Of a stretch of DNA of 64,000 nucleotides, positions 1-64,000 are shown piece after piece (position 1 is the stretch's first letter; each line of letters begins with the position of its first letter). The notes below the pieces were generated by a model. That model had not been told where the DNA came from and ran no database searches. It saw only the letters and a list, made by a program, of their open reading frames with translations. The DNA is from a virus. Where the stretch lies: the IMG/VR virus record IMGVR_UViG_3300044712_002668, positions 248,001 to 312,000 of that record, one strand, 5' to 3'. The position numbers and the translations under genes were made by a program.

Positions 1-2
1 TT

Positions 3-152
3 GGAGGTGGTGCTGAACAATGGTTGCCTATGCGGGGTGCAGGTTTTGCTGGGGGTGCGGGTTTTAATGCTCCTCAAAATTGTGTTCAGAATGATGGGGC
101 CGGGGGTAGTTATGGAGCTGGCAGTGGGGATGGTCGTGGACTTGAAGAATGA
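3..152 (+). CDS. Glycine-rich small protein, 5'-truncated by window edge
   Basis: The reading frame is open from the window edge to a TGA that overlaps the next ATG (ATGA). The visible 49 residues are Gly-rich with Ala, Asn and Asp. An AEQWLP stretch near the beginning resembles the KEQW/KEDW segment of the following genes, so this is most likely the first visible member of the same family, with its MKVLIL start outside the window or diverged. Function unknown. Confidence 0.6.
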   Translation, partial: GGGAEQWLPMRGAGFAGGAGFNAPQNCVQNDGAGGSYGAGSGDGRGLEE

Positions 153-367
153 AAGTAATAATCCTGAATAAAGAGCATTGGCAGATGCCAGAGAATAAAA
201 GTTATTTTCAAAGCGGTCACGGGACTGGAACTGGAATTGGTTTGGGTTTGGGATATGGATCTGGTGGTTTTGGAGTTGATAATGAGATGGGTAGTGGTAG
301 TGGTCTTGCTGATGGTGGTGGTAATGGGATGGGTGTTGGAAATGGCGGCGAGATACATGAAGAATGA
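149..367 (+). CDS. MKVLIL-KEDW glycine-rich protein, copy 1
   Basis: 72 residues. The N-terminus MKVIILNKEHWQMPE matches the leader shared by about 16 genes here; the rest is alternating Gly-X (GTGTGIGLGLGYGSGG). The start overlaps the previous stop as ATGA and the gene ends in ATGA with the next copy, so translation is probably coupled. There is no signal peptide or membrane segment. The family is not one I recognise. The Gly-X pattern would suit a polyglycine-II fold, as in some phage adhesins, but that is inference. Confidence 0.85.
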   Translation: MKVIILNKEHWQMPENKSYFQSGHGTGTGIGLGLGYGSGGFGVDNEMGSGSGLADGGGNGMGVGNGGEIHEE

Positions 368-603
368 AAGTATTGATTCTTAAAAAAGATGATTGGATGA
401 TACCGGAATCTTATTGTCATTATACAAAGGGAAATGGTGATACTGAGACTGGTGGCTGGGGAGATGGTTCTGGTAATGGGATCGGAGATTTGGGAGGAAT
501 AAATCGTCATGGTTTTGTAAATGGTGAAGGTCAGGCGAGTGGTATGGCAAATGGAGATGGCCAAGGTTGGGGCGATGGATGTTCAGAACTCCTAATGATA
601 TGA
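364..603 (+). CDS. MKVLIL-KEDW glycine-rich protein, copy 2
   Basis: 79 residues starting MKVLILKKDDWMIPE, then Gly/Asp/Asn-rich sequence (GDTETGGWGDGSGNGIG) ending in a short non-Gly tail. The start overlaps copy 1 by 4 nt and its own TGA overlaps the ATG of the small gene at 600. The leader codons differ synonymously from neighbouring copies (gta ttg att ctt against gta ata atc ctg), so the peptide rather than the DNA is conserved. Confidence 0.85.
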   Translation: MKVLILKKDDWMIPESYCHYTKGNGDTETGGWGDGSGNGIGDLGGINRHGFVNGEGQASGMANGDGQGWGDGCSELLMI

Positions 604-791
604 AAATAAAAAACATTCTAGATTTTCTCGTAACAACAATAATAAAATTGATTGGATTTGAGGACATCAGGGATGCCGAATTGTTTTTTGGTAAACCGAT
701 ATCAAATTGTTATAATGATGATTTGTCATTGACTGAAAATAAAAATATAATCGTAGAATTTATTAAGAAGAAAAACTTTGGTAGAAACTAA
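600..791 (+). CDS. Small hypothetical protein inserted in the glycine-rich array
   Basis: 63 residues. The ATG at 600 overlaps the previous TGA (ATGA) and is preferred over an in-frame ATG at 567. Residues 6-20 are hydrophobic (ILDFLVTTIIKLIGF), possibly a short membrane-associating helix, followed by a polar acidic/basic tail ending KKKNFGRN. It lacks the KEDW leader and the Gly repeats, so it is unrelated to its neighbours. Function unknown. Confidence 0.6.
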   Translation: MKIKNILDFLVTTIIKLIGFEDIRDAELFFGKPISNCYNDDLSLTENKNIIVEFIKKKNFGRN

Positions 792-792
792 T

Positions 793-1038
793 ATGAAAGT
801 TATTATCCTGAATAAAGAGGATTGGCAGCTACCAGAAGAGAGAGGGCGTGCGCAAGGTTCTGGATTTGGAAGTGGTATAGATGGTTTTTATATTGCCAAT
901 GGTTCCGGTGTATCTTCCGAATTTATAACTGGCAGGGGTCAAGGTTGCGGCAATCACCATTTCAATAATGGTAGTCATGGAATGGGATTTGGAAATGCTA
1001 GGGGACATGGTGAAGGTAACGGACTAGGTTGGGAATAA
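793..1038 (+). CDS. MKVLIL-KEDW glycine-rich protein, copy 3
   Basis: 81 residues. I start it at MKVIILNKEDWQLPE (793), because the leader begins at this Met in all copies; an upstream in-frame ATG at 778 would add MVETN. The body is Gly-rich with Ser, Asn and His (GSGFGSGIDG and GHGEGNGLG). Its TAA shares one base with the next ATG (TAATG). Confidence 0.85.
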   Translation: MKVIILNKEDWQLPEERGRAQGSGFGSGIDGFYIANGSGVSSEFITGRGQGCGNHHFNNGSHGMGFGNARGHGEGNGLGWE

Positions 1039-1274
1039 TGAAAGTTATTATCCTGAATAAAGAGGATTGGATGATAGAAGATAGTGGTTTTGGTGGTGGT
1101 CACGGTGAAGGCTGGCCAAATGTAACTGGTAAAGGTTATGGCGATTATAAAACAGCACATAATTATGGCCGTGGAGCCGCCGATGGAATTGCCGATAATA
1201 TTGATACTCTAAATTATGGGGATGGAAATGCTATTGGTTGTGGTGATGGAGATGGTCAAGGTTTTGGAAATTGA
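1038..1274 (+). CDS. MKVLIL-KEDW glycine-rich protein, copy 4
   Basis: 78 residues starting MKVIILNKEDWMIED. The first 33 bases are identical to copy 3, pointing to recent duplication, but the bodies are quite different (GGGHGEGWPNVTGKGYG, then AHNYGRGAADG). This is the best local case of a conserved leader joined to a diverged body. Confidence 0.85.
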   Translation: MKVIILNKEDWMIEDSGFGGGHGEGWPNVTGKGYGDYKTAHNYGRGAADGIADNIDTLNYGDGNAIGCGDGDGQGFGN

Positions 1275-1276
1275 TT

Positions 1277-1516
1277 ATGAAAGTAATGATTCTTAAGAAA
1301 GAAGATTGGATGATAAAGGAAGATAGAGGCTTTGGTGAAGGTGAAGGTTGTGGCGGGGTTCCTAGTTATCATCTTGCTTCTGTTGGATATGGAGAAAGTT
1401 CTTCTTTTCGGAAGGGGGATGGAAACGGTCTGGGGGAAGGTCAAGATGCATGCAACGGACGCGGCTTCTGTCACTATGGTTGTGGAGATGGCTCCGGTTG
1501 TGGATATGGAAAATGA
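1277..1516 (+). CDS. MKVLIL-KEDW glycine-rich protein, copy 5
   Basis: 79 residues starting MKVMILKKEDWMIKE, followed by a Gly/Glu-rich stretch and a Cys-containing Gly-rich C-terminus (GRGFCHYGCGDGSGCGYGK). It lies two bases after the previous TGA and overlaps the next copy by ATGA. The four cysteines in the C-terminal half are more than in most copies. Confidence 0.85.
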   Translation: MKVMILKKEDWMIKEDRGFGEGEGCGGVPSYHLASVGYGESSSFRKGDGNGLGEGQDACNGRGFCHYGCGDGSGCGYGK

Positions 1517-1749
1517 AAGTAATTATTTTAGATAAAGAAGATTGGTTAAAGAAAGAATGTAGTTTTGGATGTGGTTATTGCGCTCAATATGGTATAGCCG
1601 AAGGTAGTGGTGTTTATTCTGGTAATTGCCTTGATTCTGGTATTACTCAAGATGGATCTGGAGAAGCTGATGGTTCCAGCTGTGGTGAAATGTTTTCTTG
1701 TTTAGGAAGAGGGTATTGTACAGGATCTGGTGGTGTATATTTGAGGTGA
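1513..1749 (+). CDS. MKVLIL-KEDW glycine-rich protein, copy 6, Cys-containing
   Basis: 78 residues starting MKVIILDKEDWLKKE. The body is Gly/Ser-rich with seven or so cysteines (CSFGCGYCAQYG and later CGEMFSCLGRGYC). Cys spacing varies between copies, so a conserved disulfide pattern is not obvious. Start chosen at the leader Met, overlapping the copy 5 stop. Confidence 0.85.
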   Translation: MKVIILDKEDWLKKECSFGCGYCAQYGIAEGSGVYSGNCLDSGITQDGSGEADGSSCGEMFSCLGRGYCTGSGGVYLR

Positions 1750-1762
1750 TTGGTATTGAATA

Positions 1763-1996
1763 ATGAAAGTGCTAATCCTAAACAAAGAACAATGGTTATG
1801 GGAACAGCTTGGAGCTGGTTCAGGTAGTGGTGCTAATTATGATAGATATGCAACTGAAGGATATGGCTCTACATGTGATATAACTTATGGTTTTGGTTAT
1901 GGAAGAGCTGATGGTAGTGGAGATTGTAAATATGGAACAAGTACTGGGAGCGGGTATATTTTAGGTTCTGGTGATGGTCGTGGTAGCGGTGAATGA
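1763..1996 (+). CDS. MKVLIL-KEDW glycine-rich protein, copy 7
   Basis: 77 residues. The leader is MKVLILNKEQWLWEQ, lacking the usual PE, and the body is Gly/Ser/Tyr-rich (GAGSGSGANYD, GFGYGRADGSGD, GSGDGRGSGE). It follows the previous gene by 13 nt rather than overlapping. GDG/GRG dipeptides recur here as in other copies. Confidence 0.85.
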   Translation: MKVLILNKEQWLWEQLGAGSGSGANYDRYATEGYGSTCDITYGFGYGRADGSGDCKYGTSTGSGYILGSGDGRGSGE

Positions 1997-2003
1997 TTCT
2001 AAA

Positions 2004-2228
2004 ATGAAAGTAATTGTTTTAGATAAAAAATGTTGGATGATACCAGAAACAGGATGGGGTTCCGGACAAGCTACCGGTAATGCTGGGTATCATATTTCAG
2101 TGGTGAATGGTTGTGGTAGCACCATGGATGTTGTTTTTGGTAATGGTTGTGGCGGTAGTGGAATGAGTAAAAAATTCGGATCTGGTTTGTGTAGAGGTGA
2201 AGGTACTGGTAATGGAAACGGCTACTAA
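2004..2228 (+). CDS. MKVLIL-KEDW glycine-rich protein, copy 8
   Basis: 74 residues. The leader MKVIVLDKKCWMIPE is the most diverged of the tandem group (KKCW for KEDW) but keeps Trp at position 11. The body is Gly-rich with Val/Ser interruptions, ending GEGTGNGNGY. It is the last copy of the first tandem cluster; a PcfJ-like gene follows after 19 nt. Confidence 0.82.
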   Translation: MKVIVLDKKCWMIPETGWGSGQATGNAGYHISVVNGCGSTMDVVFGNGCGGSGMSKKFGSGLCRGEGTGNGNGY

Positions 2229-2247
2229 TAACAAGGAAAGATACACC

Positions 2248-3078
2248 ATGAAAAAGAAGAACATCTCCAATTCAGAGATTGATCTTTCCATTTCGGTTCT
2301 TGAAGCTCTAGGATATGAACAAGAACTTTCCATTCTAAATTCTGTTCCTCCCGCAAAGAAAGTAAACATCATCCGGGCAATTGGAGAAATCAATAAGAAT
2401 CTGAATATTGTTTCCGGAAAGGTTGTTTGTGAAAGTTATCCCAAGTTGAAGCCTCCCATTGCTGCCAAGGTGATTCTCGGCATTCCAGTTGGTGAAGGGC
2501 TCACTCACAGGGAGCGTCATGAATGGTTGTCAGAAGGCGCTGAGCTTGAGCCTATCAAGTGGTTGCTCAGGGGTACCGGATTGGAAGCCCGGACATTGAG
2601 TGTGGCTCGTTGGCTTCTGAAGGTATTGAATAACGAGGAGCAGAAGGCTGCTTTGTATAAGACCCGGCGTGAGGGAAGGCTTGCGGATCATACGATTGAT
2701 TTGATGCCGAGTGATTGTGAGGGAGGAGTTAATGAAGCGATTGCCAGGCGAGAGGATCGAATGGCAGTCAATGAGTTTGGAGCTGAGAAGCTTTGTGAGC
2801 ATCCTCCTTGGATCAAGCGATTGGGAGGCCGGGTAACGGTGCTTGATACGGCGGTTGCTTTGGAGCGTGAGGGTCGGGAGATGAGCCATTGCGTGGGAGG
2901 TTATGCAAGCAATGTTAAGAACGGGACTAGCATTATTGTTTCCATCAAGGCATGGGGACATCGTGCAACGGTTGAGTATAATCGTTCTCGTAAGATTGTT
3001 CAGATGAAGAGCAAGGCCAACTCGGACCCGTCGAAGTTGTGCAAGCTGCTTGCAAAGTTGGCGGTGGGAGATGGCTAG
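2248..3078 (+). CDS. PcfJ-like protein
   Basis: 276 residues from the ATG at 2248, which has a good AAGGAAAG ribosome site; upstream in-frame starts would run through the previous gene. The C-terminal third has EMSHCVGGY followed about 15 residues later by IIVSIKAWGHRATVEYN, matching the [MG]xHCVGxY...I.S......TIE signature of PcfJ-like proteins of conjugative plasmids and phages. The molecular role of PcfJ is not established. GC content is higher than in the glycine-rich genes. The stop overlaps the next start. Confidence 0.75.
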   Translation: MKKKNISNSEIDLSISVLEALGYEQELSILNSVPPAKKVNIIRAIGEINKNLNIVSGKVVCESYPKLKPPIAAKVILGIPVGEGLTHRERHEWLSEGAELEPIKWLLRGTGLEARTLSVARWLLKVLNNEEQKAALYKTRREGRLADHTIDLMPSDCEGGVNEAIARREDRMAVNEFGAEKLCEHPPWIKRLGGRVTVLDTAVALEREGREMSHCVGGYASNVKNGTSIIVSIKAWGHRATVEYNRSRKIVQMKSKANSDPSKLCKLLAKLAVGDG

Positions 3079-3250
3079 AAGATTGGATGAGGGAGAGGAG
3101 GGGTATTGTTCACACGAGTATCTTCCTGAGGAGGATGGTACTGTATATCGTTGTGAAAGAAGTTATAAAGATTTTATTTTGTTTGAGTTGGATGGTCATG
3201 TTTATTGTGAACAACATCTACCTGAGGATGATGAAGGTATTGATTCTTAA
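3071..3250 (+). CDS. Small Cys/His protein, possible zinc binder
   Basis: 59 residues from the ATG overlapping the PcfJ-like stop. Cys and His are spaced as CSHEYLPEEDGTVYRC and later HVYCEQH, with the tail HLPEDDEGIDS. This could hold one zinc ion, but the arrangement matches no family I can name. It overlaps the following glycine-rich gene by 20 nt in another frame. Confidence 0.6.
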   Translation: MARRLDEGEEGYCSHEYLPEEDGTVYRCERSYKDFILFELDGHVYCEQHLPEDDEGIDS

Positions 3251-3452
3251 GAAAGAGGATTGGATGAAGCCGGAGACTGGTATGACTGGTAGAGGATCAA
3301 GTCAAGACAACGGTTACGGCGCTGGTTTTGGATACGGCACAGATCATGGATACGTTTATCGTGACGGCAAGAATGGTAGTTGTTATGGCCATGGTTATGC
3401 AGATGGTTTTGCTGGAAATGGTATTGGTTATGGTGGTGGTAATGGGAGCTGA
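3231..3452 (+). CDS. MKVLIL-KEDW glycine-rich protein, copy 9
   Basis: 73 residues. The leader is MKVLILKKEDWMKPE, with a Gly/Tyr/Asp-rich body (GYGAGFGYGTDHGY and GFAGNGIGYGGGNGS). It starts inside the end of the preceding small gene. An acidic out-of-frame reading frame without its own start continues downstream to 3571. Confidence 0.85.
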   Translation: MKVLILKKEDWMKPETGMTGRGSSQDNGYGAGFGYGTDHGYVYRDGKNGSCYGHGYADGFAGNGIGYGGGNGS

Positions 3453-3560
3453 CAGGTGATAAGGGTATTGGGCAAGGCGATGAGATAGACCATATCGAAT
3501 TTGAAGATGAATGGCAACCTCAAGTTGAAGATAATGAATGGCAGCGACTGCAAGACGAAT

Positions 3561-4070
3561 ATGAACGATAACATCACTCCCAGAGTTTATGTAGGAACCT
3601 ACGCCAAGTACAACTCCGGTAACCTTGACGGAAAATGGTTCGATCCTTCCTTGTTCGATTCCAAGGAGGATTTTCTAGAGGCCGTCCAGAATTATCACGG
3701 TCCCGGTGAACATGAATTCATGTTCCAAGATTGGGAAGGCATCCCAGCCAGGTTCATCTCAGAAAGTTATATCAATGAAGATCTCTGGGGTTATCTGGAT
3801 CAGGATGAGGAAACTCAAAAGATCCTGCTTGGATGGCTTCAGTATGAATTGAACGGCACCCTGGAAGCTGCCCAGGATAAGTTCATTGGTGTTTATGATT
3901 CTCCCAATGATTATGCTTATGAATACATTGAGAGTATGATGGATAAAAAGCAATTCGAAATCGTTCAGAATTATCTGGACCTTGATGCTATCGTCAGGGA
4001 TCTTGAATGTGGTTCTATTTATTTTGCACTTATTGATGGTCAAACTTACGTATATGATACAGCGCTATGA
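3561..4070 (+). CDS. ardA: Antirestriction protein ArdA
   Basis: 169 residues. The start at 3561 (MNDNITPRVYVG) is chosen because it aligns with other ArdA N-termini and overlaps the stop of an upstream acidic frame; an in-frame ATG at 3501 is possible. TPRVYVGTYAKYNSG and the following GKWFD are the ArdA N-terminal signature, and the protein is strongly acidic throughout. ArdA proteins mimic B-form DNA and block type I restriction enzymes (established for the family); here it would protect incoming phage DNA. Length is normal for the family (about 165-185). Confidence 0.9.
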   Translation: MNDNITPRVYVGTYAKYNSGNLDGKWFDPSLFDSKEDFLEAVQNYHGPGEHEFMFQDWEGIPARFISESYINEDLWGYLDQDEETQKILLGWLQYELNGTLEAAQDKFIGVYDSPNDYAYEYIESMMDKKQFEIVQNYLDLDAIVRDLECGSIYFALIDGQTYVYDTAL

Positions 4071-4219
4071 AAACTATCTGTGAAATCCTCCAGGGTATCT
4101 GTCTATATGGTTTTGGAATCCCGGTTGGCTCCCGAGGTCATAATGGTCCTGGGTTCTATCGTGAACAACTTCTGATTGGCGAAGTTGTTATCTACGATAA
4201 AACTACAAGATATGTTTGA
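4067..4219 (+). CDS. Small hypothetical protein
   Basis: 50 residues, MKTICEILQGICLYGFGIPV then a polar C-terminus ending TTRYV. The start overlaps the ardA stop (ATGA) and its TGA overlaps the start of the zinc-ribbon gene at 4212. No domain recognised. The tight overlap on both sides is the main support. Confidence 0.55.
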   Translation: MKTICEILQGICLYGFGIPVGSRGHNGPGFYREQLLIGEVVIYDKTTRYV

Positions 4220-4400
4220 AAAAGGCTTTCTAGATTCTAATGATAATATTCCTTTTGATGATACAACGTTGAAAAAGCGTTGTATTCATTGCAATTATGA
4301 AAGATACATTCAAGATGAATATTGTATGGGATGCGGAAACAATTGGGAAGTTAGTTATGATGAGCAACCTGAGAGCATCATCGCAGAGGAAGAGCCATGA
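4212..4400 (+). CDS. Small zinc-ribbon protein
   Basis: 62 residues from the ATG at 4212. CIHC at mid-protein and CMGC 16 residues later form a two-knuckle zinc ribbon, followed by a Glu-rich tail (IIAEEEP). An upstream TTG at 4176 is in frame but would overlap the previous gene more. It ends in ATGA with the next gene. Confidence 0.65.
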   Translation: MFEKGFLDSNDNIPFDDTTLKKRCIHCNYERYIQDEYCMGCGNNWEVSYDEQPESIIAEEEP

Positions 4401-4693
4401 AAACCACTACGGTACAGTATGTTAGTTTTTCTGCCGAAGAGATTCGTAATATTGTAATGGGTTATATTGTTGCTGAACGTAAGGAATTGATTATCGATGC
4501 TATCAAGACTATTTGCGGTGGGAATGTATCGGCGGTTGTTGTTGCTCCTGATGGGGTTGTTACGGTAAAGTTGAACGAAATCAATACCAGCGGGTTTGCT
4601 ATTGCTGTTACCGATTCTGCTATTGCAGATGCGGCTATTGATGCTGCCATGGGACATGAAACCAAAGTGGAGCTTCAAAGGAAGGTGGGATGA
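4397..4693 (+). CDS. Hypothetical protein
   Basis: 98 residues, start and stop both in ATGA overlaps. A beta-rich middle (VSAVVVAPDGVVTVKLNEIN) is followed by an Ala/Ile-rich helix-like C-terminus (SAIADAAIDAAMGH). No recognised family. Confidence 0.7.
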   Translation: MKTTTVQYVSFSAEEIRNIVMGYIVAERKELIIDAIKTICGGNVSAVVVAPDGVVTVKLNEINTSGFAIAVTDSAIADAAIDAAMGHETKVELQRKVG

Positions 4694-4905
4694 AATTAAC
4701 AAAGCAAGGTGTTAGAGATTTGGATCCTCCAAATAAAAAGCGGAATGATAAAGTAATTATTCCGAAAAATTGTTCTCATAAGAGAATGAGATATTGTTGT
4801 TATCCTAAGAAATGCGGACATCTTGTATGTCCTGATTGTGGATTGGCATATGATGAAATGGCTGACAATCCATGCTTTGATGTTGATATTGATATGAAAG
4901 GATGA
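4690..4905 (+). CDS. Small zinc-ribbon protein
   Basis: 71 residues, basic at the N-terminus. CCYPKKCGHLVCPDCG contains CxxxxC and CxxC pairs typical of a zinc ribbon. ATGA overlaps link it to both neighbours. It may bind nucleic acid or protein; no specific function can be assigned. Confidence 0.68.
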   Translation: MKLTKQGVRDLDPPNKKRNDKVIIPKNCSHKRMRYCCYPKKCGHLVCPDCGLAYDEMADNPCFDVDIDMKG

Positions 4906-5402
4906 TACAAGATATGACAAACGAAAAAGGAATGACCAGAGAATCTTATCGTTTGAGTTTGATTAAGTTGGAGGAACCTTCTCCTGAATGGGTGAAGGGT
5001 TGCATTGAGAGAGGGTTTACTCTTGAAAAGCCTCATGAAGATGAAAGACATGAAATTCTTAAAAAGAAACTTCTTTCATATAAGGGATGGGCAGTATGTA
5101 TTTACAATGAGGAGGATTTGGAAAAGCTATTGAGTGATAGGTCGAAACTATATTTCGCTGCCCATTTGAGAATGAAGGCAGGGCTTCCTTCTCAATGTCA
5201 TTTCAATACATGTAGGAACCATGAAGATTATGGATATAAGATTTGTACTGGGTATGCATTGACCAGGGATGGAATGTGGAGACAACATTCCTGGGGTTTG
5301 GATGGTAGGAATATTATTGAGACTACTACTCGTAGAATTCTTTATTACGGTTTTGAAATGACTGATACGGAAACTAAAGAATTTTGCTATGATAACATCT
5401 AA
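4902..5402 (+). CDS. Conserved hypothetical with HSW...IETT motif
   Basis: 166 residues. The C-terminal half has CHFNTCRN, then TGYALTRDGMWRQHSWGLDG and IIETTTRRILYYGF. The order Cys-His-x-Asn, GYAL, WRQHSW and ETT resembles a small conserved protein family of bacteria and phages of unknown function. His and Cys could form an active or metal site, but this is unproven. The start overlaps the previous TGA. Confidence 0.7.
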   Translation: MIQDMTNEKGMTRESYRLSLIKLEEPSPEWVKGCIERGFTLEKPHEDERHEILKKKLLSYKGWAVCIYNEEDLEKLLSDRSKLYFAAHLRMKAGLPSQCHFNTCRNHEDYGYKICTGYALTRDGMWRQHSWGLDGRNIIETTTRRILYYGFEMTDTETKEFCYDNI

Positions 5403-5404
5403 AT

Positions 5405-5650
5405 ATGATCATCAAACTGGAAACAGAGTTGGAAGATATTGCCGCCCAGGAATTAGCGGATTTGATTTTGACAGCTCGCGAAAAGTATAATCGTAATCTT
5501 GTTCGTAGAATCCGTAGACTCTGGGATAATGAATCTTGGAATTCAATTCTTAAAAAGATTGATACCGAAGGTTCCACTTGGTATGTTTGGTGGATGGATG
5601 GTGTGCGAAAGTTTATTCGCACCAATAAACTAAAGATTGTGGAGAGGTAA
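5405..5650 (+). CDS. Hypothetical protein
   Basis: 81 residues, largely charged alpha-helix by composition (ETELEDIAAQELADLILTAR) with a Trp-rich end (STWYVWWMDGVRKF). It begins two bases after the previous stop. No family recognised. Confidence 0.68.
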   Translation: MIIKLETELEDIAAQELADLILTAREKYNRNLVRRIRRLWDNESWNSILKKIDTEGSTWYVWWMDGVRKFIRTNKLKIVER

Positions 5651-5652
5651 GC

Positions 5653-5934
5653 ATGGATAACAATCTAATAGATTTGTTGGAGAGAGCTGATGAACTTGGA
5701 AAGCTTCTAACAGCACAGTATGAGAAACAGTATAAGAAAACTTTTGGTAAGAATATAAACAAAGGGTTTACAATCAATATATCTTTTATTAATAGTGGTG
5801 ATAAGAGGTTCTGGTCTTCAATAGAAGGTTTGCGTGGTGAATCTTTGGAATCACAGATGGCATCCACTCCAGAGAAAGCTGTTGAGTTTTTGATTCAGGA
5901 TCTTGAACTTGTACTGTTTGGACGTAAACAATGA
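5653..5934 (+). CDS. Hypothetical protein
   Basis: 93 residues, helical N-terminus (NNLIDLLERADELGKLL) and mixed remainder; ends with ATGA into the next gene. GAGAGGTAAGC just before the ATG gives a fair ribosome site. Unknown function. Confidence 0.7.
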   Translation: MDNNLIDLLERADELGKLLTAQYEKQYKKTFGKNINKGFTINISFINSGDKRFWSSIEGLRGESLESQMASTPEKAVEFLIQDLELVLFGRKQ

Positions 5935-6167
5935 AAGACGTATCTCAATTCTATCTTGAGGAGAAACGCAAGATAGAGAGTTTATCATCGTTTGAAGAAG
6001 TCAAGAATTGTTTTGAAGAATTCAATAAGGCAATCCTGAATCATCCTTATAAGCAGGGACATACTGTTGATATGGATGAATATAATCATTATCTTGATTT
6101 GGTAGCACTTGTTGATGGTCCGCTGCAGGATCGGTACTGGTGGTTCTATCCCCAATCAAAACAATGA
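5931..6167 (+). CDS. Hypothetical protein
   Basis: 78 residues, probably all-helical with Glu/Lys heptads early (EEKRKIESLSSFEEVKNCF). Both ends are in ATGA overlaps. No domain recognised. Confidence 0.7.
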   Translation: MKDVSQFYLEEKRKIESLSSFEEVKNCFEEFNKAILNHPYKQGHTVDMDEYNHYLDLVALVDGPLQDRYWWFYPQSKQ

Positions 6168-6931
6168 ATAACCCTCTCAATGTAGGTTTGCCAAAATGGC
6201 CCGGTATTATTGTTGTAGGGAAAAGTGTTACTTCTGATCAAGCAGCAGAGATAATTATAAGGACTAACGCTTGGTATTACGGATGCAATGATAAGAAGTG
6301 GGAGAAGATAGTAGATAAGGTTACTGGATTGAAGAGTTTTTCAAGTACACATGATCTTCCTAAAGATCAGCTAAATAAGGCATTGGCTTTGATTGAGAAG
6401 CTCAGAGATGATTTTGATAATTCAATTCATCATATTGACCTTGAATATCTTTATACAGCATGGGTGATGTCAGCCTATATTGGCGGACCTCATGGCTGGA
6501 TTAATTGGGATGGCTCCATTGCTTATGGAGGTCATAATATTGGTAAGTATCCTTCTGCAGAAACCGTCTTCAATGAATGGAAGCTGATTGCAGAAGCTTT
6601 TCCGTTTCTGGATCTTCGTTGTCAGCTTATGAATGCAGAAGCTTGTGAAGATGGTGTTCCTGTTATTGAGTATGTAATCAATAACGGTACTGTTACCGCA
6701 AAGGAACCTACCGAGATAATCAATTGTTATACCAGGAAAAGTTTGGAGGAAGAAATGTTTATGTTGCATCGTAGTGGCAGGGAGAGGGGATGTGATGAGG
6801 ATACACTTCGAAGGTCTTTGCTTCTGGTCTGGAAGAAGTTTGACTCTGTTCCTGAATGGGTTTCAAATGATTCTGGTTGGAAACGTTTTGGGATTGAATC
6901 CGTGATCAAGAGGGTAAATGCCAACACGTAA
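6164..6931 (+). CDS. Hypothetical protein
   Basis: 255 residues from MNNPLNVGLPKWPG; the ATG at 6164 overlaps the previous stop and is preferred over an in-frame start at 6140. IGGPHGWINWDGSIAYGG near residue 115 and many Trp and Asp residues suggest a folded globular protein. It ends 14 nt inside the next gene. Confidence 0.72.
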   Translation: MNNPLNVGLPKWPGIIVVGKSVTSDQAAEIIIRTNAWYYGCNDKKWEKIVDKVTGLKSFSSTHDLPKDQLNKALALIEKLRDDFDNSIHHIDLEYLYTAWVMSAYIGGPHGWINWDGSIAYGGHNIGKYPSAETVFNEWKLIAEAFPFLDLRCQLMNAEACEDGVPVIEYVINNGTVTAKEPTEIINCYTRKSLEEEMFMLHRSGRERGCDEDTLRRSLLLVWKKFDSVPEWVSNDSGWKRFGIESVIKRVNANT

Positions 6932-7199
6932 ATTCCACAGGATTCATTTCAAACCTGCCAAGGCCAAGCCCAGGTTTTATTGGAACTATAGATTGATATG
7001 GAATGAGGAACATAAATGTTTTGCTACACATGAAGTTTATTATACAGATGATAAAATCAATAGTTGGACTGAAAGAGATGTAGGGATTCTTTGTAAGGAT
7101 ATTGAAGAGTTCAAAGAGATTATGAAAGAGATTGCACTAAGCCCGCTTTTGATGATCAAGAACGTGGATGGCAAGGAAGTGCTGGTGCCCTATGAGTAA
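6918..7199 (+). CDS. Hypothetical protein
   Basis: 93 residues with a basic N-terminus (MPTRKFHRIHFKPAKAK) and acidic middle. It overlaps the previous gene by 14 nt and the next by 8 nt. The length and composition could suit a small nucleic-acid-binding or interaction protein, without firm evidence. Confidence 0.65.
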   Translation: MPTRKFHRIHFKPAKAKPRFYWNYRLIWNEEHKCFATHEVYYTDDKINSWTERDVGILCKDIEEFKEIMKEIALSPLLMIKNVDGKEVLVPYE

Positions 7200-7704
7200 C
7201 GCATATAAGCAGGAATGGCAGATTTGTGGAATTGCTGAAGCCGGTGTGTATGCCACTACCGTTCCTGTAAAGTGGGGAAGTTCAACCTCGATTGGTTCGG
7301 TTACTACTTATGTTCCGATGTTGAAGGCTGAGGTTGGTAATCTTATTGAAGGTGGGGTTGTTGTTGATAAACGAACGGTCAAGATTGATAACTTGATTCA
7401 TTATGTTGTATCGGGGCCGATGCTTGACACGCAATTGCCCCCAGGAACTGCCAAGGACTGGGACAAGGTGAAACCCTGTGAGGATGCCAAAAACCTCAAG
7501 AGCTTCGATTATGTGTCATTGGACCTGTATCTGAAGCTATGGAGGGAATTGGGGGCAAGGATTGGACAGAGGAAGGGAGATCAGATTATCTGGGAGGATG
7601 GCCGGGTATGGAACATTCCTGATGAGGAGCACCGATACATTGATGAGAATGGCAAGCGTAGGAGTTCTCAGGATGAGTTGAGGGAGCTTGGAATGGCAAG
7701 TTGA
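7192..7704 (+). CDS. Hypothetical protein
   Basis: 170 residues from MSNAYKQEWQICG. The ATG overlaps the end of the previous gene; an in-frame upstream start at 7168 is less economical. The middle is beta-rich, and the C-terminus (GRVWNIPDEEHRYIDENGKR) is acidic/basic mixed. GC is higher than in its neighbours, like the PcfJ and SNF2 genes. Confidence 0.7.
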   Translation: MSNAYKQEWQICGIAEAGVYATTVPVKWGSSTSIGSVTTYVPMLKAEVGNLIEGGVVVDKRTVKIDNLIHYVVSGPMLDTQLPPGTAKDWDKVKPCEDAKNLKSFDYVSLDLYLKLWRELGARIGQRKGDQIIWEDGRVWNIPDEEHRYIDENGKRRSSQDELRELGMAS

Positions 7705-7705
7705 A

Positions 7706-7906
7706 ATGAAAGTTTTGATTCTTAAAAAAGAAGATTGGATGAGAAAAGAATATGGACCTGGGGAGGGAGATGGTATGGGTTATGATGGAATTGGTATTGG
7801 TAAAGGAAAAGGTAGTAGTCAGAACTTTTGTATAAACTGTACTTATGAACTTAATATTAATGGTTTATTGACCTATGAAGGTCTGAATGATAGATATGCA
7901 CTATGA
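7706..7906 (+). CDS. MKVLIL-KEDW glycine-rich protein, copy 10, with non-Gly C-terminus
   Basis: 66 residues. The leader MKVLILKKEDWMRKE and a short Gly-rich segment (GPGEGDGMGYDGIGIGKGKG) are followed by 32 residues without Gly repeats (NFCINCTYELNINGLL). It looks like a family member with a shortened repeat region or a fused tail. It stands alone between unrelated small genes, so copies are not restricted to tandem arrays. Confidence 0.82.
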   Translation: MKVLILKKEDWMRKEYGPGEGDGMGYDGIGIGKGKGSSQNFCINCTYELNINGLLTYEGLNDRYAL

Positions 7907-8130
7907 GATATCTGAATGCAATCAGTTTTGCAGTAATTGTTTTGGTATGGCCGTTTGATGATAGAACTCCTGGTTGGTTTCAGAAGAACAAAATTGATAT
8001 TGGTATTATTATTGATTGGCCTATAAATACTTTTGATGTTGGCGAATGGCCGGTTCCTCCCCAGGATTTCGCTCCAACCCAGACTCCTTCTGTTCCGCCA
8101 GACATTGAAGAGTTCGATGATGTCCTATGA
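7903..8130 (+). CDS. Small protein with hydrophobic N-terminus
   Basis: 75 residues. Residues 4-16 (LNAISFAVIVLVW) are hydrophobic enough for a signal anchor or short membrane segment; the C-terminal half is Pro-rich and acidic (PVPPQDFAPTQTPSVPP). Possibly a membrane-anchored or exported peptide. It overlaps both neighbours by ATGA. Confidence 0.62.
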   Translation: MRYLNAISFAVIVLVWPFDDRTPGWFQKNKIDIGIIIDWPINTFDVGEWPVPPQDFAPTQTPSVPPDIEEFDDVL

Positions 8131-9125
8131 CTCAAACACAATCAATCAAGACTTCAAAGAAAACTCCTAAAAAGGAATTCTACTCTCCAGCATCTCCCAA
8201 GACATATAGAGCTGAGAAACCTGAGGTTTGGGCATCTGAACGAATCATGAATTTCATGATGGAGCGTTTGGAAGCATATAAGAAGAATCCTGATGGGAAG
8301 AAGATTGTATTGCCATGGCAGGCTACTTGGAGCCGTTCAACGATTCTTCCCCGCAGACATAAGACCAATAGAGTTTATCATGGTTTGAATTTGATGATGC
8401 TTTTGATGACGGGTTATGGTTCTCCATTTTATTTTTCGTATAAGGATATTTCGGAGCTTGGTGGTAAGGTTATCAAGGGACAGCATGGTTGGCCGGTGAG
8501 TTTCTGGTTTGAGGTCAAGAAGGAGCTTGCTGATGGTACCAAGGAAGGCACTGGATATTGGAAGTGTAGATATTTCAATATCTTCAATCTGGAGCAGACT
8601 GAGGGTATCGACCCTGCCAAGCTGCGTAAGATTGTAGTTGAAGAGGATAAGGATCATAATCCAATTGAGGAGTGTGAGGCTATTGTGGCTGGGTATGAGA
8701 ATCCTCCCAAGATTGTTTTCAAGGGACAGCAGCCATGTTACAGACCTCTGCTGGATCAGGTTGATATTCCGGCAATCAAGAAGTTCAAGACTCCTGAAGC
8801 CTACTATGCAACGTTGTTCCATGAGTTGGCTCACTCAACTGGTTCTGACAAGCGGCTGAATCGTGAGACTCTGGTGAAGGTTGCGGGTTTTGGAAGCCAT
8901 CTCTATTCCGAGGAGGAGTTGGTTGCCGAAGCTTGTGCCGCTATGCTCTGTCGTAAGGTTGGGATTGAGAATACTGTCATTGATAACTCTCTGGCTTATA
9001 TTGAAAACTGGATGAAGGCGCTTACCCCTGAGGTATTGGCAACATCCATCAAGGCAGCAGGTAAGGCGTATGAGCGGATAGTGGGAAACAGCGAGGCGGA
9101 GGAGAACAATGACGGAGAAGAATGA
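8127..9125 (+). CDS. ardC: ArdC-like antirestriction protein with zincin domain
   Basis: 332 residues. The N-terminal domain (about 35-150) has the ArdC/TraC pattern LPWQATW...NxVYHGLNLMMLLMTGYGSPF...FKDISELGG, the ssDNA-binding fold. The C-terminal domain has the zinc-peptidase motif FHELAHSTG (H, E, H) followed by EELVAEACAAML. Such polyvalent proteins are injected or expressed early by phages and plasmids to counter host restriction. Together with ardA it forms an early anti-restriction set. Substitution of the motif would be expected to abolish any protease activity. Confidence 0.88.
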   Translation: MTQTQSIKTSKKTPKKEFYSPASPKTYRAEKPEVWASERIMNFMMERLEAYKKNPDGKKIVLPWQATWSRSTILPRRHKTNRVYHGLNLMMLLMTGYGSPFYFSYKDISELGGKVIKGQHGWPVSFWFEVKKELADGTKEGTGYWKCRYFNIFNLEQTEGIDPAKLRKIVVEEDKDHNPIEECEAIVAGYENPPKIVFKGQQPCYRPLLDQVDIPAIKKFKTPEAYYATLFHELAHSTGSDKRLNRETLVKVAGFGSHLYSEEELVAEACAAMLCRKVGIENTVIDNSLAYIENWMKALTPEVLATSIKAAGKAYERIVGNSEAEENNDGEE

Positions 9126-9639
9126 TACCATATTGAATATGATTGAGACTGATTATAACAAGTTGATAGGGATTCAGCCAGGGGATCCTGTTCATAGTTA
9201 TAAGTTTATAGGAAGTATAAATGGTAATGAGTTTTCAATTCATCGTATGGAAAATGATCGTGCTTATATTTTGAGTAAGGAGTTGGAATGGCCGCTTTTT
9301 GATATTTCGGATCTGGCAACAGAGAGAACGCATTTGTATATTATAAGGAATCTTGTAAGAACCAAGCCTTATGAAAATGTTTTGATTTATGAATGTGAGC
9401 ATAAAAGGGATGTTTATATTCAAGGGATGAGTGAATGGGTATTGTTTGCGCATCATTTACCGTTGTTGACTGCGGTAAATCAGGAATATGTTATTACAGA
9501 TTTGAGTGATGCACGTTGCAATAATGTAGTTGAATATGGTTGCAACTGTAAAAATTGTGGTGAGTTTTATCCTTATACGGAGAAGAGGGCAGGGTTTGTG
9601 TGTAGGAGTTGTTTGAGTTACCGGGAGATGTATGAGTGA
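9109..9639 (+). CDS. Hypothetical protein with C-terminal zinc ribbon
   Basis: 176 residues. The end carries CNCKNCGEFYPYTEKRAGFVCRSC, two CxxC knuckles of a zinc ribbon. The N-terminal 120 residues are mixed alpha/beta with no recognised fold. It overlaps the end of the ardC-like gene by 17 nt. Confidence 0.68.
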   Translation: MTEKNDTILNMIETDYNKLIGIQPGDPVHSYKFIGSINGNEFSIHRMENDRAYILSKELEWPLFDISDLATERTHLYIIRNLVRTKPYENVLIYECEHKRDVYIQGMSEWVLFAHHLPLLTAVNQEYVITDLSDARCNNVVEYGCNCKNCGEFYPYTEKRAGFVCRSCLSYREMYE

Positions 9640-9656
9640 AAGGTGTAAATAATAAT

Positions 9657-10373
9657 ATGAGTCCAACCAAAATCCAGAATTCAATTTCGTTTGATGAGGC
9701 TATCAAGGCAATTGAGAACGCTGATTTTTGTTCTTTTGTTTGGAGTGGAACTGGTGGAGAGGTTTCTGGTTCGGTATCGGTTGAGAGGTATGAGTCTAAA
9801 AATGACAATTATGTTAATTGTGAGGTTGGAGATGGCGTTGAAAATTTTACTTTTTACCCTGAGCATAATCAACGCGTCATTGTTTGTTCCCCAAGTAAGA
9901 TAAGGTTGAATTATTGTGATGATGGTAGCCGGACTGTTTGGGTTACCCTGTATAATGAGTCCAAGGTTTTCTCTACCAAGCCAAAGACTGATAACGTAAA
10001 GTTGTTGGATTCCGATATTGAAAAGCTTGCTTCTTTGTGTAAGAAGGTTGATAATCTTTTTTCTCTCAAGGGTGATGATTATAGTTATCTTGTATTGATT
10101 CCGTTGGTTAATGGATGGTTCCAGTGTCACATTGGACTTACTGTAAACAATCCGGAGTTCGATAGGATTTGGGATGGTCGTTATTATGAGGGTAAAGATA
10201 TCAGTTCAGCCATTATTCATTTGGATGAAGTGGTTGATAGGTTTATCGAATACAAGGACAAGCGTAATACCTTTATCTCTATAATCAATAAGTATTTTGG
10301 TAATACACCTTCAACCGCTGATTATGCAAAGGCTCTTCTTGAAATCGAGGAGCTTATTAAGAACAAGGAGTAA
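9657..10373 (+). CDS. Hypothetical protein
   Basis: 238 residues from MSPTKIQNSI. An in-frame GTG at 9636 overlapping the previous stop would add seven residues. Serine-, valine- and aspartate-rich N-terminal half, helical C-terminal half ending in Lys/Glu. No domain recognised. Confidence 0.68.
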   Translation: MSPTKIQNSISFDEAIKAIENADFCSFVWSGTGGEVSGSVSVERYESKNDNYVNCEVGDGVENFTFYPEHNQRVIVCSPSKIRLNYCDDGSRTVWVTLYNESKVFSTKPKTDNVKLLDSDIEKLASLCKKVDNLFSLKGDDYSYLVLIPLVNGWFQCHIGLTVNNPEFDRIWDGRYYEGKDISSAIIHLDEVVDRFIEYKDKRNTFISIINKYFGNTPSTADYAKALLEIEELIKNKE

Positions 10374-10374
10374 T

Positions 10375-10779
10375 ATGGAACTAGATAAAATCTATATTAT
10401 TGTTTGTTCATACACACAATACGGAGATTATTCTCAATATAATTATGGTTGTTGTATTGGTAAGGATGCTCAAAATGAGGCTGAGTCTATAGCTAGTCAA
10501 TTGAAGGGTTATTATAACAGTGTAAAAGGTGTTAGCGTTACAGCTATTAGTGATGTTGATACTGAAAAGTATATTTATGAGAGTATGAGGACGGTTGATC
10601 CTAAATTTAGTAGTGGATCTGAAAATGTAACATATACGGTTGAGGAAGTTGATGTTCTTGATTATCCTTATATTCCTTTAAATGCTCCGCCAATCAAGGT
10701 TCCTGTAGTAATCAAGATTGGAAATAAGGAATATGTTGGGAGAACTTTGGACGAAGCTGTAGCCAAAGCAAGGGAATGA
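10375..10779 (+). CDS. Hypothetical protein
   Basis: 134 residues starting MELDKIYIIVCSYTQYG, one base after the previous TAA (TAATATG). It begins with a beta-strand-like hydrophobic segment and has several Tyr. The C-terminal piece (VVIKIGNKEYVGRTLDEAVAKA) resembles a small domain repeated in many phage hypothetical proteins. Unknown function. Confidence 0.66.
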   Translation: MELDKIYIIVCSYTQYGDYSQYNYGCCIGKDAQNEAESIASQLKGYYNSVKGVSVTAISDVDTEKYIYESMRTVDPKFSSGSENVTYTVEEVDVLDYPYIPLNAPPIKVPVVIKIGNKEYVGRTLDEAVAKARE

Positions 10780-10928
10780 AAAAAGTGGACTCAAATAAGT
10801 ATTTTTATTATAAGCTCAGTTTGGTTGTTGGATTTGTTATCATTGCATTGGCATTGATATTTACCGGCAATGTTGGTAGTATAGCTTTTATTGGTGGCCC
10901 TTTCATTCTCGTAATGTTGTTTACGTAA
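10776..10928 (+). CDS. Small two-helix membrane protein
   Basis: 50 residues, MKKVDSNKYFYYKLSLVV followed by two hydrophobic segments (FVIIALALIF and IAFIGGPFILVMLF) separated by a short TGNVGS turn. The start overlaps the previous TGA. It probably inserts in the host inner membrane; role unknown. Its stop abuts the converging endonuclease gene. Confidence 0.6.
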   Translation: MKKVDSNKYFYYKLSLVVGFVIIALALIFTGNVGSIAFIGGPFILVMLFT

Positions 10929-11642
10929 TCAGGAAACATCAACAAGGATTGGTTGAGGCTCCATGAGTTTTAAAAGCTGACCAGCTTTAAGGGCTGTTTT
11001 ATTTCTTGGCTCAAACAAAGGGTTTTGAGCATCAGATCCTTTAGCGTTATATTTATTCATTAAGATAACCCCTTCAAGATCTTCTTTATCATATGGTTTT
11101 TGATATTGTGTAATTCTTTTGAAACATATTTTTCTTAATATTTCGCTAATATGTTTTTTTACTACGAGGTATGGCTCTATAACTGTAAGAAATGAAGCTA
11201 CATCATAAAAACAATCAATTTGCCATTTCTGACACATTCTAGTGTTTTTATGTTTGCTTGGTTTAGATTGTTTATATAGATGACCACCACATAACTCTTG
11301 TAGTCTTACTTGCATTATTGGTGTTGTACTATTAACACAGACTCTTGTATATATATGGTTTTTCTTATATACAGCTCCAATATAACCTTCACCATCTATA
11401 ATACCAGCAATCCATCCTTTATCTTTTTCTGGAAGTTTTTCTAATTTTGATACTAATGATTTGAATCTTGTCATATCCCTTTCTGCTTTTAGATCTTTTA
11501 CAATATTCCAAAAATTACTTTTTCTACATGGTATGATTTCTATAATTTCTTCATATTTTTTACCTGATAAAAACAATTTTCTAATTTGGTTTGATTGTTC
11601 TTCAGATAGTCTAATTTGCGTTCCATCTTTTGCTTTAGGCAT
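10929..11642 (-). CDS. LAGLIDADG homing endonuclease, free-standing
   Basis: 237 residues on the minus strand inside a plus-strand gene block. GWIAGIIDGEGYIGA (residues 76-90) is a LAGLIDADG helix with its catalytic acidic residue, followed by the expected beta-rich core and VVKK. Residues 12-52 look like a helix-turn-helix (LSEEQSNQIRKLFLSGK...). A single motif implies action as a homodimer. Such enzymes cut at intergenic or genic sites and spread by homologous repair. Ribosome site AAGGAG lies in a perfect hairpin (11647-11670). Confidence 0.85.
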   Translation of the reverse strand: MPKAKDGTQIRLSEEQSNQIRKLFLSGKKYEEIIEIIPCRKSNFWNIVKDLKAERDMTRFKSLVSKLEKLPEKDKGWIAGIIDGEGYIGAVYKKNHIYTRVCVNSTTPIMQVRLQELCGGHLYKQSKPSKHKNTRMCQKWQIDCFYDVASFLTVIEPYLVVKKHISEILRKICFKRITQYQKPYDKEDLEGVILMNKYNAKGSDAQNPLFEPRNKTALKAGQLLKLMEPQPILVDVS

Positions 11643-11646
11643 AAAT

Positions 11647-11670
11647 CTCCTTACTTAAGGTAGTAAGGAG
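11647..11670. promoter_or_regulatory. Hairpin covering the endonuclease ribosome-binding site
   Basis: CTCCTTACT and AGTAAGGAG form a perfect 9-bp stem around TAAGGT. On the minus strand one arm supplies AAGGAG four to five bases before the endonuclease ATG, so the site would be hidden when the RNA folds. T4 homing endonuclease genes are known to be silenced in this way in read-through transcripts; the parallel here is inference. Confidence 0.6.
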
Positions 11671-11702
11671 AAAACTAAAACTCGACAAGAAAGAAAAATC
11701 AA

Positions 11703-13058
11703 ATGCCTCGTATCGAAACCACTATCAAGGCTGAGTATCTGAGTTCTGGACGTGGGGCATGGTCTACCTATTCCGGAATTCGTGAATTGCTACAGAATGC
11801 AAGGGATGCGGAAATCCAGCTAGATGCTCCTATGACCGTAGAGTTTGTGTATCGGGTTCGTAAGGGTGAAAAAGTTGGCGCAATGGTGGTTAAGAATGAT
11901 GGTTGTGTAATGCCACGTGAAACTATTTTGACTGGTCATTCTACCAAGCTAGGTGATTCTCGTTTGATTGGAAAGTATGGTGAGGGTTTCTGTTTGGGGC
12001 TCCTTGCCCTGCTCCGTAATGATGTTGATATCAAGATTCGTAATGGTAGTGAGGTCTGGAATCCTGTGATTGCCAGGTCCGATAAGTTTGATGCTGATGT
12101 TCTTGCATTCGATATTACTACTGGTCATAAGTATGAGAATCGTGTTCAGATTGAAGTAGTTGGAATTTCAGAGGAACAATGGGTTGATATTGAGAAAAAA
12201 ATCCTCTTTCTGAACAAGCATTCAATCACCGATACTGTTGATGTTTCTGATGGTAAGATCATTATCGATCCTCGTTATAAGGGTATGGTTTTCGTCAAGG
12301 GTATGTTTGTTCACAATACCGATTTTCGTTTCGGTTATGATTTCAAGGATGCCGATATTGATCGGGATCGCCGGATGCTTTCTAATTTGAATGAGAAGAC
12401 CTCTTCTCTGTTGGCTCAGGCTTGCAATAGCGGTAAGCTCTCCTCTGCCATTCTGGATATGTTGATGGAAAGTAAGAATGAGGTTGATGAAATGACCTCA
12501 TGGCGATTGAGGGAATCCGGTATGGATAGTATCTTGAAGGAGTTTGAAGAAATGTATGGTGGTGCATTGCCCGTTCGTGATGAAGAGGAGGTAAGAGAGT
12601 TTGGTATCTATGGTGTCAAGGCCATGGTAGCTCCTTATAATATCCGCAATATCTGGGAGTCCCGTAAGGGTACCATCTCCAGTCAGTTGAAGAAGCTCCG
12701 TCAAAGCGCCATTACCGCTTTCTCCCTTGATGAACTCTCCGAAGTTGAAAGGAATAATTTCAATAAGGCTGTAAAGCTGGTTGCTCAAGCAAGGCAAAGC
12801 ATTGGTGATAAGGAGCTTGATATCAACAATATTTTTGTTTGTCATTTCTCGAAGGGAGATTTGTTGGGGACATACAATCCGGAAGATGGAACGGTGAGAT
12901 TGGCCAAGGGAATTCTGAATGACTTTGGAAAGACGTTGTATACTTTGATTCATGAGGTTGCTCATGAGCATGGCCGGGATGGTTATCTCAGTCATGAGAA
13001 GGTGATTGGTGAGTTGACTGAGGTTGTGTTCAATGAGATGAGTAAGGGTAATAACTAA
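11703..13058 (+). CDS. GHKL-type ATPase fused to a zinc metalloprotease-like domain
   Basis: 451 residues. The N-terminal part has the GHKL/HSP90-type ATP site: RELLQNARDAE (N box, about residues 27-36), KNDG (about 64-67, in place of DxGxG) and GKYGEGF (about 90-96). The C-terminal region has LIHEVAHEHG near residue 417, an HExxH zinc-peptidase motif, followed by helices containing a possible third ligand (GELTEVVFNE). I do not know a characterised protein with this pairing. It begins a long operon running to about 24.9 kb. No strong AAGG site precedes the ATG. Confidence 0.78.
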   Translation: MPRIETTIKAEYLSSGRGAWSTYSGIRELLQNARDAEIQLDAPMTVEFVYRVRKGEKVGAMVVKNDGCVMPRETILTGHSTKLGDSRLIGKYGEGFCLGLLALLRNDVDIKIRNGSEVWNPVIARSDKFDADVLAFDITTGHKYENRVQIEVVGISEEQWVDIEKKILFLNKHSITDTVDVSDGKIIIDPRYKGMVFVKGMFVHNTDFRFGYDFKDADIDRDRRMLSNLNEKTSSLLAQACNSGKLSSAILDMLMESKNEVDEMTSWRLRESGMDSILKEFEEMYGGALPVRDEEEVREFGIYGVKAMVAPYNIRNIWESRKGTISSQLKKLRQSAITAFSLDELSEVERNNFNKAVKLVAQARQSIGDKELDINNIFVCHFSKGDLLGTYNPEDGTVRLAKGILNDFGKTLYTLIHEVAHEHGRDGYLSHEKVIGELTEVVFNEMSKGNN

Positions 13059-13059
13059 T

Positions 13060-13257
13060 ATGAACCGTGCATGTCAATGTGAGGATTGTGAAGGACCGCA
13101 TTGTGGTAATTGTGGCTGTCATGCCGAGGGAGTTTGTGAGAAGTGCAATCCTGAATCTCTTGAGGATCGCAAGCGGCGATATGTTTATGAGACCTTGAAG
13201 GAAGAGCCAAGTTCTTCTCAGGAACAGGTCCTGAAGCAGTTCGGACTCCATGGATGA
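13060..13257 (+). CDS. Small Cys-rich protein
   Basis: 65 residues. The first 30 carry ten cysteines in C-x-C, CxxC and HCGNCGCH arrangements, probably binding one or two zinc ions, followed by a charged helix. It overlaps the next gene by 8 nt. Similar small zinc proteins are frequent in this window. Confidence 0.62.
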   Translation: MNRACQCEDCEGPHCGNCGCHAEGVCEKCNPESLEDRKRRYVYETLKEEPSSSQEQVLKQFGLHG

Positions 13258-13669
13258 TATCGGTTATGAAGGCATTAATGAAAAATACATTTCTTTAAAA
13301 AATAGACTTGAATATGTTGCTAAAAAGATTGGATTGAATGTTACTCCTATTATTCTGAATAAATCTGATAAATATTCTGATGGTGATGTTTATTTCAATG
13401 GTTCAAAATATTCCATCTCTATAAATGTTATTGAAGCCAAGGTAGGGATTACCAATAGAACAGAAAAGAAACTTACATATCAGATTTATGAAGCTATGAG
13501 TCATGCCTGGAGTAGAGATATTCCTCCAGAATATGACGTTACGGAATATGGAGAGGTATTGTATACGGAGGATATGGCGGTACAGAAATACATTGCATTG
13601 ATTATTGAGGAAGCAATTGAGAATGTATATCTTGTTGAAGCAGATGAAGCGTATGCAAGGAGTCTGTAA
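13250..13669 (+). CDS. Hypothetical protein
   Basis: 139 residues, with a helical N-terminus, a beta-rich middle (GDVYFNGSKYSISINVI) and an acidic helical end (AVQKYIALIIEEAIENVYLVEADEAY). The shape is reminiscent of inactive small peptidase-like phage proteins, but no catalytic motif is present (SHAW instead of HExxH). Function unknown. Confidence 0.65.
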   Translation: MDDIGYEGINEKYISLKNRLEYVAKKIGLNVTPIILNKSDKYSDGDVYFNGSKYSISINVIEAKVGITNRTEKKLTYQIYEAMSHAWSRDIPPEYDVTEYGEVLYTEDMAVQKYIALIIEEAIENVYLVEADEAYARSL

Positions 13670-13670
13670 C

Positions 13671-14234
13671 ATGAACGATACCACCTATACCAGTATTACG
13701 AAGAAGGTTTCTGAGCATTACAATGCTGTTGCTTGTCATATTCTTACTATGAGTCAGGCAACCTTCAGTTCTAGTTTTGATTATACGGCTCCTACTGGAT
13801 ATGATGAAGAGCATCTTCTTGGTAGTGGTTGTATGATTAATATTGGATTGCAGAAGGGTACTGGAAGGTATATGGTTAGTATTTATGATGTTAACAATGA
13901 TATTATTGGAGAGGGTGTTGGAGTAGCAGATCTGAATGAGGCAAAGGTTATTGCCTATCGTTCAGCAATGGTTTCCTTGTTTATCAAGGAGAAGGTTTAT
14001 ATTGATATCTTTCCTGATAAGTCCGGGCTTGAGGATTTGAGGAATGATTTGTTGCAGGCTATTGGAGATCACATTGGGTATAAGGATTATGTAACGTATA
14101 ATAATTTTGTTGATGGTATTGTGCAGGTTCTTATGAAGAGGAGCGATTTCATTCCGTTTGATGAGGCTTGCAGCAAGGTTGATGGTTATCTGAATAAGGT
14201 TCTTGGTTGTGTGAATCTTTTCCACAATAAGTAA
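13671..14234 (+). CDS. Hypothetical protein
   Basis: 187 residues from MNDTTYTSITKKV, one base after the previous stop. GSGCMINIGLQKGTGRYMVSIYD near residue 50 is beta-rich; the C-terminal half is helical. No recognised family. Confidence 0.67.
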   Translation: MNDTTYTSITKKVSEHYNAVACHILTMSQATFSSSFDYTAPTGYDEEHLLGSGCMINIGLQKGTGRYMVSIYDVNNDIIGEGVGVADLNEAKVIAYRSAMVSLFIKEKVYIDIFPDKSGLEDLRNDLLQAIGDHIGYKDYVTYNNFVDGIVQVLMKRSDFIPFDEACSKVDGYLNKVLGCVNLFHNK

Positions 14235-14235
14235 T

Positions 14236-14562
14236 ATGACAATCTCCTGCCCTTCAGATTTGAATGAACTTGGTAAGCAAGCTTATGAAGTTATTTTGAG
14301 GGTTGTTACCGAGGAGATGGGAGAAAGCCCTCGTACTGAGGGCAAGACTTTCTATTCTCCTTTGGAATGGCGGCTCAGGAATGAGAGTTATGGTACCAAT
14401 TCCGAATTGATTATCGTTCATGATGGCGGGGTTTTTGCCAAGTTCTTCAATCTTGATTATGGTCATTATGAACTTGAAGATAAGATTCAAAATGAATTGA
14501 ACAAGATTGGGCTTTATGCTCAGGCTTGTACGAGCTGGTATACTGCAATCTACAAGATCTGA
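14236..14562 (+). CDS. Hypothetical protein
   Basis: 108 residues starting MTISCPSDLNELG after TAAT. It has a helix, a central GGVFAKFFNLDYGHYE segment and a helical end. The previous and next genes are one to two bases away, so it belongs to the same operon. Function unknown. Confidence 0.67.
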   Translation: MTISCPSDLNELGKQAYEVILRVVTEEMGESPRTEGKTFYSPLEWRLRNESYGTNSELIIVHDGGVFAKFFNLDYGHYELEDKIQNELNKIGLYAQACTSWYTAIYKI

Positions 14563-14564
14563 TT

Positions 14565-14831
14565 ATGACGTGGTTGACCTTCTTGATTTTATGGGTCTCT
14601 GTGTTTGCTACCTACATCATTGGAGATTGGCTTTACGCAGCCTATATTCGGGCTGTTGCTGATGCATCTCCTATGCGAGCTGCTTTTATTTCCATGCTTA
14701 TTCACGGTGTATACATTTTTGGAACCGTTGGTTATCTTAAGAATCTTTGGCTAGTGATTCCTTGTTTGATTGGATCTGGTGTTGGTACCTACCTTAGTAC
14801 TGCTAAAACCGTAAAGGCACCTGAGAGCTGA
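14565..14831 (+). CDS. Small integral membrane protein
   Basis: 88 residues with three hydrophobic segments: WLTFLILWVSVFATYIIG, AAFISMLIHGVYIFGTV and LWLVIPCLIGSGVGTYL. No signal cleavage site is obvious. Topology suggests a three-pass inner-membrane protein. Phages use such proteins for lysis control or superinfection immunity, but nothing here decides the role. Confidence 0.65.
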   Translation: MTWLTFLILWVSVFATYIIGDWLYAAYIRAVADASPMRAAFISMLIHGVYIFGTVGYLKNLWLVIPCLIGSGVGTYLSTAKTVKAPES

Positions 14832-14832
14832 T

Positions 14833-15207
14833 ATGGCAAAATACGAAGTAACAGGATTGAAGACTGTTGTTTTTGTTAATAAGTATATTGTTGAAGCTGA
14901 TACTGAGGAGGCGGCATTTCAGAAGGTTGTTGATGGAGATGTTATTTCAGAGGATACTGTAAATGAACTTGAGGATGAAGGAACGGTTGATCCTCAGGAA
15001 TGTGTTTTGATTGAAGAAGTTGAAGATGAAGAGATTAATGAGGATGATGTTATTCCTACTATTGAAGAAGGTTTGGATGGTTTGGATCCTTCAGATCTTG
15101 ATGTAGATAATGAAGGTAAGGTTTTGATTTATACCAGTATTTATAAGTGGTCTGATGGAACTTTCCATACTACTGCTGAACCAGCTACGGAGTCTGAAGA
15201 TGAGTAA
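14833..15207 (+). CDS. Acidic hypothetical protein
   Basis: 124 residues, very acidic (EEVEDEEINEDDVIPTIEE). The first 30 residues (AKYEVTGLKTVVFVNKYIVE) look like a small beta-rich domain ending in EADTEEAAFQKV, a pattern common to short phage proteins. DNA mimicry is possible for such acidity but unsupported. Confidence 0.65.
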   Translation: MAKYEVTGLKTVVFVNKYIVEADTEEAAFQKVVDGDVISEDTVNELEDEGTVDPQECVLIEEVEDEEINEDDVIPTIEEGLDGLDPSDLDVDNEGKVLIYTSIYKWSDGTFHTTAEPATESEDE

Positions 15208-15526
15208 TCCTGTTCCCTATTTGACTTACTCTCCTGAACCTTCTATTATGTGTAATATGTGTAATGGTTCTGGAGAAGGTATGGTAGATGGAACGATCTG
15301 TTCTACTTGTAAGGGTGATGGTGAAGTTGCTAATGATGAAACGGAACAAACCGTTTATCTAGATTTTGCTCCCGATAAGAAGTTGGCAAATAAATTTGAA
15401 TCTTCCAAGATGACTTGTTCTTCTTGTGGAAAAGAATTCGAGGATGGTGAGCATGCTCACTTCTTCGAAAATGATCTTTTCTGCGCCGAATGTTTCGCTG
15501 ATGTAAATAATCCGTCTGAGAGGTAG
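15200..15526 (+). CDS. Small protein with DnaJ-type and ribbon zinc fingers
   Basis: 108 residues from MSNPVPYLTYSPEP. CNMCNGSGEG and CSTCKGDGE are a CxxCxGxG pair as in the DnaJ central domain, and a second site CSSCGKEF...CAEC follows. It overlaps the previous gene by 8 nt. Zinc binding is likely; the partner is unknown. Confidence 0.68.
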   Translation: MSNPVPYLTYSPEPSIMCNMCNGSGEGMVDGTICSTCKGDGEVANDETEQTVYLDFAPDKKLANKFESSKMTCSSCGKEFEDGEHAHFFENDLFCAECFADVNNPSER

Positions 15527-15542
15527 GTAACCCTCCTATAGA

Positions 15543-15557
15543 GGTGGTCAAACCACC
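15543..15557 (+). promoter_or_regulatory. Short GC hairpin after the zinc-finger gene
   Basis: GGTGGT and ACCACC flank CAA in the 78-nt gap between genes. No T-run follows, so it is at most an RNA-stability or processing element, not a clear terminator. Confidence 0.3.
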
Positions 15558-15604
15558 CACATAACATGTATTGAAACCACCTACATTTACAATAAGAAGC
15601 GGAC

Positions 15605-15865
15605 ATGGTAGTGAACAACGAGACAGGTTTTGAGTTTTCTTGGGTGATGGTCACTGACCAGCACGGAAATAATTCTATAGCATGTTTCAATAAAATTGGA
15701 AATCAGTTGGCTACGGTATTGTATTTGCAAGATACATGGATTGCATCAATTTATAGTCCGCAGCTTCGTAAGAAGGCTGTATACTTTGCTGATAGCGCAC
15801 ACAATGCAATGATGCTTACGGAGCAGTATTTGAATAGTCAAGGTGTTATGTACGGTAACTCATAA
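15605..15865 (+). CDS. Hypothetical protein
   Basis: 86 residues (MVVNNETGFEFSWVMVTDQ...), mixed beta/alpha with a helical C-terminus. AAGAAGCGGAC just upstream is only a weak ribosome site. Its final A is shared with the next ATG. Unknown function. Confidence 0.6.
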   Translation: MVVNNETGFEFSWVMVTDQHGNNSIACFNKIGNQLATVLYLQDTWIASIYSPQLRKKAVYFADSAHNAMMLTEQYLNSQGVMYGNS

Positions 15866-16395
15866 TGAAAGAAGAATTCTTTGAGTCGCAAATGATAATA
15901 GAAAATGATGATAGGAGGTTTGTAGATAAGGTAATCTTTTTAGATGTAGATGGTGTCTTGAATACAGATAGTTCAAGAGGGTTCTACATAATGAATATGG
16001 TTCCTGACATGGTAAGGAACCTTGAAGTTATAGTGAGAAATACCGGGGCATATTTAGTAATATCTAGTGACTGGAGACATGGAGGCATAGGACCTGATTC
16101 TGATTTTCAAAGGCATTTGAAGTTTGCTTGTATCAAGTATGGCAATGTACAGATGTTTGATTATCTTGTAGATAGAATCCATGGGAAAACCTTGGATTTA
16201 GGTCTGCGCCAGAAGGAAATATATGAATACGCAGAATATCATGGAATCAAGCGCTTCATCGCACTTGATGACTACGAAGAACATTTCCCTGATAAACCAG
16301 ATTGGCTCGTTCTTACAGACGACAGGGACGGTCTTACGGACGCTATTGTGGGACGATGCATCGATAAACTTGGACGATCCGGTAATGACGATTGA
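15865..16395 (+). CDS. HAD-superfamily phosphatase-like protein
   Basis: 176 residues. IFLDVDGVLN (about 24-33) is the HAD motif I with nucleophile Asp; LVISSDWR (about 67-74) fits motif II; RFIALDD near residue 129 fits motif IV. This small type resembles HAD domains found with RNA-repair enzymes and in phages. A 5'/3' phosphatase role on nucleic acid or nucleotides is plausible, not shown. It ends 11 nt inside the next gene. Confidence 0.78.
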   Translation: MKEEFFESQMIIENDDRRFVDKVIFLDVDGVLNTDSSRGFYIMNMVPDMVRNLEVIVRNTGAYLVISSDWRHGGIGPDSDFQRHLKFACIKYGNVQMFDYLVDRIHGKTLDLGLRQKEIYEYAEYHGIKRFIALDDYEEHFPDKPDWLVLTDDRDGLTDAIVGRCIDKLGRSGNDD

Positions 16396-16555
16396 AGAGT
16401 ATCGTGACCACTGTGAATCAGGGGATCAAGTATGTACTTACTGTGGTGAGGTTCAACTGAATACGTATCAATGCGAGTATTGTGGTAGATCTGATACGCT
16501 TGTGTCTATGAGGAAAGCACGGCAAGATGGATCAATTACCGTCATTACCGGATAA
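16385..16555 (+). CDS. Small zinc-ribbon protein
   Basis: 56 residues, MTIEEYRDHCESGDQ then CTYCGEVQLNTYQCEYCG, a clear two-CxxC ribbon, and a basic C-terminus. The gene overlaps both neighbours in different frames. Confidence 0.62.
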   Translation: MTIEEYRDHCESGDQVCTYCGEVQLNTYQCEYCGRSDTLVSMRKARQDGSITVITG

Positions 16556-18575
16556 TACTGTAGGCGTTATTGTTGTACATAAAAGTTGTCCTTATCCTGC
16601 TGGTATTAGTGGTTATGAGGTTGTTCCACTAGATGAGGAATGGAAACTTCTTTATACCAAGCCACATATTACATGGTTACATAAAGATCATATTGATTTT
16701 CTTAAGGGTCATTTCAAATCCGCTCCACAGGGCAGTTTTTATTTTGTATATAGAAACATAACCAAAAATGGTGGTGTTTATGAGGATGTTATTGTTCATG
16801 GTGTAAACCAAACTCCTCTTAATTTTACAAACAGTGATAATGGTATTAGTATTTCAAAATCTATTTATAAGAAAGCTTCTCCTCCAAATGATAACATAAT
16901 AGATTCTTGTGGTGCAAATATTGCAGTTATTCTTAAAAGGGCTCTGTATTATAAGTATTCTGATAAACTTCCTATCTTTCAGCATAGTTTTGGTTCTAAA
17001 GATGATAAGTGGGTCATACTTTATTCAAGGGTAGGGACAGGAACTCAGGAGTGTAGAAAAGTTCAAAGTATCCTTGAAAACGAATCTAGTGATGATTTTG
17101 TTATTTATAATGCAGTATCAAAGGATAATTTTCCATTTTCTTTTGGCAATGCACCGGATCGTCCCTGGACTATTGACAATCGTTATGATGCATTAAGGTT
17201 CAAAGATGATGGAAATTATCTAGAGTTTTATGTAAAAGCTATAGAGAAAGAAGATGTAGAAGAAGATGTAGAAGAAGATGTAGAAGAAGATGATGAAGAG
17301 GAAGAGATGAAAGATTTCGAAGAAATAGTTGCACATTTCGATATTGATAATCCTTCAATCTTTTATGCGATAAAAGAAGATCTTTATAAAAAGCTCCAAG
17401 AGAATGGTGTTTGTACAAATTTCATTGGTAGGAAGGAACCACTAAAGACAAATGGTTGGGTTGTATATGTAGCTAAAGCTGAATATGGAATAGGTTTTTC
17501 ACATAGTACAAATCAACATCTTTCTAATAAATTCTTTAGTGCTCTACAGCAATTCAATCCAGATGGAACTAAGTACAAGGTAATGACTTCCGTTACTGGT
17601 GATTGGTATCTACAGGAAGGGATTGCTAAAGAACCTTGGAATGTTGTCTTTGGAGGTAGTGATTATAACCTTACCAGTAATAAGAAAATATCAAATAGAG
17701 CTTCTATTGAAGAAGTATTGCTTCAACTAATTGAAGGTGAAACTTATTATTTCAATTTTTCAGAAGACCTAGATAACAAATTTATACAATCAGTGTATTA
17801 TGCAGAGCATGTAAAGCCAAATCTTGATGGTGACATTTACAAGATAAAGCTTGGAAATAGATTTCTTTATTTCCATAGCGATGAGGATCTTAATGATGGT
17901 GTTTTTGATTGGATTAGAAAAAACAATATACCCGCATCACAATATCATATGCCGGATTTGGGTGCTCTTGAACCCATTGTAACTGAAGATGAAGATGGTG
18001 ATTTGGTTTTGAATCCGGATTATTTTGATAAATTCTTTAATGACTTCAAGAGTGTGAACGGTATTCAAGTTTCATCGGAAGAGCTGACCAAGGGAAACGA
18101 AATGTCCAATAACACCGCCATGACAGTTTTTAATAAGATTATCGCCAAGGGTGGAAATATTGCCAAGAAGGGCACCGTCCGAGCCGTTTCCCGAAAAGGT
18201 CTCACCAAGGCTCGCCAAATCGTTTCTACTGTCCTCAAGTCCAAGGGCATTGATAATGCTACTATCAAAATTGTTGACGCTTTCCTCAAGACTGATGTGG
18301 GTGAAGGTGTTCTCAGTGTTGGGGTTGGGCTTTTGTTGGAGCATTTCCCTGGGTTGAGTGAGAATGAATTTGCCAAGCAGGTAGCCGAGGAGATGCAGGC
18401 TGAAGGTGCTGCCAAGGTATTTGGAGAGATTATCGAGTTGGTGTTCAGCTTTGCTGAGCCGATGGTTGCAGAGATGTTTGCGGAAACTCCGAAGACCAGG
18501 GTTCATGCAGAGAATGAGAATGAGGAAGAGGAGATTGAGCACGCTCATTCCCGTTCCAAGGGTAAGAAGAATTGA
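16527..18575 (+). CDS. Large hypothetical protein with two-part composition
   Basis: 682 residues. Residues 1-510 are beta-rich, Lys/Asp/Tyr-rich and AT-biased, with an acidic run of EDVEEDVEED-type repeats near 235-255. From about residue 510 the DNA becomes GC-richer with different codon choice, and the protein becomes a helical Ala/Lys/Gly region (FNKIIAKGGNIAKKGTVRAV) with a hydrophobic patch (GVLSVGVGLLLEHFPGL) and a charged tail ending RSKGKKN. An internal ATG at 18102 (MSNNTAMTV) could start a separate product. No domain recognised. Confidence 0.7.
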   Translation: MDQLPSLPDNTVGVIVVHKSCPYPAGISGYEVVPLDEEWKLLYTKPHITWLHKDHIDFLKGHFKSAPQGSFYFVYRNITKNGGVYEDVIVHGVNQTPLNFTNSDNGISISKSIYKKASPPNDNIIDSCGANIAVILKRALYYKYSDKLPIFQHSFGSKDDKWVILYSRVGTGTQECRKVQSILENESSDDFVIYNAVSKDNFPFSFGNAPDRPWTIDNRYDALRFKDDGNYLEFYVKAIEKEDVEEDVEEDVEEDDEEEEMKDFEEIVAHFDIDNPSIFYAIKEDLYKKLQENGVCTNFIGRKEPLKTNGWVVYVAKAEYGIGFSHSTNQHLSNKFFSALQQFNPDGTKYKVMTSVTGDWYLQEGIAKEPWNVVFGGSDYNLTSNKKISNRASIEEVLLQLIEGETYYFNFSEDLDNKFIQSVYYAEHVKPNLDGDIYKIKLGNRFLYFHSDEDLNDGVFDWIRKNNIPASQYHMPDLGALEPIVTEDEDGDLVLNPDYFDKFFNDFKSVNGIQVSSEELTKGNEMSNNTAMTVFNKIIAKGGNIAKKGTVRAVSRKGLTKARQIVSTVLKSKGIDNATIKIVDAFLKTDVGEGVLSVGVGLLLEHFPGLSENEFAKQVAEEMQAEGAAKVFGEIIELVFSFAEPMVAEMFAETPKTRVHAENENEEEEIEHAHSRSKGKKN

Positions 18576-18589
18576 TATAAGAAGGTAAT

Positions 18590-18784
18590 ATGAAAGTAAT
18601 CGAAAAGATAGTGATGGATTATCCAAGTCATAACCTATCGAAATGTTTGGATGATATTGAACAATCCGTTCCCCAGTTGAGCAAGGTTGAGCGTGTTATT
18701 GTTTCTCTATGGTGGAGTAACAAGATGCCTCGCTTCTTCCGGCCTGTTGTTGGAATGATTGTCAACAAGGAAATCCGAGAATGA
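18590..18784 (+). CDS. Hypothetical protein
   Basis: 64 residues, MKVIEKIVMDYPSHNL then a basic, Trp-containing C-terminus. AAGAAGGTAAT before the ATG is a good ribosome site. ATGA overlap with the next gene. Despite the MKV start it lacks the KEDW leader and Gly body. Confidence 0.63.
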   Translation: MKVIEKIVMDYPSHNLSKCLDDIEQSVPQLSKVERVIVSLWWSNKMPRFFRPVVGMIVNKEIRE

Positions 18785-19077
18785 ACCCTCGTACACTGAA
18801 GAATTTGATTGATAATATTTCAAACAAAATGGGAATCAAGCTTGATACATATCTGGTCAAGGTTGATGGTAATGTTTTTGTAGTGGGAGATAATTCTGCC
18901 ATCCGGTTCCAAGGGGAAACCACTGGAGATTATACCGTTTGGCAACATATGGAGGATTCTTGGACGCCTCTGCATATTGAGGAGTTTTTGTCTTTGACTT
19001 TGGAAAGGGCTTTGAAAGTATTCTTTCAAGAAATTTTGAATGACCGTCTGGATAATTATTTTCTCAATCACGAATAA
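18781..19077 (+). CDS. Hypothetical protein
   Basis: 98 residues; the middle (YLVKVDGNVFVVGDNSAIRFQG) is beta-rich and the end helical. ATGA overlap at its start, two-base gap at its end. Function unknown. Confidence 0.66.
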   Translation: MNPRTLKNLIDNISNKMGIKLDTYLVKVDGNVFVVGDNSAIRFQGETTGDYTVWQHMEDSWTPLHIEEFLSLTLERALKVFFQEILNDRLDNYFLNHE

Positions 19078-19079
19078 AC

Positions 19080-19553
19080 ATGGCGAACAACTACTGTCAG
19101 TTTTCTGAGGTTCTTTCTTGTGGTTCCAAAGAGGAAGCCCAATGGGTTAGCCGTATTTCCCAATTGGCTCTGGATTATTCTCTAGAGCAGGTTGAAGTAG
19201 GTCCTGATTGGAATGATGATTTCGAACCTATTACTGAAGATGCCAAGCTTGCAGCAGACATTGTTGATGGTGGTTTTAATGGTTGTGGTTTCAGTTTCAA
19301 AATTGAAGATGATTCAAATGTTTGGTTTTACGCAGAGGAATGTGGTGATCCTGGGTTTGTAGCAGAGATTGTTTTTGAATATTTCAAGAAGTTCAATAAG
19401 AAGGAATGCTTTTCTATTTCGTATGCTGAAACTTGTGAGAGGCCAAGGGTGGGTGAATTCGGTGGTGGTGCTCTCTTTGTTACTTTGGATGGTATCAAGT
19501 TCATGAATTCTTATACTTGGATTCAGGAACAGACTGATAAGTTCAAGGAATAA
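19080..19553 (+). CDS. Hypothetical protein
   Basis: 157 residues, MANNYCQFSEVL. The sequence resembles small phage proteins with a conserved YAEECGDP...VAEIVFEYF centre and a C-terminal GGGALFVTLDGIKF strand pair. Unknown role; likely globular and cytoplasmic. Confidence 0.68.
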   Translation: MANNYCQFSEVLSCGSKEEAQWVSRISQLALDYSLEQVEVGPDWNDDFEPITEDAKLAADIVDGGFNGCGFSFKIEDDSNVWFYAEECGDPGFVAEIVFEYFKKFNKKECFSISYAETCERPRVGEFGGGALFVTLDGIKFMNSYTWIQEQTDKFKE

Positions 19554-19554
19554 C

Positions 19555-20142
19555 ATGGACATCCAAGATCACATTGAAGATTTGGCAAAGGAGGCCGCTG
19601 GCAATTGGAAGAAGTTTGAATCATTCGCTTGGCATGATGAACCAGAGGATGGTGATAATTGGACAATCATCAACACTCATCATCGCGATTCCGATCTTCT
19701 TTCCCAATCCAATGCAGATGCAATTGACAATGCTCTGCAGCCTTTTATGGGAGATGATTGTATCTCTATGAGGTCCAGTCATTGGGGTGTTGGTTGGGTT
19801 GATGGTTATGCTATCAGGGTTTATAAGGAAGGGGAAGTTACCAAGGCTTTCTCTGCCTATGCTGAACTCTATATCGCTCTTCAAAATTATCCTGTTCTTG
19901 ATGATGAGGATTATTCAAGGCGGGAACTTGAAGCTTCCATTGAGAACATAAATGATATCGCTCATAATTATGTAAAGGCTTCTGCCCCTGCCGAATGGTC
20001 CGAGAAGGTCTGGGAATGGCTTTGGAACAATGATCAAAGGGAACTTGATAATAGTGATGGGCATGGGGCATACCCCAGTCTGAAGGCTTGCCAGACGGCT
20101 CTAAAGGCATTGGGTTGGTTTGAGAGCGAATGGGATGACTGA
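19555..20142 (+). CDS. Hypothetical protein
   Basis: 195 residues. The order W-rich HDEPEDG, HHRDSDLL, then SSHWGVGWVDGYAIRVY is characteristic of a conserved phage/bacterial hypothetical family. A possible His/Asp cluster could be catalytic but is not a recognised motif. In the same operon as its neighbours. Confidence 0.7.
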   Translation: MDIQDHIEDLAKEAAGNWKKFESFAWHDEPEDGDNWTIINTHHRDSDLLSQSNADAIDNALQPFMGDDCISMRSSHWGVGWVDGYAIRVYKEGEVTKAFSAYAELYIALQNYPVLDDEDYSRRELEASIENINDIAHNYVKASAPAEWSEKVWEWLWNNDQRELDNSDGHGAYPSLKACQTALKALGWFESEWDD

Positions 20143-20143
20143 T

Positions 20144-20854
20144 ATGAACATCATCGAAACCAAAAAGGTTTGTGGTCTTACTGTAAAGATTATGACTGAT
20201 GATGATCCAATGAATCCTCGTGATTGGGATCATGTTGGAAACATGTATTGTTTCCATCGCCGCTATAAGTTGGGTGATAAGCATAACTTCAGCATGGAAG
20301 ATGTTGAGGAAATTGTAAATGATACTGAGAATAATATTTCATTGCCACTGTATTTGATGGATCATTCTGGATTGAGTATGTCAACCGGAGATTATGGTGA
20401 CAAGTTTGATAGTGGGCAGGTAGGATATATTACTGCACCCAAGGGAACTCATGGGCTTGATGATGAGAAGTTGATTGAGGCATTGAAGGCCGAGGTTGAA
20501 GTTTATTCAAAGTTTCTATCTGGTAGTTGTTATTGTTACACTATTGAGGATACTACTGGTGAATTTGTAGATTCTTGTGGAGGTTATTATGATATGGAGA
20601 GTATGGAGGATGATTACACTTCAAGTGCCAAATATTTCTTGAAGAAGAGAGAGGATCGTGTAGATAAGATTATTGCCCAGCAGCAGAAAAAGCCATTCAA
20701 GGCCAAGAAGAAGGTTATCTTCCAGGTTATGAATGAGTCAAGGAAGTATTTGACCAGTGCGATTATAAACAAGATTGCAGAGAGTCTTGATATTCTACCA
20801 GTACAGGTGGAGGCTGTATATGAAAAGGTGCGAAATAAGTTGTCAGACTCTTAA
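20144..20854 (+). CDS. Hypothetical protein
   Basis: 236 residues from MNIIETKKVCGL (TGATATG arrangement); the in-frame ATG at 20135 is an alternative. Central region SLPLYLMDHSGLSMSTGDYGDKFDSGQVGYI and C-terminal basic helices occur in conserved phage proteins of unknown function. Confidence 0.7.
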   Translation: MNIIETKKVCGLTVKIMTDDDPMNPRDWDHVGNMYCFHRRYKLGDKHNFSMEDVEEIVNDTENNISLPLYLMDHSGLSMSTGDYGDKFDSGQVGYITAPKGTHGLDDEKLIEALKAEVEVYSKFLSGSCYCYTIEDTTGEFVDSCGGYYDMESMEDDYTSSAKYFLKKREDRVDKIIAQQQKKPFKAKKKVIFQVMNESRKYLTSAIINKIAESLDILPVQVEAVYEKVRNKLSDS

Positions 20855-21296
20855 AACAATAGCGGCAATTACTCGTAGAGCTTTCATACCATTCACTTCC
20901 GAGTATGGCTTTATCCCTCGCTTCTCTTGTGCTTGTGCAGTTTGTTCTTATGTTTTGGATAAAGTATTCCGTAACTTCAATATCAATTCACAAATGGTAT
21001 TTGGATACTTTGAAGATAACGATCATTGCTTTGTAGTAATTGACAATGAGATAGTGGTTGATATAACCGCTACACAATTCGGTAAGTATTCAGAAATCAT
21101 TGTTGATGATTATTTCCATGCCAAATCTCCTTATACAATAAAGATTTCAAATACCAATGATACATTGGATTTTGTGAATAATGATCGTAATTGGGACCAT
21201 GGACAGAGTCCGGTGTTCTTTAGTGATGAGTTGGAAGATATAATACTGGATGTTACAAAGCAGGTGCAAGCATGTCATATCGCCTCATCGCAGTAG
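20820..21296 (+). CDS. Transglutaminase/papain-like fold protein
   Basis: 158 residues from MKRCEISCQTLK. CACAVCSYVL (about 35-44) followed by NDHCFVVIDNEIVVDITATQF (about 67-87) gives the Cys ... His ... Asp order and the H-x-F/W-V-x(8)-D-x-T shape of transglutaminase-like cysteine enzymes. It could process a peptide or modify a host protein. Which Cys would be catalytic is uncertain. It overlaps both neighbours. Confidence 0.6.
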   Translation: MKRCEISCQTLKTIAAITRRAFIPFTSEYGFIPRFSCACAVCSYVLDKVFRNFNINSQMVFGYFEDNDHCFVVIDNEIVVDITATQFGKYSEIIVDDYFHAKSPYTIKISNTNDTLDFVNNDRNWDHGQSPVFFSDELEDIILDVTKQVQACHIASSQ

Positions 21297-21625
21297 ATGA
21301 TACCAAGTATTGGTCTGACGAAATCCGATCTGGTGTTGATAAGATATATACTCGGTATGTATATAATGATACTGAGTGTACTTATTGCTGTGAGCTTACT
21401 CCTAGCCGCTGCCTATTCTTCGTAGGGTTTTCTCCTACTGGAGATGTCAGTGAGGAGTTGGCTGAGAAGATTAGTGAAGAGGAATGTAATTTTGAGGATG
21501 TATGTTATATGCATTGTAGCTTTGTAGATAAAAAGGTATATACTGTTATTTCGGCAGATGATCTTGAAGAAGCTATTGAGTATGCTCGTTGTAATGAGTG
21601 TCTTCCTGAAGGGCTGGCGGCATGA
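21272..21625 (+). CDS. Hypothetical protein
   Basis: 117 residues, MSYRLIAVDDTKYW. It is Cys-rich (CTYCCELTPSRC, CNFEDVCYMHC) and acidic. Pairs of cysteines may bind metal, but spacing is not a standard ribbon. ATGA with the next gene. Confidence 0.63.
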   Translation: MSYRLIAVDDTKYWSDEIRSGVDKIYTRYVYNDTECTYCCELTPSRCLFFVGFSPTGDVSEELAEKISEEECNFEDVCYMHCSFVDKKVYTVISADDLEEAIEYARCNECLPEGLAA

Positions 21626-21942
21626 ACGTTACAATAAAGAAGGCTGAGGTTGAAAAATGGAATGCCATTATGTCTCAGCATGGAAGTGGTACCGATGAAG
21701 TTTTGAAGACTTTTACATTCAAATTTCCAGATGGTTATCAGGCAGATATCAAGATATGTGATGGAGATTATCCATGGATTGATCCGGTACTATTTGATGA
21801 AAAAGGGCATGAGGTAGCTGCCCTACTATGTGATGATGGCTTGATTAGTGCATATCCATTTGATGACAAGCATAATGGTTTGCTTGGCGTATATCCATTT
21901 GATGACAAGCATATTTTGGTCATAGAAGAGGAAGCGGCATGA
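21622..21942 (+). CDS. Hypothetical protein with duplicated YPFDDKH segment
   Basis: 106 residues. Near the end, AYPFDDKHN and VYPFDDKHI are an exact 7-residue duplication about 14 residues apart, with nearly identical DNA, so a recent internal duplication. The rest (FKFPDGYQADIKICDGDYPWIDPVLFD) is beta-rich. Confidence 0.65.
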   Translation: MNVTIKKAEVEKWNAIMSQHGSGTDEVLKTFTFKFPDGYQADIKICDGDYPWIDPVLFDEKGHEVAALLCDDGLISAYPFDDKHNGLLGVYPFDDKHILVIEEEAA

Positions 21943-22415
21943 CTGATAGAAAGTCATATGTGTTGTTGAAGGTCACTCCATTTACTAATGAGATTATTGG
22001 AATTTTTAATAGTCTAGAGAGTCTTTCCAAGGCTGTAGATATTTTTCTTGATAGATATAAAAGTTCTGTTCTGGTTTATGAACAATGGAGAGATAACAAT
22101 ATAGATTGTAAAGAGTGTTGGGATTATTGTTATATTCCTATTGGCTATGATATCAGCCATCTTAGTGGTGATGTTCCTGAGAATCATATGTTTGGAAAGA
22201 ACCTCTTGGCTAAACAGAGATTTGTTGCTACTGTTATTTGGTGTGTGCCAATTCAGGTTGATATAAATGGCTATGAAGCCGTTAACATTGTAAGCGATCT
22301 GGCTAAGCAGGTGCAAGATGATTATTTCCGTAAGACTGGTTTGGTGTTCACCGTTACACTAAACGGTATGACATATATTGTTGATAATCTAAACAAGACG
22401 GTAAAGCCACAATGA
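21939..22415 (+). CDS. Hypothetical protein
   Basis: 158 residues, with an N-terminal beta/alpha unit (YVLLKVTPFTNEIIGIFNSLESLSKAVD), a central NIDCKECWDYC and a helical end. Linked by ATGA overlaps on both sides. Unknown function. Confidence 0.66.
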   Translation: MTDRKSYVLLKVTPFTNEIIGIFNSLESLSKAVDIFLDRYKSSVLVYEQWRDNNIDCKECWDYCYIPIGYDISHLSGDVPENHMFGKNLLAKQRFVATVIWCVPIQVDINGYEAVNIVSDLAKQVQDDYFRKTGLVFTVTLNGMTYIVDNLNKTVKPQ

Positions 22416-22828
22416 AAGAAATCCCCACTGAGATTTTGGCAGCCAATGATAAGCTTTATGAGAAGCTTGTTCCTTTTGAGGGCAAGGCCAATACTGTTGA
22501 AGGGGAGATGTTGAGAGCAATTAATAGGATTATTTATCGTCTATATAATGATGGTGACTTTTTTGATGAGGGCTATGGCATTGAGACTGCCGGTCCTGCT
22601 CATGCTTATCTCTTGAGAGATTGTCCCTTGTCAAGGAAGTTGCAGGGAGTGTTCAGGAGATATTATGACGAAGATGATTATGCGGATATGATGATTGATG
22701 TTCTTAAAATTGTTATTGATTATGTTGAGAATAGGAATGGAGATTATCAGAAGAATTATGTAGATATGTTGGATTGCGAGCCTGTCAATAAGATTCAGCG
22801 TGATGAAGATGAATACCGTTGGAGCTGA
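22412..22828 (+). CDS. Hypothetical protein
   Basis: 138 residues, helical. EMLRAINRIIYRLYNDGDFFDEGYGIETAGPAHAYLL is typical of a conserved phage hypothetical family. Operon member, TGATATG spacing to the next gene. Confidence 0.68.
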   Translation: MKEIPTEILAANDKLYEKLVPFEGKANTVEGEMLRAINRIIYRLYNDGDFFDEGYGIETAGPAHAYLLRDCPLSRKLQGVFRRYYDEDDYADMMIDVLKIVIDYVENRNGDYQKNYVDMLDCEPVNKIQRDEDEYRWS

Positions 22829-22829
22829 T

Positions 22830-23234
22830 ATGGAATTCAAAACATCAATCAGTATTGATTCCAACCGGATTGCTGATTTGATTATCACTGCCTTGGAAGG
22901 TGGTAGTAATTATTGGTATTCTATTGATAAGAAGAAGTCCAAAGCTCCATCTCCTGATAAGCTCTGGCAGTTTCCAGAGGGAGATTCATTGAGAGATACT
23001 TTGTATTTCCATGTGCAGTGGCCTTTGTCAGAAGGTGGTAGCGTTCATATCTACGATAATGAAACCGGAGATTATCGTGGAGATTTGAATCTTGAAAGTC
23101 TTCAGAAGGGGCTTGATGTGATGCAGGATAAATATCCTAAACATATGGCTGATTTTTTGAGTGAGCATGAAGATGGTGATACGGCAGACGTATTTCTTCA
23201 GTGCTGTTTGTTCGGTGAAGTTATTTTCGGGTGA
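22830..23234 (+). CDS. Hypothetical protein
   Basis: 134 residues from MEFKTSISIDSNRI. IADLIITALEGGSNYWY near the N-terminus occurs in a conserved family of small phage proteins whose role is unknown. It is followed by a beta-rich middle (SVHIYDNETGDYRGDL). Confidence 0.68.
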   Translation: MEFKTSISIDSNRIADLIITALEGGSNYWYSIDKKKSKAPSPDKLWQFPEGDSLRDTLYFHVQWPLSEGGSVHIYDNETGDYRGDLNLESLQKGLDVMQDKYPKHMADFLSEHEDGDTADVFLQCCLFGEVIFG

Positions 23235-23235
23235 T

Positions 23236-23493
23236 ATGAAAAAGGAAACTCTAAAGAGAATTGTTGATCATATGTACCCAATCAGGGAGGAATATTTTCC
23301 AAATAAGAATCATAGTGAAAAAGATTTTGATTATCCTGATTATGGTGGGTTGCCTGAAAGTATAATCAAGTCATTATCTTCTGAGGCTGTAGATGCCATG
23401 CAGTTCATTCTAAATTGGCCTTACAAAGCCAAGAGGCTCTTTGCTAGAGATTATAAAGAGCGTTTGATTGGTCTCGGAGAAAAGGTCGAATAA
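23236..23493 (+). CDS. Hypothetical protein
   Basis: 85 residues, MKKETLKRIVDHMYP, basic and helical with a YPDYGGLPESI turn. One base separates it from the preceding stop. Unknown. Confidence 0.64.
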   Translation: MKKETLKRIVDHMYPIREEYFPNKNHSEKDFDYPDYGGLPESIIKSLSSEAVDAMQFILNWPYKAKRLFARDYKERLIGLGEKVE

Positions 23494-23873
23494 TGGGTAT
23501 CTATAGCGATGTAGGTTTTGCCGTCAAGAAGTCTCTTATTGCTGAGCTGGATGAGAAGCATCCTTGGGTTCGTAAGGAATCCAATGTAGATGAATGTGAA
23601 ATTGGTACTCTATTCCATTTTCAGAATGTCAAATGGTATGATGATGATGAGGAAATCAAATCTTTAATTCACTGGTTGAACCAGCAGGATGATGAAGATT
23701 ATATTCTGATTATTGCCTGTCATGATTATCCTGATGATACCAGTGCAGATATGGGTGCTTGGGTAGAGGATCCTTGGAATGTTCATAGGGAATGCCGTGT
23801 TTCTATTGAATTTGAGCCGGTGTTTGATATAAAGCAGAAGAAGCCACGTTCCAAGAATGGGCGTGCAAAGTAA
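23493..23873 (+). CDS. Hypothetical protein
   Basis: 126 residues, MGIYSDVGFAVKKSL. Beta/alpha start and central LFHFQNVKWYDDDEEIKSLIHWL are shared with conserved small phage/bacterial proteins; a basic tail KKPRSKNGRAK ends it. Unknown function. Confidence 0.68.
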   Translation: MGIYSDVGFAVKKSLIAELDEKHPWVRKESNVDECEIGTLFHFQNVKWYDDDEEIKSLIHWLNQQDDEDYILIIACHDYPDDTSADMGAWVEDPWNVHRECRVSIEFEPVFDIKQKKPRSKNGRAK

Positions 23874-23879
23874 TTCAAT

Positions 23880-24941
23880 ATGGCAAACCACACCACCAAA
23901 GAGATTTTGAAGAAGATGCTTGTTGAGAATACTGGAATTGCCCTGTGTGATTCCGGTGGTACTCCAAGTTATGATGAGAATGGTAAGTATCTTGGTTCAA
24001 CCAATGGTTATGGTCGTGGGTTTGAGCGGAATCGTGGGCGGGATTTCGAGAATGAATTGCCTACTGAACTAGAGTTCAAGAAGTATAATAAGCATCTTGA
24101 AATCAATGTTACTCACAACATCTATCACTTTCTGGAGGAGCGTTGTGAGATTTCAAAGCTTGATGAGATTTTCCATGGTCAGTATCTCAAGGAGAAGGAT
24201 CCTGATAATGACCGTAGTTGGATGAGTTTGATGGAGGAGTTTCCTCAGTGGCTCTGTGAGACTTTTCAGGAACCTTGTGAGGAATGTGATGGTTCTGAGA
24301 ATGAGGATGAACCTTGTGAGTTCTGTAGTGGTACTGGCAAGGTTGGTTCCACTTATGGTGAGCCTGGTGGTATTTATGGTGAGGGTAAGCCTATCTTCAA
24401 TTATACTTACAATACCGATAACCTATTGAGTCAGAACATTCAGTATCTTTATTTCACTCTTGGCGGTAGGCATGACCGTGAAGAGTTTGCTATCATTCAG
24501 ATTCATAATGGTTGTGATGCCCGAGGTGGTATGACCACTCCTCATGTGTTTGAGGTTGGGCATTCTGGATCTGAGTATGACATTTTGGAGGATAACCGAG
24601 CTACGATTTATTGTAGTGGTAAGAACCATCATCCTTCTGTGAAGGTAATTCCTGAGGAGCAGGAGAATCTTCCTGGTATTGATGTTGATCATAGTTGCCG
24701 TGGCAAGTATGGTCAGAATCGTTTTTGGGATATGGAGGGATACAATAGTTTCCCTGAGGGTGAGGACCACAAGGCTACTCACCTTGAAGATTATGAAGTG
24801 AAGGTTTTGGATAGTAAGGAGGATCCGAATGCGGATAATCCCGAGCCTCATGTCTGGGAGGCTGGGAAGCTATGCATTGAGCATGAAACGGGGCTTGGAT
24901 ATTGTCCTTATTGCGGAGCAAGGTTGGAAGCCGGGCGTTAA
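23880..24941 (+). CDS. Conserved hypothetical with two zinc sites
   Basis: 353 residues. CEECDGSENEDEPCEFCSG (about 140-158) is a DnaJ-like zinc site; CIEHETGLGYCPYCG near the C-terminus is a second. Between them, beta-rich sequence with NGCDARGGMTTPHVF. Its TAA overlaps the end of a small convergent minus gene. It closes the operon that began at 11.7 kb. Confidence 0.7.
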   Translation: MANHTTKEILKKMLVENTGIALCDSGGTPSYDENGKYLGSTNGYGRGFERNRGRDFENELPTELEFKKYNKHLEINVTHNIYHFLEERCEISKLDEIFHGQYLKEKDPDNDRSWMSLMEEFPQWLCETFQEPCEECDGSENEDEPCEFCSGTGKVGSTYGEPGGIYGEGKPIFNYTYNTDNLLSQNIQYLYFTLGGRHDREEFAIIQIHNGCDARGGMTTPHVFEVGHSGSEYDILEDNRATIYCSGKNHHPSVKVIPEEQENLPGIDVDHSCRGKYGQNRFWDMEGYNSFPEGEDHKATHLEDYEVKVLDSKEDPNADNPEPHVWEAGKLCIEHETGLGYCPYCGARLEAGR

Positions 24942-25051
24942 TCATCGCCTTCGTCTTCAAATCCTTCTTCCTCTGCTTCTCCTTCCTCTTCTTCGGAAGC
25001 TTTCTTAAGAAAAATATCAATCATCTCTTCTAGCTTAGCAAACTTTTCCAT
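24938..25051 (-). CDS. Very small acidic protein, minus strand
   Basis: 37 residues on the minus strand. The first half MEKFAKLEEMIDIFLKKA is an amphipathic helix; the second half is almost all Glu/Asp. AGAGGG lies seven bases upstream of its ATG. The helix resembles the start of the minus-strand gene at 25294-25671, which argues for a real gene. It is convergent with the zinc-site gene. Confidence 0.5.
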   Translation of the reverse strand: MEKFAKLEEMIDIFLKKASEEEEGEAEEEGFEDEGDD

Positions 25052-25077
25052 AAACCCTCTAAATAAAATAGTGGAAA

Positions 25078-25299
25078 ATGCCTGGACAGAAATTCAACTT
25101 TGGAGAAATCTTTAAAAAAGAATTTGAAAGGTTTGGTAAAGGCAAGAATAGATTTAGATTGATGAATGATTATTCGATAGGGGCGGGACAAATGGACTCT
25201 GCCTTTGAATCAAAAGGCAAAGTAAAAGTAGAAACTCTGGAAAAGTTCTGTGAGTATCTTGGTTTGGAACTGGAAATTATTGTAAAGAGAAGATCATGA
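25078..25299 (+). CDS. Small XRE/Cro-like DNA-binding protein
   Basis: 73 residues. SIGAGQMDSAFESKGKVKVETLEKFCEYLGLELEIIVKRRS matches the second half of a Cro/C1 helix-turn-helix (recognition helix then TLEKFCEYLGLEL). The N-terminal basic helix fits the first helix. A phage transcription regulator is likely; operators are not identified. It converges on the minus gene at 25294 with a 6-nt overlap. Confidence 0.65.
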   Translation: MPGQKFNFGEIFKKEFERFGKGKNRFRLMNDYSIGAGQMDSAFESKGKVKVETLEKFCEYLGLELEIIVKRRS

Positions 25300-25671
25300 A
25301 TCTTCATCCTCATCATACATTACATACTTATCATATAAGTTTTTAGCAATTGGATCTTCTAGATCAAATAATATTCCATCCTTTAGTTCTGGAACTATAT
25401 TTGATGACCAATAATAGTGAGCTACTATATTTGAAAGGTAATTATGTTTTTCTTTATCACTTAAATCAAGTGAACTTATTTCTTGTTCTTTCTTGAAAAG
25501 AGCATCAATAATTATCTCTCTTAAATCTGAAAGGTTGTTTTTCAGATTATTACAAACTTTATCTAGAACGTGCATGGTTTTTTGAAGTTTCTCTTCAAGA
25601 CCATGACTGCCTTTCTTAACAGTAAAGTAGAAGTTGTTGACAATTTTTTCCAGTTTAGCCATCTTATCCAT
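25294..25671 (-). CDS. Helical hypothetical protein, minus strand
   Basis: 125 residues. I start it at MDKMAKLEKIVNNFYF (25671) rather than 25719, by similarity to the start of the 37-residue gene at 24938. It is mostly charged helix with a likely coiled coil (LEEKLQKTMHVLDKVCNNLKN) and an acidic tail. It carries one of the terminal amphipathic helices shared by minus-strand singletons. Confidence 0.6.
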   Translation of the reverse strand: MDKMAKLEKIVNNFYFTVKKGSHGLEEKLQKTMHVLDKVCNNLKNNLSDLREIIIDALFKKEQEISSLDLSDKEKHNYLSNIVAHYYWSSNIVPELKDGILFDLEDPIAKNLYDKYVMYDEDEDS

Positions 25672-25733
25672 GTCTATATTTCTAAAAATGCCTTGGATGG
25701 GATGACACATAAAAAACAAAAAGAGTTTGAGTC

Positions 25734-25955
25734 ATGAGCAAAGAAGACCTGATCGAGATCCGTGGCCGTATTATTGAAGCCCTTGGTGGTGGACAGTATT
25801 CAATCCAGGTGGATGGAAATGATACTGTTCTTCGTGCCAGATTGGGAGGCAAGATGAAGCAGAAACATATCAGGGTTATCCCTGGTGACCTTGTTACTGT
25901 AGGCGTAAGCCCATATGATATGAGTCATGGTATTATTACTTGGCGTTTCAAGTAA
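25734..25955 (+). CDS. infA: Translation initiation factor IF-1
   Basis: 73 residues, the size of bacterial IF-1. KEDLIEIRGRIIEALGGGQYSIQVD, then LGGKMKQKHIRVIPGDLVTVGVSPYDMSHGIITWRFK, aligns end to end with the S1-like OB fold of IF-1, including GKM, RVIPGD and SPYD. Host IF-1 binds the 30S A site during initiation. A phage copy could redirect initiation to phage messages. Start ATG directly after a divergent gap; operon with the next gene. Confidence 0.92.
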   Translation: MSKEDLIEIRGRIIEALGGGQYSIQVDGNDTVLRARLGGKMKQKHIRVIPGDLVTVGVSPYDMSHGIITWRFK

Positions 25956-25966
25956 AGGTAAACACA

Positions 25967-26812
25967 ATGACCAACACCCAAGACATCCTCAGAATTTGTT
26001 CCAATGGTCCCAAGGTTGTTTTCAAGCCCGCCAAGGGTACAAAGCTTGGTGATTTTACTACCAAAACTTCTACACTGTATGGTGTAGATAAGATTGTTGA
26101 AGCCTTCAAGGATTTCACCAAGGATAAGAATCCGGCAAAGTTTATCGGTAATATTTACGATGGCCGAGAGATTGTTGCCGTTGTTTCTTATAACGTCAAA
26201 CAGGGAGTGATGATTTGTGATAAGGCACTTGAAACCCGCTATTGGTCTGAAACTGATGCTGTCATTGCTTCTGCCAAGCGTAATGAGTATTACGCAAAGA
26301 TAAAGCCCATCGTTACTCTTTATAATGAAACCTTCCTCAACTTTGTTTCAAATATTTATAACACTATGGTAATTGAAAATGTCAAGACTGTTGTGGTTTT
26401 CAATTACCGTGAGAGTTTGATTGAGAGCTTTGAAGATTTGAAGAAGGCATTGTTTGATGGTGCAGATTTTGACAAGATCAATTCCACTGGAGTTTTGCTG
26501 AAGAATCCTTTTGTGATTGATGTTGGAAACAAGAGTGTGAATGTAAAGAAGAATAAGGGCATTCTTAGTTTCAGGTATGATGATTTCACTGCCAGTGTGT
26601 CATTGTCTAATATCAAGATTGATACGGATGATGGGGCTGAGGTTTGGTTTGATTATGTAAAGAAGGTAGAGTTGATTCATGGTTATCTTTGCGAGGATAA
26701 TCAGAATGATACTTCTACTGTGCTGAATGAGTTGAAGGCATTGTATGAGTCTTCCAAGGCTGAGATGTTGAAGATTCGTACTGAGCTTGGAGTAAAGACC
26801 CTCAATGACTGA
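25967..26812 (+). CDS. Hypothetical protein
   Basis: 281 residues from MTNTQDILRICSNG, 11 nt after infA with an AAGGTAAACACA ribosome site. Mixed alpha/beta with a Lys-rich surface; the end is a helix (LNELKALYESSKAEMLKIR). No domain recognised; co-transcription with IF-1 is the main clue. Confidence 0.7.
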   Translation: MTNTQDILRICSNGPKVVFKPAKGTKLGDFTTKTSTLYGVDKIVEAFKDFTKDKNPAKFIGNIYDGREIVAVVSYNVKQGVMICDKALETRYWSETDAVIASAKRNEYYAKIKPIVTLYNETFLNFVSNIYNTMVIENVKTVVVFNYRESLIESFEDLKKALFDGADFDKINSTGVLLKNPFVIDVGNKSVNVKKNKGILSFRYDDFTASVSLSNIKIDTDDGAEVWFDYVKKVELIHGYLCEDNQNDTSTVLNELKALYESSKAEMLKIRTELGVKTLND

Positions 26813-27200
26813 TACCACAGAGGAAAGGCTTGACGATTATTGTAAGCGTATTGGATTGAAGATGAAGGTTGAATACATCGGACTAATATCCGATGGATTG
26901 TTTTCCAAGAAGCATTATAAATGCAGGCTTGGTTTCAAGGGTAGGACTTTGACTACCGATTTTTATCAGGGTATGGGTTGCACAGAAGAACCGGTTATCC
27001 CTGATGTGATTTCAAGTTTGTGTTTGGATGCTTCTGCTGGAATGGAAGACTTTCCTTTTTTCTGTTCCAGCTTTGGATATGATACCGATTCGATGAAGGC
27101 CAATAAGCTTTGGAAGGCATGCAAGGCTACCGTGCCCAAGTTGAAGAGGTTTCTTGGAGATGCATTCAATGAAACCTGTGAGAAGGGTAGTACTTGGTAA
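26805..27200 (+). CDS. Hypothetical protein
   Basis: 131 residues. GLISDGLFSKKHYKCRLGFKGRTLTTDFYQGMGCTEEP and VISSLCLDASAG in order match a conserved small family seen in bacteria and phages, function unknown. The stop TAA overlaps the next ATG. Confidence 0.7.
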   Translation: MTDTTEERLDDYCKRIGLKMKVEYIGLISDGLFSKKHYKCRLGFKGRTLTTDFYQGMGCTEEPVIPDVISSLCLDASAGMEDFPFFCSSFGYDTDSMKANKLWKACKATVPKLKRFLGDAFNETCEKGSTW

Positions 27201-27478
27201 TGGGACAGGATATTGATAACGCAAAACCAGGTGACATATTTGTAGCGGCTGATAATGGTATTTACGGTGTTATTGTATTGGCTGCTAAAAATAAAGTTGA
27301 TGATGTAAATTTGTGTGCCTTTACATCCAAGGGTCCTGATATGAAAGGACCCTTTACCAATTACTTTATGGATGCATGGAAGCTTACTTATCGTTATAGA
27401 GTTCCTGATATAAAGGATTGGGATTGGATTCCTGAAAGTGTTAATGAATATGCTTGGGAAGTAAAAGAGAACTCGTAA
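27200..27478 (+). CDS. Hypothetical protein
   Basis: 92 residues from MGQDIDNAKPGDIFVA. A beta-rich barrel-like first half (IFVAADNGIYGVIVLA) and Trp-rich C-terminus. The GDIFVA start resembles small phage proteins of unknown function. TAATG overlap with both neighbours. Confidence 0.66.
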   Translation: MGQDIDNAKPGDIFVAADNGIYGVIVLAAKNKVDDVNLCAFTSKGPDMKGPFTNYFMDAWKLTYRYRVPDIKDWDWIPESVNEYAWEVKENS

Positions 27479-27810
27479 TGTCAAGGCAATATACACAAGA
27501 AGAGATTCGAGATAAGTTTATGACTCATGTTGCTGCTCTTGTCAGGTATTGGCAGCGGCAAGTTGATTGTTCTTCTGATGAGAAAGTTGAGGGTATTACC
27601 CATTCTCTTCTTGTAGCTCTGGATGGTGGAGCAATGGCTCTTCCGGCTTTCAAGGTCATTGCGGATCCGCATCCTGCTGATAAGCAATATCATATTGAAC
27701 ATGATGAAAATTGGTATCCTGAGAGTCATGAGTTGAATCATCCTGGTGATATTACGGCAGATGGACTTCTTCATGAGGTTCTGTTCAAGTACCTGAAGGA
27801 TGACGAATGA
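27478..27810 (+). CDS. Hypothetical protein
   Basis: 110 residues from MSRQYTQEEIRDKF. EGITHSLLVALDGGAMALPAFKVIADPHPAD is a strongly conserved-looking segment followed by a His/Asp-rich end. It belongs to a phage/bacterial hypothetical type I have seen but cannot name. ATGA to the next gene. Confidence 0.68.
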   Translation: MSRQYTQEEIRDKFMTHVAALVRYWQRQVDCSSDEKVEGITHSLLVALDGGAMALPAFKVIADPHPADKQYHIEHDENWYPESHELNHPGDITADGLLHEVLFKYLKDDE

Positions 27811-28364
27811 ACATCAACAACCTCAAGAGTTTTATTACTGGTAAGATTGATTCGATCAAGAATGTTGTATTGAATAAGTTTGGGGTTAGCGGAGAGCCGT
27901 TGTTTGTGGGTGGTAGTTGGGAAGTGTTTGTTGAGAAGATCCATGAAATCGTGGATGATTATGTTGAGAATAGTCACAGACGTTTTTTGGAATCATTGGT
28001 TACCAATGAGGTTGAGTTCAAGATTGGTGAGCTGGATCTTCCAACTGAGAATCGTATTAATGATTTGATTGATGAAGCGATGACTGAGAAGATTGATGAA
28101 GCTATCGATAAGGCTATTTCGGATGAGGGTAATGAACATTTGAGGACAGTTATTACTGAAATTGTTGAGGAGAACGCTGTAACTGAGGAGTATATTTCTG
28201 ATATTGTTCGAACACAGTTGAGTGACCAAGGTGATGATTTTGAGGATTCTGTTATGAGTGTAGTCAAGACAAACAGTGATTTTGAGTTGTGTGTTCTGGA
28301 TATTATCAAGGATAATCCCAGGGCTGTTCTCAAGGCATTGCTTGAGGGTTTGAATAACGAGTAG
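27807..28364 (+). CDS. Acidic helical hypothetical protein
   Basis: 185 residues, almost entirely acidic helix (LIDEAMTEKIDEAIDKAISDEG). Repeating hydrophobic spacing suggests coiled-coil assembly. It could be a scaffold or structural chaperone, but no family supports that. Confidence 0.66.
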   Translation: MNINNLKSFITGKIDSIKNVVLNKFGVSGEPLFVGGSWEVFVEKIHEIVDDYVENSHRRFLESLVTNEVEFKIGELDLPTENRINDLIDEAMTEKIDEAIDKAISDEGNEHLRTVITEIVEENAVTEEYISDIVRTQLSDQGDDFEDSVMSVVKTNSDFELCVLDIIKDNPRAVLKALLEGLNNE

Positions 28365-28374
28365 TAGGTGAATA

Positions 28375-29466
28375 ATGGGACTATCTGACGAAGAGAGAAT
28401 CTCTAAGGTTTTTGCAGTATTCATTCGTTTGAATGATTACTTTGATACTAATACATCTCAGTATCATAAGTATGATTTGGAAATATATAATAAGCTGAAG
28501 AAGATTGTAAAGAAGTTGTGGATTACTTATTATAGTGGTTCACGAAATGGTATGTTCTGGTTTTGTGGTGGCGAGATTGATAGCACTGATTTGCCGCCCA
28601 TGGGAACCATGGCATCATCATTCAGGTTGCTTGATAAGGAAGATGTTTTTTTTCCACCTCCCAAGGATGAGGAGGAGAAGAAAGATAGGGACTTCTGGAA
28701 TTATGAGAAGCCTGAAAAGGAACAGACTTCTTATGACAAGCTTTGTTATTATATTCGTCAGTATTTCGATAAAATTGAATTCTTGCATAAGAAGAATGAG
28801 CACGCTGTATGGAATGTGTTTCGTGAATGCGAAGCATATTTCTATGCAGCCAATCGATATGATGATAAGTTGTCAAAGCGTTTGGGCAAGGTTACCAAGT
28901 TGTTTGCTGAGATGATGGGTATTTGTACTCATGCATTTGCAAACAATCCTGTTTATTATAAAGCCTGGATGGCTGATAAGATTCTTGAGAAGTTCAAGGT
29001 TTATGATGGGAACGATCTTGTTATGCAATGGTTTATAAAGCATAACTTTCATCATAAGATTTCTTTGAAGTATTATGATAATGCTCAGCTTTATGCTGAT
29101 TATAAGAAGTTCCGAGCGTTGTCAGCTCCATCCTTGATGGATAAGATAGAGGTATTGTTCAGGTTCATTGGGGGCGGGCTTGATGATTTTTATCATAAGC
29201 AATTGCTTGAATCATGTAAGAAGGCTAATTTTAGTGAAGGTGATATCAAGAAGGTTGAGGGTTGGTTGAATAATTGTAAGAAGCTTCGTGAGGAAAAGGA
29301 GGCTGAAACTAAAACTGATTATAATAAGAATCGTTTTGATTCTGTATGGTTTGAGAGTTATGATGTAAAGGATACTGAGGAGAAGCCTGAAGTAAAGAAG
29401 GAGGTCAAGAAGATTTCAGCTCCAAAGAAGAAGCCTGTTACAAAGAAGGCCAAGGTCAAGAAATGA
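28375..29466 (+). CDS. Hypothetical protein with Lys/Pro-rich tail
   Basis: 363 residues. The body is helical and Tyr/Phe/Lys-rich; the last 35 residues are Lys/Pro/Val (KKEVKKISAPKKKPVTKKAKVKK), a histone-tail-like end also seen in the proteins at 31662, 32954 and 39388. DNA binding through the tail is plausible. ATGA with the next gene. Confidence 0.68.
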   Translation: MGLSDEERISKVFAVFIRLNDYFDTNTSQYHKYDLEIYNKLKKIVKKLWITYYSGSRNGMFWFCGGEIDSTDLPPMGTMASSFRLLDKEDVFFPPPKDEEEKKDRDFWNYEKPEKEQTSYDKLCYYIRQYFDKIEFLHKKNEHAVWNVFRECEAYFYAANRYDDKLSKRLGKVTKLFAEMMGICTHAFANNPVYYKAWMADKILEKFKVYDGNDLVMQWFIKHNFHHKISLKYYDNAQLYADYKKFRALSAPSLMDKIEVLFRFIGGGLDDFYHKQLLESCKKANFSEGDIKKVEGWLNNCKKLREEKEAETKTDYNKNRFDSVWFESYDVKDTEEKPEVKKEVKKISAPKKKPVTKKAKVKK

Positions 29467-29660
29467 CCCTTTGGAATTTTTGGCATTCACCATGGCAACG
29501 CAAGTTGCTATTTATTATCATATCTATCTTTGCTTTTATTGCTTATCTTAGAGGGGAATCTGTATTACTTGAACTGGCCTGGGATGGTGTTTGGATCTCC
29601 GGTGTAGAATTGATAACGGCAATATTGATGACGATGTTCTGCACAGAGCCAAAGAAATGA
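29463..29660 (+). CDS. Small two-helix membrane protein
   Basis: 65 residues with hydrophobic segments LLFIIISIFAFIAYL and VWISGVELITAILMTMF. N-terminal WNFWHSPWQRK would sit at the membrane face. Overlaps both neighbours by 4 nt. Confidence 0.62.
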   Translation: MTLWNFWHSPWQRKLLFIIISIFAFIAYLRGESVLLELAWDGVWISGVELITAILMTMFCTEPKK

Positions 29661-29923
29661 CAATCGAAAAGGTATCAGTTTTGATTTACTCTCACAGGCA
29701 TGGAACTGATGTGAGTGTTTATAAGACTAATGAGGGGGCTATCAAGGCAGTCTTTGAAATTATGGCTGAATATAAACTTGAGCTTGAGGGTTCTGGTGAT
29801 AAGGAGGCTATTGCAGAATTTGAGGAAGCTGTGAAGAATAATGATATCGGAACGGCTTCAGAGATTTGGGCTGAGATTGTTGGAGAAACTTTCGAGATCA
29901 ATGAGGTTCCTTTGAATGAATAA
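29657..29923 (+). CDS. Small hypothetical, paralogue A
   Basis: 88 residues. VSVLIYSHRHGTDVSVYKTNEGAIKAVFEIM aligns with LVLLHRRHGYVESVYILPEQEAYRQAIIYII of the next gene, so the two are tandem paralogues. A H-R-H-G turn after a beta strand is the shared core. Similar short proteins are common in phages; function unknown. Confidence 0.66.
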   Translation: MTIEKVSVLIYSHRHGTDVSVYKTNEGAIKAVFEIMAEYKLELEGSGDKEAIAEFEEAVKNNDIGTASEIWAEIVGETFEINEVPLNE

Positions 29924-30218
29924 AGAAGTGGCATTGGTTTTATTGCATCGTAGACATGGCTATGTTGAAAGTGTTTATATTCTACCAGAACAAGAAGCTT
30001 ATAGACAAGCTATAATTTATATAATTGGCAATCTTAATTGTACTACAAATCCTGAAGATATTCAGGTTATTAAAAATCTTATTCTTGAAAAGAAATATGA
30101 AGAAGCTTATGAGATATTGGATGCTGAGAATTATGTAGCAGTTATGCCGATAAATACTCTTGATGAGGAGGTTTCTGATACTGAGGTTATCAAGTGGCTA
30201 ACTGGAGATAATAAATAA
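29916..30218 (+). CDS. Small hypothetical, paralogue B
   Basis: 100 residues, tandem paralogue of the preceding gene (shared hydrophobic strand, RHG, then a helix with xxA...I). It is longer at the C-terminus (TLDEEVSDTEVIKWLTG). The two differ strongly in sequence, so the duplication is old. Confidence 0.65.
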   Translation: MNKEVALVLLHRRHGYVESVYILPEQEAYRQAIIYIIGNLNCTTNPEDIQVIKNLILEKKYEEAYEILDAENYVAVMPINTLDEEVSDTEVIKWLTGDNK

Positions 30219-30460
30219 TGTACGACAATGATGATGAGGATTATGACCCTTGTTATGATAATGATGACGATGATGATTTGATTGATGGGGTTGGGTTTGC
30301 ACAAGAGGGCAGTGCTCTCCGGGCCGAAACCCCTGACAATCCCCGCATCTATCCTTGTCCTACTTGCGGTGCAGAAAATGTTCTTACCTTGATTGATAAG
30401 GCCCGTCATTACCAATGCGACCGCTGTGCAGATAGGGCAGAGCGTGGAGGTGATTGGTAA
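30218..30460 (+). CDS. Acidic zinc-ribbon protein
   Basis: 80 residues. An N-terminal run of Asp/Tyr (DNDDEDYDP, DNDDDDD) precedes a ribbon CPTCG...CDRC. The second half has higher GC. Zinc binding is likely; possibly a transcription- or translation-linked accessory protein. Confidence 0.63.
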   Translation: MYDNDDEDYDPCYDNDDDDDLIDGVGFAQEGSALRAETPDNPRIYPCPTCGAENVLTLIDKARHYQCDRCADRAERGGDW

Positions 30461-30720
30461 TGCTCAAAGACTGGGATGAGAAGATTGACATCTCTGATTT
30501 GATTGATAATTATAATGACGATAAGATTAATGTGATAGCAGTTGCCAAGGGTTTGGCTGACAGGCTTGCCGCTTGCAAGTGGAGCAAGAAAGATTTTATC
30601 GTTGATTGTATTGCTAGACTTCGTGATGCTGTAGAAGACGAAGATGAGTTTGATGAGCTTCTTGAAGAGCTTTATGATTGGGGAGATACTAATAAGCGTC
30701 TTTGGGTTCAGGCAATGTAA
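30460..30720 (+). CDS. Hypothetical protein
   Basis: 86 residues from MLKDWDEKIDISDLID. NVIAVAKGLADRLAACKWSKKDFIVDCIARLRDAVEDEDEFDELLEELYDWGDTNKRLWV is the pattern of a conserved small acidic helical phage protein of unknown role. TAATG overlap with the previous gene. Confidence 0.68.
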   Translation: MLKDWDEKIDISDLIDNYNDDKINVIAVAKGLADRLAACKWSKKDFIVDCIARLRDAVEDEDEFDELLEELYDWGDTNKRLWVQAM

Positions 30721-31158
30721 TTAGTCTTTTGGAATATCCTTTCTTGAAGCTGGCTGCATAAGGAGATTCCTTGCACTAACAGGGGTGGCTATATCAGCCA
30801 TCCCTTGGTATGGTTGTCCATGCTCTCTCATTAAAAATAATGCCAGCCTTCTTAAATTAGCTCTATATCTTTTTATAACTTGATACTTCTCATTGATTTT
30901 ATTTTGCAATTTATTTATTTCATCTCTCTTCAATCTTCGCATAAACTCTGATGTTTGAATAAGAAGTTCTTCATTAACTTTATCTATATTATTTTGTAGA
31001 TAAGATATCTCCTCTTCCATAAGTTTTATTTTATCTATTTGATATTCTACTTTATCTCTTATTGTTTCATCAAGCAAGTGAAGATGGGCCTTGATTTCCT
31101 CAATGGCTATCTTGATAATCTTCATATCGCGAGCAATTTTTACCAATACGTTTTTCAT
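30721..31158 (-). CDS. Coiled-coil protein, minus strand
   Basis: 145 residues from MKNVLVKIARDMKII; an upstream Met at 31215 would add a hydrophobic stretch overlapping the divergent gene. Residues 20-110 are a long charged coiled coil (EEEISYLQNNIDKVNEELLIQ). The N-terminal VLVKIARDMKIIKIAI is the amphipathic helix type shared by minus-strand singletons. Convergent with the plus-strand gene ending at 30720. Confidence 0.62.
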   Translation of the reverse strand: MKNVLVKIARDMKIIKIAIEEIKAHLHLLDETIRDKVEYQIDKIKLMEEEISYLQNNIDKVNEELLIQTSEFMRRLKRDEINKLQNKINEKYQVIKRYRANLRRLALFLMREHGQPYQGMADIATPVSARNLLMQPASRKDIPKD

Positions 31159-31174
31159 ATTAGTATAAAAGAAT

Positions 31175-31354
31175 ATGACTATGAACAAACCAAACAAATT
31201 AGTATTGACAATCAATATTGGAAATGATGATGTTCAAACCAGGGACGATGTTGCCAGGGTTATCAAGCAACATCTCACCAAGATTGCTAATAAAGATTCT
31301 GGTAAGATTATGGATGATAATGGAAACTCCATTGGTAAGTGGGAATATCAATGA
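31175..31354 (+). CDS. Small hypothetical protein
   Basis: 59 residues, MTMNKPNKLVLTINIGNDDVQTRDDVARVIKQHL. Strand then helix, ending in IMDDNGNSIGKWEY, a fold common to small phage proteins. The TGA overlaps the next ATG (ATGA). It is divergent from the coiled-coil gene with only 16 nt between starts. Confidence 0.65.
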   Translation: MTMNKPNKLVLTINIGNDDVQTRDDVARVIKQHLTKIANKDSGKIMDDNGNSIGKWEYQ

Positions 31355-31581
31355 GCGATGATGCTCCAAGAAAATTTTTCAAATGCACTTTCACTGTCAC
31401 TGTAATTTGTGAAGATGAGCCGATAGCTCCTGATACGAGTTTGGGGGATATTGAGTATGAGATTATGGAGGGAGAGTGTGTTGGGGATGTGGAGTATGCA
31501 GAAGTGCAGGAGATAACTTATGAAGAGGCGAAGGTTGAGTGTGAGAAAATTGGAGCTGAGATTGAATTTTTCGGACCATAA
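31351..31581 (+). CDS. Small acidic hypothetical protein
   Basis: 76 residues from MSDDAPRKFFKCTFTVTVICEDEP, beta-rich with an acidic end. The C-terminal EVQEITYEEAKVECEKIGAEIEFFG is a strand-helix-strand. Start by ATGA overlap. Confidence 0.64.
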   Translation: MSDDAPRKFFKCTFTVTVICEDEPIAPDTSLGDIEYEIMEGECVGDVEYAEVQEITYEEAKVECEKIGAEIEFFGP

Positions 31582-31600
31582 ACTGCTTGATAAAAATCAT

Positions 31601-31628
31601 TTGACAATTGAAAACTCTGTGATATCTA
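31601..31628 (+). promoter_or_regulatory. Putative sigma-70-type promoter
   Basis: TTGACA at 31601 is a consensus -35; a weak TATCTA lies 16 bases downstream. It precedes the first gene of a short unit closed by the terminator at 33432. The -10 match is poor, so the phage or host polymerase may recognise another element. Confidence 0.4.
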
Positions 31629-31661
31629 ACTGATAACCCGGTACAAAAGGAAAAAAACAAC

Positions 31662-32372
31662 ATGGCCAAGACCACCGATACCAGCATTTCCGCCGCTTTC
31701 GCCACCAAGGCCGCTCGTCTGGTTGAGCTTGAGAAGGAGCTTGCTCTTCTGAAGAAGGAGCTTGCTGAGGATCTCAAGAGCATTTCAACGAGTGAGCTTG
31801 CTCCTATTGTGAAGGATCTGGTTGCGGTGCAAAAGCAGGCACGCCCTGCCCGGACGAATGTTCGCGGCAGTGTTCGTTCCCCTGTGACTGGCGAGACTCC
31901 CACGGAGTACGTCAGGCGTTGTGATCCGAACCTCTCCATCAAGGAGGTGATTGAGCTTGCCAAGGAAGAGGTCAAGCTTGATATTTCGTATGCCCTTGTT
32001 TATCAGACTCGTAAGAACGATTCTGCGAAGGGTGTTGTTGCTCCCCCTCCAAAGAAGGCTGTCAAGAAGGCTCCTGCAAAGGAGGAGCCGAAGCCTTCCA
32101 AGAAGGAAACTCCCAAGCCTGCTAAGAAGGAGGAACCTAAGCCCTCCAAGAAGCCGGCCAAGAAGGAGCCTGCCAAGGAGATTGCAAAGCCGACCAAGGA
32201 GGAGGCCAAGCCTTCCAAGAAGAAGTCGGTCATTGTCAAGAAGGGAGAGGTTGCCGCTGCCAAGCCGGCTGTGACGCCCTCCAAGCGTGTTGCTAAGAAG
32301 CCCCTTGCCCCTGCGCCCGAGGTTGTTGTCCCTGCCCTTGAGGCTGCTACGGAAGTTTCCGCTGCCAACTAA
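31662..32372 (+). CDS. Histone-H1-like basic-tailed protein, paralogue 1
   Basis: 236 residues. N-terminal coiled coil (LVELEKELALLKKELAE), a middle domain PTEYVRRCDPNLSIKEVIELA...LVYQTRK, then about 100 residues of Lys/Pro/Ala repeats (KPSKK, AKKEEP) like an H1 tail. The middle domain is shared with the gene at 32954. Such tails bind DNA, so a nucleoid-type or genome-packing role is plausible. GC and codon use suggest high expression, consistent with its own promoter and AAGG site. Confidence 0.72.
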   Translation: MAKTTDTSISAAFATKAARLVELEKELALLKKELAEDLKSISTSELAPIVKDLVAVQKQARPARTNVRGSVRSPVTGETPTEYVRRCDPNLSIKEVIELAKEEVKLDISYALVYQTRKNDSAKGVVAPPPKKAVKKAPAKEEPKPSKKETPKPAKKEEPKPSKKPAKKEPAKEIAKPTKEEAKPSKKKSVIVKKGEVAAAKPAVTPSKRVAKKPLAPAPEVVVPALEAATEVSAAN

Positions 32373-32424
32373 GGCCAAGAATTGAAAGCACTCTTCCTTA
32401 ACTTAATCCTTATAAAGGGATTAT

Positions 32425-32859
32425 ATGACCAACAGAACCCTCGATAAAGCATTGACTCTCGTTGCATTGGCTCTCGAATCAATCCCTGGTACGGCCAGGG
32501 AATTGAATCGCAAGCGGCACGAAGCCCGTCTTCAAAAACGTTTGTTTGATTCGTTGAAAAACATTGTTAAGAAGAAGCCCTCCAAGGCTGAGGGTGAGGT
32601 TAAGAAGGAAGTCAAGCGAGAGAAGAACCTTGATTATTTGAATGCTCTTCAACTTGTAAAGTCTTATTTGAACAAGGTTGGTAAGAAGGAATTTATTGTT
32701 GAAGATGTTTGTAAATATGCAAATCAGTTTGATAAGAATGTTATCAGGGGCCGTATTGAATATTGTAAGCAGGCTGGGCTTGTAAAGACCACTGGTAAGC
32801 GTGGTAAGAATTCTCGCGGTAAGAATGTTGAAATCCTTGCTGTTGTTGAAAAGAACTGA
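32425..32859 (+). CDS. Basic winged-helix-like protein
   Basis: 144 residues. N-terminal basic helical region (RELNRKRHEARLQKRL) with Lys-rich linker, then about 70-135 a helix-helix-helix-wing pattern (FIVEDVCKYANQFDKNVIRGRIEYCKQAGLVKTTGKRGKN). It lies between the two H1-like paralogues. DNA-binding is likely; specificity unknown. Confidence 0.6.
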   Translation: MTNRTLDKALTLVALALESIPGTARELNRKRHEARLQKRLFDSLKNIVKKKPSKAEGEVKKEVKREKNLDYLNALQLVKSYLNKVGKKEFIVEDVCKYANQFDKNVIRGRIEYCKQAGLVKTTGKRGKNSRGKNVEILAVVEKN

Positions 32860-32953
32860 ACATTTTGTCAGATAACATATTTTTGAACTTGCATCAATGA
32901 ACATCAGCGCTATAAATCAATCAAGCAACCGCAACAACAAGGAACAAAACAAC

Positions 32954-33409
32954 ATGGCCAAGACCACCACCACCAGTGTTTCCGCTACCGCTTCTTCTTT
33001 CAGTGCCCAGCTCGCTCGCCTTGCTGAGCTTCAGCTTGAGACTGAGACTCTGAAGAAGAGCCTGCTTTCGCAGCTCGGACCTGATTACGCCAAGGGTCAG
33101 GTTGCTGCTTCTTTCAAGCCGGTCAAGCGTGCTTCTCGTGGCCGTCCTTCTGGTGAGGATATCCGCGTGAACGGCATCACCCGCAGCGAGTTCATTCGCA
33201 ATTGTGATCCCGCTCTCTCCATTAAGGAGGTGCAGGAGCTTGGCCGTAACGCCGGGTTCGGAGAGATTGGTTACCACCTTGTTTATCAGGTGCGCCTGAA
33301 CGCTGCCGCCAAGGCCGAGGCCGAGCGGGAAGCCAAGGCGCTTGCCAAGGCCGAGCGTGCCAAGGCCAAGGCTGCTTCTGAGAAGAAGGCTGCCAAGGGT
33401 AAGAAGTAA
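32954..33409 (+). CDS. Histone-H1-like basic-tailed protein, paralogue 2
   Basis: 151 residues, starting MAKTTTTSVSATASS as paralogue 1 starts MAKTTDTSISAAF. Shared middle RSEFIRNCDPALSIKEVQELGRN...LVYQVR, and a shorter Lys/Ala/Glu tail (AKAERAKAKAASEKKAAKGKK). I start it at the Met at 32954, after an AAGGAACAAAACAAC leader nearly identical to that of paralogue 1. Last gene before the terminator. Confidence 0.72.
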   Translation: MAKTTTTSVSATASSFSAQLARLAELQLETETLKKSLLSQLGPDYAKGQVAASFKPVKRASRGRPSGEDIRVNGITRSEFIRNCDPALSIKEVQELGRNAGFGEIGYHLVYQVRLNAAAKAEAEREAKALAKAERAKAKAASEKKAAKGKK

Positions 33410-33431
33410 CCTTTTTTGAAAAAAATTGTTG

Positions 33432-33471
33432 GCCCAGGGAGAGGGAAACCTCTCCTTGGGCTTCTTTTTTT
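33432..33471 (+). terminator. Rho-independent terminator
   Basis: GCCCAGGGAGAGG pairs with CCTCTCCTTGGGC (one mismatch/wobble) around a GAAA-type loop, followed by CTTCTTTTTTT. It ends the unit containing the two H1-like genes. Confidence 0.88.
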
Positions 33472-33531
33472 GATATATCTATCAATCATAGATTATTTCT
33501 TTAAAGAAAGTTTGAATCGAAGCGAGCAAAA

Positions 33532-33756
33532 ATGGATCAATTATTGATAGAAACCATGGAGCTGGCAACACGTAGATTCAAAAACAATAAGATAAGAGTT
33601 TGGTATATAAAAGTTGGACCTAAAAATTGGAGAGCGATTATCTTCAATACTCAAAACAGAATTGTTTATCTGCGTGGGCCAGCAAAGAAATCACCCAAAT
33701 CCGCATTGAATGCAATCGGTGCGTTACTTATTACTGCAATGCAGAAAATTTCTTAA
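33532..33756 (+). CDS. Hypothetical protein
   Basis: 74 residues, basic (MDQLLIETMELATRRFKNNKIRVWYIKVG...). Helix then strands then helix; may bind nucleic acid by charge. No family recognised. Upstream GAAAGTTTGAATCGAAGCGAGC has only weak ribosome-site character. Confidence 0.58.
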   Translation: MDQLLIETMELATRRFKNNKIRVWYIKVGPKNWRAIIFNTQNRIVYLRGPAKKSPKSALNAIGALLITAMQKIS

Positions 33757-33770
33757 GGAAGAAAAAAGAA

Positions 33771-33869
33771 ATGCTAATCAAACTGTTATTTGTTTGTAGC
33801 AAGTGTGGTAGAATCAAAGCACCTTTTGAGAAGTGTATGTGTTTCTTTTATAGGAAACTACACGTATGA
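33771..33869 (+). CDS. Very small Cys-containing peptide
   Basis: 32 residues, MLIKLLFVCSKCGRIKAPFEKCMCFFYRKLHV. AAGGAAG ahead of the ATG is a good ribosome site and the TGA overlaps the next start (ATGA). CSKC...CMC could bind zinc. Short, so treat as probable only. Confidence 0.5.
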   Translation: MLIKLLFVCSKCGRIKAPFEKCMCFFYRKLHV

Positions 33870-34114
33870 AAGTTATAATTCTGAAAAAGAATGATTGGTA
33901 TGGATCAGAGTATGGTTTTGGTGCTACCAGAGATTATATTTATGGTTTCGGTGCCACCAGAGATTATTTTCATGGCTGTGGTTATGGGGTTAGCGATGTG
34001 GATGGCGGTGGTTGGGGTGTTGGTGCTGGTTATGGAGGCGGTTGTGGTTTTGGAGATGGAGATGGTTATGGTGATATTAGATGGAAAAATACAAAAGGTG
34101 TTTGCGAGTATTGA
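33866..34114 (+). CDS. MKVLIL-KEDW glycine-rich protein, copy 11, with internal repeat
   Basis: 82 residues. Leader MKVIILKKNDWYGSE, then YGFGATRDYIYGFGATRDYF, a perfect GFGATRDY duplication, and a Gly-rich body (GGGWGVGAGYGGGCGFGDGDGYG). The duplicated segment shows how the bodies may diversify by short-repeat slippage. Ends inside the start of the next copy. Confidence 0.85.
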   Translation: MKVIILKKNDWYGSEYGFGATRDYIYGFGATRDYFHGCGYGVSDVDGGGWGVGAGYGGGCGFGDGDGYGDIRWKNTKGVCEY

Positions 34115-34359
34115 TCCTGAATAAACATAATTGGATGAGAGAAGAGGATGGCGCTGGCTATGGTCATGGCGATGGTCATGGCGATGGTTGTGGCGATGGT
34201 AATGGTTGCAATAGTGACTCCAGTAGTCATTATTATTATCGTCATGGCCGTGGTTATGCTGATGGATTTGGTTTTGGAACAGGTATTGGCGAAGGAAGTG
34301 GCCGTAATCCTGGTTGTGGTTATAATGGTTATGGCGATGGAATTTTATATGAAAGATGA
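34102..34359 (+). CDS. MKVLIL-KEDW glycine-rich protein, copy 12, TTG start
   Basis: 85 residues if the TTG at 34102 is the start: it then reads (f)M-RVLILNKHNWMREE, exactly in register with the family leader. The in-frame ATG at 34081 would add seven residues and break the pattern. The body has GHGDGHGDGCGDGNG repeats. It overlaps the preceding copy by 13 nt. KEDW is changed to KHNW. Confidence 0.75.
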   Translation: MRVLILNKHNWMREEDGAGYGHGDGHGDGCGDGNGCNSDSSSHYYYRHGRGYADGFGFGTGIGEGSGRNPGCGYNGYGDGILYER

Positions 34360-34516
34360 CATCGTAACAATACAGATGACTCGTGCTCAGGCCGAGTACG
34401 TTGAAAAATGCGTTGATGCAAGAAGGATAAAAGGTTCAAAAGGTAGAGAGTTCGCTGCTTGGAGAGCTATAAAGAAAGCCCTTGGCACTTGGAAAGAAGA
34501 AAATAAAACCAAATGA
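34349..34516 (+). CDS. Small basic hypothetical protein
   Basis: 55 residues, MKDDIVTIQMTRAQAEYVEKCVDARRIKG..., mostly helical and basic (GREFAAWRAIKKALGTW). Such short helical proteins are frequent in phages; no function assigned. Overlaps both neighbours. Confidence 0.58.
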   Translation: MKDDIVTIQMTRAQAEYVEKCVDARRIKGSKGREFAAWRAIKKALGTWKEENKTK

Positions 34517-34878
34517 CAAGAGAACAAACAATAGGTTTGGCTGTTTCATATTTGATTATCGATGGTCTACGAGATCATACTCAGATCTTTCACACCATCC
34601 AACGTGCCTGTGAATTGGCTCGCACCAAAACTCCAGACGTTATCATTACAAGAGACCATGCCGTTGCTCTAAGAAATCTCTCCGGCCTTGAATATGAACT
34701 TCTTAAAATAAAAGATGTTTCATTGGAAGAAGTTTGTAATGCTTTTGTTCTTCGTAGAACTAATATGATAGAGGATTATAAGAATCTTCTTGATGCTTCC
34801 GATGGAGATGAAAATGATAGTCTCCTGGTTTGGTTGAGGGAACAAGCAAAGATTCTAGGTCTGGAAATAGAAAGATAA
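34513..34878 (+). CDS. Hypothetical protein
   Basis: 121 residues, helical throughout (TREQTIGLAVSYLIIDGLRDHTQIF...). Unknown family. It precedes the helicase gene by 10 nt. Confidence 0.65.
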   Translation: MTREQTIGLAVSYLIIDGLRDHTQIFHTIQRACELARTKTPDVIITRDHAVALRNLSGLEYELLKIKDVSLEEVCNAFVLRRTNMIEDYKNLLDASDGDENDSLLVWLREQAKILGLEIER

Positions 34879-34888
34879 TGGTGCTGCC

Positions 34889-37144
34889 ATGATGCAGAAT
34901 CGCTATCCAGGTAAGTGTCAGAGTTGTAATGTTCCCTTGGCTGCTGGAGAAGGTTTCGCTTACAAGAACGGTTATCGTTGGCTTCAATGTTGTAACTCAA
35001 CCGCTTGTATCAATCGTCTGGGTTTGAAAGCCCCCGCTTCCGCTGATATTCGCGGAGAACGAAAGATTACCGAGATTGGTGAGATTATCATGGGATTTGA
35101 TAGGGATGCCGTTCCTCTTATCAAATCTCTTCCTGGGGCTCGTTGGAACCCTGACAATAAGCTTTGGACTGTCTCTGTTATTCCTCGTGACCTTCCCCGT
35201 GTCATTGAGGTTTGCGATCAGTTGAAGCTGGATATTCCAGAATCTCTCAGGGCTTCTTTGAATGCCGGAACCGTGGACAGCAACAAGGCCCGAGCGAGAG
35301 CCGAAGCTGCTCGCCGCCATGATGGCAAAACTTTGTTCGAGTTCCAAAAGGATGGCGTTGTTTTCTTGGCTCTGCACGATCATGCACTCCTAGCGGACGA
35401 TATGGGACTTGGAAAGAGCGTGCAGGCTCTTGTTGCTCTCCCTGATAATGCTCAGGTGCTTCTAATCTGCCCGGCTGCTGTAAAGTATAACTGGCAGAAC
35501 GAAGCCAAGATGTGGCGTCCCGAATTTGAAACCATCGTTTGTGAAGGCAAGGATTCCTTTGTTCTTCCCAAGCCTAATCAAATTGTTATCATCAATTATG
35601 AAATCCTTCCCGCCTTTCTGGTTCCCAAAGAAGTTGAAGGTAAACTCACCAAGAGTGGTAAGCCATATAAGGAAGCTCCCATTCCTGATGATATCAGAAA
35701 GGAATTGAAGAATGTTATTTTGATTGGGGATGAGTTCCATAAGGTAAAGAATTATAAGAGCATGATGTCCCAGAAGATTGGGGCTATGACCAAACTCTGC
35801 AAGGTTGTTTGGGCTCTTACCGGTACTCCTCTTATGACTCGCCCTCAGGATTTGTTTGGGATGTTGGCATCTGGCAACATGTATCCATTTGGTTCATGGG
35901 ACAAGTTTGTTGAGAGGTTCAACGGATATAGAGGGCAGTATGGAATAGTATTTGGGAATCCCAAGCCGGAAGTTCCGGAGATGTTGAAGCGAGTATCTAT
36001 TCGCCGTTTGAAGACTGAGGTTTTGAAGGATCTTCCCACGAAGATTTATAAGGATATCCTTGTTGATATTGATAAGACTTTGAAGAAGTATCTTGATAAG
36101 GTTACATTGGAGATTGCAATCAATCAGGGACATGTAATTACTGATGAAGAGATTGCTGATGCCAAAAAGAATATGGATGATGTGGCTTTGAAGATTAATA
36201 TGAATGACCTTCCTAACTTCAAGGAGTTCTCCACTATCAGGCGTATGTTGGCTGAGGCCAGAATCCCTGCCATGATGGAGATTGTTGAGAGTTATGAGGA
36301 TAGCGAAACTCCTCTGGTTGTTTTCTCCGCTCATACCAAGCCTCTTGAGGAACTTGGTAAGCGTGATGGTTGGGGTATTATTACTGGTGATACTCCCGCT
36401 GTTACTCGTGAAAAGGCCAAGCAGGATTTCCAAGCCGGTAAGTTGAAGGGTATCGCTGTTGCTATCAAGGCAGGTGGTGTGGGTATTACACTCACACATG
36501 CTAGTCATGCATTGTTTGTGGATTTGGATTGGACGCCTGGATTGAATATACAGGCTGAGGATCGTATTTGCCGGATTGGAGCAACAACCGAGAATGTATT
36601 GATTCAGAGGATGACATCAAATCATCCAATGGATCAGCATATTAATAAGTTGATTTGCAAGAAGATAGCATTGATGTATGAGGCATTGGACAAGTCAATC
36701 AAGGTCAAGCCGTTGAAGAAGCGGCCTGAGAAGATTGAATTGGTAGAGGAGACTGAGGCTGATATGTTGGCGCGAATTGAAGCGGCCGGCAAGGAAGCTG
36801 AAAAGCAATTTTACAAGGATAAGGTTCATGGAATTTTGGGAAGGGAGTTGGCAAGGGCAGAAGGAATACCGGAACCCAAGCTTACACCCAAGCGCAAGGA
36901 ATTGATATTGAGGGCTTTGGATTATATGGCATCTCGTTGTGATGGAGCTGAGAGCCGGGATTATATGGGTTTCAATAAGCCCGATGCGGCGATTGCTCAA
37001 TGGTTGTATGGAGCTGAGTTTGCAGAGGATGAAGTAATCTGGAGGGTTACCGAAAGAATTTTGAGTAGGTATTATAGGCAGCTTGTTACCATTGGTAAGG
37101 AGTTTGGAGAGGACTTTACTGCTATCTGGAAGCCAGATGTATAA
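34889..37144 (+). CDS. SNF2-family DNA helicase/translocase
   Basis: 751 residues. An N-terminal zinc-ribbon-like CQSCNVPL...CCNSTAC is followed by a HARP-like region (LPGARWNPDNKLWTV), then SF2 motifs: LLADDMGLGKSVQA (I), GDEFHKVKN (II, DEFH instead of DEAH), WALTGTP (III), AIKAGGVGITLTHA (V) and EDRICRIG (VI). This order resembles SMARCAL1/ZRANB3-type annealing helicases. A role in remodelling protein-DNA complexes or fork repair is likely. Higher GC than surrounding genes. Confidence 0.88.
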   Translation: MMQNRYPGKCQSCNVPLAAGEGFAYKNGYRWLQCCNSTACINRLGLKAPASADIRGERKITEIGEIIMGFDRDAVPLIKSLPGARWNPDNKLWTVSVIPRDLPRVIEVCDQLKLDIPESLRASLNAGTVDSNKARARAEAARRHDGKTLFEFQKDGVVFLALHDHALLADDMGLGKSVQALVALPDNAQVLLICPAAVKYNWQNEAKMWRPEFETIVCEGKDSFVLPKPNQIVIINYEILPAFLVPKEVEGKLTKSGKPYKEAPIPDDIRKELKNVILIGDEFHKVKNYKSMMSQKIGAMTKLCKVVWALTGTPLMTRPQDLFGMLASGNMYPFGSWDKFVERFNGYRGQYGIVFGNPKPEVPEMLKRVSIRRLKTEVLKDLPTKIYKDILVDIDKTLKKYLDKVTLEIAINQGHVITDEEIADAKKNMDDVALKINMNDLPNFKEFSTIRRMLAEARIPAMMEIVESYEDSETPLVVFSAHTKPLEELGKRDGWGIITGDTPAVTREKAKQDFQAGKLKGIAVAIKAGGVGITLTHASHALFVDLDWTPGLNIQAEDRICRIGATTENVLIQRMTSNHPMDQHINKLICKKIALMYEALDKSIKVKPLKKRPEKIELVEETEADMLARIEAAGKEAEKQFYKDKVHGILGRELARAEGIPEPKLTPKRKELILRALDYMASRCDGAESRDYMGFNKPDAAIAQWLYGAEFAEDEVIWRVTERILSRYYRQLVTIGKEFGEDFTAIWKPDV

Positions 37145-37146
37145 AT

Positions 37147-37710
37147 ATGTTAAAGTCTAACACCAAGATTTCTGGTATTTATTTCCTTTCGGATCATGCC
37201 GGAGATATATGCCTGGTTAAAGAAGATACATATACTCCCGATGAAAAGTATTTGGACAATTATTATGTCACTGTAATCAAGGAAGATAAAGAAGAAAAGG
37301 TATTGATACTGGATAATTATGGCGATGAATGGTTGACTGGAAAGATAAGGAAGAGACTATTTGGAACCAAGAATCATACGATTGGATTGAATACTTCCGA
37401 TGGTCATATTTATCTGGTGAGTGCATCTGCTGAACCTGGAAGCGATGTATATGATTTGTTCTTGTCTGATTTTGCCAATGACACACCTATCTTCCTACCT
37501 AAGGGATATCTATCAAAACTTGATGAGTTGAAGAGTTGTAAGAGGCCATATGTTCTTTACATAGCTCCATGGGCAATGATGCATTTCATGGATAGGGATT
37601 TTGGTTATGACAAGTTGATTGAGCATTTGATTATTCAATTTGATTTCGATCCTTATCTTGAAGTTTACAATGATAGTTATCGTACTGTAACGGCATGGAA
37701 TAAAACCTGA
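37147..37710 (+). CDS. Hypothetical protein
   Basis: 187 residues. GIYFLSDHAGDICLVKEDTYTPDEKYLDNYYVTVIK forms a beta-rich N-terminal domain; the C-terminal half is alpha/beta. It follows the helicase by two bases; no recognised domain. Confidence 0.67.
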   Translation: MLKSNTKISGIYFLSDHAGDICLVKEDTYTPDEKYLDNYYVTVIKEDKEEKVLILDNYGDEWLTGKIRKRLFGTKNHTIGLNTSDGHIYLVSASAEPGSDVYDLFLSDFANDTPIFLPKGYLSKLDELKSCKRPYVLYIAPWAMMHFMDRDFGYDKLIEHLIIQFDFDPYLEVYNDSYRTVTAWNKT

Positions 37711-38012
37711 TGAGTGATATGTTTGAAAGATTTACCAATGGTGAAGACCCTGTTACGGCAGATCTTTTGGAGAAACTAAAGCAAGGCAAGGATCTAAGGC
37801 TTGCTCTTATTCGTCATCTTCAAACTCTCAGCGTTGGTTCGGAAGAGAACCTAAGAGTTCAAGCTATCTCTCTTCTGTATCTGGCCGCTCATGCCTTTAT
37901 CGGCAAGCCATCCGATAAAGAGATGTTGAGCTTGGCTTTTGGAATTGCTTCCGAAAAGATGTTTGAGATTGTTTATAAGGTAAAAACAAATGGCCCTGGC
38001 AATCTCTCTTGA
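37710..38012 (+). CDS. Hypothetical protein
   Basis: 100 residues, helical, with a repeated-helix look (LLEKLKQGKDLRLALIRHLQTL, LRVQAISLLYLAAHAF). One-base overlap with the preceding stop. No family known. Confidence 0.66.
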   Translation: MSDMFERFTNGEDPVTADLLEKLKQGKDLRLALIRHLQTLSVGSEENLRVQAISLLYLAAHAFIGKPSDKEMLSLAFGIASEKMFEIVYKVKTNGPGNLS

Positions 38013-38352
38013 AAAATTATTCTTTCTCTTAAGAAATCTTTTTGAGATGATAATTATAAATCTTTTTCCTAAACTATACCAAAGAAAGTTTTATTCTTCT
38101 TCAATGCCATTGCCTTTATTTACTGCAGTATCAAGCAATCATTGGTCTGTAAGGTACTTCAATCTTTTTCCAAGTGCTATAGTTCGAAGATTCAAGATTA
38201 TGACCAAGGAAGAATTTATGAAGTTCATGGATGAATGTATAGATTATGCTCCTGATTATAAATCTCAATTCATGCTTAATAAACATAAGAAAAATTTCGA
38301 GGAGCTGACCAGAGATTCTGACTTGACAAACAAAGCTTTTCTGTCAAAATGA
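37990..38352 (+). CDS. Hypothetical protein, start uncertain
   Basis: 120 residues from the ATG at 37990, which has AAGG nine bases upstream but overlaps the previous gene by 23 nt. The first 70 residues are basic and hydrophobic (LFFLLRNLFEMIIINLF); the last 50, MTKEEFMKFMDECIDYAPDY..., look like an ordinary soluble helix and could be a separate gene starting at 38200. Confidence 0.5.
   Translation: MALAISLEKLFFLLRNLFEMIIINLFPKLYQRKFYSSSMPLPLFTAVSSNHWSVRYFNLFPSAIVRRFKIMTKEEFMKFMDECIDYAPDYKSQFMLNKHKKNFEELTRDSDLTNKAFLSK
38323..38347 (+). promoter_or_regulatory. TTGACA inverted repeat, possible promoter/operator
   Basis: TTGACA (38323-38328) and TGTCAA (38342-38347) are inverted around AAAGCTTT, itself a palindrome, so the DNA can form a hairpin. 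TTGACA could be a -35 element for the ancestral Ku transcription unit that begins at 38399; the -10 (AAAATG) is poor. Confidence 0.35.
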
Positions 38353-38398
38353 CCTTTGGTCATTTCGTAAACCAGCACAAAACAAGGAAACACAACCA

Positions 38399-38440
38399 TG
38401 GCATCTCACTCCACCGGTAGTTTTACGATTGGTTTTGTAG
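38399..38440 (+). pseudogene. Orphan duplicate of the Ku gene 5' end
   Basis: ATG and the next 12 codons read MASHSTGSFTIGF, nearly identical to MASHSTGSFVIGF of the intact Ku gene at 39388, then similarity stops. An AAGGAAACACAACC ribosome site precedes it. The remnant overlaps the end of the minus-strand endonuclease, whose stop codon lies inside it. It marks the insertion point of that gene. Confidence 0.75.
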
Positions 38441-39328
38441 TTTATTCCAATCAGATTCCCAAATTGATTTAATTGTGTACCCGGCTTCTATTAATATCTT
38501 CTCTTTAAGAATTGTGTTATCGTAAAGAGCACCATAAGTTATTTTATTTTTTGGATTTATATCTGTAGGTTTGTATAGTTTAGGGTTACCATGCCAAGAA
38601 TCACCGTTGAATTCGTATACCGTTTTTGTTTCTGGATCATAACCATCAGCCTTAAATCTTTTTTCTCCAATATGAATGGTTACCTCTCTGTGTAATGGGT
38701 CATCTGGAATGCCTAGAGAATCCAACCATTTGTTTTGTTTGTATGTATTTAGACATTTAGGACATCCATTACCAGCTAAATGATTACTTGGACTTTGTTT
38801 AAAGCCTCCGTGTTTGTGACATGTTATTGTTATTTTTATTCTGTTATTTGTGTATACTACATTTTCATATGAATATTTTCCATTATGAATCTTATTAGCT
38901 TTAATGATAAATGATTCTTTATCCATGTTTGTAGTACCTCCACATTTTTGACATCCTTTACCAACCAAATGATTATGTGGTGTTTGTTCAAACTCTCCAT
39001 GCTCTTGACATACTATAATTACTTTTTTGTAATTTCCTATATATACAACTTTGTTGTATGAGTATTTTTCTCCATGAACTTTATTAGCCTTTTTAATAAA
39101 CTCTTCTGTATTTGAGCGCTTAGCGTTACCAATTTTATTTGGCATACATTTTGGACACCCCTGACCACGAAAATGACCGTCTGGTGTTTGCTCAAAGTTT
39201 CCATGTTTTTTACATGTTATTGTTATTTTTATTCTGTTATTTATGTATTTAGCGTTTTCATATGAGTATTCTCCGTCATGAATATTTGTCGCTTTTGTTA
39301 TAAATTCTTTTGTTGTAAGTCGTTTCAT
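38423..39328 (-). CDS. Homing endonuclease, zinc-finger repeats plus Vsr/EDxHD-type nuclease
   Basis: 301 residues. Three tandem repeats of about 50-65 residues carry F-x(2-3)-KA-x-x-x-H-x-x-KYSYEN ... I.C..HG.F.Q.P..H..G.GC.KC, a DNA-binding zinc-knuckle repeat found in phage endonucleases. The C-terminal domain has VYEFNGDSWHGNP, matching the E...D-x-WH catalytic region of Vsr-like (EDxHD) homing endonucleases such as I-Bth0305I. It is antisense to, and inserted ahead of, Ku. Confidence 0.82.
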   Translation of the reverse strand: MKRLTTKEFITKATNIHDGEYSYENAKYINNRIKITITCKKHGNFEQTPDGHFRGQGCPKCMPNKIGNAKRSNTEEFIKKANKVHGEKYSYNKVVYIGNYKKVIIVCQEHGEFEQTPHNHLVGKGCQKCGGTTNMDKESFIIKANKIHNGKYSYENVVYTNNRIKITITCHKHGGFKQSPSNHLAGNGCPKCLNTYKQNKWLDSLGIPDDPLHREVTIHIGEKRFKADGYDPETKTVYEFNGDSWHGNPKLYKPTDINPKNKITYGALYDNTILKEKILIEAGYTIKSIWESDWNKLQNQS

Positions 39329-39387
39329 ATAATAATTTATTATGAAACAACAGAAAACCTACTCGACACAAAAAGAAAGAAAAAACA

Positions 39388-40260
39388 ATGGCATCTCACT
39401 CCACTGGTAGCTTTGTAATTGGTTTCGGACCTCTCACGTGTATGGTAAAGACCTACGTTTCAGCATCACCAACTCGTATTGGGTTCAAGTGGATCAATAA
39501 GAAGACGGGTAATCTTGTTGGTCAGAAGAAGTTTGACAAGGTAACTAACGAGGAAGTTCAGCAAGCAGATATTATTAATGGATATGAATATTCCAAGGAT
39601 AAGTATCTACACTTTACTGATGTAGAGGTAGATAATATGCAGGCTACGAAGAAGGATACGATGGAGATTGCGGAGTTCGTTCCGATCAGTTCCATTGATC
39701 CGTTGCAGGTAGAGAAGACGTTTTACCTACAGCCTGATAAGGGTCAGGATGGTAATTACAAGTTGTTCTCTGTTGTTCTAGCCAAGTGTGGCAGGGCTGC
39801 TGTTGGTAAGTGGGTATCACGAGGCAAGGAACATCTTGTTGTGATTCGTGCTTATCAGCATGGAATTATTATGCACCAGATGTTCTATCATAATGAGGTG
39901 CGTGGTTTTGAGGATAAGTGTTCTGCTGTTCCGCTCAATGAGAGGAACGTAAAGATTGCTGAGGAAATGATTTCTTATGGTTTGAGTGAGACGTTTGATT
40001 CCAAGAAGTATGCAGATATGTTTGTTGATAAGTTGAATGCTGCCGTGGCAAAGAAGTTGGCCAATCCTGATGAGCCGATTACTGCTGATACCGGAGCTGC
40101 TTTGAAGGTTATTGATCAGGGCGATGCAATGCTCGCTTGGCTTGATGCAAAGCGTAAGGAGAAGGCCCAGCCTGTTGCCGAGCCTGTTGTTGAGAAGCCT
40201 GAGCCTCTCAAGTTGACCTCCAAGCCTGCCAAGAAGGCCAGGGCAAAGAAGGCTTCTTAA
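39388..40260 (+). CDS. ku: Ku-family DNA end-binding protein
   Basis: 290 residues, the bacterial Ku size. MASHSTGSFVIGFGPLTCMVKTYVSAS, IINGYEYSKDKYLHFTDVEVDNM, EFVPISSIDPLQVEKTFYLQPDKG and AAVGKWVSRGKEHLVVIRAYQHGI follow the conserved Ku core in order; the C-terminus is a Lys/Pro/Ala tail. Ku binds DNA ends and recruits a ligase in end joining. A ligase is encoded at 57694. Phage Ku proteins are known from mycobacteriophages. The 5' end is duplicated at 38399. Confidence 0.9.
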   Translation: MASHSTGSFVIGFGPLTCMVKTYVSASPTRIGFKWINKKTGNLVGQKKFDKVTNEEVQQADIINGYEYSKDKYLHFTDVEVDNMQATKKDTMEIAEFVPISSIDPLQVEKTFYLQPDKGQDGNYKLFSVVLAKCGRAAVGKWVSRGKEHLVVIRAYQHGIIMHQMFYHNEVRGFEDKCSAVPLNERNVKIAEEMISYGLSETFDSKKYADMFVDKLNAAVAKKLANPDEPITADTGAALKVIDQGDAMLAWLDAKRKEKAQPVAEPVVEKPEPLKLTSKPAKKARAKKAS

Positions 40261-41063
40261 AGATCCCACTCTTCTAGATCAGTAGGTATCTCAGGTTTCT
40301 GTCCTTCTTGACTCATCATTTCTTCGTAATGAGCTCTTAACCCTCTAAGACCGTGTATTTTTACTCTTCTATTAGTAATACTTTCCATAAGTAATTTTTT
40401 GTTATGTGCGGCTGCTTGAATAGCAATGCTATCTTTTTCTAGATAACCTTCCATTTTATCATGTCTTTTCCATTCTGCTTCATCTTCTAGATTCAATTGT
40501 CTTAGTTTATGTATGCGATTATCTATCTCTTCTATTTTCTTAGCCCAAATACTTGCTTGCTTTACAATAGATCTATATGTTTCGATGGCACCTGTGCTAT
40601 TCATACCTGGATTACATTTGTAAGCTGGTGCTACTAATCTACCACCAGGCGTATAAATATCCCAATATACACCAGCAGTATCCATATATCGGTTATATTT
40701 CTTGAAGCTAGTGTTTTTGGAAATAGCATCATTTCTTTGAATTGTTTCAACAAATCTTTGGTTTTCTGGAGTATTAACAAACCCCTGATCAAGGATTTGT
40801 TTAATGTGATCATTGTCTATGTTACGTTTCTTATCAGAAGCACGTTCTGCGTTTAGTTCTTGCTGAGCCTTCTGTTGTTGAGCTTGTTGTTTAGCCTGCT
40901 GAAAAGTCTGAACTTGCTGTTGAGCCTGCTGAGTAGCTGGACCAATTTTTGGTTGCAAAGTTTTTGCTTGTTCCCATGGCCAAGCAGCTTGCTTTACAAT
41001 AGATCTATACGTTTCGATGGCAACTTTCTTCGCGGCAGCTAATGCAATTTTCTTGGTGTTCAT
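40257..41063 (-). CDS. Gln-rich protein with two AIETYRSIVKQA motifs, minus strand
   Basis: 268 residues. AIETYRSIVKQA occurs twice, at the N-terminus and at about residue 159, and a variant is at the N-terminus of the unrelated protein at 57419. Between them is a Gln/Ala coiled-coil stretch (QQAQQQVQTFQQAKQQAQQQ). The C-terminal part is charged helix. It converges on Ku with a 4-nt overlap. The repeated motif may be a packaging or interaction tag. Confidence 0.65.
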   Translation of the reverse strand: MNTKKIALAAAKKVAIETYRSIVKQAAWPWEQAKTLQPKIGPATQQAQQQVQTFQQAKQQAQQQKAQQELNAERASDKKRNIDNDHIKQILDQGFVNTPENQRFVETIQRNDAISKNTSFKKYNRYMDTAGVYWDIYTPGGRLVAPAYKCNPGMNSTGAIETYRSIVKQASIWAKKIEEIDNRIHKLRQLNLEDEAEWKRHDKMEGYLEKDSIAIQAAAHNKKLLMESITNRRVKIHGLRGLRAHYEEMMSQEGQKPEIPTDLEEWDL

Positions 41064-41110
41064 GTTTTTATGTGTAAGTATGTATATACAAAAACAAAAT
41101 CAAAAAGTAT

Positions 41111-41575
41111 ATGAGAAACACCCTCCTGATTAGTTTTATAGTTCTACTTTTTCCTCTCTCTGCAAGTGGAGATTCAAATGATTTCAATCAGAACATTGGA
41201 GGAAGATGGAGCACTCCACAGGGAGGAACCATGATTATCTCTCAATGTCGTGGTTGTGATATCATTACTGTTACTTATCGTTCTTCAGATATTCCGGTTG
41301 GTAGTTTGACCTTTAAAACAGATTTGTATGGAATTGACAATACCACCTTCCGGTTGGCTGGAAGGTCTCAGGATGAGGCTTTCCGTGCCAAGGATGGGTG
41401 GATTTGCACCATGAGGGGGCTCACCCTCTCGGTTCGTGGTAAGCTCCTGGGCAAGTGGCCTACTCGCGAAATCGAGGCTTCCACTTGCTTCGCCTCCGGT
41501 TCTATCGGCTGCGAAAAAGGAGATAAACTTAATACCAAATTCTTCAGGTCTGAATGTGATGGTACCTGGAAATGA
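41111..41575 (+). CDS. Exported protein
   Basis: 154 residues with a signal peptide: MRNTLLISFIVLLFPLSASG, cleavage likely after SASG. The mature part is beta-rich with six cysteines (ISQCRGCDII, WICTMRG, STCFASGSIGC, SECDG), suggesting disulfides in the periplasm or outside. GC rises in the second half. Possibly a superinfection or envelope protein; family not recognised. Confidence 0.68.
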   Translation: MRNTLLISFIVLLFPLSASGDSNDFNQNIGGRWSTPQGGTMIISQCRGCDIITVTYRSSDIPVGSLTFKTDLYGIDNTTFRLAGRSQDEAFRAKDGWICTMRGLTLSVRGKLLGKWPTREIEASTCFASGSIGCEKGDKLNTKFFRSECDGTWK

Positions 41576-41793
41576 AAATGTACCATATAAGAGTTTTCGA
41601 TCCTGAAGAAGGTTTCGTTACCAAAGCTACCGTTCCTTTCGATAATATTTATCCTTCTGTATACAAAATGTTTCCTGATTCTAAAGTTGTTTGGCTAGAT
41701 GATTTCAATGAGGCTGAAATTATAGATGAGAATAATTTGATTCTAGCAGAATTGTTTGTAGTATATACAGAGGACAATCATGCTGACTCCTGA
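41572..41793 (+). CDS. Hypothetical protein
   Basis: 73 residues, MKMYHIRVFDPEEGFVTKAT. Strand-rich start and acidic end. ATGA overlap at the start; the next gene starts 14 nt before its end. Unknown. Confidence 0.63.
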   Translation: MKMYHIRVFDPEEGFVTKATVPFDNIYPSVYKMFPDSKVVWLDDFNEAEIIDENNLILAELFVVYTEDNHADS

Positions 41794-42040
41794 TACCATC
41801 CAGATTTTGAATGATACTATTGAAGATACCGAATCTCTAACTCTAAGAAACAAGATTGTAAGTATCCTTACTTCCAATCATATTAGTTATCATCAAGCTG
41901 TAATTAATTTGATTACCTTGGCTGTATCTGTTGCAAGGAGTGATGGTCTAAGTAAAGAAGGTTTTGTAGATATCGCAAAACATATTTATGACAATATCCA
42001 GTTTGTAAATAATCCTGATAGTGAGAAAGGCAGCAACTAA
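41780..42040 (+). CDS. Hypothetical protein
   Basis: 86 residues, all-helical by composition (IQILNDTIEDTESLTLRNKIVSILT). No family recognised; the stop is followed immediately by the next ATG. Confidence 0.64.
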   Translation: MLTPDTIQILNDTIEDTESLTLRNKIVSILTSNHISYHQAVINLITLAVSVARSDGLSKEGFVDIAKHIYDNIQFVNNPDSEKGSN

Positions 42041-42691
42041 ATGAACAACCAAATAAGACTTATAAAGTTGACTCCGCAGCTTGAAGCTCTACAGAAATTT
42101 GTCAATGATAATATCATTACTCCTCGTAATGGAGCAATGACTGCTCAGGAAATCTATAACAAATTCGGCAAGCATAATACTTCATTGGACAAGGATGATT
42201 TCATCCAGGCATTCCGGTTTGCAATTCATGAGGGAAAGATTACTGGAATTGCAGGAAGCGGAAAGGGAGGTTACAAGAGAGCGGATCTTGTAAAGCCTCG
42301 TAAGAACCGTTCTCCTCGTACCCCTGTGTTTGAACCTGTTGCTGAAGCCTCTTCCGATTCTTCTGTAGAAGAGGAAGAGGTTGTTGAGGATGATAAGGTT
42401 GGTATTGATATCCGTATCGGTTCCTATCGTTTGGTTCCCCTTGATAAGAGAAATTGGGGATTGCAGAAGAAGAATGGTAACGATTGGATTACGCAGGGAT
42501 ATTATAGCAAGCTTCGTGAAGCATTGACTGGGGTTGCCAGTAAGTTGATTGATAAGCAGCTAAAGAGTTCTCCCAAGACTATCAAGGAACTTGGTGAACT
42601 TGTTAGCCTTATCAAGGTTGCTGAAAAGAATTTGATCTCAAATATGGAGAAGATGGTTTATGAGCATAAGCAGGAGCAGGACAATGCGTAG
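42041..42691 (+). CDS. Putative winged-helix protein
   Basis: 216 residues. The N-terminal domain (about 25-85: MTAQEIYNKFGKHNTSLDKDDFIQAFRFAIHEGKITGIAGSGKGGYKRA) has helices followed by a basic wing, then PRKNRSPRTP. A second domain from about 120 (IDIRIGSYRLVPLDKRNWGLQKK) is beta-rich, with Arg/Lys/Trp for nucleic-acid contact. Related in style to the protein at 32425. Confidence 0.6.
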   Translation: MNNQIRLIKLTPQLEALQKFVNDNIITPRNGAMTAQEIYNKFGKHNTSLDKDDFIQAFRFAIHEGKITGIAGSGKGGYKRADLVKPRKNRSPRTPVFEPVAEASSDSSVEEEEVVEDDKVGIDIRIGSYRLVPLDKRNWGLQKKNGNDWITQGYYSKLREALTGVASKLIDKQLKSSPKTIKELGELVSLIKVAEKNLISNMEKMVYEHKQEQDNA

Positions 42692-42878
42692 CACTAAAAC
42701 CTTCTCGGTTGTTGATAAAGATGGTAATGTTCTTTATCAGTTGAAAGACCTTCCTATCAATCATCCTTCCCTGATTCTAGTTACTCTACCCATCGCTCTT
42801 GAGAGTTTTGAACTCAACCAGCGTGTAAAGGGTACTGATTTGGTGCGTAATATCATATACATCGAAAGAACTCGATGA
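42684..42878 (+). CDS. Hypothetical protein
   Basis: 64 residues from MRSTKTFSVVDKDGNV. Beta-hairpin start, then a short helix. Overlaps both neighbours; probably translation-coupled. Confidence 0.6.
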   Translation: MRSTKTFSVVDKDGNVLYQLKDLPINHPSLILVTLPIALESFELNQRVKGTDLVRNIIYIERTR

Positions 42879-43669
42879 CTACTGAGAACAACATTACAGT
42901 GTTGATGAGCGTTTCAAAGGAATGGGTTGAGCAGAATAGAGATAAGTATTTCTTTTCGGTAGAGCGTGATAGTTATGATAGTGTTGATATCCGTATTAGT
43001 ACAAAGATTAGTGTAGAAGATTTTCTTAAGAATGAGGAAGTTTTTTATAAGCAACCTGAGAGAGCTTCTGATGAGGAGTTCTGGAAGGTTATAGAGGGTT
43101 GTGATTGGGCAAAGGATTTTGATTTCAAGAGAGTCAAGAAGTTCTTGATTTCTAAGTATAGAGATGATGTAGATGGTTTGGATAAGTTCAGGGAGGCATA
43201 TACCAAGAAGCGTGGAAAGTTGGGCAAGGTTGCCAGGAATCTTAAATTGGGACTTGGCGATGATAGCTACGGTGATTTGCTTGCCCATATCATTGGTCTT
43301 GGTCAGGATGAGTTTGATAAGTGTATTGATAATCCTAAGCTCATTGAAATTCGTGCCAGGAAGAATGCTTTCGTAGAGAGTTTTGCATATAGCATTCCAT
43401 ATGCTAGTGATTTCAAGTGTATGGAATTGTCCTACTATAAAGAACAAGCTCAAAGGATTATTGATGATTTGGAGGGGCTGGATTGTAAAGCAGCCAAGGA
43501 TACCATCAAGTTGTGTGGTTTGTTGTTGGAGGGAGATATTGAGGGATTCCTCAGGTATGAGGAAGGTTTGAGGGATAACGCTACGGTGCTTCGCAGTGAT
43601 TGTAGTTTGGGATGGTTGATAGAGAATACCATTAGTGATTTGAGATTGTATGGAGAATTCATCCGTTGA
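42875..43669 (+). CDS. Hypothetical protein
   Basis: 264 residues, mostly charged helix (FDFKRVKKFLISKYRDDVDGLDKFREAYTKKRGK), with several Cys late. No domain recognised. ATGA at its start. Confidence 0.68.
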   Translation: MTTENNITVLMSVSKEWVEQNRDKYFFSVERDSYDSVDIRISTKISVEDFLKNEEVFYKQPERASDEEFWKVIEGCDWAKDFDFKRVKKFLISKYRDDVDGLDKFREAYTKKRGKLGKVARNLKLGLGDDSYGDLLAHIIGLGQDEFDKCIDNPKLIEIRARKNAFVESFAYSIPYASDFKCMELSYYKEQAQRIIDDLEGLDCKAAKDTIKLCGLLLEGDIEGFLRYEEGLRDNATVLRSDCSLGWLIENTISDLRLYGEFIR

Positions 43670-43841
43670 TGAATTGATTCTGGATATTGCAGAAAAATTT
43701 CATGTACCACAAAATAAAGTAGGGTTATCCAGAGTTTCTCATGGATGGTTGGCCGATATCAGGGTTGGCGGACATACCTATGAGTATGAGGCCAGCTCTG
43801 ATATCGAAGCTTTGAAGGGATTGTTATCACATCCTATTTGA
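43650..43841 (+). CDS. Hypothetical protein
   Basis: 63 residues, MENSSVDELILDIAEKFHV... with a beta-hairpin (GWLADIRVGGHTYEYEAS). Overlaps the previous gene by 20 nt and converges with the minus-strand peptidase gene. Unknown. Confidence 0.6.
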   Translation: MENSSVDELILDIAEKFHVPQNKVGLSRVSHGWLADIRVGGHTYEYEASSDIEALKGLLSHPI

Positions 43842-44793
43842 TTTGATTATAAACATCTTTAAATAATCTTGCTATCTTTACAAGCTCACTTATATGTGAG
43901 CTTTTTTTATTCTTACCAAACACACCAGAGATATACTTTTCTGCTTCTTGCAGGGTTTTCAATGGTTCCTTCCTTAATACGGATTCGTGTTTGGTTGCTT
44001 TACCATGAGCCTTTTCATAATTATCCCCATCATAAATCATATGTTCACACTCTATGATTTCATGAATGAGTATAGGGATGAGTTCTTTCTTTTCATAGTG
44101 TGATTCAATCCATATCGTATTGTTTGGTACATAGGAATACCTTCCAGGGTTTCCTCCCATAACAAAATCAGTATCAAACTTCTGACGTACCAAATTACCA
44201 TCTACAAGATTTACTTTATAACCGTATACTTCGCCAATTTCTTTTGTAACAACATCTTTATCAGAGATGTTTTTATGTTTTTTATATTTATCCATTCTCT
44301 TTTCTGGAGAATCTTTCTCTTTCCATAAAACAATTATACGTTTATCTACGGGTTTTTTATGGTTATCCTTTGGAAATGTAAACCATATCGGAGCGAATTC
44401 TTTTTGTGTGATGATTTTATATTCACCAACTGAAGGATCCATTATCTCTATCTCTGTATCGTTGATGTCAGATACTACAGAATAATGAGAATCATCATTG
44501 CTAAACCACTCTACAATGATTTGATAATTCTCTTTCAATAATTTCTCTACTTCTTTAAAAGAAGAATTGTTTTTTATATAACCTTTAAGATTATATTTCT
44601 TGGCACCGCTTAAAAGATCTTCAGCTTCTATACCATGCTCTTCAGTGGCACCGATATTCTTGGCAATATCTTCCAACTCTTCATGGGTATTATAGAAATG
44701 CAGGATGCTTTTCAGACATGCCGGTCCACAGAAACCTGGGGTCTGATCAATCGCTATAGGTTTTTTATAAAACTTTTCTTCAGCTTTCGTCAT
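43834..44793 (-). CDS. C39-like peptidase fused to a zincin-like domain, minus strand
   Basis: 319 residues. IDQTPGFCGPACLKSILHFY (about 15-34) with Q and C, DDSHYSVV (about 100-107) and IMDPSVGEY make the Gln/Cys/His/Asp set of C39-like papain-fold peptidases. The second half has LIHEIIECEHM then YEKAHGKATKHE, an HExxE-like metal motif shared with the protein at 51732. The end, ISELVKIARLFKDVYNQIK, is the terminal amphipathic helix seen in other minus genes. Polyvalent proteins of this kind are often packaged in phage heads. Confidence 0.7.
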   Translation of the reverse strand: MTKAEEKFYKKPIAIDQTPGFCGPACLKSILHFYNTHEELEDIAKNIGATEEHGIEAEDLLSGAKKYNLKGYIKNNSSFKEVEKLLKENYQIIVEWFSNDDSHYSVVSDINDTEIEIMDPSVGEYKIITQKEFAPIWFTFPKDNHKKPVDKRIIVLWKEKDSPEKRMDKYKKHKNISDKDVVTKEIGEVYGYKVNLVDGNLVRQKFDTDFVMGGNPGRYSYVPNNTIWIESHYEKKELIPILIHEIIECEHMIYDGDNYEKAHGKATKHESVLRKEPLKTLQEAEKYISGVFGKNKKSSHISELVKIARLFKDVYNQIK

Positions 44794-44833
44794 ACATTAA
44801 ATTCTGTAATATGCGATGACTAAGGTGCAGTAA

Positions 44834-47269
44834 ATGAAAGCAAACAAAGAACAGAATTTAAACAAGCATTTGTACTGTGTGATGCTTATGGCCATGCATT
44901 GTGCTGAATATCTTGGCGTCAATGATACGGCTCTCAAAGAGGTCATCGGGCTTTCTGCTTTCCTTCATGACGTAGGTAAGGCTACCAAATATTTTCAAAA
45001 CATCTCCCTCAGGGAAGAGAAGACCAGCACCAAAAAGTTTTTCGATCTTATTCGTGAACAGTATCCCCAATTTTCCGGAGAGGATGGTAAGGATTGGTAT
45101 CCGAGGCATAACGAAATCTCATGGTTGTGGGCGGCTCTACACGCTACCGGTAAGTCTCTGTTCAAGAAGGTTGGCCTCCAAGCTATCTATTGGCATCACG
45201 GAACCTTTGATATCAACCCTATCCGAGATACTGATACCAAATCCCTTGTAGAAGAATTGACCAAGTTCTCTCCCGATGAATGGAAAACCATTGACCAAAC
45301 AATCAAATCCCTTATTGATAATACAAACTTTCCTTTTGATATTACAAAGTATCTTGATGATAACATTGAACATTGTAAGATGTCACCTTTGTTTGATATT
45401 GAAGATAAGGCTGCCAATAATGGCATGATTGAAAACGCTCAGCGTTGGGTTATTCGTAGTTGTGTGATGTATGCTGATGCTACTGTTTCAAGGATGTCTT
45501 CCGATGAATTGAATGATCTAATTCTCAATAGAAATCCAGCTACTTATTTCAAGCCTTATTATCTCTCTGTGAAGCCTGAGTTTGTTTGTCCTGAAGGTTA
45601 CGATCCGGAACGTTTCAGGATTCAGAGTGAGATTTATAAGAGTTGTAATCATACTACGGTTGTAAAGGCTCCTGCTGGTTTCGGTAAGACCTTGATTGGT
45701 TTGATGTGGGGCCTGCTACATGGACAACAGTTCTATTGGGTTTGCCCTCGTAATGATGTTGCCCAAGGCGTTTTCGAAAACATCAAGGAAGAACTCCGTA
45801 GACTTAACATCAATATCAATGTTGAATTGTTCCTGACATCGGAACGTCAAGACTCATTTGGACCGAATGTACCGCATGTACATGGTACGTGTGACATTGT
45901 GGTAACGAACATTGATATGTTGATGGCTCCATTGCAGAGTCACAAGCATGCATGCAGGGTTTTTGATATCAATGCTCGTAACATTATCATGGATGAGTTC
46001 CATGAGTTGATTGGTGATGAAGGAATGTTTTCGGCCTTTATCAATTATATGAGGGCTCGCAATTTGATTTGCTCAAATACGAGAACCTTGCTCTTGTCAG
46101 CTACTCCTTCCGTCCTGAATGAACTTTGGGATAGCGATACAAAGCAAACCAGGCTTCTTCCAGATGATGAACATCATTATAAGGCTCAGCATGATAAGCC
46201 TTATTACTTCAAGTTCGCTACTGCAATGCCCACCAAGCCGTTGCCTGGCTCGTTGAGTATGTATTGCAGCATTTCCACTGTCATTGTAAATTACAATCCA
46301 AGAGTTCATACGGCAATTATTCACAGTCATTATCCAACGAATTACAAGAAGGACATTTTGAATGGAATTTTCAAGACCTTTGGAAAGGGAGGGGATAAGA
46401 ATGGGACTGTGATATCAGCGCCTATTCTACAGGCTGCATTTGATATTTCATTCAGGAGTATGTATAAGGCAGTTGAATCTCCTGAGGGAGACATTCAGCC
46501 ACTTGGGCGTGTGAATCGTTGGGGAGAGTTGGAGAGTGCAGAGGTTGTGTTGGTACCTTTGGCGGCTTCTAATCCTAGTGAACGGGGAGCAATCAATACC
46601 CGATATGATTTGGACCTGCACCGGGATTGGTTGAAGTATTTGAAGAACAATATAAAGTCAAAGGCTACGTTGGATGAGGTTTATTCTTTGTATAATGCTT
46701 ACAATAATGTTGCCAAGCCGAAGTTGATATCTTATTATTACAGGTGTTTGGATAAGGCAACTGAGAGATTGTCAAAGTTCTTCCCCAAGGACTTCGGAGT
46801 TTCCCGGCCTTCTCGTGATAATATCAAATCGGTTTCAAATCTGAGAAGTTATTCTCCATCATTCTTTATTGTAGTAAGGAATTTGAAGACCAAGGATTGG
46901 CATCCATTTGCTTTCAATATTCAGAACTATGATTTGGATGAGTGCATAAGTGAAAACCGGGAGAAGTTGGAAGCGTATACAATTAAAACTGTTATGGAGC
47001 ATTTGAATGAATTGAAGTTTGAGGATGGCGAATGTCATTTTGATTATAGTAAGATTTTGAATAGGTTCTTCAATCCAAAGAGGAAGAGTGAGAAGAAGAT
47101 TGGTGGCAAGCTTGTAAAGATAACTTCCAAGGTTCGTAAGAATTATAAGGCAGAAGATTTTATTGATTATATCAGGGAAACAAAAACGCCATTGCCGGTG
47201 TTTGATAGGTTCTTTGATCCTGTTCGTGGTTTGGTTAAGGAAGAGTTTTTGTACGCAATCAATTATTGA
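44834..47269 (+). CDS. cas3: Cas3 helicase-nuclease
   Basis: 811 residues. N-terminal HD nuclease: SAFLHDVGKATKYF (His45, Asp46). Helicase: KAPAGFGKTLIGL (Walker A, about 273-285), IMDEFHELIG (motif II, about 384-393, DEFH), LLSATPS (about 419) and QPLGRVNRWG (motif VI, about 554). Cas3 degrades DNA opened by a Cascade-type complex. Upstream divergent gene leaves a 40-nt gap. First gene of the cas operon; no cas1, cas2 or cas4 nearby. Confidence 0.9.
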   Translation: MKANKEQNLNKHLYCVMLMAMHCAEYLGVNDTALKEVIGLSAFLHDVGKATKYFQNISLREEKTSTKKFFDLIREQYPQFSGEDGKDWYPRHNEISWLWAALHATGKSLFKKVGLQAIYWHHGTFDINPIRDTDTKSLVEELTKFSPDEWKTIDQTIKSLIDNTNFPFDITKYLDDNIEHCKMSPLFDIEDKAANNGMIENAQRWVIRSCVMYADATVSRMSSDELNDLILNRNPATYFKPYYLSVKPEFVCPEGYDPERFRIQSEIYKSCNHTTVVKAPAGFGKTLIGLMWGLLHGQQFYWVCPRNDVAQGVFENIKEELRRLNININVELFLTSERQDSFGPNVPHVHGTCDIVVTNIDMLMAPLQSHKHACRVFDINARNIIMDEFHELIGDEGMFSAFINYMRARNLICSNTRTLLLSATPSVLNELWDSDTKQTRLLPDDEHHYKAQHDKPYYFKFATAMPTKPLPGSLSMYCSISTVIVNYNPRVHTAIIHSHYPTNYKKDILNGIFKTFGKGGDKNGTVISAPILQAAFDISFRSMYKAVESPEGDIQPLGRVNRWGELESAEVVLVPLAASNPSERGAINTRYDLDLHRDWLKYLKNNIKSKATLDEVYSLYNAYNNVAKPKLISYYYRCLDKATERLSKFFPKDFGVSRPSRDNIKSVSNLRSYSPSFFIVVRNLKTKDWHPFAFNIQNYDLDECISENREKLEAYTIKTVMEHLNELKFEDGECHFDYSKILNRFFNPKRKSEKKIGGKLVKITSKVRKNYKAEDFIDYIRETKTPLPVFDRFFDPVRGLVKEEFLYAINY

Positions 47270-47304
47270 AGTTCAATCAACCAACCAACAAGGAAAAAAA
47301 CAGC

Positions 47305-48417
47305 ATGTCAATCGCCAAGTCTCTGCTTCTTCGTGTCCTTTTCAATGGTGATGGAATCGTCAATTTTGATTCTCCGGATCAAAAGTATCTTTGGAACAAG
47401 TTGGAGGGGGCAGGTTTTATCAGGCACAATAATACCATGGTTGGAAAGGCCAGGTATGAGTCAAAAAAGGTAACTCGTCAGAATCAGGATAAAGAGGATT
47501 ATGAGAAGGAGGTTTATACACGGGTTCCAATCAATTCTGCAGACTGCATTCGTCATACCATGTATGAAGATGTGATGCGAACGCATCTTCCCAATGTTCA
47601 GCATGATGATGATTGGTTGATTCGTACCATTGCAAACCCTGCTTTCATCCAGCGTGGGTATATGTTCCCCCGTGCCAACAAGGAATCTTGGAAGCGCAAG
47701 TCTTCATTGGCTTTCGGTTATGCCAAGGGTATTACGCCAAGTGTTCCGGCAATTGAAACGTTTTCAAATTCTCAAGAAAGGGATAATGTTGAGAAGAGCG
47801 AGAGTGGTTCTGAGACATCTTTCTTCTCTCGTGAGGTTCGAGGACAAGTAAATTATGAAATGACTGGAGTAATTGATTTGGCTGAGCTTGGGTTTATCTC
47901 CTTGAGTGATGTTCATGATCGTTTGGGATTCCATCCCGATCTTGATGGTGAGTTTATTGAGATGTTCAAGAAGCATTTCAAGTTTGAGGATACGATTACT
48001 TCTGGGTATTTTGTTCGTGAAGGTGATGCTTATGAGATTCCTGAGCAGGGTATTCTGCTTGGGGACAAGTATGTTATCGCCATGGTTGAGGATATCCTGA
48101 AGCGTTTGGCCAGGTTCAATTTGGTTCGTACCACTACTGGTTTTCTTCAGACTGCCAAGGTTGAGGTTATGGTTGTCAAGGATCCTTTGACTGACCGTGT
48201 TACCAATACTGATGGTTGGATTAATGTTTTTGATAATGGTAAGTTTTCTGTTGACTTTTTGAAGGGTCTCAAGATTGAGCGTGTTTATAATGAGACCTCT
48301 ATTGAGGAGGCTATTGAGAAGGTTCGGCATTATAAGGAACTGAAGAATGTTGATGAGCCGGTTGTGGAAGCCAAGCCCCCGAAGAAGCCGCGTGGCAAGA
48401 AAGAGGCGGCGGCATGA
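47305..48417 (+). CDS. cas7: Cas7-like backbone protein
   Basis: 370 residues from MSIAKSLLLRVLFNG, with an AAGGAAAAAAACAGC ribosome site; an upstream in-frame ATG overlaps cas3. RVPINSADCIRHTMYEDVM (about 75-93) occupies the place of the Cas7 switch helix, followed by beta-rich sequence (VNYEMTGVIDLAELG, TTTGFLQTAKVEVMVVKDP). The Lys/Pro/Ala tail (KPPKKPRGKKEAAA) is unusual for Cas7 but like other proteins here. Assignment rests on position and partial pattern; the closest subtype is unclear. Confidence 0.65.
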   Translation: MSIAKSLLLRVLFNGDGIVNFDSPDQKYLWNKLEGAGFIRHNNTMVGKARYESKKVTRQNQDKEDYEKEVYTRVPINSADCIRHTMYEDVMRTHLPNVQHDDDWLIRTIANPAFIQRGYMFPRANKESWKRKSSLAFGYAKGITPSVPAIETFSNSQERDNVEKSESGSETSFFSREVRGQVNYEMTGVIDLAELGFISLSDVHDRLGFHPDLDGEFIEMFKKHFKFEDTITSGYFVREGDAYEIPEQGILLGDKYVIAMVEDILKRLARFNLVRTTTGFLQTAKVEVMVVKDPLTDRVTNTDGWINVFDNGKFSVDFLKGLKIERVYNETSIEEAIEKVRHYKELKNVDEPVVEAKPPKKPRGKKEAAA

Positions 48418-49316
48418 GCAAGTATATTCTGCTTCTGGATTTTCAAAACGCAGGAATCTTTAAAAAGTATTGGCATAAAACAGAGCCTCGCTCTGCTTCC
48501 GGTGATGACCGTATTTTTGATGGAAAGAATTCCGATTATCGTCGTAAGGATCAATGGATTGAACCTTCTACGGTAACCTTTCATTATAGTTTTATTGAGA
48601 ATGTTTTGAGAGTTCTTGCCGGGCGTAGACCCGTTCCTAAGTATCGCTCATCCTGTGTTGAACATGATGATGATATAATCAGGTTGGCTAAAAATAGTTA
48701 TGTAAAAATTGATGCATTGGTCAGGCATTGGGAGGGGAAGCCTGACACATTTGCCACAGAGACCATGACAGTCAGGAAGGCGTCATGGAATGCATGGAAT
48801 CAGGGTTGTATAGTTGGTTGGAAAAGGTTGGAGAATTTGTTGCCTGAGGATTTGTTCAATGAATTCTGTAGATTGGTTGAGAATATTTTTGGAATTGATT
48901 ATTATAGAAAGGTTACGTTGAGTAAGGTTATTGAGAAGATTCATACGATGAAGAATGATAAGAGGATCATATCATTGTGTGACAGGGCGGTAGCCGTTTC
49001 GTGTACAAATTTCAAGCATCTATTGTTGGAAACTGGGCAGCCAACATTTTTTCAAGCCAGTTATAAGAAGTATGGGGATTCAACGGAAGCGAATGTTTGT
49101 ATGAGAACCTTGACTGTGAAGGGAATTGCTGATGTAAGCAGATTGGATGGTATGATTGGAGTACCTGTAACGGCTGAAGAGTTGGAGATGTTCCGCAAGG
49201 GTCGTGGATTTGCCACATTGTTTGATGGGGGTTTGGTAACTATAAACAAGGTTGTAGATTTGGAGTATTCAAACACTGGTGTAGTTTTGAATGGGTATAC
49301 GCAAGCACTACAATGA
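48414..49316 (+). CDS. Unassigned cas-operon protein, Cas5-like candidate
   Basis: 300 residues between cas7 and cas6 with 4-nt overlaps on both sides. It starts with a strand-like YILLLDFQNAG and has a Trp/Arg-rich middle (TVRKASWNAWNQGCIVGWKRL). In reduced type I systems Cas5 sits in this position and caps the crRNA 5' handle; the N-terminal strand would suit a RAMP fold, but I see no diagnostic Cas5 motif. It might also replace the missing large subunit. Confidence 0.45.
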   Translation: MSKYILLLDFQNAGIFKKYWHKTEPRSASGDDRIFDGKNSDYRRKDQWIEPSTVTFHYSFIENVLRVLAGRRPVPKYRSSCVEHDDDIIRLAKNSYVKIDALVRHWEGKPDTFATETMTVRKASWNAWNQGCIVGWKRLENLLPEDLFNEFCRLVENIFGIDYYRKVTLSKVIEKIHTMKNDKRIISLCDRAVAVSCTNFKHLLLETGQPTFFQASYKKYGDSTEANVCMRTLTVKGIADVSRLDGMIGVPVTAEELEMFRKGRGFATLFDGGLVTINKVVDLEYSNTGVVLNGYTQALQ

Positions 49317-49834
49317 ACCTGTATAAAATCCACAAGGCATTTGCGAATCCTTATCAGAACCACCAGGCATTGAAGAACTTGTTTCTGGGAGAGGGGCGGG
49401 TTCTTTTCCAGAACTTGGGTTCTTCTTTATTGGTGCTTTCTCAAATAAAGTTGAGCGATGAATACCGGAATAACTTTTTGATTGATTTTCTTGATATTGA
49501 TAATTGTTTGAATGGTGACATTATGAATTTTTCTATCAGGTTGAATGCTTGCAAGGGCAGTCAGGGCAAGCGATATACGTTGAAGGAGGATGAATTTGAG
49601 AGGTGGGTTGATTGGAAGATGGGACAAGCTGGAGTTTCATTGGTTAAGAAGAGCATTCATAATGAGGGAGTTATTGTTAGTGACAGGCAGGGTGGGCATT
49701 GTTATCATGCTTCATTGTTTGTATCTGGTATATTGAAGGTTGAGGATAGGGTTTTGTTCAGCAAATCGGTTGAGCTTGGCATTGGACATGGCAAAGCTTT
49801 CGGGTTCGGGTTGTTGAATGTGTTTACGTGTTAG
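49313..49834 (+). CDS. cas6: Cas6e-like crRNA endonuclease
   Basis: 173 residues. NPYQNHQALKNLF (His17 as candidate catalytic residue) matches the D-x-Y-x-x-H-x-x-L segment of Cas6e, FSIRLNACKGSQGKRYTL matches its RANP-like strand and basic loop, and ELGIGHGKAFGFGLLNV is the C-terminal Gly-rich loop of Cas6. It would cut the repeat hairpin. It is shorter than E. coli Cas6e (about 200). The array starts within five bases of its stop. Confidence 0.82.
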   Translation: MNLYKIHKAFANPYQNHQALKNLFLGEGRVLFQNLGSSLLVLSQIKLSDEYRNNFLIDFLDIDNCLNGDIMNFSIRLNACKGSQGKRYTLKEDEFERWVDWKMGQAGVSLVKKSIHNEGVIVSDRQGGHCYHASLFVSGILKVEDRVLFSKSVELGIGHGKAFGFGLLNVFTC

Positions 49835-49836
49835 AG

Positions 49837-51466
49837 TTCTCTACTGGTTTTTGTAGGGATTGAAATAAATCTGTCGCTCAGCGCTCCTTTGCCTCGTTGA
49901 ATTGAATTCCCTACTATATTATGTAGGGGTTGAAATGAGCAATTGGCCATAGCTTTCAGGGAACAATACGATCATTGAATTCCCTACTATATTATGTAGG
50001 GGTTGAAATCCCCCAACGACCTGGAGTTTTTACAGATCCAATTAAATTCCCTACTATATGTAGGGATTGAAACCGAATCAGGATATGTCGTCGTGGTTGT
50101 GTATCGGTATAATTGAATTCCCTATTATATAGGGATTGAAAAGTCGCATTCGAAGTCAAGACCGCTATTGGTAAAGTATTCCTACTATATGTAGGGATTG
50201 AAACACCCTGCGTTGGGCCCGAAAGAGACCGGCGGTTGTCCGATTGAATTTCCTACTGTATGTAGGGATTGAAATATAGGAGGCTCCCTCGGGGATGTGT
50301 CAGTGCGAACATTGAATTCCCTGCTATGTGTAGGGATTGAAATGATGTGGTCGGTGCCATATTCCTACCGCGTGACTGAATTTCCTACTGTATGTAGGGA
50401 TTGAAACTCCGTTGGTTCCCGCGAGATGGTTATCGTGGAGGTATTGATTCCCTATTATATAGGGATTGAAATAACGTTTTTGAAGGTCCGTCGCGTATAG
50501 CTTAGTTTAGTTTCCTACTATATGTAGGGATTGAAACGTGCGTATGACATAGAAGTGTGTTGCCGTGATGGTTCCCTGCTGTATGTAGGGATTGAAATCT
50601 TAGTTTCACCGGAATTCAGGTGATGACATTTATTTCCCTGCTTTATGTAGGGATTGAAATGCGAGCAGTCTAAATTCTTCGGCAGTCAGTTTGGAGTCGG
50701 TTTTCCTACCAAGGTAGGGATTGAAATGGTGGACATAACCAGAATAGTCGTGGACTTGTAGTTAATCCCTAATAAAATAGGGGTTGAAATGTAGTTGGCG
50801 GATTTAAAGGAGACCAACTAAATCTCCCTACAATATGTAGGGGTTGAAACTTTCTCTCTTTTCCGCGTCCATCAGTCTTTATGATTCCCCGCTATATGCA
50901 GGGATTGAAATCCGCAACCACCGTTTAGTCCTGCTAACATTACGTAGTTCTCCGCTATATGCGGAGGTTGAAACCCTACTCCGTCTTTCAGTGACGCTAC
51001 CGTTTTTATTCCCTATTTATGTAGGGGTTGAAATAAGGATGGATCCAATCATTGGGATGTTCTATTGTCTCCCTATTTATGTAGGGATTGAAACAGCGGA
51101 AGAACTCAATCTTTCCAAGTTTGATTGATAGTTTCCCTACTAAATATAGGGATTGAAATGCTATTTATGATATGATTCAGCGTGTCAAAATAGTTTTCCT
51201 ACTGTAGTGTAGGGATTGAAACTCCACTGCATCTAGTACAGCGAATGATTCTTAATGTCCCTGCTAATAAGCAGGGGTTGAAACTACCCTGATAGACTGC
51301 CTTCTATTGATTATGATGATTCCCTACAATATGTAGGGATTGAAATCGTCAGGCTATTGATGAGAATGCCATTGTTCAATGTCCCTGCTGATGTAGGGGT
51401 TGAAATCAAAGCACGCCTTCGGGCAGTACAATTAGAATCATCTCCCTACACCATGTAGGGACTCGG
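49837..51466 (+). CRISPR. CRISPR array, 26 repeats, degenerate but covarying hairpins
   Basis: Twenty-six units with a period of 60-73 bp. Each has a stem such as CCCTAC/GTAGGG with a 4-8 nt loop, then RTTGAAAY. Stem sequence varies with compensation, e.g. CTCCGC/GCGGAG near 50950, CCCTGC/GCAGGG near 51259, CCCTA/TAGGG near 50766. The first unit (49837-49866) and last (51441-51466, ending GGGACTCGG) are degenerate. Unique spacers of about 35-46 nt. Leader-proximal units carry an extra ATTGAA before the stem. No leader; the array follows cas6 directly. The last hairpin lies at the 5' end of the next gene's leader. Confidence 0.93.
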
Positions 51467-51474
51467 AGAATACA

Positions 51475-51711
51475 ATGAAAGATAAAGATACTCTAAAGCC
51501 TTTATACATCTGGCTCTCCTGCACCCATGCACGAGGCGATTCCTACGAGGAGGCTTTCCAAGAAGCCTTGACCAAGAAGCCGGAAATTGCTAACCTTACT
51601 TGGAAGGGTGTCCCTCTAGGTCATTACGAAGCAACAAATTCTTTCTATAATCAAACTTATAATTTCATCCCTAACGGAAAGTTCTCAGAATTTGTTTTTG
51701 AGGCTCAATGA
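51475..51711 (+). CDS. Hypothetical protein
   Basis: 78 residues, MKDKDTLKPLYIWLSCTHARGDSYEEAFQEAL..., strand-helix start. It begins 8 nt after the last repeat, so it is probably transcribed with the array. Not a recognised Cas or anti-CRISPR protein. Confidence 0.6.
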   Translation: MKDKDTLKPLYIWLSCTHARGDSYEEAFQEALTKKPEIANLTWKGVPLGHYEATNSFYNQTYNFIPNGKFSEFVFEAQ

Positions 51712-51731
51712 TAATATTTCAGTATTGATTT

Positions 51732-52268
51732 ATGAATATTGAGGCCATAGAAAATATTGTTTCTATGTATTGTATAGCGGCTGAAGAGGAAGATAAACAT
51801 CGTCGTCATTTGGACTGGGATGATTTAAGAGCTGATGTACAATCCAGAGGGAAAAAGAAAGATCCAAAGTTGAAGCTGTCCGGTAAATGGAAGGTCTTTG
51901 TACGTAAAGAAGGACCATTCAAAATATATGCTGTTGATGGAAAATGGATTAGAAACAATCTTTCCGTGATATTCAATCATGGGGGACATGGTTTTGTACA
52001 TGAGTTTATTCCAGCAGATGAAATATGGATTGCAACAAATCATCATGATGAAGGAAAGAATAGCTCCTGTGGGTGTGGTAAAGGAAATAGTAAAGTATCA
52101 AAAGAATATTTTGATAGTTGTGTAGAACATGAAATTGAAGAATTCAAGCATATGAAAAAAGGAAAGCCTTATAAACCAGCTCATCAAAAAGCCTTGGATG
52201 CTGAGAAAAATCTCGGTCTATTGAAGAGTATGGTTGGTGATAGCGGTTCCACACCATTGAAACTCTAA
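51732..52268 (+). CDS. Putative zincin-like protein with HExxE motif
   Basis: 178 residues. CVEHEIEEFKHM followed by YKPAHQKALDAE parallels LIHEIIECEHM...YEKAHGKATKHE of the protein at 43834; H, E, E/H and a later H/E would bind metal. SSCGCGKGNSK just before could bind a second ion. N-terminal IEAIENIVSMYCIAAEE is an amphipathic helix like the terminal tags of the minus-strand genes. A protease role is inferred only. Confidence 0.6.
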   Translation: MNIEAIENIVSMYCIAAEEEDKHRRHLDWDDLRADVQSRGKKKDPKLKLSGKWKVFVRKEGPFKIYAVDGKWIRNNLSVIFNHGGHGFVHEFIPADEIWIATNHHDEGKNSSCGCGKGNSKVSKEYFDSCVEHEIEEFKHMKKGKPYKPAHQKALDAEKNLGLLKSMVGDSGSTPLKL

Positions 52269-52282
52269 CAAATGGTATCAAA

Positions 52283-52609
52283 ATGAGCTACGAAGGTCAC
52301 ATCCAGAATATCTGTAAGAATGGTCATTTGTTTGAATGTGATTCCTATATACCCAAAACAACTTGCCCAGTATGTCTAGCTTCAATTGCTTGGTCAAATG
52401 AAGTGGATGATACAAATGGCGAAGAATATGGTCATGTTGATCTGGATCCTTTCCGTAGAAAAGCTGGTTCAAGAGTGACTGAACAAACCAGTAAGGGTTG
52501 GAGAACAATAGAATACCATGCCGAATACAATATTCCTCCTAAAGATGTAGAGAAAACCTTCCGTGATGAAGATGGTCATGTTCTTTCTATAAAGAATTAT
52601 CCAGAATAA
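52283..52609 (+). CDS. Small zinc-ribbon protein
   Basis: 108 residues. ICKNGHLFECD and TTCPVCLASIAW form a rubredoxin-like C...C / CxxC site in the first 40 residues. The rest is charged and beta-rich (GWRTIEYHAEYNI). Unknown partner. Confidence 0.64.
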   Translation: MSYEGHIQNICKNGHLFECDSYIPKTTCPVCLASIAWSNEVDDTNGEEYGHVDLDPFRRKAGSRVTEQTSKGWRTIEYHAEYNIPPKDVEKTFRDEDGHVLSIKNYPE

Positions 52610-52610
52610 T

Positions 52611-53006
52611 ATGCAAACTTTTCTTCCCTACCCAGATTTCAAGAAGTCTGCAAAGATTCTGGATTTCCGTAGGCTTGGAAAACAAAGACTGGAATGCGTT
52701 ACCATTCTAAGAGGTAAATGGCCAAATCATTCAGTTTCCAAGATGTGGCTTGACTATCACTACCAATTGTGCGAATATGCTAAAGAGATCTGTTTAGAGT
52801 GGAGAAGAAGAGGCTATAAGGATGTTCAGTATGATGTTGTTTGTGAGATGCAAAAACATCTTATAGATACAGGGCTTCCTCCCTGGTTCGGTAATAAAAC
52901 TTTTCATCGTGCTCATAAAAGTAATCTTGTCCGTAAGAAGCCTGATTATTATAGAAAATACTTCCCTGATGTTCCCGATAATCTCCCCTATCTATATCCG
53001 AAGTAA
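52611..53006 (+). CDS. Pyrimidine-dimer DNA glycosylase family protein
   Basis: 131 residues. MQTFLPYPDFKKSAKILDFRRLGKQRLECVTILRGKW, MWLDYHYQLCEYAKEICLEWRRRGY and PPWFGNKTFHRAHKSNLVRKKPDYYRKYFP match, in order, the Pyr_excise family (phage T4 endonuclease V relatives of the MSMEG type). These enzymes excise UV cyclobutane dimers. Near-full family length. A repair cluster with the ligase and Ku is suggested. Confidence 0.85.
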   Translation: MQTFLPYPDFKKSAKILDFRRLGKQRLECVTILRGKWPNHSVSKMWLDYHYQLCEYAKEICLEWRRRGYKDVQYDVVCEMQKHLIDTGLPPWFGNKTFHRAHKSNLVRKKPDYYRKYFPDVPDNLPYLYPK

Positions 53007-53015
53007 GGTAAACAT

Positions 53016-54059
53016 ATGCACGAGAAAATGAATAAGGTTTTGGCTGGCCTTGGTATCAATGGTAAGTGCATCCTCGCTAACCAACACCGTCATCTTGCTT
53101 ATTTCGATATATCTCTTGAACCGCGTACTTCTATTCGTACCCTGGAAAGGAATGCCCGAGAGATAGCCTTGGGCATTCGTAGCAAGACCACACCTATTGT
53201 TAAGGTGATTCCCGAGGAGGGAGTTGTAAGGCTTCAGGTAGCAATGGAGGATGCCAAGCCTATTCTTCATAAATCTATTTACAATCGTACATTTCAGGTA
53301 AAGGAGATTCTTCCATTTATCCTTGGCGAGGATGAAACGGGCAACAAGCTTGTTATGGATATGGTAAAGAATCCTCATCTTCTTATTGCGGGTGGTACAG
53401 GTTCTGGCAAGTCCGTTCTACTACATAATCTTATTGCGAATGCTATTTATCTTCGAGCAATCAAGTTCACCAATACCGATTTGATTCTGGTTGATCCCAA
53501 GCGTGTGGAGTTCAACTTCTATAATGATCCTTTGTTTCCGTTTATTCATATTGAGAACACGTATGAAGGTTGTGTAGAGATGCTTGAGGAGATGGTGTTG
53601 GTCATGGAGCGAAGGTATGCTCATATGGCTAGTATCAATGTCCGTAGTGTTGAGGATGATCCTGGTTTGTTTGTATTCAAGATGATTGTGATTGATGAGG
53701 TTTCCGACCTTATTCTGCAGGATAAGGAGAAGCATCTTCATGATTTGTTGATTACTCTGGCTCAGAAGGGCCGAGCTGCTGGTATCTATATTGTTCTGGC
53801 TACTCAGCGTCCCAGTGTGGATATTATTACTGGTACTATCAAGGCTAATTTCCCTGGCCGGATTGCTTGTAAGACTGCTTCCCGTATTGATTCAAAGGTT
53901 ATTCTTGATGAAATTGGAGCCGAGAGTTTGCTGGGCCGAGGCGATGCCATCCTGAAGAACATGGAACATGATAGGGTCAGGTTTCAGGTTGCCTATACGG
54001 ATGAGAATCAGATTAAATCTACCTATAAGTTCTTTACTGAATACTACAGGGCAGCATGA
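53016..54059 (+). CDS. FtsK/SpoIIIE-type DNA translocase
   Basis: 347 residues; TAAGGTAAACAT gives the ribosome site. LLIAGGTGSGKSVLLHNLI is Walker A (about 120-137), LILVDPKRVEF and MIVIDEVSDL (Walker B) follow, and AQKGRAAGIYIVLATQRPSVDIITG and IDSKVILDEIGAESLLGRGD are FtsK-specific. The membrane part and the C-terminal gamma (KOPS-reading) domain of bacterial FtsK are absent. A soluble motor for genome segregation, dimer resolution or packaging is possible. Confidence 0.88.
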   Translation: MHEKMNKVLAGLGINGKCILANQHRHLAYFDISLEPRTSIRTLERNAREIALGIRSKTTPIVKVIPEEGVVRLQVAMEDAKPILHKSIYNRTFQVKEILPFILGEDETGNKLVMDMVKNPHLLIAGGTGSGKSVLLHNLIANAIYLRAIKFTNTDLILVDPKRVEFNFYNDPLFPFIHIENTYEGCVEMLEEMVLVMERRYAHMASINVRSVEDDPGLFVFKMIVIDEVSDLILQDKEKHLHDLLITLAQKGRAAGIYIVLATQRPSVDIITGTIKANFPGRIACKTASRIDSKVILDEIGAESLLGRGDAILKNMEHDRVRFQVAYTDENQIKSTYKFFTEYYRAA

Positions 54060-54283
54060 AACGTCTTGCCAAGACATTACTTTGGAATGGAATAAAGCTT
54101 GAACGTACTAATGCTTTTTCAAATACCTGTTGGGTAGGTAGTGATGATAGATATAATTACTTTGTATATCGTTCTGGAAGTGGGTTTACGGCAAAAATAC
54201 AGGATCATTCTGGAAAGATAATTGCGCAGGCATCTAATGATGATTATAGAATAGCTATTGAGGAGGCATTGAAAGATATATGA
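54056..54283 (+). CDS. Hypothetical protein
   Basis: 75 residues, MKRLAKTLLWNGIKLERTN. A GSGFTAKIQDHSGKIIAQAS beta-hairpin in the middle, helical end. ATGA on both sides. Function unknown. Confidence 0.62.
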   Translation: MKRLAKTLLWNGIKLERTNAFSNTCWVGSDDRYNYFVYRSGSGFTAKIQDHSGKIIAQASNDDYRIAIEEALKDI

Positions 54284-54570
54284 GTGGTGTACATGTAGCG
54301 CGTGTTTATTATAGATTAGAGAAGTTATTGGAATATCAACTGGAGGGTTTGGACCCTGAAACTCATCTTTACAATAAGATCAAGAGATACTGGATTCGTA
54401 GATGGAAGATTCATAATGCAAAGAATCCAGGAGATCCTTTGGTTTTGAAGTGTGCTGTTTGTAGTGGGCAAGAACGTGCATTTGATATAAAGAGTGGTAA
54501 ATTCAAGATATCCACAAGAGCTGAGCAAGATAATTTGAAAGAAGTGTTAGAGGAAAGAGATGACAACTAA
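54280..54570 (+). CDS. Hypothetical protein
   Basis: 96 residues, basic helical, with a single CAVC. Lys/Arg-rich (NKIKRYWIRRWKIHNAK) centre may contact nucleic acid. Overlaps both neighbours. Confidence 0.6.
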   Translation: MSGVHVARVYYRLEKLLEYQLEGLDPETHLYNKIKRYWIRRWKIHNAKNPGDPLVLKCAVCSGQERAFDIKSGKFKISTRAEQDNLKEVLEERDDN

Positions 54571-54982
54571 GCAAGATATCAAAGAATGGCTTGACGAAGC
54601 AAAGGCAAAGAACGCAACTCATATGCTAGTTGTTTGTGATACTTTTGATTATGAGGATTATCCGGTATATGTTTTATCAGGACAGGATGTAAATAAGCAG
54701 ATTCTTTTTTATTCAAAGGATATGCAAAAAGTTATGGAAGTCTATAACTTGAATATGAATATTGATTATCAGCTTAATGAACAACGATCTTATAATATTG
54801 AAACAGTTTCAATTACTAAAAATACTTCAAGTATAGAAAAGCCTTTGAGGGGTCAATTGAAAAAAGCTTTAGTACTTGATGATCATCAGGAATCTCTTTC
54901 TCAAGAAGTTGAAATTCTTAAAAAAGAACTTGCAAAGGCAAAAGAGGATATTGCACAATTGCAAAGGGAGAAAATAAAATGA
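54560..54982 (+). CDS. Hypothetical protein with C-terminal coiled coil
   Basis: 140 residues. The N-terminal KQDIKEWLDEAKAKNATHMLVVCDTFDYEDYPVYV is a conserved small-phage-protein domain (helix, then strand with CDTFDYEDYPVYV). The last 35 residues are coiled coil (SLSQEVEILKKELAKAKEDI). Function unknown. Confidence 0.68.
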   Translation: MTTKQDIKEWLDEAKAKNATHMLVVCDTFDYEDYPVYVLSGQDVNKQILFYSKDMQKVMEVYNLNMNIDYQLNEQRSYNIETVSITKNTSSIEKPLRGQLKKALVLDDHQESLSQEVEILKKELAKAKEDIAQLQREKIK

Positions 54983-55419
54983 AGAAAACAAATGATTACA
55001 TTCCTGTAGATGAATGTCAGGACCGTAGGTTATACCGTATTCATTCTCGTAACCTGAATATTGTTGGTGTTTATAACGCAGAGCATCAAGGTTTTATAGG
55101 TATCAGGGAGAAGTTTGGTTCTAGATATTTGTTTATGGAGTTTCATTGGGATACAGGTATGCCTTTTGGAACAGTTCAACCTGATGAATCAACTCCTGAA
55201 ATTCTTCCTGATGATATTCTATTGGCAGAAAGACTAGAAGGTTCTATATGTCAATGTGGAGTTGATGTAGATTTCATACAGGATGATCCTAAAAGTTCTG
55301 CAGGACATTGGGAGCATTTGCAGCCAAGTCCAAAATGCAATAACATCAGAGCATATACAAAGACAAATAAAGAATTGTTTAAATGGTTAGAGGAAATGGA
55401 GGAGAAGTATCCAAGATGA
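54979..55419 (+). CDS. Hypothetical protein
   Basis: 146 residues, MKKTNDYIPVDECQDRRLYRIHSRNLNIVGVY, beta-rich, ending helical. The segment GVYNAEHQGFIGIREKFGSRYLFMEFHWDTG...GT is a pattern seen in phage hypothetical proteins. ATGA to the next gene. Confidence 0.67.
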   Translation: MKKTNDYIPVDECQDRRLYRIHSRNLNIVGVYNAEHQGFIGIREKFGSRYLFMEFHWDTGMPFGTVQPDESTPEILPDDILLAERLEGSICQCGVDVDFIQDDPKSSAGHWEHLQPSPKCNNIRAYTKTNKELFKWLEEMEEKYPR

Positions 55420-55661
55420 AAGATATGCTTGATCAGAACTTAATAATTACGGTTGATGGTTTGGTGGATGGAGAAGGGAAAATCCACCAAACCGTTTTCA
55501 AGGCCAAGCGGATTCGTACGCAAACCATTGGTTTGGATGATGGATGCGGGCTTGTTACCATTGTCTTTGTGGATGAGAGTACCAAATGGGATGTACCTGA
55601 GGATCTCAAAAGCATGTTGGTGAAACGTGAACATGCAGACCGTAAGGTAAATGGGTTGTAA
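55416..55661 (+). CDS. Hypothetical protein
   Basis: 81 residues from MKDMLDQNLIITVDGLVDG. Beta-rich small domain with GLDDGCGLVTIVFVDES. One base separates it from the next glycine-rich gene start. Confidence 0.62.
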   Translation: MKDMLDQNLIITVDGLVDGEGKIHQTVFKAKRIRTQTIGLDDGCGLVTIVFVDESTKWDVPEDLKSMLVKREHADRKVNGL

Positions 55662-55662
55662 A

Positions 55663-55860
55663 ATGAAAGTCTTAATTCTTAAGAAAGAAGATTGGAAATT
55701 GCCAGAGAATGATTCCAAATCAGATACTGGAGATGGTTTTGGAAAAGGGTTTGGAGGTGGATGCCGTCGCCCAACTTTTTACAGTAACGGTAAAGGAGAA
55801 GTAGTTGGTCATGGAGATGGTAATGGTAAGGGAGAGGGTTGTGGTATTAATTGGGTTTGA
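55663..55860 (+). CDS. MKVLIL-KEDW glycine-rich protein, copy 13
   Basis: 65 residues, MKVLILKKEDWKLPE then GDGFGKGFGGGC and GHGDGNGKGEGCG. Starts the second tandem cluster of four. Start fixed by the leader; the ORF could begin at 55651 only by overlapping the previous gene. Confidence 0.85.
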   Translation: MKVLILKKEDWKLPENDSKSDTGDGFGKGFGGGCRRPTFYSNGKGEVVGHGDGNGKGEGCGINWV

Positions 55861-55863
55861 TAA

Positions 55864-56097
55864 ATGAAAGTCTTGATTCTTAATAAAGAAGATTGGCAGA
55901 TACCCGAACATTGTCCGGTTAATACTGTTGCAACATATGCTAGAACGAGTGATGGGGCTGGTGCTTGTAGTAACGATATGGCCACGGGTTATGGGGGTGG
56001 TTGTACTCGTTCTTTTCCACATAGGAATAATGATGGATTCGGAAGTGTAGTAGGTAATGGTTATGGCGATGGTAGAGGGTATGGTTTTCCTATATGA
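55864..56097 (+). CDS. MKVLIL-KEDW glycine-rich protein, copy 14
   Basis: 77 residues, MKVLILNKEDWQIPEHCPVN. It and copy 15 share the extended start (QIPE-x-CPVN) and similar bodies, so these two are close paralogues. Ends in ATGA with copy 15. Confidence 0.86.
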   Translation: MKVLILNKEDWQIPEHCPVNTVATYARTSDGAGACSNDMATGYGGGCTRSFPHRNNDGFGSVVGNGYGDGRGYGFPI

Positions 56098-56342
56098 AAG
56101 TCCTTATCCTTAAAAAGGAACATTGGCAGATACCTGAAAAGTGTCCGGTTAATTTTATTGCTGCTTTTGAACGTTATACTGGTGGGGGTGGTCGAGCAGG
56201 TGGATGTTGCCCAGGAGGTGTAGGTTGGGGAGGAGGTTGCAATTGTGGCGATTCACCACATATTAATTTTGGATTTGGAGATATGGTAGGTAGTGGGCGT
56301 GGTGATGGTAGGGGGCACGGTAATTGTAAGGTAATTATATGA
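56094..56342 (+). CDS. MKVLIL-KEDW glycine-rich protein, copy 15
   Basis: 82 residues, MKVLILKKEHWQIPEKCPVN, then GGGGRAGGCCPGGVGWGGGC and GSGRGDGRGHGNC. Nearest relative of copy 14 but the bodies already differ, including in cysteine number. Confidence 0.86.
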   Translation: MKVLILKKEHWQIPEKCPVNFIAAFERYTGGGGRAGGCCPGGVGWGGGCNCGDSPHINFGFGDMVGSGRGDGRGHGNCKVII

Positions 56343-56575
56343 AGGTATTAATTCTTGATAAAGAAGATTGGCAAACACCTGAGGATACCGGTAGAGGATC
56401 CTATCCTAAAATGTTTAAAGATATGGAACTAGGAAGAGGAAATGGTGAAGGTTTAGGTGGCGGATCTGGTTGTTATACCAGAAGTATGGGTTGTGGTTTT
56501 TATGGTTATGGACAAGTATGCGGTCAGGGTAATGGTAATGGTACGGGCAGCGGAATACATATAAGGACATACTAA
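56339..56575 (+). CDS. MKVLIL-KEDW glycine-rich protein, copy 16
   Basis: 78 residues, MKVLILDKEDWQTPEDTG, with a GRGNGEGLGGGSGC body and GNGNGTGSG end. Its last base is the first of the metallophosphoesterase ATG, so that enzyme is translated from the same message. Confidence 0.85.
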   Translation: MKVLILDKEDWQTPEDTGRGSYPKMFKDMELGRGNGEGLGGGSGCYTRSMGCGFYGYGQVCGQGNGNGTGSGIHIRTY

Positions 56576-57426
56576 TGAAACTACTTTGGATAACAGATTC
56601 TCATTTTGATTTTGTACCTGGCAAAGCTGGCATGTTAGGTAAATACATGGCAGCAGATTATCCGGATACGGATGGTTTATTGATTACTGGAGATATCTCT
56701 AACGGTAATTATGGCAAAAGAGATTTGAAAGATATCTCTGTAGCATTGGGTAAGCCTGTTTATTTTATAAACGGAAACCATGACTACTACCATTCCTCTT
56801 TTGAGCGTACAGATAAGAGATCAAGGGACGCTGTTAAAGAGGTTGCAGAGCATGTAAAAACTACACCATCAAATGCTAGCTTGCATTTTCTTGATGATGG
56901 ATTTGTAAAGATTGATGATAACACTGTAATAGCCGGAAATTCCAACTGGTATGATTGCCGTCATGGCAATGTCTTTGGTACGCCAGTGGATCTTACAGAT
57001 TTCCAGGTCAATAAAGACCTAAGACAATACGCTTTCAGGGAGCAAAAGATTGATGCTTCCAAAGCTTATGCAGATAAAAAAGCATCTCAAATGTTCGAGA
57101 TGCTTTCAAGTATTCCTGATGATATTTCCAGGATTATTTTGTTGCTTCATGTGCCGCCATATCCTCAAGCGGCTTGGCATCAAGGTCAACCTTCAAATTC
57201 AGATTGGCAACCTTGGATGGTTTCCAAAGTATCAGGAGAAAAACTGCTCGACTTTCGTGAGCAGTTTCCTGATAAGAAGTTGTTGGTCCTTTGTGGTCAT
57301 ACCCATTCTTCTGGTTATTTCAAAGTTGATGATAACCTTGAAATATATACTGGCAAAGCAGTATATGGTAGCCCAAAGGAATGTGGGATTTTAGATACAG
57401 ATAAATGGGAAGTTACGTTTATTTAA
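56575..57426 (+). CDS. Calcineurin-like metallophosphoesterase
   Basis: 283 residues. Metal motifs in order: ITDSHFD (about 6-12), ITGDISNG (about 41-48), INGNHDYY (about 64-71), LLHVP (about 190) and CGHTHSSG (about 242). This is the binuclear phosphoesterase fold; substrates could be nucleic-acid ends, 2',3'-cyclic phosphate or nucleotides. End healing together with the ligase at 57694 is possible. It is coupled to the glycine-rich cluster. Confidence 0.85.
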   Translation: MKLLWITDSHFDFVPGKAGMLGKYMAADYPDTDGLLITGDISNGNYGKRDLKDISVALGKPVYFINGNHDYYHSSFERTDKRSRDAVKEVAEHVKTTPSNASLHFLDDGFVKIDDNTVIAGNSNWYDCRHGNVFGTPVDLTDFQVNKDLRQYAFREQKIDASKAYADKKASQMFEMLSSIPDDISRIILLLHVPPYPQAAWHQGQPSNSDWQPWMVSKVSGEKLLDFREQFPDKKLLVLCGHTHSSGYFKVDDNLEIYTGKAVYGSPKECGILDTDKWEVTFI

Positions 57427-57661
57427 CGTAAACAACATACCATTTATTGTTGGCAACATAGTATTCTGCTTTGCCGTCTTGACCTTTGCCTTTTGCTTCC
57501 GCTCCGGCTGGAAGTAAAAATCTATTGGCAACAACTATAGCGCGTTCCCAGTTCTCTCCTGTTTGGGCGCTATCATCAGCTTGCTTCATAATAGCACGAT
57601 ATGTTTCAATAGCAGCTTGTTTAGCCGCAGCCTTTGCAATCTTTTTGATATCCTGTTTCAT
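57419..57661 (-). CDS. Small protein with AIETYRAIMKQA tag, minus strand
   Basis: 80 residues. N-terminal KKIAKAAAKQAAIETYRAI matches the first 25 residues of the protein at 40257-41063, although the rest (AIVVANRFLLPAGAEAKGKG) is unrelated. A shared N-terminus on different bodies suggests a sorting or packaging tag. The upstream sequence has TTTGTATAG about 8-16 bases before the ATG (minus strand). Confidence 0.65.
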   Translation of the reverse strand: MKQDIKKIAKAAAKQAAIETYRAIMKQADDSAQTGENWERAIVVANRFLLPAGAEAKGKGQDGKAEYYVANNKWYVVYVK

Positions 57662-57693
57662 ACTTTCTATACAAACATAATGGCAGGATCGCT

Positions 57694-58425
57694 ATGAAAA
57701 ATTTCATGCTGGCCCAGTATTATGATTGGTCATTCGATCCTAAAGGATGGTTTATGTCCGAAAAACTTAATGGGCATAGGGCTGTTTTCAATAAACACTT
57801 CATAAAACGTGGTAATACAATCGTTACTCCCCCATCATGGTTTATGAAGGATTTTCCTGATGTAACCCTTGATGGTGAAATATATGCAGGAAGAGGCAAT
57901 CTTCGTTTGGTTCAATCCCTTGGCCCAAGAGAACTTGATTGGAAAAATATAGTCTTTGCTGTTTTTGACGCCCCGGAATACCAAGGCCCCTTCAAAACAA
58001 GGTACTCATATATCTCTAATCTTCTAAAAAATAGACAGTATATACTTACCGTTCCTCATGTCATTTGCGAAGGCAAGGATGACCTACAGGAGCGTTTGGA
58101 TGCCGTTATCGATATCAAGGGTGAAGGGTTGATGCTCCGTCATCCTGACTCATTGTACGAGCATAAACGTAGTAATAAACTTCTTAAGGTAAAGAAGTGG
58201 TATTATGATACGGCTGTAATTATTGGGCATCTTGAAAAGAATAGACCTGGGATGATTGGTTCTTTTCTATGCCGGGATGATAACGGGTATGAATTCAAGG
58301 TAACGGGATTGAATGATGCGTTGGCAAGCAATCCATATCCAATTGGAACAAGATTGGAGTATAGGTATTATGAGAAGAATAAGGGAAAGCCAAAGCCTGC
58401 CACATTATTCAGGGTTATAAATTGA
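57694..58425 (+). CDS. ATP-dependent DNA ligase, minimal form
   Basis: 243 residues, shorter than T7 ligase (359). SEKLNGHRA supplies the nucleophile Lys24 (motif I), TLDGEIYAG motif III, FAVFDAPEY motif IIIa, GEGLMLRHP motif IV and LLKVKKWYYD motif V; the OB domain (AVIIGHLEKNRPGMIGSFLC) completes it. It seals nicks with ATP. With Ku at 39388 it could form an end-joining pair. Divergent from the tagged minus gene at 57661. Confidence 0.9.
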   Translation: MKNFMLAQYYDWSFDPKGWFMSEKLNGHRAVFNKHFIKRGNTIVTPPSWFMKDFPDVTLDGEIYAGRGNLRLVQSLGPRELDWKNIVFAVFDAPEYQGPFKTRYSYISNLLKNRQYILTVPHVICEGKDDLQERLDAVIDIKGEGLMLRHPDSLYEHKRSNKLLKVKKWYYDTAVIIGHLEKNRPGMIGSFLCRDDNGYEFKVTGLNDALASNPYPIGTRLEYRYYEKNKGKPKPATLFRVIN

Positions 58426-58431
58426 CATTTA

Positions 58432-58671
58432 ATGGTGGCACACTGGACTCTTAAATACAAGTTTCTAACAGACAATCCTGTTACAGAACATCACGATTGT
58501 AGCTTCGATGATTTTTGTTATATCTTAAGGGCCAAGTATGTAGAAACAAATGACTATGTACTTGGAATGAGCGATAAACATTATCTATGGATTGACAGTC
58601 CAAGTTTGACTATATTCGTTTCAGAGAATATAGATGAAAAACCAATAGAGATTGTGGTAGATGAATGTTGA
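58432..58671 (+). CDS. Hypothetical protein
   Basis: 79 residues, MVAHWTLKYKFLTDNPVTEHH, beta-rich with several Asp/His. Six bases after the ligase stop, converging on the minus gene at 58672. Unknown. Confidence 0.62.
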   Translation: MVAHWTLKYKFLTDNPVTEHHDCSFDDFCYILRAKYVETNDYVLGMSDKHYLWIDSPSLTIFVSENIDEKPIEIVVDEC

Positions 58672-58950
58672 TTATTCTCTAACTTTGGCATTGAATAATC
58701 TACCCAACCATGAAGCATGTTGGTGTTCTTTTTCGAGATATATCTCGCCTATTCTTTGTATGATTTGATAGCGATCAGAGGCACCAAGATTCAATAGATG
58801 ATGGTGTATAGTGGGCCAGGAATGGCTCGCTAATTGTTTTGCTAGGGTTTCATTATCAATTGTCTTTGGCATAGCCTTACTCTCTGCAAAAGAACAGAGA
58901 GAATAGTATTTATTAGCCGCTATAATGATATTATCAGGTGAATAGGCCAT
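58672..58950 (-). CDS. Hypothetical helical protein, minus strand
   Basis: 92 residues. MAYSPDNIIIAANKYYSLC contains the short amphipathic/hydrophobic motif (II-AA-KYY) also seen at the ends of other minus genes. The middle (LAKQLASHSWPTIHHHLLNLG) is helical with His. Last gene of a three-gene minus operon. Confidence 0.6.
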   Translation of the reverse strand: MAYSPDNIIIAANKYYSLCSFAESKAMPKTIDNETLAKQLASHSWPTIHHHLLNLGASDRYQIIQRIGEIYLEKEHQHASWLGRLFNAKVRE

Positions 58951-58951
58951 A

Positions 58952-59176
58952 TCAACCTCTGCTTAAAGCTTCTTCAAACAAAGAAGCTAACCTTACGATC
59001 TCATCAATACTAAACCCTAGACGCTCTGCGCGGGCTTTTTTCTTGGGCTTTTTCTTCTTTTTGACCCTTTCAGGCAGGGCTTTGATGTTAGGGGTTTCGT
59101 GAGCCCATTCTTTTGCCATTTCAGGCTTGAACTTGAACATCCATTTCTGTTGTTTTTTCGATTTGAAGGGGGACAT
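58952..59176 (-). CDS. Small basic protein with C-terminal amphipathic helix, minus strand
   Basis: 74 residues. N-terminal MSPFKSKKQQKWMFKFKPEMAKEWAHET is a recurring phage pattern (SKKQQKWMFK...P..A..W), then a Lys-run (ERVKKKKKPKKKA), and a C-terminal helix IDEIVRLASLFEEALSRG like the end of the C39/zincin protein. Likely DNA-associated or virion protein. Shares a base with the next gene's start. Confidence 0.66.
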   Translation of the reverse strand: MSPFKSKKQQKWMFKFKPEMAKEWAHETPNIKALPERVKKKKKPKKKARAERLGFSIDEIVRLASLFEEALSRG

Positions 59177-59775
59177 TATTTTCCTGGGGTAATATATTCA
59201 ATAGCAAGTTCAATATTTTTTATAAGATGGGTTATTTTGTTTTGTTGTTCTATACTTCTAAGCTCACCTTTAAGTTGCTTGGCTGATCTGAGACCGCTTT
59301 GCAGGGTATGGTGTAATAATTTTATGTTTGGCTTGAAAGAAGGAGGTTCTGATACCGGACTTGGCTTGACTTCTACATGAGGTTTGCTTTCTACTGGTAG
59401 TATAGCTGGTTTATGAGCTATTTCTGTCTGTAATTGATGCAAACTTCTCATGGTAGGGCTTTCTCTGGCTGTCCAGGTATTTACTGATTGAGGTTCAACA
59501 TAAGGTGGCATAGGCGGCCTATGCTCTCTATGTGTTACGGGCTCTTCCGCCTCTTCTAAACCAAGCTCATGGGGGTGAACCGGGGTATAGGACTGTTCCG
59601 GGGAGGTATCCAATCCCTCAAAACCACTGGGCCTACCATACTGACGGTATTGATCTCTTATTGCTCTGCGCAAATGAGGGTGAATCTCATCCCAAGATAC
59701 AGTTCCTTCTGTACGTCTGGGATCTTGTGTGCTTTTTTTATAAACTTCAGCAAATTTTAATATGTCAGCCCTCAT
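59176..59775 (-). CDS. Hypothetical protein, first gene of a minus operon
   Basis: 199 residues. N-terminal MRADILKFAEVYKKSTQD is a tag-like amphipathic helix. The middle is Pro/His/Glu-rich and probably disordered (YTPVHPHELGLEEAEEPVTHREHRPPMPP); the end is helical. AGAGGAAAT is a good ribosome site and TATATTTTATAAA lies just upstream. Confidence 0.62.
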   Translation of the reverse strand: MRADILKFAEVYKKSTQDPRRTEGTVSWDEIHPHLRRAIRDQYRQYGRPSGFEGLDTSPEQSYTPVHPHELGLEEAEEPVTHREHRPPMPPYVEPQSVNTWTARESPTMRSLHQLQTEIAHKPAILPVESKPHVEVKPSPVSEPPSFKPNIKLLHHTLQSGLRSAKQLKGELRSIEQQNKITHLIKNIELAIEYITPGK

Positions 59776-59810
59776 ATTTCCTCTTTATAAAATATATAAA
59801 TATTGCCATC

Positions 59811-59835
59811 GCGGGCCTTGTGCCCGCTTTTTTTT
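59811..59835 (+). terminator. Rho-independent terminator
   Basis: GCGGGC/GCCCGC stem with a 5-nt CTTGT loop, then eight T on the plus strand. It would stop plus-strand transcription entering from the ligase side and protect the divergent region from antisense reading. Confidence 0.82.
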
Positions 59836-59843
59836 GGCCTTGT

Positions 59844-59880
59844 GATTACAGTGACACTGTAATCCAGCCATACTGTAATC
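59844..59880. promoter_or_regulatory. Palindromic operator-like repeats
   Basis: GATTACAGT and ACTGTAATC form a perfect 9-bp palindrome separated by GAC (59844-59864), and a third ACTGTAATC follows at 59872. The arrangement, right after a terminator and ahead of a gene start, resembles repressor binding sites. Which regulator binds is unknown. Confidence 0.55.
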
Positions 59881-59976
59881 TAACTACATGTAGGAGGATA
59901 TTGGTTCAGGTAACTGGACGCATGGCAATGACGGGGTAGGGTTGGTCATTCCTGGCTATAAAGCAGCATAGGGAAT

Positions 59977-60837
59977 ATGGATCTCTATTATTGTGCAGCA
60001 GCTTATTCACATTTTGCGAGGATGATTAATCCTGATGTAGTAAATAGATTGAACAAGTTATTTGAAGATAAGTTCAATGGAGTATTTGTTATCGTTAATC
60101 GTGACGGCAAATGGAAATTCGAGACTGCCAAGAGAGCAGAGTATGAGCGCGCCATACGTGAGGTATTGAAGACAGAGGGTTTGGACTGGGATGGTGGAAG
60201 AAGAATAGGTTATCTGAACCCTGATTCTTTCTATATAGATTATTTAGATAATGTAGAATTCAAGTCTGAGATTGTTCCATGTAAAACTGATAAGACTAAA
60301 AAGGCTGTAGCTCATAAGATAGTGATTACCAAAGAGCAAAAGAAAGGTCCTTCAAAGTTTCATCAGGCTTTAATGCATGGTGGTAACTTTACCAGACCTT
60401 TGAAAGACAGTAATGATGCTGAAGATATCGATGATACGGTTAACGTAGGTGATATTTTCATACAGCACAATCAAGACCTATCAAACCAACCGGATCAAGA
60501 GCCAATAAAAGTACAAGTCTTTAAACTTAAAGAATCAAATGGTGAGATTTGGGTTTGTTTTCAGCCGATAAGTCCATTTACTGGAAAGATTACTACTGAT
60601 ATTTGGTGGGATGATCAGGGTTGGATTCCTGGTCGTCATGATCCTGAATATACTAGAGAATGGTTTATCTTGAATAGAGATTTTCATCCAAAAACAAAAG
60701 ACTTTTTAGATGATTATTCTTTTGATCTTGTAAACAATAAGCGCAAAAGAATAAATAAAATATCAAATAGAGTAGTACCTTTAAATCTCTTTAAAGAAAA
60801 ATGGAGAAAGGTAAAAAAGCCTGAGTCCATGTCGTAA
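59977..60837 (+). CDS. Hypothetical protein
   Basis: 286 residues, starting MDLYYCAAAYSHFARMINPDVV. An N-terminal amphipathic helix is followed by a mixed domain and a basic C-terminus (NNKRKRINKIS). No domain recognised. It lies about 100 nt after the operator palindrome and no strong ribosome site is visible. Confidence 0.62.
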   Translation: MDLYYCAAAYSHFARMINPDVVNRLNKLFEDKFNGVFVIVNRDGKWKFETAKRAEYERAIREVLKTEGLDWDGGRRIGYLNPDSFYIDYLDNVEFKSEIVPCKTDKTKKAVAHKIVITKEQKKGPSKFHQALMHGGNFTRPLKDSNDAEDIDDTVNVGDIFIQHNQDLSNQPDQEPIKVQVFKLKESNGEIWVCFQPISPFTGKITTDIWWDDQGWIPGRHDPEYTREWFILNRDFHPKTKDFLDDYSFDLVNNKRKRINKISNRVVPLNLFKEKWRKVKKPESMS

Positions 60838-60852
60838 TGTGTGCGACAATGT

Positions 60853-60872
60853 ATGCGTAAATTTGTACGCAT
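60853..60872 (+). promoter_or_regulatory. Short hairpin ahead of promoter
   Basis: ATGCGTA and TACGCAT pair perfectly around AATTTG. There is no T-run. It may be an operator for the adjacent promoter or a weak terminator of the gene ending at 60837. Confidence 0.4.
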
Positions 60873-60878
60873 CGGGGC

Positions 60879-60906
60879 TTGACGGTGGCAGATGATCGGG
60901 TAGTAT
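60879..60906 (+). promoter_or_regulatory. Sigma-70-type promoter with long leader
   Basis: TTGACG, 16-bp spacer, TAGTAT. The leader of about 120 nt to the first ATG is GC-rich and can fold (CTTCCC near 60909 with GGGGAAG near 60973; CCCAG with CTGGG inside), unlike the short leaders elsewhere, so it may contain a regulatory RNA. No known riboswitch core is recognised. Confidence 0.55.
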
Positions 60907-61030
60907 CGGCCTTCCCAGGGATGGGATTCAGATAGTGATTCTGGGGGATCGCATATTGGAACGGTTCGAGGGGGAAGATAGACTGTTTGCTTAATCGTTT
61001 TATTGTCTAGTCGTTTTGCGGGAGAAAATG

Positions 61031-61285
61031 ATGGATCAGCAATTAGCGTTAGCGGTTAGCAAACAGGATCTATATCGTTATGGTTGTCCGCATTGTGGGG
61101 GCCATAATTGCAGCCAGTTTCTGAAGATGGGGACTTGTGACGTATGGGTATGTGAGCAGTGCGGCAAGGATTGTCTGACGGTTGCAGAGTCCATATCTGA
61201 GCTGGACAATATTGAATTCCGCAATACCGATATTCGGGACCTGACTCGTGCCCATCCGGCCAAGACGAATTTTCTTGTTCACTGA
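61031..61285 (+). CDS. Zinc-ribbon protein
   Basis: 84 residues from MDQQLALAVSKQDLYRYG; the GGGAG ribosome site suits the ATG at 61031 better than that at 61028. CPHCGGHNCSQF and CEQCGKDC form a zinc ribbon resembling small phage transcription-related proteins. First gene of the promoter-driven unit. Confidence 0.66.
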   Translation: MDQQLALAVSKQDLYRYGCPHCGGHNCSQFLKMGTCDVWVCEQCGKDCLTVAESISELDNIEFRNTDIRDLTRAHPAKTNFLVH

Positions 61286-61332
61286 AGTATCCTGATGAAT
61301 CAATCCATTAAGGATTGTTAAGGAAAGTAAAA

Positions 61333-62064
61333 ATGAAGCTCAATCAAGTTCTGGCAATTGAAGAGTCCGTAAAGAAGCAACCTTTGGCGGATCTGACTCA
61401 GGCTTACCACATTGCGCAGAAGCCGGATCTTTTTACTGGTTTCAATCGTACATGGCATCCTCGTTTTGAGGATGGAGTAAAGTATCCTGAAGAGAGTAAG
61501 ATTGTTCAACAGAATACTCTTGAGTTGATCAAGAGTGTTACTGCTCAAATGAGCGAGATGTTTAACATTGTTGCTACAAAGGATATTGCCAATTGTTCGG
61601 CCAAGGCTGATATCATTGTGGATGAGGTGGTGCTGGTGGCAGCGGTGCCGGTTACCTACCTGATTTTCCTTGAGAAGAAGCTGGTTGATCTGCGGACTTT
61701 CGTTTCCAAGCTTCCTGTACTTGACCCGAGCAAGAAGTGGAGCTATAACGCTCAGGACGGGCTGTATAGGTCTGAGCCTGAGGAACGGCTCAAGACAAAG
61801 AAGACAGTTCGTCCTATTGTGAAATATGATGCTACTAAAGAGCATCCTGCACAAACAGAGTTGATTTCAGAAGATATTGTAGAGGGGAGCTGGAAGGAGA
61901 CTCATCTTTCCGGTGCATTGGCAAGAGATACTGTCAAGTTCATGTTGGATAAGATTTCCAAGTTGGAGCAAGCTGTAAAGGTTGCTCGTGAGAAGGCCAA
62001 TTCGATTGATGTAGAGAGATCGAAGATTGGTGAAGTGGTTTTGAACTACCTCTTTTCGGTATAA
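61333..62064 (+). CDS. Conserved hypothetical protein (KLNQVLAIE family)
   Basis: 243 residues after an AGGAAAG site. KLNQVLAIEESVKKQ, TGFNRTWHPRFEDG, DIANCSAKADIIVDEVVL..VPVTYLIFLEKKLVDLRTFVSKLPVLDP, HPAQTELI and a final coiled coil match a family conserved in actinobacteria and phages, with no known function. The strict conservation suggests an enzyme partner or chaperone substrate. Operon with GroES. Confidence 0.8.
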   Translation: MKLNQVLAIEESVKKQPLADLTQAYHIAQKPDLFTGFNRTWHPRFEDGVKYPEESKIVQQNTLELIKSVTAQMSEMFNIVATKDIANCSAKADIIVDEVVLVAAVPVTYLIFLEKKLVDLRTFVSKLPVLDPSKKWSYNAQDGLYRSEPEERLKTKKTVRPIVKYDATKEHPAQTELISEDIVEGSWKETHLSGALARDTVKFMLDKISKLEQAVKVAREKANSIDVERSKIGEVVLNYLFSV

Positions 62065-62071
62065 GGCGAAT

Positions 62072-62332
62072 ATGATTCCGTTGAATGGATATGTTCTAGT
62101 ACGTACTACTGCCACTGATACCAAGTCAAGTGGTGGTTTGTATATCCCTCCATCTGAAAATAACAGTGAAGGGATCGTAGAAAGAATTGCAGAAGGTATG
62201 GAAGTACCTTTTGAGGTTGGAGATACAGTGTTCTTCAAGCCTGCTGCCGGTCTGGTTTTCACCAAAGAAAATGTGAAATACAGAGTGGTGAAGTTTGAGG
62301 ATGACATTGTAGGGATGATCAAGAAATCTTGA
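62072..62332 (+). CDS. groES: GroES-like co-chaperonin
   Basis: 86 residues, close to the 95 of GroES. MIPLNGYVLVRTTATDTKSSGGLYIPP matches the chaperonin-10 start; the mobile loop is around 13-23; EGIVERIAEGM...FEVGDTVFFKP and FEDDIVGMI match the barrel and C-terminus. It would cap host GroEL to fold phage proteins, as T4 gp31 does. Followed by a strong hairpin. Confidence 0.85.
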   Translation: MIPLNGYVLVRTTATDTKSSGGLYIPPSENNSEGIVERIAEGMEVPFEVGDTVFFKPAAGLVFTKENVKYRVVKFEDDIVGMIKKS

Positions 62333-62339
62333 TCAAAAA

Positions 62340-62370
62340 CCTTTCCAGAGCTTGAAATGTTCTGGAAAGG
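62340..62370 (+). terminator. Strong hairpin after GroES, probable terminator or processing site
   Basis: CCTTTCCAGA and TCTGGAAAGG pair perfectly around 11 nt. Instead of a T-run, a second hairpin GCCCC/GGGGC follows at about 62374-62390. It separates the protein-coding unit from the RNA region. Confidence 0.5.
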
Positions 62371-62433
62371 GCGGCCCCTTTGTTGGGGCTAATGGCAGAC
62401 AATCTTAAGTTTAAGTTGAAAACTGAAGTTCAA

Positions 62434-62488
62434 ATCGAAAGCCGTTGATGGTAACATCGTGAAGGTTCGAATCCTTCCCTCCCCACCA
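62434..62488 (+). tRNA. 3' half of a permuted class II tRNA (anticodon CGA, Ser?)
   Basis: Anticodon-loop part ATCGAAA, anticodon stem 3' strand GCCGT/T, long variable arm (GATG-GTAA-CATC), T arm GAAGG-TTCGAAT-CCTTC, acceptor strand CCTCCCC, A73 and encoded CCA. No 5' half with a matching acceptor exists upstream. The matching half, GGGGAGG..., lies 230 nt downstream at 62715. U33-CGA-AA fits tRNA-Ser(CGA); A73 is more usual for Leu, so identity is tentative. Confidence 0.72.
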
Positions 62489-62714
62489 TCCACAGCACAG
62501 GTAGTCCTTTGAAACGTATACTCCAAGGTATTCATTCTACCTAGAAAGAATGATTCTGGTTGTCTTGTGTTCCTGCTTTCCCGTTCTCTCTCATCCATCC
62601 TCCAAGTTTGTTGGTGAGTATATAAAGTAAGAGTGCGATGGTTCAAGTCCATCGGCTGTGTCTGAAGCTGACTTATCAAAATCCTGGTAATTTTGGAGTT
62701 AGCTTCGCCTACCT
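62489..62714 (+). ncRNA. Linker between permuted tRNA halves, structured
   Basis: Joins the 3' end of the 3' half to the 5' end of the 5' half. AGGTAG (62499) pairs with CTACCT (62709), stacking directly under GGGGAGG. Inside are a 7-bp hairpin TCATTCT/AGAATGA near 62531-62551, a T-arm-like stem-loop (62636-62654) and a long hairpin GAAGCT...AGCTTC (62664-62706). No open reading frame of note. RNase P and a 3' nuclease would remove it. Confidence 0.45.
62636..62654 (+). ncRNA. Orphan T-arm-like stem-loop
   Basis: CGATGG-TTCAAGT-CCATCG has a perfect T loop with a 6-bp stem, followed by GGCTGTGT. No 5' half with a good matching acceptor was found: CACAGCA at 62491 pairs 6 of 7 but lacks a D arm. 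It may be a tRNA remnant. Confidence 0.4.
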
Positions 62715-62747
62715 GGGGAGGTAGCCGAATTGGCACAGGCAAACGGT
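62715..62747 (+). tRNA. 5' half of the permuted class II tRNA
   Basis: Acceptor GGGGAGG, TA at 8-9, D arm GCC-GAATTGGCACA-GGC with GG in the loop, then AA and anticodon-stem strand ACGGT. GGGGAGG is fully complementary to CCTCCCC (62478-62484), and ACGGT/AACGG to GCCGT/CCGTT at 62441-62446. The body is therefore complete but in 3'-half then 5'-half order. Confidence 0.72.
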
Positions 62748-62815
62748 AATTAGAGAATCAAGCTATTCTGCCAAGTTCTTAAAGAATAACGTTTTATCCT
62801 AATCAAGGTGTTGTG

Positions 62816-62855
62816 ACAAATTGCCGAGGTATTGGTTCAATTCCAATCCCCTTCT
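62816..62855 (+). tRNA. 3' half of a second permuted tRNA (Cys-like?)
   Basis: ACAAA, anticodon-stem strand TTGCC(G), variable loop GAGGT, T arm ATTGG-TTCAATT-CCAAT, acceptor CCCCTTC and discriminator T; no CCA encoded. Its acceptor strand is fully complementary to GAAGGGG at 62973. U73 and N-CA-AA would fit tRNA-Cys, although the literal anticodon is ACA, so identity is uncertain. Confidence 0.7.
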
Positions 62856-62971
62856 CTAAGAGCTTTAGTGATTCCGTATAGCGTTGTACCATAGAACTCT
62901 AACGCCCCCATCATCCCTCAGAAACAACGCAGAGTTTTTTGGTATGGAGTTATTCTTATTAAAGCTCTTAG
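62856..62971 (+). ncRNA. Linker of second permuted tRNA with 12-bp inverted repeat
   Basis: CTAAGAGCTTTA (62856-62867) and TAAAGCTCTTAG (62960-62971) are perfect inverted repeats at the two ends of the linker. With the 7-bp acceptor and one T-T mismatch they make a continuous 19-bp helix that brings the tRNA ends together. The inner 92 nt have no gene. Confidence 0.6.
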
Positions 62972-62972
62972 T

Positions 62973-63005
62973 GAAGGGGTAGCCTAATCGTAGGGCGCGG
63001 TAAAT
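62973..63005 (+). tRNA. 5' half of the second permuted tRNA
   Basis: Acceptor GAAGGGG, TA, D arm GCCT-AATCGTA-GGGC, then GC and anticodon-stem strand GGTAA followed by AT (positions 32-33). GAAGGGG pairs 7 of 7 with CCCCTTC (62848-62854); CGGTAA pairs with TTGCCG (62821-62826). The D loop has CG instead of GG at 18-19, so it may be diverged. GCCTAATC is repeated just downstream. Confidence 0.7.
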
Positions 63006-63050
63006 AAAGCCTAATCATAACATTAAACGTCGTGGGATAAATAGACGTAT

Positions 63051-63091
63051 GGGCCAGGTGGATGACAGGGTATCGTCTTTCTACCTGGCCC
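63051..63091 (+). terminator. Hairpin closing the RNA region
   Basis: GGGCCAGGT and ACCTGGCCC pair perfectly around about 23 nt, followed by TTCC and, 16 nt on, a run of six T. It probably ends or trims the tRNA transcript; the T-run is further away than in a standard terminator. Confidence 0.55.
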
Positions 63092-63112
63092 TTCCTATTT
63101 AAGGATTTTTTC

Positions 63113-63436
63113 ATGTTAGGTAATTCTGTAATTCGTTTAACTATTCATACTGTCAAGGAGCTGGCCACTAAATGTATCGCTAAAGTTGATAGCGAACGAT
63201 TTGAAGCTGTAAAGGTGGCCAGAAATAATTTTATGTATAAAGAAGCTTTGAAAAGCATGCCGGAAGAGGAAAGAGAAAAATTGTTTATACGTACTTATGA
63301 GTATAGCAGGGCAAGAAATGTTTATTCTGAATCGTATAAACTAGCTAACAAGATTCTTAGGTCAGAAGATTTCCTGTGTAATGCGTTTATTTATATGACA
63401 CTAAATGATTTGGATGCTTTGACAAACATTCTTTGA
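63113..63436 (+). CDS. Hypothetical protein
   Basis: 107 residues from MLGNSVIRLTIHTVKEL with AAGGA upstream; the earlier in-frame ATG at 63062 lies in the hairpin and is rejected. Helical and basic. First gene after the RNA region; unknown. Confidence 0.65.
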   Translation: MLGNSVIRLTIHTVKELATKCIAKVDSERFEAVKVARNNFMYKEALKSMPEEEREKLFIRTYEYSRARNVYSESYKLANKILRSEDFLCNAFIYMTLNDLDALTNIL

Positions 63437-63443
63437 GGGTGAT

Positions 63444-64000
63444 ATGAATAATAGATTTTCATGGATTGTTCCTGGCAGACAAATTCTTTGTCAAAACGAA
63501 TTGATTATAGATGATATTGTTGTGTGTAAAGGGGATGTTTGTAAAATCTTAAATGTTGAAGGTCATTCATATCCAGATAACGTTATCTTTTCAACAAAAG
63601 ATAATTCCATTAAAATGTTTCTTGGAGATTTTATTTATTATTTCCGGGATCATACAACAAAAGAGGATATTAAAAGAGCTATCCAGCCTGTTTTGAATAC
63701 TAAAGGTATTGGACAGGTTATATCACATGAACATCCTTCTACAAATAAAGATGCTGGAAAATATAAGTTTATTGGTTTTTGGGCACAATCTCAAGCAGAA
63801 ATGCTTCTTCAACTTGGTGTAAAGATTATTTTTCCATGGCCTGCTGATTTGGTAGATGAAACATGGACTAATGATTTGAACGGCAAACGAGAGAAGCATA
63901 AAATTCTATATTATATGAAAATGCAGCCAAAGGTAGAGCATTGGTTGGGGTACTCTTGGTGTAGGATATGTGATAAACACAACAATGGAGCATCAGATCA
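63444..64000 (+). CDS. Conserved hypothetical protein, truncated by window edge
   Basis: 185 residues visible, open at the right edge. The end (VKIIFPWPADLVDETW...ILYYMKMQPKVEHWLGYSWCRICDKHNNG) matches a widespread bacterial/phage family with P-x-x-LVDE-W and WLGxSWCRICxxxNG, a probable zinc-binding region with more ligands beyond the edge. Function unknown. Confidence 0.7.
   Translation, partial: MNNRFSWIVPGRQILCQNELIIDDIVVCKGDVCKILNVEGHSYPDNVIFSTKDNSIKMFLGDFIYYFRDHTTKEDIKRAIQPVLNTKGIGQVISHEHPSTNKDAGKYKFIGFWAQSQAEMLLQLGVKIIFPWPADLVDETWTNDLNGKREKHKILYYMKMQPKVEHWLGYSWCRICDKHNNGASD

Follow-up and report, generated by a model that had tools for sequence, protein, structure and literature searches.

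Can one phage protein join a GHKL ATPase-like module to a zinc-dependent peptidase and, if so, what might such a protein do? The question is raised by an intact open reading frame in the window analysed here, a 64,000-nucleotide stretch (bases 248001-312000) of a virus record whose length of 335,988 bases makes this a jumbo-phage gene. Inspection of the sequence had suggested that its 451-residue product carries the N-box and G-box motifs of HSP90-like ATPases and a C-terminal zinc site, and the N-box RELLQNARDA, the lid GKYGEG and the stretch HEVAHEHG are all found in the protein (Table 1).

Table 1. Position of the GHKL-zincin gene and of its parts in the window
Feature	Window position	Strand	Basis
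Whole gene: GHKL, middle region and zincin, 451 aa	11703..13058, stop codon included	+	ORF, model
GHKL ATPase-like module, residues 1-215	11703..12347	+	phrog_6077, model, Foldseek Hsp90/TRAP1
N-box ELLQNARD, residues 28-35	11784..11807	+	E28, N32, D35 near-invariant in 138 representatives
Degenerate G1 box NDGCVM, residues 65-70, Asn in place of Asp at 65	11895..11912	+	alignment
G2/lid motif GKYGEG, residues 90-95	11970..11987	+	alignment
R221-D222-R223, R223 invariant	12363..12371	+	alignment; proposed Hsp90 catalytic-Arg role
Middle region, mostly helical, residues 216-340	12348..12722	+	model
C-terminal zincin domain, residues 345-451	12735..13055	+	model, selecase/Wss1 matches, profile
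Zinc motif HEVAH, residues 417-421	12951..12965	+	same aligned place, 45 sequences chosen for HExxH
D426-G427...H431, candidate third zinc ligands	12978..12995	+	24/24 HExxH-bearing clade A members

Identification of the two domains

Taken alone these motifs are weak evidence, because Pfam scans of the single protein return only sub-threshold matches (HATPase_c 0.11, sacsin 0.056, DUF6782 0.042); moreover, HExxH is not rare by chance, given its six occurrences per 61,100 residues in the six-frame open reading frames of the window. The NCBIfam match to P_loop_sacsin (2.4e-5) is likewise below cut-off, and sacsin-type models score the protein below their curated cut-offs (NF047352, 24.7 of 50 bits; PF25794, 13.7 of 32.8 bits), the former being matched by 34 of 39 relatives at E < 0.01. 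Matches of the single sequence to muskelin and Sld5 are weak and absent from the relatives, and were dismissed as chance.

The reality of both halves is settled by the homologues, with independently built profiles. When the window protein was left out of both builds, the GHKL profile recovered it at 1.1e-64 and the zincin profile at 6e-28, and neither had any other match among the 735 open reading frames of the window. In the PHROGs collection, residues 4-325 match phrog_6077 (function unknown) at 2.4e-49, and a search of the whole virus record found a single copy of the GHKL family. The AlphaFold2 model, based on 39 aligned sequences (mean pLDDT 90.9, pTM 0.74), points the same way: Foldseek comparisons with the PDB recover TRAP1 (2.9e-7) and Hsp90 (2.9e-6), then GyrB/ParE, SMCHD1 and sacsin SR1, and for the C-terminal domain they give selecase (target TM up to 0.60) and Wss1 (0.63-0.64), with HExxH ending a helix (residues 408-420) placed behind strands 377-401. 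Among viral models the best match is a 437-residue phage protein, and many RIIA proteins appear at about 1e-6 to 1e-4. Profile comparisons gave MORC2 (2e-4) as the best PDB matches for the GHKL part, and proabylysin (0.0019), Wss1 (0.0033) and Spartan/SPRTN (0.09) for the zincin. A separate model of a class B relative (see below; pLDDT 83.6) has an identical order of elements, its top matches being Hsp90s over the N and middle domains, followed by MORC. Together these observations make it virtually certain that one chain combines an N-terminal GHKL module of the HSP90/MORC/sacsin-like kind with a C-terminal zincin, just as the original prediction had it.

Distribution of the fusion

Strict peptide patterns drawn from the single protein found no match in viral contigs, and alignment-based scans were therefore needed. 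Searches with tblastn matched 103 phage records, in which most of the relatives read are 360-400 residues long and end after the GHKL module and middle region, without a zincin; a few relatives are extended by an HExxH domain, among them those of Moorella phage MTATph1 (CDS0173, HETLHKYSGARDCTREFE) and Exiguobacterium phage vB_EalM-132 (EalM132_00137, HETIHRVTGANDNTEAF). With the C-terminal domain as sole query, tblastn returned nothing except the Moorella phage, at E 0.4. Approximately 150 further loci came from alignment-based scans covering IMG/VR and the genomes of bacteria and archaea. HExxH lies near the C-terminus in 45 of 156 distinct sequences (median open frame 465 aa) and is missing from the remaining 111 (median 383 aa). 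The 45 fusion sequences span IMG/VR contigs, the Moorella and Exiguobacterium phages and two large Bacillota plasmids (Alkaliphilus and Aneurinibacillus), in which three GHKL copies precede one HExxHxxxGxxDxTREFE domain. The layout of these plasmid proteins (L018, 1937-5248; L019, 2387-5260) is reminiscent of the three Hsp90-like repeats of sacsin.

A tree of 138 GHKL regions built with FastTree puts the window protein in a clade of 32 (support 98), 24 members of which have HExxH and eight do not, and sets class B apart from it; deep placements are unsure because of long branches. Presence or absence of HExxH requires eight changes on this tree, against about 36 with shuffled labels, a pattern that both repeated gain and repeated loss of the domain would fit. 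The distribution is patchy and includes phages of widely differing virion size. The GHKL-zincin fusion is hence a real and apparently undescribed protein type: it recurs widely, and the literature searched, with small coverage of subscription papers, contains no account of it, in line with the earlier remark that no characterised example was known.

The zinc site

The zinc-site residues fall into two patterns, class A (HExAHxxGxDGxxxHvxxiE), which includes the window protein, and class B (HExxHxxxGxxDxTxxFE). Every one of the 24 HExxH-bearing members of clade A has H417, E418, H421, D426, G427 and H431, residues that are strictly kept at an overall identity of only about 35%; in class B the two histidines, the glutamate and the aspartate are invariant in 10 of 10 aligned members. 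The eight other clade A members (L089, L095, L102, L106, L108, L111, L121 and L125), which fall in at least four branches, retain the C-terminal region but lack both HExxH and the DG pair, which were lost together; L089 reads EELAH and L095 EEVSH, with a glutamate in place of the first histidine. Such joint conservation and joint decay would be expected of a working metal site, and we consider it likely, on these sequence patterns, that the site is functional. Of the two candidates for the third ligand, Asp426 is common to both classes, and His431, at the start of the last helix, is confined to class A. The ligands of zinc in Wss1 are His115, His119 and His125 (PMC5557861); in our reading, Asp426 sits about where Wss1 carries the third of these. 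The zinc site named in the original prediction has accordingly held up, and the comparison across homologues by which it could have been refuted, that of the conservation of the motif residues, did not refute it.

The nucleotide site

E28, N32, D35, G90, G93, G95 and R221-D222-R223 are nearly or fully invariant among the 138 representatives, R223 being present in every one of them. Based on a local resemblance to Hsp90, in its SREML segment, we propose that R223 may be the counterpart of the catalytic arginine in the Hsp90 middle domain. The G1 box (DxGxG) is less orthodox. In Hsp90 its aspartate contacts adenine. In the window protein this aspartate is Asn65, a change whose equivalent in Hsp90 abolishes ATP binding, and the second glycine is Val69; at the aspartate position 23 of 27 class A members, the window protein included, have asparagine, 8 of 12 class B members keep aspartate, and 92 of 96 members without HExxH have N, S or T. 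The lysine of GEGxK, nearly universal in the family, is Cys97 here. Given these departures, nucleotide binding is somewhat more likely than not but cannot be taken for granted, and the specificity may be a different one. The N-box of the original prediction is thus confirmed; of its G-box motifs the G2/lid element is intact and the G1 element degenerate. Less secure is its further idea of ATP-driven control of the protease, since most of the family has replaced the G1 aspartate and 8 of the 32 clade members no longer have the zinc motif.

Genomic context

Clustering of neighbourhoods across the loci of the relatives found no neighbouring gene family common to most of them, and a fixed two-gene system was rejected since no conserved partner gene emerged. 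The neighbours of the relatives are mostly nucleotide, NAD, metabolic or replication genes (dUTPase, deoxynucleoside kinase, glutaredoxin, pnuC), and one zincin-less relative sits among tail genes. The PADLOC matches cover only the GHKL part of TmtA, so the protein was not assigned to any named defence system.

In the window itself, the gene is flanked directly upstream by a homing-endonuclease-like gene on the minus strand (10929-11642), a relative of which also adjoins the GHKL gene of locus L070, and directly downstream by a cysteine-rich 65-residue open reading frame (13060-13257) with no family match. A second zincin is encoded 2.6 kb upstream by an antirestriction gene (8127-9125) of the ArdC-N plus MPTase-PolyVal type (PF08401, PF18818). 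A compact, phage-encoded type I CRISPR-Cas locus occupies 44834-51405 and specifies a Cas3 with an HD domain, a Cas7fv-like protein, Cas6e and one further, possibly Cas5-like, protein; no Cas8 was found in this operon. The array that follows the Cas genes has 24 repeat ends (ATGTAGGGATTGAAA) at a spacing of mostly about 60-73 nt, and its repeats are unusually degenerate, with a variable 5' half. Beside the operon, on the minus strand (43834-44793), lies a gene for a protein with a C39-type cysteine peptidase domain at the N-terminus and an HEIIE motif at the C-terminus.

Functional interpretation

Given these contextual connections a role in host takeover or defence is plausible, and we tentatively propose, with somewhat less than even confidence in the full mechanism, that the protein is a counter-defence or host-takeover protease in which a GHKL clamp gates the binding of clients. 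In this reading it would act on its own and would probably be synthesised during the replication or takeover phase of infection; its GHKL and middle regions would form an Hsp90/MORC-like clamp that may bind nucleotide. This clamp would probably dimerise and capture a client protein, likeliest a host defence or regulatory protein, which would then be cut by the C-terminal single-domain zincin; zinc would be held by His417, His421 and either Asp426 or His431, with Glu418 as general base. In fold and logic such a protease would be akin to the rIIA-type GHKL proteins. In favour of this proposal are the recovery of both halves by profiles, the TRAP1/Hsp90 and selecase/Wss1 folds on which the class B model agrees, the near-invariant GHKL residues, the 24 intact zinc sites with their eight joint losses, the RIIA fold matches, the mostly metabolic or replicative neighbours of the relatives and the nearby ArdC-type gene. 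It also draws on earlier work that placed rIIA-type GHKL proteins with variable C-termini in counter-defence and regarded SprT-like metallopeptidases of phages as probable cutters of host proteins (PMC7824862). Against it stand the substitutions at the G1 aspartate and at the GEGxK lysine, the lack of a conserved neighbour as a pointer to partner or target, and the relative located between tail genes; furthermore, the clade members that kept the C-terminal region without HExxH indicate that catalysis is not always needed.

The zincin might alternatively serve the phage's own DNA. A MORC-like clamp could load on DNA and a Wss1/SPRTN-like domain remove crosslinked or nucleoid proteins that block replication, a role consistent with the Wss1, Spartan and MORC2 profile matches, with weak SprT-like (Pfam) matches in 9 of 39 members, the window protein not among them, and with the location of several relatives near replication and nucleotide genes. 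However, neither a DNA-binding tail nor a zinc finger is recognised in the 451-residue protein, the sequence matches are marginal, and those to selecase and proabylysin are of about the same quality as those to Wss1, so that we regard such clearing of DNA-protein crosslinks or nucleoprotein as quite unlikely. Just as doubtful is the view that the C-terminal domain serves chiefly for binding or dimerisation, as in rIIA-type proteins, whose C-termini vary, and that its peptidase activity is vestigial or restricted to some lineages: the scattered HExxH-less members of clade A and the complete absence of the zincin from most of the wider family speak for it, but the strictness of the site in the other 24 members, despite their divergence, and its decay as a whole rather than piecemeal do not fit it well.

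A role as an assembly chaperone that carries its own maturation protease for virion proteins appears improbable. The Hsp90-like fold would suit it, jumbo phages have other chaperone and metallopeptidase pairs, such as MoxR-vWA-peptidase, proposed for virion assembly (PMC7824862), and there is the one zincin-less relative among tail genes; yet the neighbours are mostly non-structural and the family is patchily spread over phages of very unlike virion size. We consider it very improbable that the zincin cuts its own chain and releases the GHKL module, in the manner of the self-processing proposed for MPTase-bearing polyvalent proteins of phages (PMC5512222), since the relatives with an extra GHKL array have only one terminal zincin and the window protein is small, with no second effector domain to be released.

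Returning to the client-cutting protease, its boldest version would be a nucleotide-gated enzyme in which a GHKL/Hsp90-type clamp, not an AAA+ unfoldase, selects folded clients and presents them to a zincin on the same chain and so destroys specific host defence proteins. We think this unlikely; if true, a GHKL clamp and zincin in one chain would represent a different coupling of nucleotide state to proteolysis, in a fusion that is recurrent across diverse phages. To our knowledge, known ATP-dependent proteases use AAA+ unfoldases, and phage GHKL proteins, rIIA included, have a long genetic history with a biochemistry that is unsettled. Cleavage would offer a readable enzymatic output by which phage GHKL function becomes directly testable, with the natural relatives in which the zincin is intact, motif-less or absent as ready-made controls.

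Comparison with known systems

Among the closest known proteins are the phage GHKL proteins of phrog_6077 (phiTE, 4MG, Ab18 and others), annotated as hypothetical or histidine kinase-like ATPases. They are alike over the N-terminal 320 residues, sharing the RELxQNAxD, GxFGEGxK and RDR motifs, but unlike the window protein most of them stop at about 360-400 residues and have no zincin. The window protein is a member of this family with a minigluzincin-like domain. That domain shares with the minigluzincins (selecase, proabylysin) and with Wss1/SPRTN the succession of a helix, three strands, the HExxH helix and a final helix; it differs from them in its candidate third ligand common to both classes, an aspartate (HExxHxxGxD), in the extra histidine of class A and in being fused to a GHKL module. 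The zincin core is also like that of the ArdC/MPTase-PolyVal zincins of phages and plasmids, described previously (PMC5512222), although the window protein has no match to PF18818 (one of 39 relatives matches, at 0.017) and has Gly436 at the position of their conserved helix glutamate ligand.

T4 RIIA and RIIA-like proteins combine, as the window protein does, an N-terminal GHKL module with a variable C-terminal part, and the T4 rII genes are required for growth on lambda lysogens with RexAB (PMC9391042). Useful sequence similarity to T4 RIIA is limited to the N-box and lid. Orthology was rejected because direct comparison gave no useful signal (BLASTP E 3; HMM 5.7 bits; hhalign 75 columns at 62% probability) and RIIA appears by fold only; a T4 RIIA query had no match in the virus record, in a search without a positive control, and Vibrio phage PWH3a-P1 encodes both an RIIA and a phrog_6077-type protein. 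The window protein is rIIA-like in fold and not an rIIA orthologue. With Hsp90/TRAP1/HtpG, MORC2 and sacsin SR1 it has in common the GHKL fold, the N-box, GxxGxG and the apparent middle-domain arginine; in contrast to these, its family has mostly replaced the G1 aspartate and has a much shorter chain, and in the window protein the zincin stands where Hsp90-type proteins have their C-terminal dimerisation domain.
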